DNA from: an uncultured Campylobacterales bacterium
GTDB lineage: Bacteria > Campylobacterota > Campylobacteria > Campylobacterales > Arcobacteraceae
NCBI GenBank assembly: GCA_947503785.1
Contig: CANNFB010000020.1
Span: 1-36,451 of the forward strand
Length of the DNA: 36,451 bases
Direction: 5' to 3'
Shown here: one piece after another, positions 1 to 36,451 of the stretch
How positions within the stretch are numbered: the first letter of the stretch is position 1
How the letters are laid out: each line of letters starts with the position of its first letter
The notes under the pieces: model-generated
Databases searched by the model: none
Told to the model about the DNA's origin: nothing
Seen by the model: the letters and a program-made list of their open reading frames with translations, nothing else
Translations under genes and position numbers: made by a program

Positions 1-14
1 TAATTTGGACGGGA

Positions 15-43
15 ATTATAGGAGATTTATCTAGCTTTGTCAA
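15..43 (-). promoter_or_regulatory. Sigma-70 promoter reading off the left edge
   Basis: On the minus strand a perfect TTGACA (38-43) and a perfect TATAAT (15-20) are separated by 17 bp. An A/T-tract-rich stretch lies upstream, and TTCCCGTCC follows the -10 box. The layout closely matches the tRNA-Asn promoter in this same window, which has TATAATTCC after the same 17-bp spacer. A stable RNA gene (tRNA or rRNA) just beyond the left edge is the likely target, but that gene is not visible here. Confidence 0.75.
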
Positions 44-168
44 GAGGTATTACTTAAATCTAGTTTAAATTTTGGAATTCGAATTTTTTTGGGGTTTTTA
101 CTAGGCTTTCTTTGGGTTTTTTAGGGTTTTAACTTTTTTTGTTTAATATCAGTCTAGTAATGTTTAGT

Positions 169-507
169 TTACTCTTTAAAGTTGTTGTCATATATGTATG
201 CAGCTATTTCTTCTAAAGTACTTTTATCATATGCTAAATCTGGCATTAATCCATAAACTTCTATTTTATCTTGCATTAAAGACGTTTCTTCTTTTGGACT
301 TAATACCCATTGTGTCATGTAATGTACAAATTCTTCTTTATTTGGAAATGCATTTTTATATTCTTTTTGTATTTCTAGTACGGTAGGAGCTGATTTATTT
401 AAGTTGTTTGTTTTATGACAAGTAATACAATTTCCATTAAATAGAAGTTCTGGATATGTAGCATTTAAATTAATAAATATAATAAAAAGTAATAGTAGAT
501 ATTTCAT
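169..507 (-). CDS. Small periplasmic monohaem c-type cytochrome
   Basis: The protein has 112 residues with a hydrophobic N-terminal signal peptide (about 1-16). It has a single haem-binding CITCH motif (Cys27, Cys30, His31) and a downstream GLMPD segment whose Met88 is the probable sixth ligand. Length and layout fit a class I cytochrome c or cytochrome c-553-like electron carrier exported to the periplasm. It is the last gene of a leftward series, 61 bp after the tautomerase gene. Its partner is not evident from sequence. It may carry electrons from a nearby oxidase or simply belong to the general respiratory chain. An AAAAAGG stretch lies somewhat far upstream of the ATG. I see no clear terminator in the T-rich region downstream. 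Confidence 0.8.
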   Translation of the reverse strand: MKYLLLLFIIFINLNATYPELLFNGNCITCHKTNNLNKSAPTVLEIQKEYKNAFPNKEEFVHYMTQWVLSPKEETSLMQDKIEVYGLMPDLAYDKSTLEEIAAYIYDNNFKE

Positions 508-568
508 ATTTGAAGTATAGCCTTTTTACTTTTTTCATTTATTGATTTGAATTAAGAAATAAACAAAT

Positions 569-961
569 CTAGGCAAGTGGATCTTCTCCCGTTTCCCATG
601 AACTTAAATATTTTTCTATTAAATGGAAATCTTCACCTTTATGTTCTGTAAGTGTTGTGTATTGATTCTTTTTTTTGACTTTAAAAAGTTTTTTCACTAA
701 ATCCATATATAAAAGAACTAACTTTCTTCTTTTTTCAATAGTTCGACCTTCCCTTATATCTAAGTCCATTAAACAAATATCATCTTTAATATTTGCACGT
801 CCTATTGATAAAGAGTATTTATCGTATTCCCTAATACTAATTGCAATGTGATCTGTTCCTGTATCCATAACTTTTGAGAAAATTCTCATAACTTCATTTA
901 TAAATTTTTCTTTTGTTTTATTTTTTATTTTTTTATTTATTTCAAATTGCAAGTGAGGCAT
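569..961 (-). CDS. Tautomerase-superfamily protein (CHMI/MIF-like)
   Basis: The protein has 130 residues and begins MPHLQFE. Pro2 would be exposed as the N-terminal catalytic proline after Met removal, the hallmark of the tautomerase superfamily. Length near 125-130 fits the longer 5-carboxymethyl-2-hydroxymuconate isomerase/MSAD type rather than the 60-80-residue 4-oxalocrotonate tautomerases. A beta-alpha-beta pattern continues through DHIAISIREYDKYSLSIGR and a central helix. These enzymes catalyse keto-enol tautomerisation of 2-oxo acids. The gene lies 27 bp after the thioredoxin-like gene. The substrate cannot be read from the sequence, but 2-oxo acid chemistry would fit the 2-hydroxyacid oxidase two genes upstream. 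Confidence 0.65.
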   Translation of the reverse strand: MPHLQFEINKKIKNKTKEKFINEVMRIFSKVMDTGTDHIAISIREYDKYSLSIGRANIKDDICLMDLDIREGRTIEKRRKLVLLYMDLVKKLFKVKKKNQYTTLTEHKGEDFHLIEKYLSSWETGEDPLA

Positions 962-988
962 ATTAAGTCCTTTTGTTTTTTATTTTGT

Positions 989-1483
989 CTATTCTAATAC
1001 TAGCATTCTTGAGTATAAACCTGCTGTTGTTGTATAACCTACTTCTGAAAATTTTAGATTTTTATTTTTATCGTAAATTAAAGTTGTTGGAAAGGCTTTT
1101 ATATTAAATTTTCTTGAGTAATATCCATCTTTATCATTTACAACTTTAAAAGTAAGGTCATTATCTCGTAAGTATTTTTGTATCTCTTTTTTTGTTCCTG
1201 ATTGAACTGCAATAGTAATAACTTCGTAATCTTTTGATATTTTTTCTATATTTACTGCTTCAAACTTACAAGTAGGACACCAAGTAGCCCAAAAATGCAC
1301 TAGGATTGGTTTGTTTGTTTGTACTTTGTATTCTGTATTATTAAGTAATTTAAAATTCTCTATGTTTAAGTTTTCTTTATTTAAATCTAGTGCTCGATAG
1401 TAACTCATTGCATTCATTGCAAGTGTAAGCATTAGCACAAAGATTACAGTTTCTTTAAAATATTTTTTAATTTTATCTCTCAT
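989..1483 (-). CDS. Membrane-anchored thioredoxin-like protein (TlpA/ScsD type)
   Basis: The protein has 164 residues. A short basic N-terminus is followed by one hydrophobic segment (about 11-27), which anchors a periplasmic thioredoxin fold. The active-site motif is WATWCPTCK (Cys69, Cys72), and the cis-proline is Pro132 in AFPTT. The WCPTC form is typical of ScsD-like or TlpA-like disulfide oxidoreductases that reduce or isomerise periplasmic disulfides, including apocytochrome haem sites. A cytochrome c gene two genes downstream is consistent with a cytochrome-maturation or thiol-redox role, but this is inference. It starts 53 bp after the LhgO-like gene and may have its own promoter. Confidence 0.8.
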   Translation of the reverse strand: MRDKIKKYFKETVIFVLMLTLAMNAMSYYRALDLNKENLNIENFKLLNNTEYKVQTNKPILVHFWATWCPTCKFEAVNIEKISKDYEVITIAVQSGTKKEIQKYLRDNDLTFKVVNDKDGYYSRKFNIKAFPTTLIYDKNKNLKFSEVGYTTTAGLYSRMLVLE

Positions 1484-1536
1484 TTCTTTCCTTGAATAAT
1501 ATTAAGAAAAGAGTATACATAATTATTGTGTATTAA

Positions 1537-2733
1537 CTATTTACTTTTCTTTAGTATATGTTCTTTTACTACCCAGTTCGCGAAAGGTATTGAAGAAGTA
1601 AATGCAGGACTTACTGCATTTAAGACATGTACCGAGTTTTCATCAGATTCTACTACAAAATCTTGTACTAATTCTAATGTATTTTTATTTAGTAATTGTG
1701 CTCTAATTCCTGGCGTACTCCAAGAATCAAAACCTTTATGATCCATCTTTTTTGTAAGCTTTATAGCAAGTCCTTTTAAATAAGAAAGGCTATATTTTTT
1801 GATTTCGTTAAAGGCTAAGTTTCTAAATCCAAAAGCATTTGTAAGAAACAATTTTGACTCATAATATATAATTTGTATAAACTCTTTTAGATTAAAGTTA
1901 TCAAAACCTTTATAGTTCTCTCTCCAAAAAGCGGGAATTGCTGTTGGGCCTATTTTACTTTCGCCATCTACTGTGAGAGTATAATGAACTCCTAAAAATG
2001 GATTATCTAAATTTGGTACAGGATAGATATTAGTTTTTAAGTGTGATTTATTCGTTTTATCTTTTAAATAAATTCCTTTAAATGGAATAATCACATAATC
2101 TTTTGAAAATCCAAAATCTCTAGCAATATTATCTGCATATAATCCTGCACAATTTATTATTTTTTGTGCCTGAAAATCTCCATGGCTTGTAGATACAACA
2201 TTACTCGAACTTGAAATATATTTACAATTTAATAAAAGTTCAACACCTAATTCTTCAATTACTTTTGCAAACTCTTTTGTAACTTCTTTAGGATTAACTG
2301 TTGCAGTACTTGGACATAAAAGAGCTTTTTTATGAGTTTTAATATTTGGATATAAAGCACTTAGTTGTTCTTCATCTAACCAATTAAGTTCAACACCATT
2401 TAAATCTCCCCTTCTTTTAAGTTCTTTTAATCCTTCTACTTCTTTATCATCAAGAGCAACAACAACTTTTTTACACTCATTTATCTGCAAACCTCTTTGT
2501 TTCACAAACTCTTTTAGTGCAAGATTACCCTCTTTTGTAAATTTTGCTTTTAGTGAATTTACATCATAATAAAAACCAGCATGTAACACACCTGAATTTC
2601 TTCCACTACTATGCATAGCAACTTCAGGCTCTTTTTCAATTACTAATATTTTAGAATTTGGAAATCTTTGTTTTAAATTTCTAGCTATATTTAATCCAAT
2701 AATTCCAGCTCCAATAATCAAATAATCATACAT
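1537..2733 (-). CDS. lhgO: FAD-dependent 2-hydroxyacid oxidase, LhgO-like
   Basis: The protein has 398 residues, the usual LhgO (YgaF) length. The N-terminus holds the dinucleotide-binding GAGIIG (Gly8, Gly10, Gly13) and the acidic end of the second strand (VIEKE). The SSGRNSGVLHAGFYY segment (about 43-57) is characteristic of L-2-hydroxyglutarate oxidase/dehydrogenase within the DAO superfamily. LhgO oxidises L-2-hydroxyglutarate to 2-oxoglutarate and passes electrons to the quinone pool. The gene starts 2 bp after the LUD gene, so the two are translationally coupled. Together with the upstream TAXI-TRAP genes it suggests uptake and oxidation of a 2-hydroxy acid. L-2-hydroxyglutarate is the first candidate, but related DAO enzymes use other 2-hydroxy acids. 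Confidence 0.75.
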   Translation of the reverse strand: MYDYLIIGAGIIGLNIARNLKQRFPNSKILVIEKEPEVAMHSSGRNSGVLHAGFYYDVNSLKAKFTKEGNLALKEFVKQRGLQINECKKVVVALDDKEVEGLKELKRRGDLNGVELNWLDEEQLSALYPNIKTHKKALLCPSTATVNPKEVTKEFAKVIEELGVELLLNCKYISSSSNVVSTSHGDFQAQKIINCAGLYADNIARDFGFSKDYVIIPFKGIYLKDKTNKSHLKTNIYPVPNLDNPFLGVHYTLTVDGESKIGPTAIPAFWRENYKGFDNFNLKEFIQIIYYESKLFLTNAFGFRNLAFNEIKKYSLSYLKGLAIKLTKKMDHKGFDSWSTPGIRAQLLNKNTLELVQDFVVESDENSVHVLNAVSPAFTSSIPFANWVVKEHILKKSK

Positions 2734-2735
2734 TC

Positions 2736-3332
2736 TTAATATCCTAAGTCTTCATCTACTAAAATTAAAACTATTCTATTTTTTTCATCTGCTTTTATAT
2801 AAGTAAATTTATTTGCAATATTATCAAGATTGTGTCTAGGTTCTTTACCCATTTCTATTGATTTATTATTCATTCTATCAATATTTTTAACAGCTGCTAC
2901 TTCCATTAATCTTTTAAAACCATCTTCTACATTTTCAACTATTTTATTTTTTCCTACAATTACTAAAACTTTTTTAGGTCCAAAGATAAGAGCTGCAACT
3001 CTATTTCCACTTCCATCTGCATTGACTAGTTTTCCATCACGTGTTAGTGCATTTGTTCCACAAATAAAAAGATCAGTTAGAATACCTTTTCTTCTTCTGC
3101 TAGTATTTTCTTCCATAGAAATACCTTTTTCATATTGATTATATAAAGTAATGTCATCTTTATTTACAACATAATCAAGTAAGCCAACTTCTGAAACACT
3201 AGTTGAACCACCAAGTCCAATACTCATACCACTTTTAATATATGTTTTACTAAGTTTAAATGCCTCTTCTTTAGTTTTTACAAAGTGAGGATCATACCCA
3301 CAGTTTTTTAATGTTTCCAAGAGTTCATTCAT
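2736..3332 (-). CDS. LUD-domain protein (lactate-utilisation family, DUF1121-like)
   Basis: The protein has 198 residues and is a compact LUD domain throughout. The GLGGSTSVSEVGL segment (about 39-51), a central DLFICGTNALTRDG and the following DGSGNRVAALIFGPKKV are the family's conserved glycine-rich nucleotide/ligand-binding elements. The short form with NADGSGNR is the kind found alone rather than as LutC next to LutA and LutB, and neither partner is present here. LUD proteins are linked to oxidation of lactate-like 2-hydroxy acids, but the biochemical role of the solo form is unclear to me. It is tightly coupled to the LhgO-like oxidase (2-bp gap) and follows the TRAP permease by 54 bp. 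Confidence 0.75.
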   Translation of the reverse strand: MNELLETLKNCGYDPHFVKTKEEAFKLSKTYIKSGMSIGLGGSTSVSEVGLLDYVVNKDDITLYNQYEKGISMEENTSRRRKGILTDLFICGTNALTRDGKLVNADGSGNRVAALIFGPKKVLVIVGKNKIVENVEDGFKRLMEVAAVKNIDRMNNKSIEMGKEPRHNLDNIANKFTYIKADEKNRIVLILVDEDLGY

Positions 3333-3386
3333 ATTTCTTCCTTTTATTTAATTATTACAATATGTTTGCATCATATTAGCAAAAAA

Positions 3387-5336
3387 CTATACTGCACTTG
3401 CAAACTCTTTTTTCTCTTTTGATAATTTTTTATGTAAAAACATTGAACTTGCAAATATAATAAATCCTACAATATGAGTGTTTTGTACAATTCCAAAATA
3501 ACTTTCAATATCAAAAGCACTATCTGGAGTTAATAATAAAACAGCTGCAACTGTAAACATAACTCTCTCTAAAATCATCATCTTTTGATCCCAGAACCCT
3601 TCCATAACAATTGAGAAAGACATAATACCCATTAAAGCAAATCCAAATACTTCCACTCTCTCAAACCAAGTTCCTGTAATTAAAGGTGTAAAAGCAAATA
3701 ATAGAGGAATAATATACATTCCTTTTCCAACTTTCCAAGAAACTAAACCTGTTTGCATTGGAGGAGTTTTTGCAATTGCCGCTGCGGCAAAGGCTGCAAG
3801 ACAAACAGGTGGTGTAAGATTTGAATCTTGTGATAACCAAAATATTATCAAGTGTGCTGATAATAAGTACATTGCAACTTCTGGTATTTCAATTCCTGCG
3901 TTTACAAGTGCTGCCATTTCTGGACTCAACATAAGACCAACAAGAGCAGGTGCAGATAAAACTGAAAGAACAACATATGAAGCAGTAACAGGTAATCCCA
4001 TACCTAATACAAGTGAAGCAATAGCAATTAAAACAATTGCTATTAATAAAGAGTTACCTGACCATTCCATAATTAATTGAGAAAATGTGATTCCAACACC
4101 AGAAATATTAATAATACCAACAATAACACCAACAGCAATAAGTAAAACACCCGTTACTACCATATTTTGTGCACCCAATGCTAATGCTCCAAGTATTTCT
4201 TCTATACCCATTCTTTTATTTTTTGTTAAATAAGAAGCAAAAATTATTGTAACTATTGCAATACCTGCTGAATAAGTTGGTGTAAATCCATAAACTAGTA
4301 AACCAACTAAAGTAGATAATGGAATAATAAAGTGAAAACCTTCTCTTAAAATTGGAAGAATTTTAACATCACTATTTTCACCTTTAATATTATGTTCTTT
4401 AGCATGAATATTAATATAAAAAGCAATAGATGCAAAATATAAAATTGCAGGTAATATCGAAACAGTAACAATAGTAACAAATGGTATATGTGTCATCTGT
4501 GCCATAATGAATGCACCTGCTCCCATAATTGGAGGCATAATTTGTCCACCTGTACTTGCTGCTGCTTCAACTGCTGCTGCAAATGTTGGTTTGAAACCTG
4601 CTTTTTTCATCATTGGAATTGTAATAGAACCAGTTGATACTGTATTTGCAACAGCTGAACCTGAAATTGTACCCATTAAAGCAGATGAAAATACTGCAAC
4701 GTGACCAGTTCCACCAGTATATTTACCAGCAACTGCACTTGAAACATCTACAATAAAATCTCCAGCTCCTGATTTTAAAAGGAAAGCTGCAAATAAAATA
4801 AACATAAACACATAGGTAGATGAAATTGTTGCAATTGGACCAAATAAACCTTCACTTGTATAGAACATTCTGTAAAGGAATCGCTCTGGACTCATTCCAG
4901 CAAAAGCAAAAATACCATCAATATGCTGTCCTAAAAATAGTAAATATGCAATACAAGAAACTATAAGTCCAGGAATAATCCATCCTGTAGATTTTCGTAC
5001 TAACTCAACTGCTAGAGCAATTGTCATAGAAGCTACAATTAAATCACTTGTTCTCATTTGAGAATTTGCAACAGCATAAAGACTTTCTTCAAAAAGCATC
5101 ATGTATATAAATGTGCTTAAAGAAAGTATTGCAAATAATAGATTGAAGTAACTTATTTCATTTTCATTTTTATTAGCTTCGTATGTTAAAAAACCTAAAG
5201 AAGAAAGTAAAGCAAAGTGAGCAGAGTTAAACCATAAATCACTAATACCACCCCAAATATTTACCCCAAAGTGAAAAAGGGATATACAGATTGCGTAAAT
5301 AAATATTATTTCTTTGAAATATTTAATTTTTATCAT
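3387..5336 (-). CDS. TRAP transporter permease, 4TM/12TM (DctQ-DctM) fusion
   Basis: The 649-residue polytopic membrane protein is hydrophobic from end to end. The N-terminal four-helix DctQ-like part (about 1-130) is fused to the large DctM-like transport part. The segment around residues 205-275, with GTISGSAVANTVSTGSIT and GGQIMPPIMGAGAFIMA, is the signature of fused TRAP permeases. It uses an ion gradient to import an organic acid delivered by a periplasmic receptor. The gene for that receptor, a TAXI-family protein, is immediately upstream, separated by 115 bp with a strong hairpin. Fusion of Q and M is normal for TAXI systems. The substrate is unknown. The following LUD and LhgO-like genes suggest a 2-hydroxy acid. 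Confidence 0.93.
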   Translation of the reverse strand: MIKIKYFKEIIFIYAICISLFHFGVNIWGGISDLWFNSAHFALLSSLGFLTYEANKNENEISYFNLLFAILSLSTFIYMMLFEESLYAVANSQMRTSDLIVASMTIALAVELVRKSTGWIIPGLIVSCIAYLLFLGQHIDGIFAFAGMSPERFLYRMFYTSEGLFGPIATISSTYVFMFILFAAFLLKSGAGDFIVDVSSAVAGKYTGGTGHVAVFSSALMGTISGSAVANTVSTGSITIPMMKKAGFKPTFAAAVEAAASTGGQIMPPIMGAGAFIMAQMTHIPFVTIVTVSILPAILYFASIAFYINIHAKEHNIKGENSDVKILPILREGFHFIIPLSTLVGLLVYGFTPTYSAGIAIVTIIFASYLTKNKRMGIEEILGALALGAQNMVVTGVLLIAVGVIVGIINISGVGITFSQLIMEWSGNSLLIAIVLIAIASLVLGMGLPVTASYVVLSVLSAPALVGLMLSPEMAALVNAGIEIPEVAMYLLSAHLIIFWLSQDSNLTPPVCLAAFAAAAIAKTPPMQTGLVSWKVGKGMYIIPLLFAFTPLITGTWFERVEVFGFALMGIMSFSIVMEGFWDQKMMILERVMFTVAAVLLLTPDSAFDIESYFGIVQNTHIVGFIIFASSMFLHKKLSKEKKEFASAV

Positions 5337-5407
5337 TTTTTATTCCTATATAAATATAGACAATATATAGACTAGGTAAACAATTTTAAATTACTTACAT
5401 AACCTAT

Positions 5408-5436
5408 ATAACAAAAGAAGAGTCTTCTTTTGTTAT
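5408..5436 (-). other. Strong intercistronic hairpin between TAXI and TRAP permease genes
   Basis: A perfect 14-bp inverted repeat (5408-5421 and 5423-5436, arm ATAACAAAAGAAGA) is separated by one base. On the minus-strand mRNA it lies just after the TAXI stop codon and about 70 nt before the permease start. No U-tract follows, so it is not a typical intrinsic terminator. Its place fits a 3'-end stabiliser or partial terminator that keeps the receptor more abundant than the permease, as in many binding-protein operons. Confidence 0.55.
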
Positions 5437-5451
5437 GTCTTAGTTAGTTGA

Positions 5452-6471
5452 CTATTTTGCGATTAAACTTGAAGGGATTGTAATACCCTTTTCTTTATAA
5501 AATCTAGCAGCACCTGGGTGTAAAGGCATAGGTAGACCAGCAATTGCTTTGTCAAGTGACATTGCTTTTGTAGCTTTATGTACAGAATTCAAAAATGGTA
5601 AGTTTTCATAAATGGTTTTTGTTAAAAGATATACAGTTTCTTCTGGAGTATCTTTTGTAACAACTAAAAGATTCGGTTGCGCGATTGTATTAATATCTTT
5701 TGTTTGTCCAGGATAAGTTCCTGCTTTAATTTTAAATGGAGTCCATACTGGATAGTTGTCATTAATAGCTTTTAAATTTTTTTCATCAAAATCTAAAACT
5801 TTTATTTTATCATTTCCAATAGATGCAAATGCATTTGTAACAGCAGATGTTGGAGGACCTGATGGTGTATTCATACCTTGAACTTTTCCATCTTGTAAAG
5901 CAGTTGAACTTGGTGTATATCCTAAATATTGAACATTCATTTTATTAAAATTGATATCTAATGAACTCATAATAGTTTCAGCAGAAACTCTTGAACCTGA
6001 AGATCTTCCACCAATTGCAAATCTTTCACCATAAAGATTTTTTAAATCCATGATATTTCCAGTTTTTGCATATTTATTTTTAATCGTAAATTGTTCAACA
6101 TTTTGCCACAACATAGAAATTGATCTTAAGTTTTCTTTTGGAGCACCTTCATACTTAGCTTTTCCTTGCCATGCCATAGAACCAAAAAGTCCTTGTAAAA
6201 TTGCAAAGTTAACTTCACCTTTTTGAAGCATATCAACGTTTTCACCAGATCCTGCAGATGTAATAGCTGAAAAAGTTGTTTTATGGTTTTTTGCTAATTT
6301 AATAGAAGCAATTGTTGCAATTCCAACACCTACTGGATAATAAGTCCCACCAGTACTTGCTGTTGCAATTACATATTTAGTTTCACTCTTAGCTGCATTT
6401 GCACCTGTAATCATTGTAGCTGTGATTGCTGATGTAACAAGAATCTTTTTTAAAATTGATATTTTAGACAT
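5452..6471 (-). CDS. TAXI-family TRAP transporter solute-binding protein
   Basis: The protein has 339 residues with a Sec signal peptide (basic start, hydrophobic core, predicted cleavage after ANA at about residue 26). The mature protein begins with the TAXI hallmark YVIATASTGGTYYPVGVGIA, followed by SAGSGENVDMLQKGEVNFAI and later GGRSSGSR. These are the conserved ligand-pocket segments of TAXI receptors. It binds an organic acid or amino acid in the periplasm and hands it to the fused TRAP permease encoded next. Translation starts at an ATG preceded by a strong AAGGAG. The upstream region carries a -10 box with TGAAAC repeats, so this gene is the likely first gene of a regulated operon. Confidence 0.93.
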   Translation of the reverse strand: MSKISILKKILVTSAITATMITGANAAKSETKYVIATASTGGTYYPVGVGIATIASIKLAKNHKTTFSAITSAGSGENVDMLQKGEVNFAILQGLFGSMAWQGKAKYEGAPKENLRSISMLWQNVEQFTIKNKYAKTGNIMDLKNLYGERFAIGGRSSGSRVSAETIMSSLDINFNKMNVQYLGYTPSSTALQDGKVQGMNTPSGPPTSAVTNAFASIGNDKIKVLDFDEKNLKAINDNYPVWTPFKIKAGTYPGQTKDINTIAQPNLLVVTKDTPEETVYLLTKTIYENLPFLNSVHKATKAMSLDKAIAGLPMPLHPGAARFYKEKGITIPSSLIAK

Positions 6472-6501
6472 TGTATTTCTCCTTAGTTTTTATCTAAAAG
6501 A

Positions 6502-6544
6502 AGTATAACACATTTTGAAACAAAATTGTTTCAGAATTGTTTCA
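6502..6544 (-). promoter_or_regulatory. TAXI-TRAP promoter with tandem TGAAAC operator repeats
   Basis: On the minus strand a TATACT -10 box (6502-6507) sits 30-36 nt upstream of the TAXI start. No consensus -35 is present. The -35 zone and the DNA above it hold TGAAACAATTCTGAAAC, two copies of TGAAACAATT at exactly 11-bp period (within 6526-6544). An inverted copy at 6516-6523 makes an 8-bp-arm palindrome with the proximal repeat. Direct repeats at 10-11 bp over a missing -35 box are the usual activator layout for OmpR/PhoB-family regulators. One is encoded immediately upstream. The assignment to that regulator is inferred. Confidence 0.6.
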
Positions 6545-6566
6545 AATTTATAAATTTATCTTATAT

Positions 6567-6582
6567 CTCCTTATTTAAGGAG
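6567..6582 (-). terminator. Hairpin after the response-regulator gene, weak terminator
   Basis: A perfect palindrome CTCCTTATTTAAGGAG forms a 7-bp stem with a two-base loop as written. It lies 7 bp beyond the regulator's stop codon and before the TAXI promoter. There is no good U-tract, so termination is probably partial. Confidence 0.35.
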
Positions 6583-6589
6583 TTTATAA

Positions 6590-7294
6590 CTAATCTATAA
6601 TATATCCAAGCCCTTTTTTTGAAACAATAAAGTCTTCATCAACTATTTTATCTTTAACTCTTTTAATAACTGTACGCATTGTAGCATCTGAAGTTTTTAC
6701 ATCATTCCAAATAAACTCTTTTAAAAACTCTTTTGTTTTTATCTCTTTTACATTAGTTACCAAAGCCTGAAGAAGTAAAGTTTCTTTTTTTGAAAGATTT
6801 ATAATTTTCTCACCTTTTAATAATAAATTTGATTTAGTATTAAAAGAATAAGTACTATTTAAAAATATAAGTTCTTCTTGGATTTCTTCTTTTGATTTAT
6901 CTTCTAAAACTTTTGTTTTTACTTTTTTTAGAATTTCCATAATATTTTTAACTTCCAGAGGTTTTACAAAATAAGAAATTACATTTAAACTAATTGATTT
7001 AAAAAGATATTCTTCATCTTTATGAGCAGAAACAATAATAAACTTTTGATTATCATTTAAAACTGTAATATCTTCAATCATGGAAAGGCCATCTTTATTT
7101 GGCATTTTAATATCTGTTAAAACTAAATCAAAGGCTTTTTTCTCTTCAAAAGATTTCTTATACTTTTCAAAACCTTCTTGTCCGTCTTCTGCAACTTCTA
7201 CCTCATCAAATATTGTATCAAGATAGAAACTTAATATCTCTCTTGCATCTTCTTCATCTTCTACTAATAATACTCTTGTAATTAAATCATTCAT
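6590..7294 (-). CDS. OmpR/PhoB-family response regulator of the TAXI-TRAP locus
   Basis: The protein has 234 residues. The receiver domain (about 5-125) has the acidic pair (Glu12, Asp13), phospho-acceptor Asp61 in LVLTDIKMP, a conserved Ser in VSAHK and the Lys of VKPLE. The C-terminal part (about 145-234) is a winged-helix DNA-binding domain ending in KKGLGYII, as in OmpR/PhoB proteins. The cognate kinase gene is 17 bp upstream and co-transcribed. TGAAAC repeats at 11-bp spacing lie upstream of both the TAXI gene and the kinase gene. I therefore infer that this regulator activates TAXI-TRAP transcription and controls its own operon. Confidence 0.88.
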   Translation of the reverse strand: MNDLITRVLLVEDEEDAREILSFYLDTIFDEVEVAEDGQEGFEKYKKSFEEKKAFDLVLTDIKMPNKDGLSMIEDITVLNDNQKFIIVSAHKDEEYLFKSISLNVISYFVKPLEVKNIMEILKKVKTKVLEDKSKEEIQEELIFLNSTYSFNTKSNLLLKGEKIINLSKKETLLLQALVTNVKEIKTKEFLKEFIWNDVKTSDATMRTVIKRVKDKIVDEDFIVSKKGLGYIID

Positions 7295-7311
7295 TATAAT
7301 GTCAAGAAGTT

Positions 7312-9924
7312 TTAAATATATAAAGTGATGATAAATTTTACACCATCTTTGATATTTAAAACTTCTATTTTTCCTTTCATATTTGTTTCAACAATTGACT
7401 TAGTCATATAAAGACCAATACCTGTACCTTGATGTTCAAACTTTGTAGTAAAATATGGCTCAAAGATTCTATCTATTATATCATTCTTTATATTTCCACC
7501 ATTATTTGAAATCTCTATTTTTATATTTTTATCTTCTTGTATTAAAGATATATCAATTAAAGCATCGAAATCTATATTCTCTTTCTTTGATAATAAGGCA
7601 TCTTTTGCATTATTTAAAATATTTAAAATTGCTTGTTTTAATTCATTTTCATAATTAGTTATTATTATATCATTTGAAATGAACTTGATTTTTATATTAT
7701 CTGATTCATATTGGTTTTTAACCATATATAAAAGTGTATTAATACACTCTTTTACACAAAATTCATTTTGAACTTTTGAAGGTTTATAAAAGTTTTTAAA
7801 GTCATCTATAGTTTCACTCATATACTCAATATGTGTATTTGCTTTAGTCATAAACTTATCAAGCTTTTCACTACTTACAGTTTCATTTTTATAATTGTCT
7901 CTTAAAAACTGTAAGATTAAAGATACATTATTTAAAGGTTGTCTCCATTGATGAGCAATATTTCCAAGCATTTCACCAATTGAAGCTAGTTTACTTTGTT
8001 GGATTAAAATCCTATCTTTATCTCTATTCTTCTTTACTTCATCTTCAACTTTTAGTTTTAACTCTTCTTGACTTACTTTTATTTTAGTTATGTCATTAAT
8101 ATATCCATAAAAATGACTTACATCTCCAGAGTGATTTTTTATCAAAATTACTCTAGATGATATCCATCTTATTTCATTTGCTGCATTTATTACTCTACAA
8201 ACTATTGTAAAGTTTGGAAGATCATTTTTTAAGGCTGCATTAATTGCAACTTGCACTTTATTAATATCATCTTTATAAATTAGATTTATTAAACTCATGT
8301 GGTTTGATTCAAACTCTTGCTTTGTATAGCCAAAGGTTTTAATACTATTTGATATATATTGTATAGATAGCTTTTTATCATTTACAAATTTAAAAATAAC
8401 AATCTTTCCGTCTTCAACTAAAAGCTCTACATCTAAAAGCTCTTTTTTCATTCTTTTATTTTTATCTATATCCATAGACATCATTAGCATACGACCAAAC
8501 TCATTATCTTCATTTACAAATGCTTTACCCCGAGCTAATACCCATTTGAAACCTTCATTTTTTGTTTTAAGTCTGTATTCACAAATAAAAGTATCATCAT
8601 TTTTTGCAAAAATTTTATCAAATAGATTTTTTACCTTTGCTTTGTCTTCATTATGTATAAGTTCAAACCAATCAGAGAATGTTTGAACTTCTTGTTTTTT
8701 ATAGCCAAACATCTCAAGCCATTTATTAGAAAAATATATTTTCTCAGTATTAAAGTCAATATCCCATAAACCATCATTTGATGCAATAATTGCTAACTCA
8801 AACCTTTTTTTCCAATGTTCTAAAGATACTGTTTTACTTTGTAATTCATGATTATATTCATTAAATATGTTTTTTATAAAGTTTGAAAATACATATGTAA
8901 ATAAAATCAAAACTGCTGTAATTACTAAGATATAAATAAATATTTGAAATAATAAATTTCTATATTCACGTTTTATTTCAAAAACTAAATCTTTTATTTT
9001 ATTATCTATAATATTTTTATCATAAAAAGTACTAATTAAAAAATTATACTTCTCATACATATAAGTTAAGTTTTTGAATTTTTCACTATATTCATAATCT
9101 ATAAAATAGTGCTCTAGTATTTTAAAAGAAATATTTTCTTTTTTTTCAAGTAATAATTCATTTGAATTTTTTAAAGTTTTATTATTTTTGAAATTATAAG
9201 TATTTTGAGAAATTATATCATAGAACCAAATATTATAATTATTTGTATCTATTGTATTTATTATTGATTTTCTTGTAATTTCTTTTATTGAACTTATTGT
9301 AGAAAAAGAACCTATATAATAATCACTCCTATCAATAGTGACTTTATCAAAAAAACTAAGTCTAACAGTTCTTTGTAAATCATCTTTCCAATACTGTAAG
9401 TTATCTTCTCCTTGAGAATATATATATTTTAAGATAATATCTTTATTTTTAATTTGTATTTTAGTATTAAATACTAGTTTTTGTAAATAATTGATTGAAT
9501 CTTTACCATATAATATATCTAATTCAGCTTTTTTGAAAATAACCACTTTAGTATTATTTTCTTTTTCAATTAATTTTATATATTTTTTAATTTCTTCTAT
9601 TTTCTTTAATGATTTAGATTCAAAATATCCTATTACTTTATATGTGATTTTTTTTAGTAATATTTCTTCTTCAAAAAAAGCATCTTTTAAATTCTCTTTA
9701 ACTTGATTTTTAAATCCTTGAAGTTCTTCTTTTTTATTAAATTCATAGTTTAATAAAGTTTTTTGTTTTAATAAGTCAATTTCTCTTTTTTCTTTTGAAT
9801 CTAAAATAAAAAAAGATATTACAAGTAATAATCCAGCAAGAAGCATAATAAAAAAAACAGGTATTTGTGAGAAAAGTTTTTGAATGTCATTTAAGCTATA
9901 TTTTTTATTACTTTTAAAAAACAT
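7312..9924 (-). CDS. Membrane sensor histidine kinase with two PAS domains
   Basis: The protein has 870 residues. A transmembrane helix (about 20-42) and a second (about 325-350) enclose a large periplasmic region that looks like a Cache-type ligand sensor. Two cytoplasmic PAS/PAC modules follow (about 365-495 and 500-625), with KRFELAIIASNDGLWDIDF opening the first. The dimerisation box GEMLGNIAHQWRQPLNN carries the phospho-acceptor His658. This HQWRQP form is common in Campylobacterota. The ATPase domain has the N-box (NILNNAKDAL) and a GTGIGL G-box. A kinase beside a TRAP system usually senses the transported organic acid, so this one may sense the TAXI substrate (inference). Confidence 0.9.
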   Translation of the reverse strand: MFFKSNKKYSLNDIQKLFSQIPVFFIMLLAGLLLVISFFILDSKEKREIDLLKQKTLLNYEFNKKEELQGFKNQVKENLKDAFFEEEILLKKITYKVIGYFESKSLKKIEEIKKYIKLIEKENNTKVVIFKKAELDILYGKDSINYLQKLVFNTKIQIKNKDIILKYIYSQGEDNLQYWKDDLQRTVRLSFFDKVTIDRSDYYIGSFSTISSIKEITRKSIINTIDTNNYNIWFYDIISQNTYNFKNNKTLKNSNELLLEKKENISFKILEHYFIDYEYSEKFKNLTYMYEKYNFLISTFYDKNIIDNKIKDLVFEIKREYRNLLFQIFIYILVITAVLILFTYVFSNFIKNIFNEYNHELQSKTVSLEHWKKRFELAIIASNDGLWDIDFNTEKIYFSNKWLEMFGYKKQEVQTFSDWFELIHNEDKAKVKNLFDKIFAKNDDTFICEYRLKTKNEGFKWVLARGKAFVNEDNEFGRMLMMSMDIDKNKRMKKELLDVELLVEDGKIVIFKFVNDKKLSIQYISNSIKTFGYTKQEFESNHMSLINLIYKDDINKVQVAINAALKNDLPNFTIVCRVINAANEIRWISSRVILIKNHSGDVSHFYGYINDITKIKVSQEELKLKVEDEVKKNRDKDRILIQQSKLASIGEMLGNIAHQWRQPLNNVSLILQFLRDNYKNETVSSEKLDKFMTKANTHIEYMSETIDDFKNFYKPSKVQNEFCVKECINTLLYMVKNQYESDNIKIKFISNDIIITNYENELKQAILNILNNAKDALLSKKENIDFDALIDISLIQEDKNIKIEISNNGGNIKNDIIDRIFEPYFTTKFEHQGTGIGLYMTKSIVETNMKGKIEVLNIKDGVKFIITLYI

Positions 9925-9941
9925 TCATTTACCTTTATTTA

Positions 9942-9978
9942 GTTTCAAAATTGTTTCACTTTTATAGTATATTGAAAC
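9942..9978 (-). promoter_or_regulatory. Kinase-regulator operon operator, TGAAAC repeats
   Basis: On the minus strand TGAAACAATTTTGAAAC (9942-9958) is two direct TGAAAC copies at 11-bp period. It is nearly identical to the pair above the TAXI gene. An inverted copy lies at 9973-9978. A plausible -10 TATACT (9966-9971) is between them, so the direct pair covers the transcription start. That position suggests negative autoregulation here, in contrast to the upstream activator position at the TAXI promoter. The start-site placement is inferred. Confidence 0.5.
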
Positions 9979-9989
9979 TAAATAAAAAA

Positions 9990-10904
9990 CTAAGTTAATT
10001 TTTCAAGATATAATCTCTTTGAACTTAAATATGAACCTTCTAAATTATCATCTTTAAAAAAATCTCCACAAATTCCAAGAGATAAGTCTTCATCAAAAAG
10101 ATAATTTTCATTTATAGATTCCTTTACATTTGCATACTTCCAAAAGTGTGGCATTACATGAAAACTTTTTTCTAAATTTATACCTGAAATATCATAAACT
10201 TTTTTTATCATAAACTCTTTTATTTCATCTTTATTATTTAAGTTTTCCTCTTTACAAATATTAGAATTTAAATGAAGTACATAACTAGAAAATTTTTCAT
10301 AATCATATTTTGATGAGTTATCAATAATATTTTTAAAGCTAATATCATTTAATAGTTTTGGATTTATTATATTTTGTGAAGTATAAGAATATAACAAAAG
10401 AGTTGCAATAGATTCATATTTAACACTTTTTAATTTACTTTGAAAAGCTAAAGGAAGTTCTAACTCTAGTTCTAAAATTTGTGGAGTTGGTATAGTTATA
10501 ATTAATTTATCAAAAGGATAATATGACATACCATTTTCATCATATAAATGCCATTTATTCGCAATTTTTTTACATGATATTATTTTTGTATTTTTATTAA
10601 AATCGTCTTTTTCTAGCATTGAAGAACAAAGTTTATTCATACCTTTGAGAGGATAGTAAGAATTATTTTTCTTTACTAAGATTTTTTCTTTTACTTTCTT
10701 TTCAGAAAAAGCTATAAAATCTTTATCTTTTGCATTAAAATAAGGAGTTCCATGATCTATTAATTTATCATTTACATATCGAGTACTACATCTTCCACCT
10801 GAACCTCTAGCTTTTTCAAATATTTTAACTTCATTTCCATCTTCTTTTAAAAGATTGTAAATATTTGTTCCACTTAATCCTGCTCCTATTATTGCAATGT
10901 TCAT
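9990..10904 (-). CDS. FAD/NAD(P)-dependent oxidoreductase, renalase-like
   Basis: The protein has 304 residues. The N-terminal Rossmann motif is IAIIGAGLSGTNIYNLL (Gly7, Gly9, Gly12). The second motif ARGSGGRCSTR (about 33-43) is the diagnostic flavin-contacting segment of the renalase/amine-oxidase branch. The central substrate domain (about 90-230) is divergent, and the C-terminal SLGICGDFF segment is the usual FAD-closing motif. Bacterial renalases oxidise aberrant dihydro-NAD(P) isomers, but the substrate cannot be set from the sequence here. The gene ends 65 bp before the kinase gene. Read-through into the kinase is possible, although the kinase region has its own promoter-like sequence. 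Confidence 0.75.
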   Translation of the reverse strand: MNIAIIGAGLSGTNIYNLLKEDGNEVKIFEKARGSGGRCSTRYVNDKLIDHGTPYFNAKDKDFIAFSEKKVKEKILVKKNNSYYPLKGMNKLCSSMLEKDDFNKNTKIISCKKIANKWHLYDENGMSYYPFDKLIITIPTPQILELELELPLAFQSKLKSVKYESIATLLLYSYTSQNIINPKLLNDISFKNIIDNSSKYDYEKFSSYVLHLNSNICKEENLNNKDEIKEFMIKKVYDISGINLEKSFHVMPHFWKYANVKESINENYLFDEDLSLGICGDFFKDDNLEGSYLSSKRLYLEKLT

Positions 10905-11004
10905 TTTTTATCCTAATACTTATTTTAGTTTATTAGAAGAATTTTATTAAGTATTGAAGTTTTTTTGTAGTTGTTTTTTGTCAGTTTATAAAAACTTAAG
11001 AAAT

Positions 11005-11037
11005 AGATTGAAATCAAGTATAAGATGATTTCAATCT
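11005..11037 (-). terminator. Hairpin after purE, possible terminator
   Basis: A perfect 12-bp inverted repeat (11005-11016 and 11026-11037, arm AGATTGAAATCA) starts 8 bp beyond the purE stop. On the minus strand only a weak T-rich stretch (ATTTCTT) follows. It closes the sbtA-purE gene group and precedes the next leftward gene, so a terminator role is reasonable. Confidence 0.5.
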
Positions 11038-11044
11038 GTTTTAT

Positions 11045-11569
11045 TTACTTTGTCATTTGTTTTAAATATTTTTTATATTCAAGCTTATCTAGTTTTTCAA
11101 CTTTGGCTTCTACTTCTTCTTTCATACTATTTTTATATGCAGAAATTTTCTTTCTTAAAGTTGAGTTTTTAACTCCAAGTATTTGAGTAGCAAGTATTCC
11201 TGCATTTTTTGCGCCATTAATAGCAACAGTAGCTACAGGAACTCCTCCTGGCATTTGAACAATTGACAATAATGAATCCATACCTTCTAAATTAGAACCT
11301 CGTACAGGAACTCCAATAACAGGAAGAGCAGTTAAAGCTGCAACCATACCTGGTAAATGTGCAGCACCTCCTGCACCTGCAATAATAACTCTTAAGCCTC
11401 TTTTTTCAGCACTTTTAGAATACTCAACTAATCGATCAGGTGTTCTATGAGCAGAAACAACACTTACTTCATATTCAACTCCAAACTCTTCACACATAAG
11501 TGCTGCTGCACTCATAACTGGTAAATCTGAATCACTTCCCATAATAATTCCAACTAATGCTTTACTCAT
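11045..11569 (-). CDS. purE: N5-carboxyaminoimidazole ribonucleotide mutase PurE
   Basis: The 174-residue class I PurE has the nucleotide/CAIR-binding GSDSDLP (11-17) and SAHRTPDR (39-46, catalytic His41). The [10 protein letters not shown] loop and the GVPV segment are also conserved. It moves the carboxyl group of N5-CAIR to carbon 4 to give CAIR in de novo purine synthesis. Its start overlaps the end of purK by 8 bp, so the two are translationally coupled. Presence of PurK confirms the bacterial two-step, bicarbonate-dependent route. Confidence 0.97.
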
Positions 11570-12716
11570 ATTTCTTACTCCCTTTTATTTTTAAAATATC
11601 TTTTGCCTTCATTGCTTTTTCTAATGCTACATCAATATCATCATCTAATACAGTTATATGTCCCATTTTTCTAAATGGTTTTGTAAAACTTTTTCCGTAA
11701 AAATGAAAAGATAACTCAGGAATTTCTAAAGCATCATGAATTCCCTCAATAAATGGCTCCCCTTCGTATCCTTCTTCTCCTAACAAATTAACCATTACAG
11801 AAGGAGAGATTAATTTTGTAGAACCTAAAGGAAGATTTGTAACTGCTCTTATTATTTGTTCAAACTGTGATGTTGCACATGATTCAACGGTATAGTGTCC
11901 TGAATTATGAGGTCTTGGTGCTATTTCATTTACTAATATCTCACCATTCTTTGTTAGAAATAATTCAACGCCAAAAATACCAACACCATCTAATGCCTCA
12001 ATTGACTTAATACAAATATCTATAGATTTTTCTTCAATTTCTTTTGAAATTCTAGCAGGGGCCATAACACTATCACAGATATTAACTCTTTCATCAAAAA
12101 GCATTTCGACAACTGGATAGCATCTAATTTCACCTTCTATACTTCTTGCAACTATAATTGCTAATTCTTTGTCAATATCTACAAGTTCTTCTATAAATGA
12201 TTCACTTTTAATAGCAACTTTAATGTCAGTTTCAGATTTTAGCATCTGAACACCTTGTCCATCATAACCGCCCATTTTGGCTTTTTGAATTACAGGAAAT
12301 CCAAAGGCTCTTAAATCATCTTCATTTTTTATATTTTTATACTTTGGAACAGGAATACCTTTTTCATCTAAAAGTTTTTTTTGTTCATATTTATTTTGGA
12401 TTAATTCCATTACATAAGGAGATGGATAAATCTTATGCCCATGATCAAATAACTCTTTTAAAATCGTAGTATCAACATGTTCTAATTCAAAAGTTGTTAC
12501 ATCTGATTGTTGTACTAATTCTTCTAATTTTTCTTTATCATAAAATCCACCTATGATATGTTTATCAGAAACTTGAGCTGCTGGACAGTTAAATGTTGGA
12601 TCTAAAATCGTAACATGAAAGCCCATTTTCTTAGCTTTTTGAGACATTATTTTACCTAATTGTCCACCACCTATGATTCCTAATTTTAAATTAGAATAGT
12701 TAAAGTCTTTATTCAT
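11562..12716 (-). CDS. purK: N5-carboxyaminoimidazole ribonucleotide synthase PurK
   Basis: The 384-residue ATP-grasp enzyme starts with [12 protein letters not shown] (about 13-24). The ATP-binding loop [13 protein letters not shown] lies at about 144-156, and the Mg-binding [14 protein letters not shown] at about 264-277. PurK makes N5-CAIR from AIR, ATP and bicarbonate, and PurE uses this product. It lies 25 bp after the SbtB-like gene and probably shares its transcript. That would couple a bicarbonate-consuming enzyme to a bicarbonate transporter. Confidence 0.97.
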
Positions 12717-12741
12717 TAATTTTTCATCCTACAAGTTTATA

Positions 12742-13032
12742 TTATAAAAGCATCATTACATCACTTACAATGCACTTTCCACCATATTTTTTTATAAAGC
12801 TTCGAATATCCTCTTGCATACATAGGTATTTCTCTTCTTCACAAACTGTAAATATATAGTTATTACTAAAAACATCAGTTATGTCATCTGCTGTTTTAAG
12901 ACCATGGCTACCATTTCCTGCTATATCTTTGATAAGCGTATATCCTGTTATCTCATATTTTGTTAAAAGTTTCAAAAATCTATTTATATAAATAGATTCA
13001 ATAATTACTTCAACTTTCTTCATATTAATCAT
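12742..13032 (-). CDS. PII-like protein, SbtB type
   Basis: The protein has 96 residues and a ferredoxin-like PII fold is suggested. An opening strand (KKVEVIIESIYINRFLKLL) is followed by YTLIKDIAGNGSHG at the place of the PII nucleotide-binding B-loop. The T-loop region is short and the last strand is CIVSDVMML. It lacks the uridylylated Tyr context of GlnB. Position, 3 bp downstream of sbtA, is that of SbtB, the adenine-nucleotide-sensing PII-like protein that binds and gates SbtA. GGGGG stands just before the ATG. A second in-frame ATG three codons on is an alternative start. Confidence 0.75.
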   Translation of the reverse strand: MINMKKVEVIIESIYINRFLKLLTKYEITGYTLIKDIAGNGSHGLKTADDITDVFSNNYIFTVCEEEKYLCMQEDIRSFIKKYGGKCIVSDVMMLL

Positions 13033-13035
13033 CTT

Positions 13036-14016
13036 CTACCCCCACAATGTATTTATAAAAAAGTAATATAATGGAATTCCCAATGAAATATTAAAAGGGA
13101 AAGTAATAGCTAAACTTAAAGGTAAGTATATTCCAGGATTCGCTTGAGGAACAGAAAGTCGCATAGCTGCTGGAACTGCTATATAAGATGCACTACCACT
13201 TAAAAGTGCTAAAAGGAACGCATCTCCTTTTGAAAGTTCAAAGAAATATGCTAAGGCTACTGCAACTGATGCATTTATTATAGGCATTACTAAAGCAAAT
13301 ACTATTAAGAAGTATCCAACTTTTCTAAGCTCATAAATTTTTCTTGCAGCTACTAATCCCATATCTAAAAGGAAGAAAGCTAGGAAACCTTTAAACAAAG
13401 TTCCAAAAAGTGGCTCCATTGAGTTCCAACCTTTTTCACCTGTTAAAATACCAATAATCAAAGCTCCTACTAATAAATAAACTGAAGGATTTAAAAAGGC
13501 TTCTCTTAGAATCTCTTTCCAATCTGTTTTTTCTGCTTTTTCTCCATTTTTATCTTTTGCAAATAGTGCTGCAAAAACTAATCCAATTACAATAGCAGGA
13601 GATTCCATTAGCGTCATAGCTGCTACCATATAACCACCATACTCTACACCCATTGTTTGTAAATATGTAATTCCGGTAATAAAAGTAACAGCACTTATTG
13701 AACCATATGTTGCTGCAACTGCTATGGCATTGTAAGTATCAAGTTTTCGTTTTAATATAAAATAACTGTAAATGGGTACAAGAGTTGCCATAAATATAGC
13801 TAAGAGTAGAGCCTTTAGAACATTAAGATCTAATCCACTTTTTGAGAGTTCATATCCACCATGCAAACCTATTGCTATTAATAAATATAAAGAAAATAGT
13901 TTTGGTAAAGGTTGGGGTATAGATAAATCAGATTTTAGAAAGACCGCAAGCATTCCTAAAAAAAAGAATAGAATGGGGGGATTTAAAATATTTTGCAATA
14001 TTATATCAATATTCAT
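13036..14016 (-). CDS. sbtA: Sodium-dependent bicarbonate transporter SbtA
   Basis: The 326-residue membrane protein has about ten helices in two inverted halves. The N-terminal ILNPPILFFFLGMLAVFLKSD, the IAIGLHGGYEL segment and the late SGSASYIAVPAAMRLSVPQA segment are characteristic of the SbtA (DUF897) family. The hydrophilic loop between the halves is near residues 150-165 (AKDKNGEKAEKTDWKE). SbtA imports bicarbonate with sodium. It is followed by the PII-like gene and by purK-purE in close order. A perfect 24-bp palindrome lies 46 bp upstream of the start. Confidence 0.9.
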   Translation of the reverse strand: MNIDIILQNILNPPILFFFLGMLAVFLKSDLSIPQPLPKLFSLYLLIAIGLHGGYELSKSGLDLNVLKALLLAIFMATLVPIYSYFILKRKLDTYNAIAVAATYGSISAVTFITGITYLQTMGVEYGGYMVAAMTLMESPAIVIGLVFAALFAKDKNGEKAEKTDWKEILREAFLNPSVYLLVGALIIGILTGEKGWNSMEPLFGTLFKGFLAFFLLDMGLVAARKIYELRKVGYFLIVFALVMPIINASVAVALAYFFELSKGDAFLLALLSGSASYIAVPAAMRLSVPQANPGIYLPLSLAITFPFNISLGIPLYYFFINTLWG

Positions 14017-14061
14017 TACTGTTAATTCCTTAAATAGTTTTATTTTGTTTTATAGTATTTT

Positions 14062-14085
14062 AAATCTTTTCAATTGAAAAGATTT
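14062..14085. promoter_or_regulatory. Perfect 24-bp palindrome upstream of sbtA
   Basis: The arms AAATCTTTTCAA and TTGAAAAGATTT are exact reverse complements without spacer. It lies between the 82-residue gene and sbtA, just upstream of a -10-like TATAAA (minus strand, 14049-14054). It is either an operator for a dimeric regulator of sbtA or a terminator hairpin for the 82-residue gene. The lack of a U-tract on the minus strand favours the operator reading. Confidence 0.5.
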
Positions 14086-14106
14086 TATCAAATTAATAAT
14101 TTATAA

Positions 14107-14355
14107 CTAATTACCTTGCATATATAAATAAACAGATAAGAGTAAAAAAAATCCTGCATAAAGGTAAAGATTCTTTTGTTTTTCTTTTCTTAAGATATTT
14201 TCATCAACTTCAAAAACTGCAATTGACTTTAATCTTCCATTATCAAAATATTCTAAGAATTTATATCCTTTTATAGAATATTTTTCTTTTATTTTTTCTA
14301 AATTTTTTTCTCTCTGGTCTTTGCTGAAACCACCAACTATTATATTTTTCTTCAT
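14107..14355 (-). CDS. Small tail-anchored membrane protein, unknown function
   Basis: The 82-residue protein is not one I recognise. The N-terminal part is soluble and charged, with KKNIIVGGFSKDQREKNLEKI followed by a segment with KFLEYFDNGRLKSIAVFEVDE. A single C-terminal transmembrane helix (about 64-79, rich in Leu, Tyr and Phe) ends the chain. AAAGG precedes the ATG at normal spacing, so it is likely translated. It stands alone, downstream of no gene on its strand, with an AT-rich region above it shared with the divergent small-peptide gene. No function can be inferred. Confidence 0.6.
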   Translation of the reverse strand: MKKNIIVGGFSKDQREKNLEKIKEKYSIKGYKFLEYFDNGRLKSIAVFEVDENILRKEKQKNLYLYAGFFLLLSVYLYMQGN

Positions 14356-14459
14356 TATAACCTTTCATGTAATATATAATATTAGTTAATTAAAACGTGA
14401 AGTATATCTAAAGAATCTTTTAATTTATCCCTTCTTATTCAAGTGAAATTTGTAAAGAT

Positions 14460-14507
14460 AATGTCAAGAACTATATCCTTTTTATCTTTACAAAAAAACA
14501 CTAAAAT
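14460..14507 (+). promoter_or_regulatory. Promoter of the 27-residue peptide gene, matching the nhaA promoter
   Basis: AATGTCAAG, nine bases, CTTTTTATCTTTACAAA, seven bases and TAAAAT (14502-14507) follow in order. The nhaA promoter has the same blocks with the same spacings (36 of 48 positions identical by my count). A TTGTAAA copy 11 bp above TGTCAA extends the tandem repeat. TTTGTAAAGATAA (14449-14461) and its reverse complement (14482-14494) also form a 13-bp inverted repeat here. The -10 places the start about 27 nt above the ATG. Confidence 0.6.
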
Positions 14508-14540
14508 TAAATTATAAAAATCATTTAAAAAGGAAATATC

Positions 14541-14624
14541 ATGGATATAGTAAAAAACTTAATAATGGTAAATATTGCGTTATTTGTAGGTTTAGGTGTT
14601 CTATCAAGTAGCATATCTGGCTAG
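14541..14624 (+). CDS. 27-residue hydrophobic membrane peptide
   Basis: ATG begins a 27-codon frame (MDIVKNLIMVNIALFVGLG, then a short Ser-rich tail), stopped by TAG at 14622. A well-placed AAGGAA lies 6-9 nt upstream. Residues 7-22 form one likely transmembrane helix after a short charged N-terminus. The gene fills part of an otherwise empty 304-bp interval and converges on the kinase gene of the nhaA operon. Its promoter region matches that of nhaA over 48 bp, strong support that it is real and co-regulated. Small peptides of this type often modulate a membrane transporter or sensor kinase. Which partner this one has is not visible. Confidence 0.6.
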   Translation: MDIVKNLIMVNIALFVGLGVLSSSISG

Positions 14625-14659
14625 GCTTAGAAATATGATTTATAGAGATTTATATATTT

Positions 14660-16036
14660 TTATTTAAATAATATATAAAATATATTATATGGACTATTGT
14701 ATTTATAATTTAGTTCAAAGACATGGCGGCTTAAAATTTTATCAACAATATTCAAGCCTAAGCCATGACCTTGTTGTTGATTTGGTTCTCTTGTAAATGG
14801 TTGTATATAATATATCAAATTATTTGAAAGTTTTCTAGCACTATTTTTTACATATATTGTATTATCTTTACTTTCAACAATTATAGGAAAATCTTCAGCA
14901 TATTTTATTGCATTATCAATTAAGTTTTTAAGTGCAATAGTTAAATAATAAAAATCTGCTTCAATATCAAAGTCATTTTGAATTTTTACAATTACTTTAG
15001 ATTCATCTTCAATAAATAATTTTGATAAAGACTCCAAAATTAAACTACTAGATTTAAACTTACTAGTTTTTAAAATAGCAAAGTTTAACTTTTCTCTTTC
15101 AAGAAGTTTACTAGTAAGCATTTCAATATCATAAAAAATTGTATTTATATCTTTTATTGTTTTATTATCATTTTTTTGAATTTTTTCAATTAAAAATTTG
15201 CCTTTAGCAATAGGAGTCTTTAATTCATGACTTATATTTCTAAGTAACTCTTCTCTTGAATCTATAATATCAGATTGTTTTTCTAAATAAGAGTTTAGAT
15301 TGTTTGTTATTTCACTTAATTCGTTATTCTCTCCGATATCTATTTTTATAGTTTTTTCACCATTTTTAAATAATTGTAAAACACCTTTATTAAGTCTATA
15401 AAGCTTTTGTTTTATTTCATATATAATTTTTGAGGAAATTATAAAACTAAGAAGAAGCAATAGTACAAATAAAATAAATAGTTCTAGTTTAATCGTACTT
15501 AAAAATTCATTTCTCTTATCTTGTGCTTGCTTTAATTTATCTTGTAAATATTTTGTCTCTAAAGTAAGTAATTTTTCTGTATCAATATTTATTTGTTCAA
15601 AATTTATATTAAAAGTTTTAAAATCACTATTTTGTTTAAGTACTAAATTATATAAGTCTTTTTTTATAAGTTTTTGCATAATGTCAAAATATTCAAAAAT
15701 TAAAATCAAATTATTTTCTTCTTCTTTTGATTCAGAATTATTTATGATTATAGATTTTTGAGTATTTAGATTTTCAAAGAACTTATTTGCTTTGTTTATT
15801 CTTTCATTTACAATATCAATTTTTTCAAAATCTGTAATAATATCAAGAACTATCCAAGAATATGAGTTATTAAACTCTTTTAATTTTTCTACTCTTATTA
15901 ATTGATCATACCTATGATTTTGTTGATAGTTAATACTATTAAGATTATAAATTGTATAGAAAAAAACTCCAAGGATAAATGTAACTATTAATATAATTAA
16001 AGAGAATGCTATAAAAAGTCGTTTTCTAATTGTCAT
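14660..16036 (-). CDS. Sensor histidine kinase, ArsS-like, of the nhaA operon
   Basis: With the ATG at 16036 (MTIRKRLF) the kinase has 458 residues and overlaps the regulator gene by 11 bp. The longer frame from 16102 would add 22 residues lying deep in the regulator gene and is less likely. Two transmembrane helices (about 8-29 and 183-203) enclose a helical periplasmic domain. A HAMP-like linker and RNISHELKTPIAKG with phospho-acceptor His270 follow. The ATPase domain has NLIDNAIKYA and GHGLGLNIV. The HELKTPIAKG form resembles the ArsS family, the acid-responsive kinase of Helicobacter and relatives. Linkage to nhaA fits sensing of pH or sodium, but the signal is inferred. Confidence 0.87.
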   Translation of the reverse strand: MTIRKRLFIAFSLIILIVTFILGVFFYTIYNLNSINYQQNHRYDQLIRVEKLKEFNNSYSWIVLDIITDFEKIDIVNERINKANKFFENLNTQKSIIINNSESKEEENNLILIFEYFDIMQKLIKKDLYNLVLKQNSDFKTFNINFEQINIDTEKLLTLETKYLQDKLKQAQDKRNEFLSTIKLELFILFVLLLLLSFIISSKIIYEIKQKLYRLNKGVLQLFKNGEKTIKIDIGENNELSEITNNLNSYLEKQSDIIDSREELLRNISHELKTPIAKGKFLIEKIQKNDNKTIKDINTIFYDIEMLTSKLLEREKLNFAILKTSKFKSSSLILESLSKLFIEDESKVIVKIQNDFDIEADFYYLTIALKNLIDNAIKYAEDFPIIVESKDNTIYVKNSARKLSNNLIYYIQPFTREPNQQQGHGLGLNIVDKILSRHVFELNYKYNSPYNIFYILFK

Positions 16037-16700
16037 AAAAAAACTTGTATCCAATACCCCAAATAGATTTAATATAATTAGGTTCTTTAGAATTATCATC
16101 AATTTTATATCGAATATTACTTATGTGCATATCAACAGTTCTATTTTTTGTATCATCATTAAGTGATGTTTTCTTTACAATATCTTCTCTTGAAATGATT
16201 TCATTTAAATTGTTTATAAATAAGAAAAAAATCTCTTTTTCAATTTTTGTAAATTCTATTTCTGAACCACTTAAAAAAATCCTTGAACTATTTTTATCAA
16301 TACTTAAATCTTTTATTTTTAAAGAATCAAATTTATTGTATCTTTTTAAAGTAGCTTCAATCCTAAGAACTAATTCTCTAGGTTCATATGGTTTTGAAAG
16401 ATAATCATCAGTTCCTAGTTCAAATCCATAAATTTTATTACCTATATCATCTCTTGCTGTTGAAATGATTATAGGAATATCTTTTATCTTTTTTAACTTT
16501 TTAAAAACATCAAAGCCATCCATATTTGGAAGACCTAAATCAAGTATCACAATTGTAAAGTCATCAGCATTATTTTTAAAAAAGTCAAGTGCATCTAAAG
16601 GGTTTGAAAAAGCACTACATGAATAACTATATTCTTCCAAATACTCACTTATTAAGTTTTGTAAACTTAAGTCATCTTCTAGTAGTAGTACTTTTATCAT
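16026..16700 (-). CDS. OmpR-family response regulator of the nhaA operon
   Basis: The protein has 224 residues. The receiver domain has Glu8-Asp9-Asp10, phospho-acceptor Asp54 in VILDLGLP, Thr81 and Lys103 in LSKPYEP. The C-terminal winged helix (about 125-224) ends with SIWGIGYKF, as in OmpR/ArsR-type proteins. It starts 15 bp after nhaA and overlaps the kinase gene, so all three form one operon. Tandem 11-bp TTGACA-type repeats upstream of nhaA are a suitable OmpR-family site, and a related site stands at the small-peptide promoter. Autoregulation and control of both genes is inferred. Confidence 0.9.
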   Translation of the reverse strand: MIKVLLLEDDLSLQNLISEYLEEYSYSCSAFSNPLDALDFFKNNADDFTIVILDLGLPNMDGFDVFKKLKKIKDIPIIISTARDDIGNKIYGFELGTDDYLSKPYEPRELVLRIEATLKRYNKFDSLKIKDLSIDKNSSRIFLSGSEIEFTKIEKEIFFLFINNLNEIISREDIVKKTSLNDDTKNRTVDMHISNIRYKIDDNSKEPNYIKSIWGIGYKFFYDN

Positions 16701-16715
16701 TTTTACCCTTTTTTA

Positions 16716-18050
16716 TTATGCTGCTTTTTTTGCAATGTATTTTAACCAAAAAAAGCCAAATAATCCAGCAAATAAAGAAGCACAAAGTATTCCAACTTTT
16801 GCTTGTAAAATAAGTTCAGGTGATCCTACAAAAGCTAAGTCAGCAACAAAAATTGACATTGTAAAGCCAATACCACCTAAAAAGGATACACCAAAAATCT
16901 GACTCATAGTACTTCCTTTTGGCAATTGTGCTATTTTAAACTTAATTGCAAGCCATGATAAGCCAAATATTCCTATAACCTTACCAAAAATAAGTCCAGA
17001 AATAATACCTAAAGATATAGGTTCTAAAATAATACTTTCAATAGAACTAAAATCAATTGCAATTCCAGCATTTGCTAAAGCAAAAAGAGGAATAATAATA
17101 AGTGCAACAGGAAGATGTAAACTATGCTCAAGTCTAGCAGCAGGTGTTTCTACTGCATTAATCTTATCTTTTATATTTATTAATAATGCCTTTTGGTTTT
17201 CATGCATCATATAATTATCTTGAATAGGATATTTTTCATACTCTTTTACTAAGTTTATAGTATCTTCTGAAAAAGAGTCTGGCGTTTTTTTAGGTTTTGA
17301 AGGAATTGTAAGTGCAGCGATAACTCCCGCAATAGTTGCATGAACTCCAGATTCAAGCATAAAAAACCACATAAATAAACCAACAATAAAATAAGGTAAA
17401 ATAGCATGAATTCCAAATCTATTTAATGATATCATAACAAAAAACATAGCTCCTGCTAAAGCAAGTGGTAAAATATTTATTGTTTCTGTATAAAAAAGAG
17501 CAATTACTAAAACAGCTCCTAAATCATCAACAATTGCAAGTGCAACTAAAAATGTAACTAGAGTAGTGGGAACTCTTTTTCCTAATAAAACAAGAGCTGT
17601 AATTGCAAAAGCAATATCTGTTGCCATTGGGATTCCCCAACCATTTGCTCCAACGTCATTAGCATTGAAATATAAATAAATTAATGCTGGGAATACCATT
17701 CCTCCAATTGCAGCTATTATTGGTAACATAGCTACTTTTAAATTTGATAACTCACCTGCTGTTATCTCTCTTTTTATTTCAAGTCCGATAATAAAGAAAA
17801 AAACTGCCATAAGACCATCATTAATCCAATGATGTAAAGAATGTGATAATGCCCATGATCCAACGTTAAAATCAATATTGACATGAAAAAAATGTAAATA
17901 ACTTTCAGCAAAAGGTGAATTAGCTAAAGTAAGGGCTAAAAGTGTCATAAAAACAAGCATAAGGCCTGTCGTAGTTTGTGCATGTATAAAGTGTTCAAAG
18001 GGTGTAGCAATTCTTCGAAATGCTTTTTCCCATGGTGAATATATTTTCAT
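16716..18050 (-). CDS. nhaA: Na+/H+ antiporter NhaA
   Basis: The 444-residue protein has about twelve membrane helices. It contains GLEIKREI (89-96), MATDIAFA with Asp145, and ALAIVDDLGAV with the ion-binding pair Asp175-Asp176. These correspond to Asp133, Asp163 and Asp164 of E. coli NhaA. It exchanges external protons for internal sodium in alkaline or salty conditions. A hydrophilic insert of about 50 residues (about 255-310, with KPKKTPDSFSED) between helices makes it longer than E. coli NhaA (388). AGGAGG precedes the ATG closely. It is the first gene of an operon with a response regulator and kinase, an uncommon pairing. Confidence 0.96.
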   Translation of the reverse strand: MKIYSPWEKAFRRIATPFEHFIHAQTTTGLMLVFMTLLALTLANSPFAESYLHFFHVNIDFNVGSWALSHSLHHWINDGLMAVFFFIIGLEIKREITAGELSNLKVAMLPIIAAIGGMVFPALIYLYFNANDVGANGWGIPMATDIAFAITALVLLGKRVPTTLVTFLVALAIVDDLGAVLVIALFYTETINILPLALAGAMFFVMISLNRFGIHAILPYFIVGLFMWFFMLESGVHATIAGVIAALTIPSKPKKTPDSFSEDTINLVKEYEKYPIQDNYMMHENQKALLINIKDKINAVETPAARLEHSLHLPVALIIIPLFALANAGIAIDFSSIESIILEPISLGIISGLIFGKVIGIFGLSWLAIKFKIAQLPKGSTMSQIFGVSFLGGIGFTMSIFVADLAFVGSPELILQAKVGILCASLFAGLFGFFWLKYIAKKAA

Positions 18051-18087
18051 AATCCTCCTAATAATTCGTTTTAGTTAAACTAATGTT

Positions 18088-18155
18088 ATTATATATAATT
18101 TTTGTAAAGATAATAAGTGTATTTTACTTGACATTTTATTGACAATTTATTGAAG
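18088..18155 (-). promoter_or_regulatory. nhaA operon promoter with tandem 11-bp repeats
   Basis: On the minus strand a perfect TATAAT (18088-18093) lies 7 bp after CTTATTATCTTTACAAA (18101-18117), with AATGTCAAG nine bases further up (18127-18135). Read on the plus strand, TTGACA at 18128 and 18139 and TTGAAG at 18150 repeat at exactly 11 bp. The blocks and spacings match the promoter of the 27-residue peptide. No consensus -35 is seen, as expected for an activated promoter. The bound factor is inferred to be the operon's own regulator. Confidence 0.6.
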
Positions 18156-18172
18156 AGTGTTTTATTTTAGGT

Positions 18173-18226
18173 AAAAAAAAAGCTTCTAGATAAAAGAACA
18201 TAAAGTTCAAATATCTAGAAGCTTTT
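18173..18226 (-). terminator. Intrinsic terminator of the tRNA-Asn cluster
   Basis: A perfect 15-bp inverted repeat (18178-18192 and 18212-18226, arm AAAAGCTTCTAGATA) is followed on the minus strand by an uninterrupted run of T (eight A on the plus strand, 18173-18180, partly in the stem). It starts 3 bp beyond the CCA end of the last tRNA. This is a well-formed rho-independent terminator. Confidence 0.85.
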
Positions 18227-18228
18227 AA

Positions 18229-18303
<75 letters not shown>

Positions 18304-18323
18304 ATGTGTGTTAAATTTAAAAG

Positions 18324-18398
18324 TGGCTCCGGCACCTGGATTCGAACCAGGGACCAAATGATTAACAGTCATCTACTCTACCACTGAGCTATGCCGGA
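18324..18398 (-). tRNA. tRNA-Asn(GTT), middle variant copy
   Basis: This 75-nt gene has encoded CCA and the same anticodon loop (CTGTTAA, GTT). It differs from its two neighbours only in stem pairs, all compensated: acceptor TCCGGCA/TGCCGGA, one anticodon-stem pair (G-C to A-T) and the first T-stem pair (G-C to C-G). Loops, D-arm and discriminator are the same, so it should be charged as Asn. Confidence 0.97.
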
Positions 18399-18431
18399 AT
18401 CTAATAAATTTATAAATCATTAAAAAGGTAA

Positions 18432-18506
<75 letters not shown>

Positions 18507-18533
18507 ATTTGTAATCCTCTTTAATGGGGTGGA

Positions 18534-18562
18534 ATTATAGTAAAAAATATATAGTTTGTCAA
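18534..18562 (-). promoter_or_regulatory. Consensus sigma-70 promoter of the tRNA-Asn cluster
   Basis: On the minus strand TTGACA (18557-18562) and TATAAT (18534-18539) are both perfect and 17 bp apart. A TTCCACCCC discriminator region follows. The strength suits a stable RNA operon. Confidence 0.88.
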
Positions 18563-18641
18563 GCCATTTTTACTTTTTTTTTGAAATTTAGAAATGAAGT
18601 GTTTTTTTACTAGTTTTATAATGGATATTAAGATTTAAGAA

Positions 18642-18672
18642 TTAATAGTAGAAAGTTTATTCCCACTATTAA
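18642..18672 (-). terminator. Weak hairpin after hemE, possible terminator
   Basis: TTAATAGT (18642-18649) and ACTATTAA (18665-18672) form an 8-bp AT-rich stem just beyond the hemE stop. The following minus-strand sequence (TTCTTAAATC) is only weakly T-rich, so this is tentative. Confidence 0.35.
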
Positions 18673-18677
18673 ATTGA

Positions 18678-19715
18678 TTATTTTTTAGAAACTCTTTGAC
18701 ATTCACTTACAAAGTGAATTGCATTTTCAACAGGAACGTCTGGTAAAATACCATGTCCTAAATTAAAGATGTGTCCAACACCCTGCATAGTCTCTTGAAT
18801 TTTTTCTACGCATTTAGTAGTTTCTTCTTTAGAGTAAAGTCTACATGGCTCCATATTTCCTTGAAGAACGTATTTTTCTCCTAGTTTTTCTTTAGCCATA
18901 GACATAGGTGTTCCCCAGTCAACTCCAAATACATCAAAGTTTCCATATACTCCACCCATATTAATAAATGCAGATACACCTTTTGGAAACATTATAATAG
19001 GAACATTAGGATATTTAGCTTTTAAATGGTCAGCAATTTCTACCATATATTTCCATGAAAATTCATCATATTTACCTGGCTCAATTGCAGATGCCCAAGA
19101 ATCAAATATTTGAACAACATCAATCCCAGCTTCAATTTGTTTTTCCATATAAAATTTTACTACTTCAGTAACTTTTCTTAAAATTTTATGTAAAAGTTCA
19201 GGATTTGAATACATCATTTTTTTACAAAGATTATAAGTTTTTGTTCCTTGTCCTTCAATCATATAAGTAGCAAGTGTCCAAGGAGCACCTGTAAATCCTA
19301 TAAGAGCTTTATCTTCTGGAAGTTTTTGCTTTAATAGCTTAATAGTATCATATACATATGTAAGCTTATCTGCAGCTGCTTCCCCACCTAAAAGTGCATC
19401 AACATCAGCTTCATTTACAATTGGATCTTTAAAAATTGGACCTTCGCCTTTAATAAAATCTAAGTGCATTCCCATTTCATTTGGAATAACTAAAATATCA
19501 GAAAATAAAATTGCAGCATCAACTCCAACAATATCTAAAGGTTGAATAGTTACCTCACAAGCTAATTCTGGATTATGGCAAAGATTTAAAAAATTTCCAG
19601 CTTCTGCTCTAACAGCCATATATTCTGGTAAATATCTACCAGCTTGTCTCATCATCCATACAGGAGTATAAGGAGTTTCTTTTCTTAAACATGCATCTAC
19701 AAATATTTTTGACAT
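18678..19715 (-). CDS. hemE: Uroporphyrinogen decarboxylase HemE
   Basis: The 345-residue protein is of normal length. The signature [11 protein letters not shown] (22-32) and the second signature [16 protein letters not shown] (about 139-154) are present, with the substrate Asp in [12 protein letters not shown] and the C-terminal [12 protein letters not shown]. It converts uroporphyrinogen III to coproporphyrinogen III in haem synthesis. It is the last gene of a gyrA-asd-yqhA-hemE series, 31 bp after the yqhA-like gene. Confidence 0.98.
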
Positions 19716-19746
19716 TAATATTCCTTTCTTTATTCTATATAATTTT

Positions 19747-20259
19747 TTATTTTTTTCCGACTTTACCTAAAAAATAAAGTCCAATTGCTAGCACCATAAT
19801 TGATAATGCAAAATACAACATTTCTAAAGCGCTCGTATATTTCATATGCAATACTCTTTGGAAAAACCCAACTACAAGTACCATAATAATTACTTTTGCT
19901 ATTTTATCTTTTAATTGATCTAAAGATGAAATAGCAAGGATATTATTTCCTGTCTCTTTATCTTCTGCTATTTCTATTTTTGATATAAAAAGTTCATATA
20001 TACCAAATGCAAAAATTAGCATAACAATTGCAATAAGGTATAAATCAACTGCTCCAATTATTTTACTAACAATAACTTCATGAAAGTCTTTTGGGTGTAA
20101 TCCATTTAGATATACATTAAGGGTATATCTTAGAACTTCATATATATCAACAGAAGCTACAATAAATAAAATTACAGAACCTACAAGTCCAAATACAACT
20201 GCTAGAAGAATAAATAATCTACTCTTCCACATAAGGCTTTCAAAAAGTCTTTCTATCAT
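19747..20259 (-). CDS. YqhA family (UPF0114) membrane protein
   Basis: The 170-residue protein has four hydrophobic helices (about 13-38, 60-85, 117-137 and 142-163). The start [26 protein letters not shown] and a late [23 protein letters not shown] segment match the YqhA/UPF0114 family. Function is unknown for the family. Its ATG overlaps the asd stop codon by one base (TAATG), so translation is coupled to asd. Confidence 0.85.
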
Positions 20260-21296
20260 TAGATATCGTTTTCCATTTCAATCCATTTTAATGCAATTCG
20301 TACAGAGTTAGTTGCAGCACCAACTCTAACTTGATCCGCAACGTTAAAATAATGAACTATATTTGGAGCGTATACATCTTTTCTAATTCTTCCAACATAC
20401 GTAATATCAGTATCAGTTGAAACAATTGGCATTGGATATGCATTGTTTTCTAAATCATCAATAACTTCAACATTTTCAAACTCTTCTAATGCATTTCTTA
20501 CTTCACCAACACTTACTTCAACATCTTCATTAAATGTAACTGTAATTGATTCAGAATGAGATCTTAAAACTGGAACTCTAACACAAGTTGCAGCTACTTG
20601 AATCTCTTTTTTAAGAATCTTTTGAGTTTCATTTACCATTTTCATTTCTTCTTTAGTAAATCCATTCTCTTGAGCAACATCTATTTGAGGAATTACATTT
20701 AAAGCAATTTGATGAGCAAAGGCTTCTTTTTTAGCATCAGATAAGTTGAATGCAAAAAATGCTTGCATTTGTTTTACTAACTCTTCCATACCAGCTTTAC
20801 CAGCACCTGAAACAGCTTGATATGTAGAAACATCAACTCTTTTAATTCCATATAAATCATCTAAAGGTTTTAATGATAATACCATTTGAATTGTTGAACA
20901 ATTTGGATTTGCAATAATTCCAGTTTCTCTCCACAAGCTAATATCTTCTGGATTAACTTCAGGTACAACTAATGGAACTTTTGGATCCATTCTAAAGTGA
21001 CTTGTATTATCAATTACAACAGCACCTGCTTCAACAGCATATTTTGCAAATTTTTCAGAAATAGAACCACCAGCAGAAAAGAAAGCAATATCTACTTCAT
21101 TTTCTTCAAAAACAGTTTCAGTTAATTCTAAAACTGTATATTCTTTACCAATATATTCAATTTTACTTCCAGCACTATTAATACTTGCTAAGGGTATAAT
21201 ATTATTTACTGGAAAGTCATACGCTTCCATAACTCTAAAAAGTTCTTCACCAACTGCACCAGTTGCACCAACAACTGCAACATTAAATTTTCTCAT
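20259..21296 (-). CDS. asd: Aspartate-semialdehyde dehydrogenase
   Basis: The 345-residue protein starts with the NADP-binding VAVVGATGAVGEELFRV (6-22). The catalytic Cys133 is in NPNCSTIQM. The phosphate-binding SHFRMDP and the substrate-contacting VPVLRSHSE also fit. It reduces aspartyl phosphate to the semialdehyde for lysine/diaminopimelate, threonine and methionine synthesis. Its start lies only 4 bp after the gyrA stop, so it is co-transcribed with gyrA. Confidence 0.97.
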   Translation of the reverse strand: MRKFNVAVVGATGAVGEELFRVMEAYDFPVNNIIPLASINSAGSKIEYIGKEYTVLELTETVFEENEVDIAFFSAGGSISEKFAKYAVEAGAVVIDNTSHFRMDPKVPLVVPEVNPEDISLWRETGIIANPNCSTIQMVLSLKPLDDLYGIKRVDVSTYQAVSGAGKAGMEELVKQMQAFFAFNLSDAKKEAFAHQIALNVIPQIDVAQENGFTKEEMKMVNETQKILKKEIQVAATCVRVPVLRSHSESITVTFNEDVEVSVGEVRNALEEFENVEVIDDLENNAYPMPIVSTDTDITYVGRIRKDVYAPNIVHYFNVADQVRVGAATNSVRIALKWIEMENDI

Positions 21297-21300
21297 TTAT

Positions 21301-23916
21301 CTAGTCTTCCTCATTTTTTTCTATATTATCATCTATTAAAGATGACTCGTTTACTTCATTATTATCATCAGATGAAGCTGTTTGATCAACACTTCTTAAT
21401 TCAATTTTTTCAGCTGGAATTATTTCTCCATCTTCTGTATATCTAATAACATTACCATTTTCATCAACTTCAATCTCTTCTGCCTCTTTTGGACATTTTG
21501 CAATTGAAACTACTTTATCACCTTTATCAACATTAACAATAATAACTCCAGAAGTATTTCTTCCAGCTTTTCTAATTGTTTGCATATCAACTCTAATCAT
21601 TTTACCAATAGAAGTAAGTGCCATTAAATCTTGAGTTTCATCAACTAAAACTTCTCCAACTACCGTACCTGTTTTATTTGATAATTTCATTGATATAACA
21701 CCAGAACCTGCTCTGTTTGTTAATCTATATTCAGAAACAGTTGTTCTTTTTCCAATACCTTTTTCAGAAATTGGTAGTAACTCTTGAGCTTCATCAGAAA
21801 TTACATCAGCATCAACCACATAATCAGAATCATGTTTAAATTTAATACCTCTAACACCTCTTGTACTTCTACCTTGTTCTCTTGTTTTATCAATATCAAA
21901 TCTAATACATTGACCTAAAGATGTAAATATCATTAAGAATTGAGACTCAGCATCTGTAATTTTTGCAGTTACAACTTCATCAGCATCATCAAGAACAATA
22001 GCTCTTACACCATTTGATCTAATATTACTAAATTCTGATAATGATGTTCTTTTTACAATACCATTCTTAGTAAAGAATGCTAAAGATTTAGACTCGTCAA
22101 AATCAGTAGTAGGAATAATTTCCATAATTTTTTCATCATCTCTTAAGTTGATTAAGTTAACAACCGCTTTACCTTTTGCAGTTCTTGAACCTTCTGGAAT
22201 TTTATATACTTTTAACCAGTATAATTGCCCCATATTAGTTACAAACATTAAGGTATCATGAGTATTTGAAACAAAGAATCTTTCTATAAAGTCATCATCA
22301 TGAGTAGTAACAGCAGTTTTGCCTTTACCACCACGTCTTTGTTTTTCATAAGACTTAATTGGTACTCTTTTTACATAACCATTATGCGTAATTGTAACTA
22401 CCATTGATTCATTAGGAATTAAATCTTCAATATCAATTTCATCATAAGAATCTTCAATATCAGTTCTTCTATCTGATGCAAATCTATCTTTAACATCAAT
22501 TAATTCTTCTTTAATAATCTCATTTAATCTTTCTTCAGATTTTAAGATTGTTTCAAGATAATCAATTAATATTAATAATTCTTGATATTCAGCTTCTAAT
22601 TTATCTCTTTGAAGACCGGTAAGTCTTCCAAGTCTCATATCTAAAATAGCTTGAGATTGAATATGAGATAAAGAGAATCTTGTCTGAAGTTTTTCTCTTG
22701 CATCTGTATCATTTGATGATGCTCTAATTATTTTAACTACTTCATCAATATTATCAAGTGCAATTTTAAGACCTTCAAGGATATGAGCTCTTGCTTTTGC
22801 TTTTTCTAATTCAAAAATAGTTCTTCTAATAATTACAGTTTTTCTATGTGATAAAAATACAGTGATTAACTCAGGTAAAGTAAATACTTTCGGTTCTTTG
22901 TTATGAACTGCTAAAAGAATAATTCCAAATGTATTTTCCATTGGAGTTGATTTATAAAGATTATTTAATACAATTTCACTCATTGCATCTTTTTTAAGCT
23001 CAATTACAACTCTAATACCATCTCTATCAGATTCATCTCTTACTTCTGAGATTCCTTCAATTTGTTTATCTTTTGCTAAGTTTGCAATTTGCTCAATTAG
23101 TCTAGATTTATTTACTTGGTATGGTAATTCATCAAGAATAATAATCTCTTTTTTACCCTTAGTTTCAATATGATGTTTAGCTCTTATTCTTACACGTCCT
23201 CGACCTGTATTATAAGCATCAATAATTCCACGACGTCCAAAAATTGTTCCACCTGTTGGGAAATCTGGTCCTTTAATAAATTCCATTAACTCATCAGCTG
23301 TTGCTTCTGGATTATCAACCATGTGTAAAACTGCAGCTAATAATTCATTTGAATTGTGTGGTGGAATCTTTGTAGCCATACCTACAGCAATACCTTCTGA
23401 ACCATTTAATAATAAGGTTGGAAGTCTAGTTGGCATAACTGATGGCTCTTTCATCGTATCATCATAGTTAGCTGTAAAGTTTACTGTATCTTTATCAAGA
23501 TCTTTCATAACTTCTTCAGCTACTTTAGTCATTCTAGCTTCGGTATATCTCATAGCTGCTGCATTATCACCATCAACAGAACCGAAGTTCCCTTGACCGT
23601 CAATTAGTGGAGCTCTCATTGAGAAATCTTGTGCTAATCTAACTAATGCATCGTATACAGAGTTATCACCATGTGGATGGTACTTACCAATAACATCTCC
23701 AACTATTCTTGCAGATTTCTTGTAAGAAGATTTTGAGGTTATATTTAAATCATGCATCGCATATAAGATTCTTCTATGTACGGGTTTTAATCCATCTCTT
23801 GCATCAGGTAATGCACGTCCAATAATTACACTCATTGAGTAATCTAAATAAGACGCTTTTACAGAGTCTTCAATATTTATATCAATAATATCTTGGTTTT
23901 CGAAAAGGTTTTCCAT
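21301..23916 (-). CDS. gyrA: DNA gyrase subunit A
   Basis: With the ATG at 23916 (MENLFENQD) the protein has 871 residues. The TTG two codons upstream is a less likely start because AAAGG is well placed for the ATG. The breakage-reunion domain has HPHGDNSVYD (80-89) and the catalytic Tyr124 in AAAMRYTEARM. The GyrA box QRRGGKG near residue 540 distinguishes it from ParC, and six beta-pinwheel blades follow. The tail is acidic. Quinolone-position residues are Asn85 and Asp89. Helicobacter pylori naturally has Asn at the first site, so no resistance is implied. It heads the gyrA-asd-yqhA-hemE series. Confidence 0.98.
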   Translation of the reverse strand: MENLFENQDIIDINIEDSVKASYLDYSMSVIIGRALPDARDGLKPVHRRILYAMHDLNITSKSSYKKSARIVGDVIGKYHPHGDNSVYDALVRLAQDFSMRAPLIDGQGNFGSVDGDNAAAMRYTEARMTKVAEEVMKDLDKDTVNFTANYDDTMKEPSVMPTRLPTLLLNGSEGIAVGMATKIPPHNSNELLAAVLHMVDNPEATADELMEFIKGPDFPTGGTIFGRRGIIDAYNTGRGRVRIRAKHHIETKGKKEIIILDELPYQVNKSRLIEQIANLAKDKQIEGISEVRDESDRDGIRVVIELKKDAMSEIVLNNLYKSTPMENTFGIILLAVHNKEPKVFTLPELITVFLSHRKTVIIRRTIFELEKAKARAHILEGLKIALDNIDEVVKIIRASSNDTDAREKLQTRFSLSHIQSQAILDMRLGRLTGLQRDKLEAEYQELLILIDYLETILKSEERLNEIIKEELIDVKDRFASDRRTDIEDSYDEIDIEDLIPNESMVVTITHNGYVKRVPIKSYEKQRRGGKGKTAVTTHDDDFIERFFVSNTHDTLMFVTNMGQLYWLKVYKIPEGSRTAKGKAVVNLINLRDDEKIMEIIPTTDFDESKSLAFFTKNGIVKRTSLSEFSNIRSNGVRAIVLDDADEVVTAKITDAESQFLMIFTSLGQCIRFDIDKTREQGRSTRGVRGIKFKHDSDYVVDADVISDEAQELLPISEKGIGKRTTVSEYRLTNRAGSGVISMKLSNKTGTVVGEVLVDETQDLMALTSIGKMIRVDMQTIRKAGRNTSGVIIVNVDKGDKVVSIAKCPKEAEEIEVDENGNVIRYTEDGEIIPAEKIELRSVDQTASSDDNNEVNESSLIDDNIEKNEED

Positions 23917-23968
23917 TAACAAAGGCCTTTGTTTTATAATATTTAGTTATTTTATCTAAAAAGCGCTT

Positions 23969-23997
23969 AGCATAAGTTGTAAGAAGGATAATGTTAA
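23969..23997 (-). promoter_or_regulatory. Probable gyrA operon promoter
   Basis: On the minus strand TTAACA (23992-23997) and TATGCT (23969-23974) are 17 bp apart. The predicted start falls at an AAGCGCTT palindrome about 45 nt above the gyrA ATG. Match to consensus is moderate (5 of 6 and 4 of 6). Confidence 0.5.
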
Positions 23998-24008
23998 AAA
24001 AAATGCAT

Positions 24009-24044
24009 AAAAAAAGGGTCTAAAGTAAAACTTTTGACCCTTTT
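24009..24044 (-). terminator. Intrinsic terminator after ydcH-like gene
   Basis: Stem arms AAAAGGGTCTAAAG (24012-24025) and CTTTTGACCCTTTT (24031-24044) pair with one mismatch. On the minus strand the GACCC arm runs into seven T. It lies 12 bp beyond the stop of the small gene at 24057, so it is a clear rho-independent terminator. Confidence 0.85.
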
Positions 24045-24056
24045 GATTATAAAAAT

Positions 24057-24272
24057 TTATTTAGAATTTTTATAGTTTACAATCATATTGTAAAGTTCAT
24101 CTTTAAGTTTTAATTTTTCTTTCTTTTTAGTTTCAACAGTAACATCATCAGCGTGTGATTGAACTAGTTTAGTAATTTCATTATCTAAATCATTATGTTG
24201 ATCAAATAATCTATGAAAGTGTGCGTCTTTTTGCTTTAATTCTGTAATTAATTCTCTATCTTCGTGAAACAT
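24057..24272 (-). CDS. YdcH family (DUF465) small coiled-coil protein
   Basis: The 71-residue protein is very charged and helical. The motif DAHFHRLFDQHNDLDNEI (about 16-33), followed by a Lys/Glu-rich second helix with KKEKLKLKDEL, defines the YdcH/DUF465 family. Members form a short helical hairpin, and their function is not established. It lies 64 bp after argJ and ends at a strong terminator, so it closes the rpmB-to-ydcH gene run. Confidence 0.85.
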   Translation of the reverse strand: MFHEDRELITELKQKDAHFHRLFDQHNDLDNEITKLVQSHADDVTVETKKKEKLKLKDELYNMIVNYKNSK

Positions 24273-24336
24273 TTTATATCCTATGTATTTATTTTGTTAT
24301 TTAATTATACTCTTAATATTCTTAAAATAATTTATA

Positions 24337-25518
24337 TTATGTACGATAATCTGCGTTAATTTCTACATACTTATAGCCTAAATCACAGCCATAAGCAGTA
24401 AAACTACTATTCCCTAAACCAATGTCACAAATAACTTTAAATTTATCATTTTTTAATACTTTTGAAGCTTTATCTTCTTGAATTTTATCAAAGCATAGTT
24501 CGCCTTTATTATATACAATAACATCATTATACGAAATAACTAAAGTCTCTTCATCACATGTAATTTTACTAGCACCTATTGTTGATGCAATTCTTCCAAA
24601 ATTAGGATCTTCTCCAAAAAGTGCAGTTTTTACTAGTAGAGAATTTGATAAAGCTTTTGCAGCAATTTCAGCTTCTTCAACTGAAATTGCATTTATTACT
24701 TCAAAAGCTACTGCTTTTTTAGCACCTTCGCCATCTGAAACCATTAACATTGCCATATCATGCATAACAAGTCTTAAAGCTTCAAAAAAAGCTTCTTTTT
24801 CATAAGCATTTGATTTTTTGTTTGCTAATAACATTACAGTATCATTTGTAGAAGTATCGCCATCCACAGAAATTGCATTAAAAGTTGTTTTACTATTTAT
24901 TTTTAATGCTTCTTTCATATCAACCTTAGGAACATTTGCATCTGTACAAATAAAACATAACATTGTTGCAAGATTTGGATTTATCATTCCTGCACCTTTT
25001 GCAACTGCACCTATTTTAAAAGAGCTTCCATCTTCTAGTTTTACTTCATACATACAATCTTTTGCATATGCATCGGTTGTCATAATTGCTTTTGATAAAT
25101 TTTCACCAGATAATGCATTTAAATTAAAAGACTTGGCACCATTTACAATTTTTTCAATTGGTAAAGGATTTCCAATAACTCCAGTTGAACTCATAATAGG
25201 ATTCATTAAATCAAATGGTAGTGAATCAAATATTGTATTTATATCTTCAATACCTTTTTTACCAGTCATTGCATTTGCATTTTTTGAATTAATTAAAATA
25301 AAATTTGTCTTAAAGTTTTCTTCATATTGTAAAAAATGCTTTAAAGGTGCTGCTTGAAATTTATTATCAGTAAATATAGCTTGAACATCACAAGCTTGGG
25401 AAGTATAAATAAAACCTAAATCTTTATCTCCACTTGGCTTTAATCCTGCACTTATACCATCACAGTTAAAACCATCTATTTGATCAATATGACCTTTTAT
25501 AGGTAAAATTGTAAACAT
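24337..25518 (-). CDS. argJ: Bifunctional ornithine acetyltransferase/N-acetylglutamate synthase ArgJ
   Basis: The 393-residue protein is of normal length. The self-cleavage site is in KGAGMINPNLATMLCFI, where Thr185 becomes the catalytic N-terminal nucleophile of the beta chain. Other conserved parts are MTTDAYAKD, SVDGDTSTNDT and the C-terminal GLGNSSFTAYGCDLGYKYV. It recycles the acetyl group from N-acetylornithine to glutamate in arginine synthesis. It starts 3 bp after the K+ channel gene stop, an operon link with no obvious functional logic. Confidence 0.97.
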   Translation of the reverse strand: MFTILPIKGHIDQIDGFNCDGISAGLKPSGDKDLGFIYTSQACDVQAIFTDNKFQAAPLKHFLQYEENFKTNFILINSKNANAMTGKKGIEDINTIFDSLPFDLMNPIMSSTGVIGNPLPIEKIVNGAKSFNLNALSGENLSKAIMTTDAYAKDCMYEVKLEDGSSFKIGAVAKGAGMINPNLATMLCFICTDANVPKVDMKEALKINSKTTFNAISVDGDTSTNDTVMLLANKKSNAYEKEAFFEALRLVMHDMAMLMVSDGEGAKKAVAFEVINAISVEEAEIAAKALSNSLLVKTALFGEDPNFGRIASTIGASKITCDEETLVISYNDVIVYNKGELCFDKIQEDKASKVLKNDKFKVICDIGLGNSSFTAYGCDLGYKYVEINADYRT

Positions 25519-25521
25519 TAT

Positions 25522-26643
25522 TTATATATCCTCTGGTTTAATAGTTAAATTAATAATTCTCTTAGATCTAGCAATACCTTTTTGAGAACCAACAAGTAAT
25601 AGCTTTGATTTTGCAGAAATTACTATTGTTCCTTTTGGCATTTGGATAAATCTTCCTTTTTCTTCTGTAATTCCAATTACAGATACTTTCAATCTATCTC
25701 TTAAGTGTAAATCTTTTATCTCTCTATTCACTACCCATGAGTCTTCATTTACAAAAATTTCTTCCATATCAATAGGAGTATCTCTTTTATATAAGAACTC
25801 ATCAAGAACATTTTCCATATCTGGTCTAATGGCCATTGCTGAAACTCTTTTAGCCATTAAAGAAGGAGTTGCTACAACTTTATCTGCACCCAATTTTTTA
25901 AGTCTAATTTTTTCATTTTGTGTTTCAGCGTTTGCGATAATTAAAAAAGGTTGTCTTCCTAATTCTTTCTCATATAATCTAACAGATGCAATTAAAGTAA
26001 TATTATCTGAAATATTTTTTGATAAAGAAATTGCACCTTTTGCAGAACTCAAATGTGACTTTAAAAAAGCCAACTCTTTGTATGGCTCTTCCTTTACATA
26101 GTAAGGATAGCCATTCTCTTTTGCAATTTGCTCAATGTTTTCACTTGGATCAACAACAACAAAAGGAATATGATTATCCCTAAACTGCTTAGCTAATTGA
26201 GAGGTATATTCATTGTGATAAAAAATCACGAAGTGTCTTCTTAATCTTGCAATTTTATAAAGCATATTTCTTTCCTTATACAGATCAATTAATCGACCTT
26301 TTACAATAGCATCAACAAGAATAGCCATAGATACAGTAAATGTAGCAAATCCAAAAATGATTAAAGTAATTGTGAAAAATCTACCTGCTGATGAAATATC
26401 TCTTACTTCTCCAAAACCTACAGTTGTAAAAGTAATTCCTGTTTGGTAAATAGCATCTAAGATTTCAAAATCATCAATAATAATATAGCCAAGGGTTCCT
26501 ATCATCATGATAACTTGAACTAGTACTAAAGGTAGTCTAAATGGTTTTAATTGTGAGTAGATTACGGGGTTTAAGTCGTATTCAGGCTTGGCTGTACGTA
26601 TTTCCCAGCCAAGAGCTTTTTTGATTCTTCGTAAGATGCTCAT
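25522..26643 (-). CDS. Two-TM potassium channel with RCK (TrkA-N/TrkA-C) domains
   Basis: The 373-residue protein has two transmembrane helices (about 36-58 and 90-112) around a pore loop. The selectivity filter is TTVGFGEV (73-80), with GFG in place of the common GYG. A cytoplasmic RCK domain follows (about 135-255), then a TrkA-C-like domain (about 285-365). The first strand of the RCK Rossmann fold reads HFVIFYHNEYTSQLA and lacks the usual GxGxxG glycines, while the Asp at the end of the second strand (VVVDPSE) is kept. Nucleotide binding may therefore be altered. It sits between rpmB and argJ in one gene run. Confidence 0.9.
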   Translation of the reverse strand: MSILRRIKKALGWEIRTAKPEYDLNPVIYSQLKPFRLPLVLVQVIMMIGTLGYIIIDDFEILDAIYQTGITFTTVGFGEVRDISSAGRFFTITLIIFGFATFTVSMAILVDAIVKGRLIDLYKERNMLYKIARLRRHFVIFYHNEYTSQLAKQFRDNHIPFVVVDPSENIEQIAKENGYPYYVKEEPYKELAFLKSHLSSAKGAISLSKNISDNITLIASVRLYEKELGRQPFLIIANAETQNEKIRLKKLGADKVVATPSLMAKRVSAMAIRPDMENVLDEFLYKRDTPIDMEEIFVNEDSWVVNREIKDLHLRDRLKVSVIGITEEKGRFIQMPKGTIVISAKSKLLLVGSQKGIARSKRIINLTIKPEDI

Positions 26644-26664
26644 GAAAGCACTTTCAAGAGCCTT

Positions 26665-26853
26665 TTATGAGTGTTTTTTAAGAGTTCTTAACTCTTTAGC
26701 ACAAATTCTAATTTTCTGAGTAGTACCATCGTCTAAAGTAACTCTTACAGTTCTTAAGTTTGGTAAAAATCTTTTTTTAGTTCTATTCTTTGCATGACTT
26801 ACGTTGTTTCCAGACATAGGTCCTTTTCCTGATATTGCACATCTTCTTGACAT
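26665..26853 (-). CDS. rpmB: 50S ribosomal protein L28
   Basis: The 62-residue protein has the family start [24 protein letters not shown]'s pattern: a CAISGKGP motif, then [17 protein letters not shown] and a closing basic helix. Its Cys content (Cys5 and Cys52 only) indicates the zinc-free form. It has a good AAGGA site. The K+ channel gene follows after 21 bp and probably shares the transcript. Confidence 0.97.
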
Positions 26854-26915
26854 TTTTGTTCCTTCTTATAGTGAAAAATATTTGCGTATTCTACCTAATC
26901 TATCTTAATTCTAAT

Positions 26916-27785
26916 TTAAATATTGTCTATAATAGAATTTAATTTATTTATATTTTTTGATAATTCATATTTCTTTGCTACTTTTCTATTGGCTTTTTGG
27001 ATAAGCTTTAAATCTTCTTCTCTACTAAGTAGAGCATCAACTTTAAAAGCAGTCGAAGGATCACTAGGTTTTAACATTGTCGCAAATACATCAATAAGCT
27101 CACTAGCATGATTTACAGATGTAGTAAATACAGCACATTTAAAATACATAGCTTTTAAAATATTTGTTGCAAAACTTTTATTATAAGTAGGCAAAATAAA
27201 TATATCAGCAGCTAAAAATAGTTCATTTTCATTTTCATAATCTTCTAATAATAAAACTTCCCCACCAAAGTTATATTTTGATATTAAAAACTTAAGACTT
27301 GTTATTTGATTCTTTGTAGATGAAATAATTATTTGTTTATTCATTGAATTTAAAGAAACAATAATATCAAAGAAATCTTTTACACCTGAAGTTTTTAAAT
27401 TTTTTGCAGTGAAGTAAATAATTTTAGGAGTTGAATCAATATCAAACTTTTTGCATAAATCTTCTTTTATCTTTTTTGGCTTTTGATAGTTTAAATTGAC
27501 ACTTGGATATATTACTTCAATTTTTTCATCTAAAATATTTACTTTTTTAAGAATCTCATCTTTTAATCTTTTACAGTTAACAATAACTTTCTTAGCATTT
27601 TTTATATTTGCAATAGAATCACTATCTAAAGATCCTGAATGAAAGTATATGTCAGCGTACTCTTTTTTTGAAAAAGACATCTTTTTAAAGAAAGACTGCT
27701 TTTCTAAAAGCTTTATTCTTTGATTTTTTTCTACTTCTTTGATTAAACTTGTTCTTGTTTTATAGGCTATTGAAATTTTATTCAT
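26916..27785 (-). CDS. GT4-like glycosyltransferase of the LPS locus
   Basis: The 289-residue protein is of GT-B type with a shortened N-terminal domain. The chain has VIVNCKRLKDEI, then KIEVIYPSVNL (the usual hinge before the nucleotide-sugar domain), KIIYFTAKNLKTSGVKDFF and LFLAADIFILPTYNKSFATNILKAMYFKCAVFT. The last segment is the position of the GT4 E-x7-E region, but the first Glu is replaced (Ser/Phe context), so the motif is degenerate. It follows the unrecognised gene by 9 bp and reads away from the heptose genes. It probably adds a sugar to the LPS core. Acceptor and donor are unknown. Confidence 0.75.
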   Translation of the reverse strand: MNKISIAYKTRTSLIKEVEKNQRIKLLEKQSFFKKMSFSKKEYADIYFHSGSLDSDSIANIKNAKKVIVNCKRLKDEILKKVNILDEKIEVIYPSVNLNYQKPKKIKEDLCKKFDIDSTPKIIYFTAKNLKTSGVKDFFDIIVSLNSMNKQIIISSTKNQITSLKFLISKYNFGGEVLLLEDYENENELFLAADIFILPTYNKSFATNILKAMYFKCAVFTTSVNHASELIDVFATMLKPSDPSTAFKVDALLSREEDLKLIQKANRKVAKKYELSKNINKLNSIIDNI

Positions 27786-27794
27786 TAATTCTCT

Positions 27795-28541
27795 TTATTC
27801 GTGAAATGCATATATTGGACTTCGTGTAATTTTAATATTTTTTTCTAATATGTTTCCAAATTTATCATAAACTTTTTTAAAATCTGTCAATTCTATTTCT
27901 CTATTTGTACTTAACCAAATAATATCAAATTTTTTATTGTTTTTTTCACAAGTAATAACGTATAGATCTTTTGAATTAGAAAAGTTTATAAACTTGGAAT
28001 CTTCTAAATATGTATTTAAAGTATCAAATACATTTACTATATTTTTATTTTTAATAGAGTCTTTTGATATAAAAACAGAATCAATTTTTCTTGAAAAATA
28101 AGTAATTAATAAATACTTTAAAAAGTTGTTAATATTTTCATCATTAAACTCTTTACTAACGATCATAAAATTTAATAATAAATTATTATTTGAAACTCGT
28201 GAACTTAACATAGAAACAGAGTGTAAGATGTCTATTTTTTTTGCAAAATCAAAAACACGAAACTCTTTTTTTTCTGGATTTATATTCAAATCAAGGATAT
28301 AATCTATTTTAGTTTTATCATATAATAAAGAATCTTTATCAAAAAAATATTTTATTTTATTTTTAAAATCAAACTCATCTATTTTAATGATTAATATATT
28401 CTCATTTTGAGAATTTTCAAAAGAGTTTTGAAAAAAACTTTTATATTTTTCTTTTTTACCTTTTAATAGATAAGAAAACATAAATATTAAAGGATAGATT
28501 AAAATTGTGTGAATAGAGGATTTTAGTTTGTTTATTGTCAT
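27795..28541 (-). CDS. Unrecognised LPS-locus protein with N-terminal membrane segment
   Basis: With the ATG at 28541 (MTINKLKSS) the protein has 248 residues. The longer frame begins at TTG inside the promoter and is unlikely. A hydrophobic stretch (about 10-25) follows a basic start. The rest is Lys/Asn/Asp-rich. The C-terminus (KVYDKFGNILEKNI, then SPIYAF) resembles the end of the beta-domain seen in some clan GH-A glycoside hydrolases, and the middle (LLITYFSRKIDSVFIS, then a short helix and YLEDSKFI) is compatible with the last strands of a TIM barrel. This is tentative. It may be a decayed or shortened hydrolase-like protein used in LPS assembly. Confidence 0.6.
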   Translation of the reverse strand: MTINKLKSSIHTILIYPLIFMFSYLLKGKKEKYKSFFQNSFENSQNENILIIKIDEFDFKNKIKYFFDKDSLLYDKTKIDYILDLNINPEKKEFRVFDFAKKIDILHSVSMLSSRVSNNNLLLNFMIVSKEFNDENINNFLKYLLITYFSRKIDSVFISKDSIKNKNIVNVFDTLNTYLEDSKFINFSNSKDLYVITCEKNNKKFDIIWLSTNREIELTDFKKVYDKFGNILEKNIKITRSPIYAFHE

Positions 28542-28564
28542 TGTATAAATCTTTAATTTTCTAA

Positions 28565-28595
28565 ATAATATCAAATTATTATATAATATCAAATT
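28565..28595 (-). promoter_or_regulatory. Leftward promoter of the divergent LPS region, within direct repeats
   Basis: On the minus strand a perfect TATAAT lies at 28578-28583, about 40 bp above the ATG at 28541. It is flanked by two exact 13-bp copies of ATAATATCAAATT (plus strand, 28565-28577 and 28583-28595, 18-bp period). No -35 consensus is seen. Confidence 0.5.
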
Positions 28596-28612
28596 TAATT
28601 AAAACACATTCA

Positions 28613-28621
28613 TGCTAAAAT
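28613..28621 (+). promoter_or_regulatory. Extended -10 promoter of the heptose operon
   Basis: TGCTAAAAT is an extended -10 box (TGn plus TAAAAT at 28616-28621). It lies 27 bp above the gmhB start and just ahead of its AAGGA site. Confidence 0.5.
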
Positions 28622-28647
28622 ATCTATAAATATAAGGAAAATAAACA

Positions 28648-29178
28648 TTGATTAATAAAAAAGTGATTTTTTTAGATAGAGATGGAGTTATAAATAAAGA
28701 TACTAATTATGTATATAAAATTAATGATTTTAAATTTATTGATGGTGTATTTAAAGCTTGTTTACATTTTAAAAAATTAGGTTTTGATATTATAGTTGTA
28801 ACAAATCAATCTGGAATTGGAAGAAAGTATTTTGCTGAATCTGATTTTATAGAATTAACAGAATATATGAAAAAAGAGTTTTTAAAAAATAATATTGAAA
28901 TTTTAAATGTTTTTTATTGTCCACATAAACCTGAAGATAAATGCAATTGTAGAAAACCAAAAATTGGAATGATCGAACAAGCCTCGAATTTATATGATAT
29001 AGATTTGAAAAATTCATGGATGATTGGAGATAAAATTTCTGATATTCAACTTGCAATAAATTCAAATATAAAAAATAGCATTCTAATAAATAATTCAGAT
29101 ATAAACCAAAGAGAAAAAAACTTATCAAATTTTGTAGTAAACTCATTAGAAGAAACAATAAATATAATAAAGGAATAA
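28648..29178 (+). CDS. gmhB: D-glycero-beta-D-manno-heptose 1,7-bisphosphate 7-phosphatase
   Basis: The 176-residue HAD phosphatase has the DxD nucleophile motif FLDRDGVINKD (Asp10, Asp12) and VTNQSGIGR. The GmhB zinc motif is Cys91-x-His93-x5-Cys99-x-Cys101. MIGDKISDIQLA forms HAD motif IV. The start codon is TTG, supported by AAGGA seven bases upstream and by the family N-terminus beginning right there. It removes the C7 phosphate in the ADP-heptose pathway. It is the first gene of a four-gene operon and is followed after one base by hldD. Confidence 0.93.
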   Translation: MINKKVIFLDRDGVINKDTNYVYKINDFKFIDGVFKACLHFKKLGFDIIVVTNQSGIGRKYFAESDFIELTEYMKKEFLKNNIEILNVFYCPHKPEDKCNCRKPKIGMIEQASNLYDIDLKNSWMIGDKISDIQLAINSNIKNSILINNSDINQREKNLSNFVVNSLEETINIIKE

Positions 29179-29179
29179 A

Positions 29180-30184
29180 GTGCATTATACAAATATAGAT
29201 TTTAATAAAAAAACAATATTAATCACAGGAGGAGCTGGATTTATTGGCTCAAACCTTGCATTTTATTTTCAAGATAATTTTCCAGAATCAGATATCATAA
29301 TATTTGATTGTTTTAGAAATGAAGAAACTTTTTCAAATAGTAATTTAAAAAGTTTTGGTCACTATAAAAATCTTATTGGTTTTAAAGGCGAGATTATTTG
29401 TGGTAATTTAAATAACCCAATAGATTTAGAGCGTCTTTTAGATTTTGATTTTGATTTTATTTTTCATCAAGCAGCTATATCAGATACTAGAGTATATGAT
29501 CAAGAAATCATCATGAAAACAAATGTAAATACATTTTATGACATACTAGACTTAACAAAAAAAAATAAGGCAACTTTAGTATATGCAAGTTCAGCTGCAA
29601 CTTATGGAAGTATGCCCTCTCCTCAAACTGTAGGAAAGGAAACCCCAGAGAATCCCTATGGTTATAGCAAATATGCCATGGATCAAATAGCAAATAAGTT
29701 TTCAAATGAAAACAAAGATTTAAAAATTATAGGGCTAAAATATTTTAATGTTTACGGACCTAGAGAATTTTATAAAAACTCAACAGCTTCAATGGTTATT
29801 CAGTTAGGACATCAAATACTAAAAGGCAAAACTCCAAGACTATTTGAAGGGAGTGATAAAATTGTTAGAGATTTTATTTACATAGAAGATATTATTCAAG
29901 GAAATATAAAAGCATGTAAAGCAAAACAATCTGGTTTATATAATATAGGTACAGGAAAACCAAGATCTTTTCAAGATATATCTGATATTTTACAAAAAGA
30001 GTTAGGAACAAAGTTAGGAACTGAGTATTTTGATAATCCTTTTGATGGTTATCAAATGCATACACAAGCAGAAATAAGTGACACTATTCAAGATTTAGAT
30101 TATAAACCAAATTATGAATTAGAAGATGGAATCAAAGCTTATATCTGTGAGATTAAAAGAATGTTTAAAGAAGAAGTTAAATAA
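29180..30184 (+). CDS. hldD: ADP-L-glycero-D-manno-heptose 6-epimerase
   Basis: The 334-residue short-chain dehydrogenase/epimerase has ILITGGAGFIGSNLA (13-27) for NADP and the catalytic YGYSK (Tyr160, Lys164). KYFNVYGPREFYK and the RDFIYIEDI segment are typical of HldD. The start codon is GTG, one base after the gmhB stop, with AAAGGA overlapping the end of gmhB. It converts the D,D- to the L,D-heptose nucleotide used by heptosyltransferases for the LPS inner core. Confidence 0.95.
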   Translation: MHYTNIDFNKKTILITGGAGFIGSNLAFYFQDNFPESDIIIFDCFRNEETFSNSNLKSFGHYKNLIGFKGEIICGNLNNPIDLERLLDFDFDFIFHQAAISDTRVYDQEIIMKTNVNTFYDILDLTKKNKATLVYASSAATYGSMPSPQTVGKETPENPYGYSKYAMDQIANKFSNENKDLKIIGLKYFNVYGPREFYKNSTASMVIQLGHQILKGKTPRLFEGSDKIVRDFIYIEDIIQGNIKACKAKQSGLYNIGTGKPRSFQDISDILQKELGTKLGTEYFDNPFDGYQMHTQAEISDTIQDLDYKPNYELEDGIKAYICEIKRMFKEEVK

Positions 30185-31620
30185 TGAATAACCTTAGAAA
30201 TAAAGAAACAAATATCCTCGTAATTGGTGATTTAATGATTGATCATTATTTATGGGGAAGTTGTGACAGAATATCACCAGAGGCTCCTGTTCAAGTACTA
30301 AATGTTAAAAAAGAAACTACTGTTTTAGGTGGTGCTGGAAATGTAATCAATAACTTGCATGCTTTAGGTTCGAATGTTGATGTAATTAGTGTTATAGGTA
30401 ATGATAATAATGCACATGAATTAAAAAATATGTTAGAAAAAGTTACCAGTTCAAGAAATTTAATTATTGAAGAAAATAGAATCACTTCAAAAAAAAGTAG
30501 ACTTATAGCTTCAAATCAACAAATAATAAGATATGACAAAGAAAGTTGTGAAGATATACAAAAAACTAGTGAAGAAAAAATACTTAAAGCTTTAGAAAAA
30601 AACATTTCTAAATATGAAATTATACTGCTTTCTGATTATGGAAAAGGAATATTAACTAAAAGTCTTACCCAAAATATTATTACTCTAGCTAAAAGTAAAA
30701 ATAAAAAAGTAATCATAGATCCAAAGGGAAGTGATTATAGTAAATACAAAGGTGCATATCTTTTAACTCCAAATAAAAAAGAAGCTAGTGAAGCTACTAG
30801 TATTGATATCAAAGATGAAACTTCACTTTTAAAAGCTATTAAAAAATTAAAAGATGATTGTGATTTAGATATGTCTTTGATTACATTAAGTGAAGATGGA
30901 ATTGCAATCTTTGATGATAATATTAGAAAAAAACCAACAGTTACACGAGAAGTTTATGATGTAACAGGTGCTGGTGATACTGTGATTGCCTCTATTGGCT
31001 TTGCATTAGCATGTAAGGTAGATATTGATGATGCAATAGATTTTGCAAACCTTGCAGCTGGTGTTGTTGTAGGAAAACTAGGTTGTGCAACTGCTACATT
31101 AAATGAAATCATTGAATATAACTCAAGCTTACATAAATCAACAAGTTATTCTTATATAAAAACATTATCTGAAATAAAAGAACTTTCAGATAAATTAAAA
31201 CAAAAAGGCAAAAAAGTAGTTTTTACAAATGGCTGTTTTGATATCTTACATGTAGGTCATATTAAGTATCTTGAAACTGCAAAAAGTTTTGGGGATGTAT
31301 TAATATTAGGCTTAAATTCTGATACTTCAGTAAAAAGATTAAAGGGAAAATCAAGACCTATAAATATAGAAGAAGATAGAGCATATACTTTAGCAGCACT
31401 AAAAAGTGTTGATTATGTAGTATTATTTGAAGAAGATACTCCTTATGAACTAATAAAAGCAGTAAGACCGCATACTTTAGTAAAAGGTGGAGATTATGAA
31501 GGTAAAAAGGTAATTGGACAAGATTTAGTTGAAGACTTAAAACTTGTAGAGTTTGTAGCAGGTAGAAGTACAAGCAGAATCATTAAAAGGATTAAAGAAA
31601 ATGAAACAAACAATAAGTAA
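30184..31620 (+). CDS. hldE: Bifunctional heptose-7-phosphate kinase/heptose-1-phosphate adenylyltransferase
   Basis: The 478-residue protein is full length with both domains. The PfkB-type kinase (about 1-320) has [25 protein letters not shown] and the catalytic TGAGDTV (Asp265). The nucleotidyltransferase (about 345-478) has [13 protein letters not shown] (His356, His359). It makes heptose 1,7-bisphosphate and, after GmhB acts, ADP-heptose. Its ATG overlaps the hldD stop by one base, and its end overlaps gmhA by 20 bp, so the cluster is translationally linked. Confidence 0.97.
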
Positions 31621-32167
31621 AGAGTTCAAATCTCACTTAAAGACTATTAATTCTGTGATAAATACAATGGAAGAAAAAATAGAAGAAGCATCAATCTTGT
31701 CCATAAAAACACTAAAATCTGGAAATAAAATACTTCTATGTGGAAATGGAGGAAGTGCCGCAGATGCACAGCATATTGCTGCAGAGTTAACAGGAAGATA
31801 TAAAAGTGATAGAAGAGGACTTCCTGCTATTGCACTGACAACAGATACTAGTGCTCTAACATCAATAGCAAATGATTATGGATATGAAAGAATATTTGAT
31901 AGACAAATCGAAGCTTTAGCAAATAAAGATGATTTAATAATAGGCATTAGTACAAGTGGAAATAGTCAAAATATTATAAATGCATTAAAATTAGGAAAAG
32001 AGTTAGGATGTAATACTTTAGGGTTTTCAGGAAAAGATGGCGGAGAGATGAACAAAGTATGTGATGTAAACTTAATTGTTCCATCAGATGACACTCCACG
32101 TATCCAAGAAATGCATATTTTATTTGGGCATATTATTTGTCAGATTGTTGATGATGGTTTTTTTTAG
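31601..32167 (+). CDS. gmhA: Sedoheptulose-7-phosphate isomerase
   Basis: The 188-residue SIS-domain protein has [20 protein letters not shown] (about 46-65), [12 protein letters not shown] and [11 protein letters not shown], all typical of GmhA. The conserved C-terminal [15 protein letters not shown] segment holds the metal/active-site residues. It makes D-glycero-D-manno-heptose 7-phosphate, the first step of the pathway. It is the last gene of the operon and ends 36 bp before a bidirectional hairpin terminator. Confidence 0.96.
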
Positions 32168-32203
32168 GTTTATATTTCATATTAATAAATTTAATTTCTT
32201 CCT

Positions 32204-32234
32204 AAAAATACTATAAATTTTTTATAGTATTTTT
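32204..32234. terminator. Bidirectional terminator between gmhA and the GT10-like gene
   Basis: A perfect 14-bp inverted repeat (32204-32217 and 32221-32234, arm AAAAATACTATAAA) has T-runs at the 3' side in both directions. It serves the convergent gmhA (plus) and GT10-like (minus) genes. For the minus gene the stem includes the last codons and the stop (32211-32213), an economical arrangement. Confidence 0.7.
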
Positions 32235-33224
32235 AATTTTCCAAATAATAAAACTTAATAAATCATTAAGATTTCTTACTCTCATTTGTCTTCTACTATA
32301 AATCTTATTATCAAATTTTATTTCAGATTTTTTATCTGAAGAGTTTTCTGTTACAATCTTATTAATCATAATTAGCATGTTATATTCTTCAATTACTCTT
32401 CGTCTAGCTTCTTTTATTGCAGGTAATCTTCTTTCGTATTCACCAGGAATTGCAATAATTTTTTTAATCTTTTTAATTGAATTTTCAACATCATAAATAT
32501 CAATTAAAATAATACTATCTTCTGGGAAATAATCATAAATATTAGGACAGCCATAGTAAATAGGTACAGCAAACCCTAAGAATGTATCTGCAAGCTTCTC
32601 AGTCCAAACATGAGGATCATAATGATTCTCTATCGCAATATGAAATTCATAATCATCTATAGCCTCTGCTTTAGTTTCAATCCATTTAAAACCTTTTCCA
32701 AATCTTGCTAATTCAGGAATTCTATCTTCCATAATCTTTGTAAAATCATATCTTAACTTATGAATAGTATGGCCTTGTTGCTTATTTGAACATACTGTTG
32801 ACAATTTTTTTGTTTTTGTAGGTTCTTTAACAGCAACAATTTCATCATAAGTTTTTCCATAAAACCAAATATTACCGGTTTGCGAACGTATTGCATTTTT
32901 ATGAGGAAGAGCTTTTTCATCTTGATTTGTAATTACATATTCAAATTGACTAGTAAATCCCTTTCCATATTTGGTAATACTACTTGGTTCTGCTGTAATA
33001 AATATTGTATTTTCTTTGGGGCATAGTAAAGCTTCTGTTCTTTTTGGTATTACCTTAGGAATATCATCTATTACAACTATCCAGTCATACTCTTTTAAAC
33101 ATGCACTAAAATTAAACTCACATAAACCTAGATTGTTATCTTTATTAGGTAACTGTTTTTCGTATTTTGATTTATTATCATTTGTACTTGCTCTAGTTAT
33201 AAATTTAACAATTTGTTTTTTCAT
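32211..33224 (-). CDS. Glycosyltransferase family 10-like (fucosyltransferase-type)
   Basis: With the ATG at 33224 (MKKQIVKF) the protein has 337 residues. A TTG four codons upstream is inside the previous gene. The C-terminal half has FHIAIENHYDPHVWTEKLAD and then FLGFAVPIYYGCPNI (about 194-229), which follows the GT10 alpha-1,3-fucosyltransferase pattern (E-N, W/Y-TEK, VP-x-Y-x-G). It would use a GDP-sugar, classically GDP-fucose, to decorate LPS. No GDP-fucose synthesis genes are in the window, so the donor is open. It follows the DxD glycosyltransferase after 2 bp and ends in the convergent terminator. Confidence 0.75.
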   Translation of the reverse strand: MKKQIVKFITRASTNDNKSKYEKQLPNKDNNLGLCEFNFSACLKEYDWIVVIDDIPKVIPKRTEALLCPKENTIFITAEPSSITKYGKGFTSQFEYVITNQDEKALPHKNAIRSQTGNIWFYGKTYDEIVAVKEPTKTKKLSTVCSNKQQGHTIHKLRYDFTKIMEDRIPELARFGKGFKWIETKAEAIDDYEFHIAIENHYDPHVWTEKLADTFLGFAVPIYYGCPNIYDYFPEDSIILIDIYDVENSIKKIKKIIAIPGEYERRLPAIKEARRRVIEEYNMLIMINKIVTENSSDKKSEIKFDNKIYSRRQMRVRNLNDLLSFIIWKIKNTIKNL

Positions 33225-33226
33225 AA

Positions 33227-34012
33227 TCAATACCAATACTTTTCAATCCATGTCACAGGTTTACATACTTTATATAACCTTTTCCATGGCTGCTTTTTTT
33301 TCAATTTCCATATTCCTAATGAAGCCTCTTTAGGATTAGGGTCTCCATGAAATACAATAACCTTTAATCCTTCTCTATCAGTAGGTATTTTTGCTTCAAA
33401 GAAATGTCGCAAAGGACCAATTTTATTTAAACAATGAAATCTAAAAGAACAAAACCAATCTTCTGGCCAAAAATTAAGTTTTCCATACTTTTCAATAACC
33501 TTACTTGATAAATACTCTTGAGATGCTGTATAATATTGATCAATAACTTCTTTAGGATTCTTTTCAAAATATATTTTAATATATCCTAATGTACCAACAA
33601 CCCAAGAATAACAACTTGCTTGTCCAATGTGATTACCTTTTGTATTCCAATCATTAATTATATAAAACTTGTCATTTTCTGGATACGTAAATAAGTCATC
33701 TAGATTTGAAGTAATAACAACATCTAAATCTAAAAAGAAAACTCTTTGTCCAATTAAGTCTCCTAAATTATCATCACATAAAGCTGCTTCTTTTCTATAT
33801 GCATATTTTGTTTTATATTCATCTAATGTATTTAATATCGGTAAAGGTTTAATTATTATATTTTTATCTAATTTTTTATTATCTTCGGTGAAACAATAAA
33901 AATTAATTTCATAACTAGTATTTCTTTTTATCATTGAATACAAGTTATTTACATATTCAGAAGGATAAGCAGTCCCCCATTTTATGCAAATTACATTAAA
34001 CACTTTTTTCAT
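33227..34012 (-). CDS. GT-A type glycosyltransferase with DxD motif
   Basis: The 261-residue protein begins with FNVICIKWGTAYPSEYVNNLY, as in nucleotide-diphospho-sugar transferases. The metal-binding DxD is in RVFFLDLDVVI (Asp95, Asp97). WPEDWFCSFRFHC and VIVFHGDPNP further on resemble the acceptor/His motif regions of GT8-like and related enzymes. It probably adds one sugar to the LPS outer core. AAGGAG stands eight bases before the ATG. It overlaps the O-antigen ligase gene by 17 bp and is followed closely by the GT10-like gene, so the three are one operon. Confidence 0.75.
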   Translation of the reverse strand: MKKVFNVICIKWGTAYPSEYVNNLYSMIKRNTSYEINFYCFTEDNKKLDKNIIIKPLPILNTLDEYKTKYAYRKEAALCDDNLGDLIGQRVFFLDLDVVITSNLDDLFTYPENDKFYIINDWNTKGNHIGQASCYSWVVGTLGYIKIYFEKNPKEVIDQYYTASQEYLSSKVIEKYGKLNFWPEDWFCSFRFHCLNKIGPLRHFFEAKIPTDREGLKVIVFHGDPNPKEASLGIWKLKKKQPWKRLYKVCKPVTWIEKYWY

Positions 34013-35228
34013 TATTCTTGCTCCTTATTTCTAAATAATTATATTGACTTACTAATGAAAGAAAGATTAAACCTAAATAGGTTATAAACTGCCAATCTCC
34101 CATAGTAAAACTTCTTCCAAATTGAAGAGGAGTTATACAATATAAAAAACCCACAGAAGCCAATAATCCTATATCGTTGTTTTTTATAAAAGTACCATAA
34201 ATTATATAGAGAAGCCAAATAAAAATAAGAAAACCTAAAGTCCCATAACTAATTAGCATATCTAAAAAAACACTATGAACATGGCTTACATTTGACTTAT
34301 AATAAATTTCAATAAAAGATTTATCTTTATATTTTTGAATATCGATTTTATTAAAATATTCTCTAAATTTATGTTTATAATTATGAGAGCCAATTCCTAA
34401 TATTGGATTATCTTTAATTATTTCAAAGCCAACATCAAATAATTCATATCTACCATTTGTACTTTTTGAAGTTGTTGGATTTAACAGTGAACTATAATCA
34501 CTACTTAATTTAGAATTAAAAAATAAAAAAATAAAAATCAACATAAAACTTCCCATCATTATTAAGATATATTTTCTATAAGAACTTAATATTGATATAA
34601 ATATTAAAACCGAAAACAATGCTAATATTGGACTTCTATTTCCCGATATCATAAATAAAATCAAAGATATAAGAAACATAAAGATTGCGATTTTTTTCTC
34701 TTTATTTTTAAGAAGAAATATACTAGCAATTAAAAGACCAAAAAATTGGCCCATCATTAAACTAACATTAGGCCTATCAGACCAAGCAGTTAATCTCCCT
34801 CCCCACATTTCTTTTCCAAAGAAATCAACACCTATAAAATATTGATAAAATGAATCTATAGCTAAACAAGACAAGACAAAATACGATATATATATTAATT
34901 TTTTTATTTTCTCTATATTATTAAAATTAAAAAGTGCTGCAAAGAACAAAAATATATACATTATAGTTTCAGAAGAAGATTTAAAAGTAAGATATTTTAA
35001 TTCTAAAAAAACTGATTGAAAAAGTAAATATATTACAAATATACTAAAAGCTTGAATCAATTTTTTATATTTATAATAAAAAATTAGTATTAATTCTTTA
35101 TTTATAACTAATTGATATATAAATAAAATATCAATAAGAAAACTAATAGGCTTAAATATTTTACCAACAAAATAGAATAATATTAATAAATAGAATAAGT
35201 TTTCAATTAGCTTTTCAACTTTTATCAT
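33996..35228 (-). CDS. O-antigen ligase family membrane protein (WaaL/Wzy-like)
   Basis: The 410-residue membrane protein has about ten to twelve helices. The periplasmic loop (about 240-320) has NGRYELFDVGFEIIKDNPI, then LGIGSHNY and HVHSVFLDMLISYGTLG (His316, His318). SGNRSP (195-200) carries the conserved Arg of the Wzy_C family. It either joins O-antigen or another glycan to lipid A-core in the periplasm, or polymerises repeats. Sequence alone does not separate WaaL from Wzy. Its start overlaps the upstream GT4 gene by 4 bp. Confidence 0.82.
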   Translation of the reverse strand: MIKVEKLIENLFYLLILFYFVGKIFKPISFLIDILFIYQLVINKELILIFYYKYKKLIQAFSIFVIYLLFQSVFLELKYLTFKSSSETIMYIFLFFAALFNFNNIEKIKKLIYISYFVLSCLAIDSFYQYFIGVDFFGKEMWGGRLTAWSDRPNVSLMMGQFFGLLIASIFLLKNKEKKIAIFMFLISLILFMISGNRSPILALFSVLIFISILSSYRKYILIMMGSFMLIFIFLFFNSKLSSDYSSLLNPTTSKSTNGRYELFDVGFEIIKDNPILGIGSHNYKHKFREYFNKIDIQKYKDKSFIEIYYKSNVSHVHSVFLDMLISYGTLGFLIFIWLLYIIYGTFIKNNDIGLLASVGFLYCITPLQFGRSFTMGDWQFITYLGLIFLSLVSQYNYLEIRSKNNEKSV

Positions 35229-36313
35229 AAATTTAAATTCCTATATGTTAATAAAGTTTTATCTAACATATTATTCAAAGAAAAATTATTAGAAATATAA
35301 TTATATCCATCAAAACTTAAGCTTTTCGATTTTAAAATTTTTTGAGCTAACTCTTTGTCATTCCCAACTTCAAAAAAGTAACCATTTTTATTTTCAATTA
35401 TTATATCTTTTACTCCACCATGATTTGTAGCAATAACAGGAGTATTTAAAGCAATTGACTCAGCAACAGCTCTTCCAAAGCTTTCTGGTTTTTTTGATGA
35501 ACTTACTACAACATCACTTAATGCATATATCTCTGCTATTTTACTCTGACTTCCTGTAAAGATAATATTTTCTTCTAAATTAAGTTCTTTTATTAGTTTT
35601 TTTAACGAACTTAAATAATCTTCTTTGTCAGATCTTACTCCTCCAACAATTAAAGCTTTAACCTCAGTCTTTTCTTTTTTTATAATAGAAATGGCTTTTA
35701 TAAAAGTCTCATAATCTTTTAATTGAGTAACTCTACCTACAGAAGAGATAATGAATTTACTCTCTAAGTTGTATACATTTTTAAAATCTTTTATAAAAGA
35801 TTTATCTATATTTGATAAATTAAATAGTTTTAAATCTATTCCTCTAGGAATTATTGTGATTATTTCACTATTAGTATTATAGTTTTTTTGAATATATTCT
35901 TTAATACTATTACTTACACAAATTACAGCATCTGATTTTGTCATTATTTTACTATAAAAGCTTACTGAATTAAATCCATGTACAGTGCTTACAACTTTTA
36001 TATTTAAACTTTTATTGGCAAAGAATACTAACCATGCAGGAACTCTACTTCTTACATGTAAGATATCAGGATTTAAATCTTTTAATATTTTTCTTAATTT
36101 GAAAACTCTTGAAATAGCTGTAAATATATTTTTACTACACACATCAAAAGTGATATGATTACCACCATCTAAATTAATTTGCTTTGATAGTTTTCCACCA
36201 TTACTAATAACAATAGATCCAATACCTAATTTTGAATATTCACGGCTTAATTCAACAACACCTCTTTCAACTCCACCCTCATTAAGTTCAGGAAGTAACT
36301 GCACTATTTTCAT
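35225..36313 (-). CDS. GT4 glycosyltransferase of the LPS locus
   Basis: The 362-residue GT-B enzyme has the N-terminal glycine-rich loop ELNEGGVERGVVELSREY (about 9-26). Other typical parts are IIPRGIDLKLF, ISSVGRVTQLKDYETFI and the E-x7-E region KPESFGRAVAESIALN (about 277-292), followed by TPVIATNHGG. It transfers a sugar from a nucleotide donor, with retention, to LPS core or O-chain. It comes 6 bp after the nucleotide-sugar dehydrogenase stop and overlaps the ligase gene, so it lies in a leftward operon that starts beyond the right edge. Confidence 0.9.
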   Translation of the reverse strand: MKIVQLLPELNEGGVERGVVELSREYSKLGIGSIVISNGGKLSKQINLDGGNHITFDVCSKNIFTAISRVFKLRKILKDLNPDILHVRSRVPAWLVFFANKSLNIKVVSTVHGFNSVSFYSKIMTKSDAVICVSNSIKEYIQKNYNTNSEIITIIPRGIDLKLFNLSNIDKSFIKDFKNVYNLESKFIISSVGRVTQLKDYETFIKAISIIKKEKTEVKALIVGGVRSDKEDYLSSLKKLIKELNLEENIIFTGSQSKIAEIYALSDVVVSSSKKPESFGRAVAESIALNTPVIATNHGGVKDIIIENKNGYFFEVGNDKELAQKILKSKSLSFDGYNYISNNFSLNNMLDKTLLTYRNLNL

Positions 36314-36319
36314 AATTGC

Positions 36320-36451
36320 TTATAATTTCCAAGTAGGTTTTGGTATAACATTCTTGACATCAACTAAAACATTTTCACCATTTATCAATGATTCAAATTC
36401 TTCTTGAGAAATAGTTCTAAACTTATCATGTCCAACAGCTACTACTATTGC
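36320..36451 (-). CDS. Nucleotide-sugar dehydrogenase, C-terminal end (partial)
   Basis: This 43-codon reading frame is open at the right edge and ends with TAA at 36320. It reads AIVVAVGHDKF, then an acidic helix, and VLVDVKNVIPKPTWKL at the end. The AVGHDKF and VLVDVKN segments fit the C-terminal domain of UDP-N-acetyl-hexosamine dehydrogenases of the TviB/WbpA type. If correct, the LPS or surface glycan contains a uronic acid. The rest of the gene lies outside the window. Confidence 0.75.
   Translation of the reverse strand, partial: AIVVAVGHDKFRTISQEEFESLINGENVLVDVKNVIPKPTWKL

Follow-up and report, generated by a model that had tools for sequence, protein, structure and literature searches.

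An uncultured Campylobacterales bacterium of the family Arcobacteraceae carries a reading frame for a 27-residue transmembrane peptide beside a sensor kinase gene, and this locus raises the question of whether the frame is a gene and, if so, on what its product acts. The window analyzed here is a stretch of 36,451 nucleotides from that organism. A first-pass annotation, made from the letters of the window, had proposed a regulatory or accessory role for the peptide and had named NhaA or the kinase as natural partners. Comparative evidence confirms that positions 14541-14624 hold a genuine, conserved gene. We tentatively propose, on a nearly even balance of probability, that its product is a dedicated feedback modulator, most likely a negative one, of the kinase in the NhaA-linked two-component system. 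The features involved are collected in Table 1.

Table 1. Features of the peptide locus and the neighboring nhaA-regulator-kinase genes (window positions).
Feature	Positions	Strand	Evidence or remark
Promoter and candidate regulator box of the peptide gene	14451..14507	+	0 mismatches to pattern
Shine-Dalgarno AAGGAA	14530..14535	+	5 nt spacing to peptide ATG; relatives have similar sites
27-residue single-TM peptide gene	14541..14624	+	ORF calls, homologues, purifying selection, hydropathy
Sensor histidine kinase, 458 aa from MTIRKRL	14660..16036	-	Two TM helices, kinase core
OmpR/PhoB-type response regulator, 15 bp after nhaA	16026..16700	-	Response_reg, Trans_reg_C
nhaA, Na+/H+ antiporter, first operon gene	16716..18050	-	PF06965, E 5e-148
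Same promoter architecture upstream of nhaA	18088..18144	-	0 mismatches to pattern

The peptide frame runs from an ATG at 14541 to a TAG stop codon at 14622-14624 and encodes MDIVKNLIMVNIALFVGLGVLSSSISG, in which K5 and N6 lie at the N-terminal edge, a hydrophobic helix spans about residues 7-25, and the C-terminus reads SSSISG. It sits in a 304-bp gap between an 82-residue ORF (start 14355) and the stop of the kinase gene (14660), and the stop codons of the two convergent genes are 35 bp apart. Thus, the start codon, the well-spaced AAGGAA, the single hydrophobic helix, and the stop that were read in the first pass are all borne out by ORF coordinates and hydropathy, and the convergence with the kinase end in an otherwise empty gap is likewise correct. 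Within the 36-kb window, the peptide is the sole ATG-initiated ORF of 20-35 codons with both a Shine-Dalgarno-like site and a hydropathy (19-residue mean) of at least 2.1, and mononucleotide shuffles yield 0.17 such ORFs; on its own this is weak support because the threshold was set post hoc, with the peptide's value of 2.16 already known and after a first cut of 2.2 had excluded the peptide.

We accept the frame as real because it is conserved, with homologues in 24 genomes, and is under purifying selection. The homologues, found by tblastn and with a peptide profile (E<1e-8), are single-helix peptides of 24-27 residues in 24 of 104 Arcobacteraceae genomes. Those recovered by tblastn among the 104 share 46-89% identity, and every one of them converges with the same kinase gene. 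Reading the DNA behind every kinase orthologue (29 genomes, >50% identity) revealed a second arrangement, in which the peptide gene of 13 genomes is co-directional with the kinase gene and directly downstream of it (at 1.1 kb in one case), as exemplified by MSFLRNLIVLIAVSFTAIGFISASF. A profile of 21 sequences has a consensus of roughly M-x-F-V/L-R-N-L-I-I-...-I/L-G-x-I/L-S-x-S, with M1 and G19 invariant. All 24 genomes that it matches at E<1e-8 possess the kinase, and its search of the 75 kinase-less genomes gave nothing comparable to those matches. Among named organisms, the closest relatives that carry the locus are Poseidonibacter lekithochrous A1R12 and P. ostreae SJOD-M-5. Outside the family, 399 genomes of the order held one clear case, a Sulfurospirillum MAG (UBA2217; L155 and L120) with a kinase of 73% identity, the upstream box described below, and a divergent peptide in the convergent arrangement (MEFLRNLILLDVVIFGGLALLLNLFQN), which suggests either transfer or mis-binning.

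Selection on the peptide is evident from the substitutions themselves. Summed pN is 0.083 versus a pS of 0.322. In eight disjoint pairs, 120 substitutions are distributed 30/17/73 over the three codon positions and cause 43 amino-acid changes versus 73.6 expected, the lowest of 5000 simulations being 59. The proposed check for synonymous-substitution bias therefore returns clear purifying selection, and the loss or frameshifting of the frame in relatives, which had been offered as grounds for refutation, is not what is found. Alternative reading frames across the same bases contain stops or drift. Stops occur in the peptide frame of one genome (G098), from which the upstream box is also gone, and one of three peptide copies in another (G059) runs out of frame from its ATG at a T homopolymer, a shift that a sequencing error might explain.

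A blastn self-match between the DNA upstream of the peptide gene and that upstream of nhaA led to a direct repeat, TGTCAAG-N4-TGTCAAG. Its period of 11 bp is that of an OmpR/PhoB-type target, and the window's response regulator is presumed to bind it. The peptide promoter consists of TGTAAAG-N4-TGTCAAG (14451-14468), N18, TTTACA (14487-14492), N9, and TAAAAT (14502-14507), and the nhaA promoter reads TGTCAATAAAATGTCAAG-N18-TTTACA-N9-TATAAT. The direct-repeat box lies upstream of all 27 of the 27 peptide copies, 79-102 bp from the ATG and with 11-14 of 14 positions matched. The full pattern, TGTMAAK-N4-TGTMAAK-N18-TTKRCA-N9-TAWAAT, has two perfect matches in the window's 2.76-Mb genome (peptide and nhaA) and another with 3 mismatches. 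At ≤2 mismatches, it occurs in 29 of the 104 genomes, exactly the 29 with the kinase, and in 0 of the 75 others; a reversed-pattern control gave one match in total across the 104. Because the pattern was derived from these same loci, in genomes that share descent, its presence at many kinase loci is expected, and what is informative is that the 75 others, which mostly bear NhaA, lack it.

If TAWAAT is taken as the -10 element, the box spans about -63 to -46, a usual position for an OmpR/PhoB-type activator; activation is the presumed mode of control. TTKRCA itself looks like a half-site in inverted orientation, TTGACA being the complement of TGTCAA. The earlier suggestion of a plausible promoter stands in the form of this highly specific promoter, which emerges by comparison; a generic sigma-70 scan sees none there and was uninformative (3 matches versus 4.3 in shuffles). 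Rfam searches at the peptide and nhaA for an RNA element, including a Na+/Li+ riboswitch, returned only tRNAs above the gathering score.

The three genes that face the peptide gene appear close enough to form one operon, and the MTIRKRL start of the kinase overlaps the end of the regulator gene. Both the receiver and the Trans_reg_C domain of an OmpR/PhoB-type protein are present in the regulator. The predicted structure of the kinase (mean pLDDT 77) has two transmembrane helices and a long four-helix-bundle sensor. In a PDB fold search, the kinase core resembled HprS, YycG, and CpxA, and the sensor was not recognized. The kinase is only ArsS-related: the ArsS model NF038389 is its nearest NCBIfam model, and the score of 183 bits falls below the cut-off of 250.

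Which of the two proposed partners the peptide follows can be judged from their distribution. The peptide occurs in 24 of the 29 kinase-bearing genomes and in 0 of the 75 others (Fisher 5e-19, which is descriptive only because the genomes are related). It always adjoins the kinase gene except in G067 and for one extra copy in G059, and because it is found beside that gene in two orientations, it is the peptide rather than the DNA arrangement that is kept. The kinase tree unites the co-directional group in a single clade and requires two changes for the convergent copies; the genomes G092, G035, G067, G072, and G073, which have no adjacent peptide, form one side branch. The kinase can work without the peptide, since six kinase-bearing genomes have no adjacent intact copy (although G067 carries one elsewhere). 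NhaA, in contrast, is present in 84 of the 104 genomes, and some 60 NhaA-bearing genomes that lack the kinase also lack the peptide. Even the operonic NhaA subtype (~450 aa, as judged by ORF length) occurs with neither kinase nor peptide in G037, G038, G040, G051, and G052. Conversely, peptide and kinase coexist with no linked nhaA in G033, G095, and G099, and G059 has only a 60-codon nhaA remnant. The peptide thus tracks the two-component system and not NhaA, and the obligate linkage to a transporter gene that would mark an accessory subunit is broken in those four genomes and, in the converse sense, in the five with NhaA of the operonic subtype. A regulatory or accessory role tied to the kinase thus has good support from linkage, co-occurrence, and the shared promoter, whereas NhaA as partner is disfavored by co-occurrence.

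The genes preceded by the promoter also characterize the system. It stands at the head of the nhaA-regulator-kinase operon in many species and, in G033, of just the regulator-kinase pair. In G092 and G035, it also lies behind the kinase gene, ahead of an nhaA gene of a second type, after which comes a CPA2 exchanger gene; G067 probably shares this arrangement. In G067, a peptide copy behind the box is directly followed by an Mrp antiporter operon, and in G059 a boxed copy lies about 160 bp before such an operon. The peptide is the only gene that bears the full promoter in G095 and G099. Because the promoter, or at nhaD its half-site repeat, precedes nhaA (with CPA2 after the second type), Mrp, and nhaD genes, the two-component system appears to govern monovalent cation/proton antiporters. 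At the nhaD loci, TGTAAA/TGTCAAG half-site repeats that lack the full architecture lie in reverse orientation upstream of the NhaD-type antiporter gene in five genomes, including that of the window (L132 1691-1720; L127, L130, L131, and L134).

Other elements lie behind the same promoter. Unrelated short transmembrane peptides include MPIVDLVLFGFIGVVLIVSLVGFFIYNSK (G068, with close copies in G069 and G067), MILFRILIPIIVIFFITLGTLAFA (G067), and MENIGLIVFLGIVIVAVVLGFIALAKKR (G073), located on L247 and L248 (- strand), L249 (both strands), and L125. In five genomes, the promoter is followed by a likely small RNA or leader, which comprises TCTTAATAAAGTG and after it a long hairpin, CTAAGTACAAAA..TTTTGTACTTAG (L245 +380, L246 -1186, L247 -255, L248 -377, and L250 +275). 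Three of these hairpins were folded (z -2.7 to -4.7), and an Rfam search with the RNA gave no match. In P. ostreae (L133 776-1993), what by eye is an IS30-like transposase gene separates nhaA from the regulator box, so that the nhaA promoter looks disrupted and that of the peptide intact.

Our proposal is that the kinase phosphorylates the regulator, which would then bind the TGTCAAG repeat, some 46-63 bp ahead of the start of transcription, and activate two transcripts: nhaA-regulator-kinase, as output and autoregulation, and that of the peptide gene, which converges on it. The peptide would enter the inner membrane, its basic N-terminus remaining on the inside, perhaps pack through the conserved small residues G19 and S22 on the four-helix bundle that the kinase dimer forms in the membrane, and thereby alter kinase activity, most likely damping it, by analogy with MgrB on PhoQ. 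The membrane is the expected site of action because the peptide has a short basic N-terminus, one helix, and almost no periplasmic part. Feedback on the kinase is favored because regulator-controlled expression beside the kinase would be the MgrB circuit. That the regulator binds the box and activates instead of repressing, that the peptide is translated, how it lies in the membrane, that it contacts the kinase, and which sign the feedback has are all inferred. The joint loss of frame and box in G098 counts for feedback. Counting against it are the boxed peptide copies at Mrp operons (G067 and G059), which fit an antiporter-related role too, and the promoter borne by the peptide alone in G095 and G099, as if the peptide were an output.

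These last observations support the main alternative, which we consider possible though rather unlikely: the peptide would be a small effector of the regulon that adjusts Na+/H+ antiport or the ion permeability of the membrane (acting on NhaA, Mrp, NhaD, or the bilayer), with KdpF, CydX, and AcrZ as comparable accessory peptides. The regulon does consist of antiporters (nhaA, Mrp right after a peptide copy, and the second nhaA with CPA2 in G092, G035, and G067), and unrelated transmembrane peptides share the promoter in G067, G068, G069, and G073. However, NhaA and Mrp are unrelated proteins that one peptide is unlikely to serve, NhaA-bearing genomes without the kinase have no peptide, and the peptide remains next to the kinase gene after nhaA is lost. 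A broader and still less likely reading is that the system works largely through transmembrane micro-peptides (this one and the unrelated ones of 24-29 residues, together with the hairpin RNA) for monovalent-cation/proton homeostasis; in some species, such as G095 and G099, the peptide would then be the main or sole direct output and act on antiporters or the membrane, not only on the kinase.

Little weight falls on explanations that dispense with a regulatory peptide. The size and hydrophobicity of the product are compatible with a membrane-damaging type I toxin or stress-induced growth inhibitor, but no antitoxin RNA was identified, and a regulator box with fixed linkage to one kinase would be atypical, which makes this improbable. 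We give marginally less credence to regulator-driven antisense RNA or transcriptional interference that lowers kinase mRNA, in which the convergent transcript rather than the peptide would matter. Convergent ends do lie 5-96 bp apart or overlap, and a terminator scan between them, itself uninformative, found none. Yet 13 genomes have the co-directional order, the G067 copy is detached, and the amino-acid sequence is conserved throughout; because of the co-directional clade we reject an antisense-only role. Least credible of all is a chance ORF or decayed gene remnant. Its very short length and the absence of a family match would suit this idea, but the homologues in 24 genomes, the freedom from stops, the purifying selection, and the retained promoter and Shine-Dalgarno site speak against it.

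The proposed feedback modulator falls in none of the known families, although its action would be of a known kind, that of small membrane regulators of kinases. The peptide matched nothing in Pfam, NCBIfam, or the PDB, and in open-licence papers we found no description of it or of Arcobacter nhaA or two-component systems. MgrB expression depends on PhoP/PhoQ, and the protein inhibits PhoQ through its transmembrane region, with N-terminal lysines being important (PMC8404706, PMC10576120). Like MgrB, the peptide is a very short, presumably bitopic inner-membrane protein with a basic N-terminus, and, judged from sequence, would be expressed outside the kinase operon transcript, under a promoter that belongs to the very two-component system that supplies its proposed target, the kinase. 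It differs in having 27 rather than 47 residues, in the absence of the periplasmic domain that MgrB needs, and in facing an ArsS-related kinase with a predicted four-helix-bundle sensor instead of PhoQ. MgrB also has two conserved periplasmic cysteines, C28 and C39 (PMC8404706), and no cysteine occurs in any member of the peptide family. None of the 21 members matched the MgrB profile of Pfam/NCBIfam at E up to 10, and the KdpF profile showed no similarity to the peptide. The comparison with MgrB, SafA, and KdpF that had been drawn for this frame is therefore functional at most.

The connectors MzrA and SafA are likewise small membrane proteins that act on a sensor kinase (PMC2727453, PMC8404706), but they join one system to the kinase of another, whereas here the promoter is the neighboring system's own. 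KdpF, CydX, and CioY are also single-helix peptides, about 25-40 residues long and conserved in synteny (for CioY, PMC11955535); these follow their complex, whereas the window peptide follows the kinase even where no antiporter gene is linked. From the ArsRS/ArsS kinases of Campylobacterota, to which the nearest NCBIfam model belongs, the present system differs in its Na+/H+ antiporter regulon and in the kinase's score below the model's cut-off. If our proposal is correct, MgrB-type control of kinases by tiny membrane proteins would extend beyond enterobacteria by way of an unrelated peptide, and about 25 residues with no periplasmic domain would be near the smallest unit able to control a kinase. 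It would also put a name to a Na+/H+-antiporter two-component regulon in Arcobacteraceae that is marked by a precise promoter signature and includes NhaA, Mrp, and probably further members.

Several further observations concern the surroundings of these genes. A related two-component system, encoded as cytochrome c genes, regulator, and kinase, has a TGTCAAG box much like that of the peptide ahead of its cytochrome operon (L128 1097-5462; L055, L058, L060, L062, L063, and L072), and in G086 it includes a small exported protein that is CpxP/Spy-like by eye. Because this related regulator uses such a similar box, either regulator may be the protein that binds at the peptide and nhaA genes, and cross-regulation between the cytochrome-linked and nhaA-linked systems is possible. 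Across the gap, the window encodes an SbtA-type Na+-dependent bicarbonate transporter and a PII-like (SbtB-like) protein (12742-14016), and this transporter is another sodium-linked function near the peptide. The 82-residue ORF adjoining the peptide gene (14107-14355; MKKNIIVGGFSKDQREKNL..) had no match in Pfam or NCBIfam and is kept in relatives (L006 and L014). Before nhaA, three closely similar tandem tRNA genes lie on the minus strand (18232-18506).
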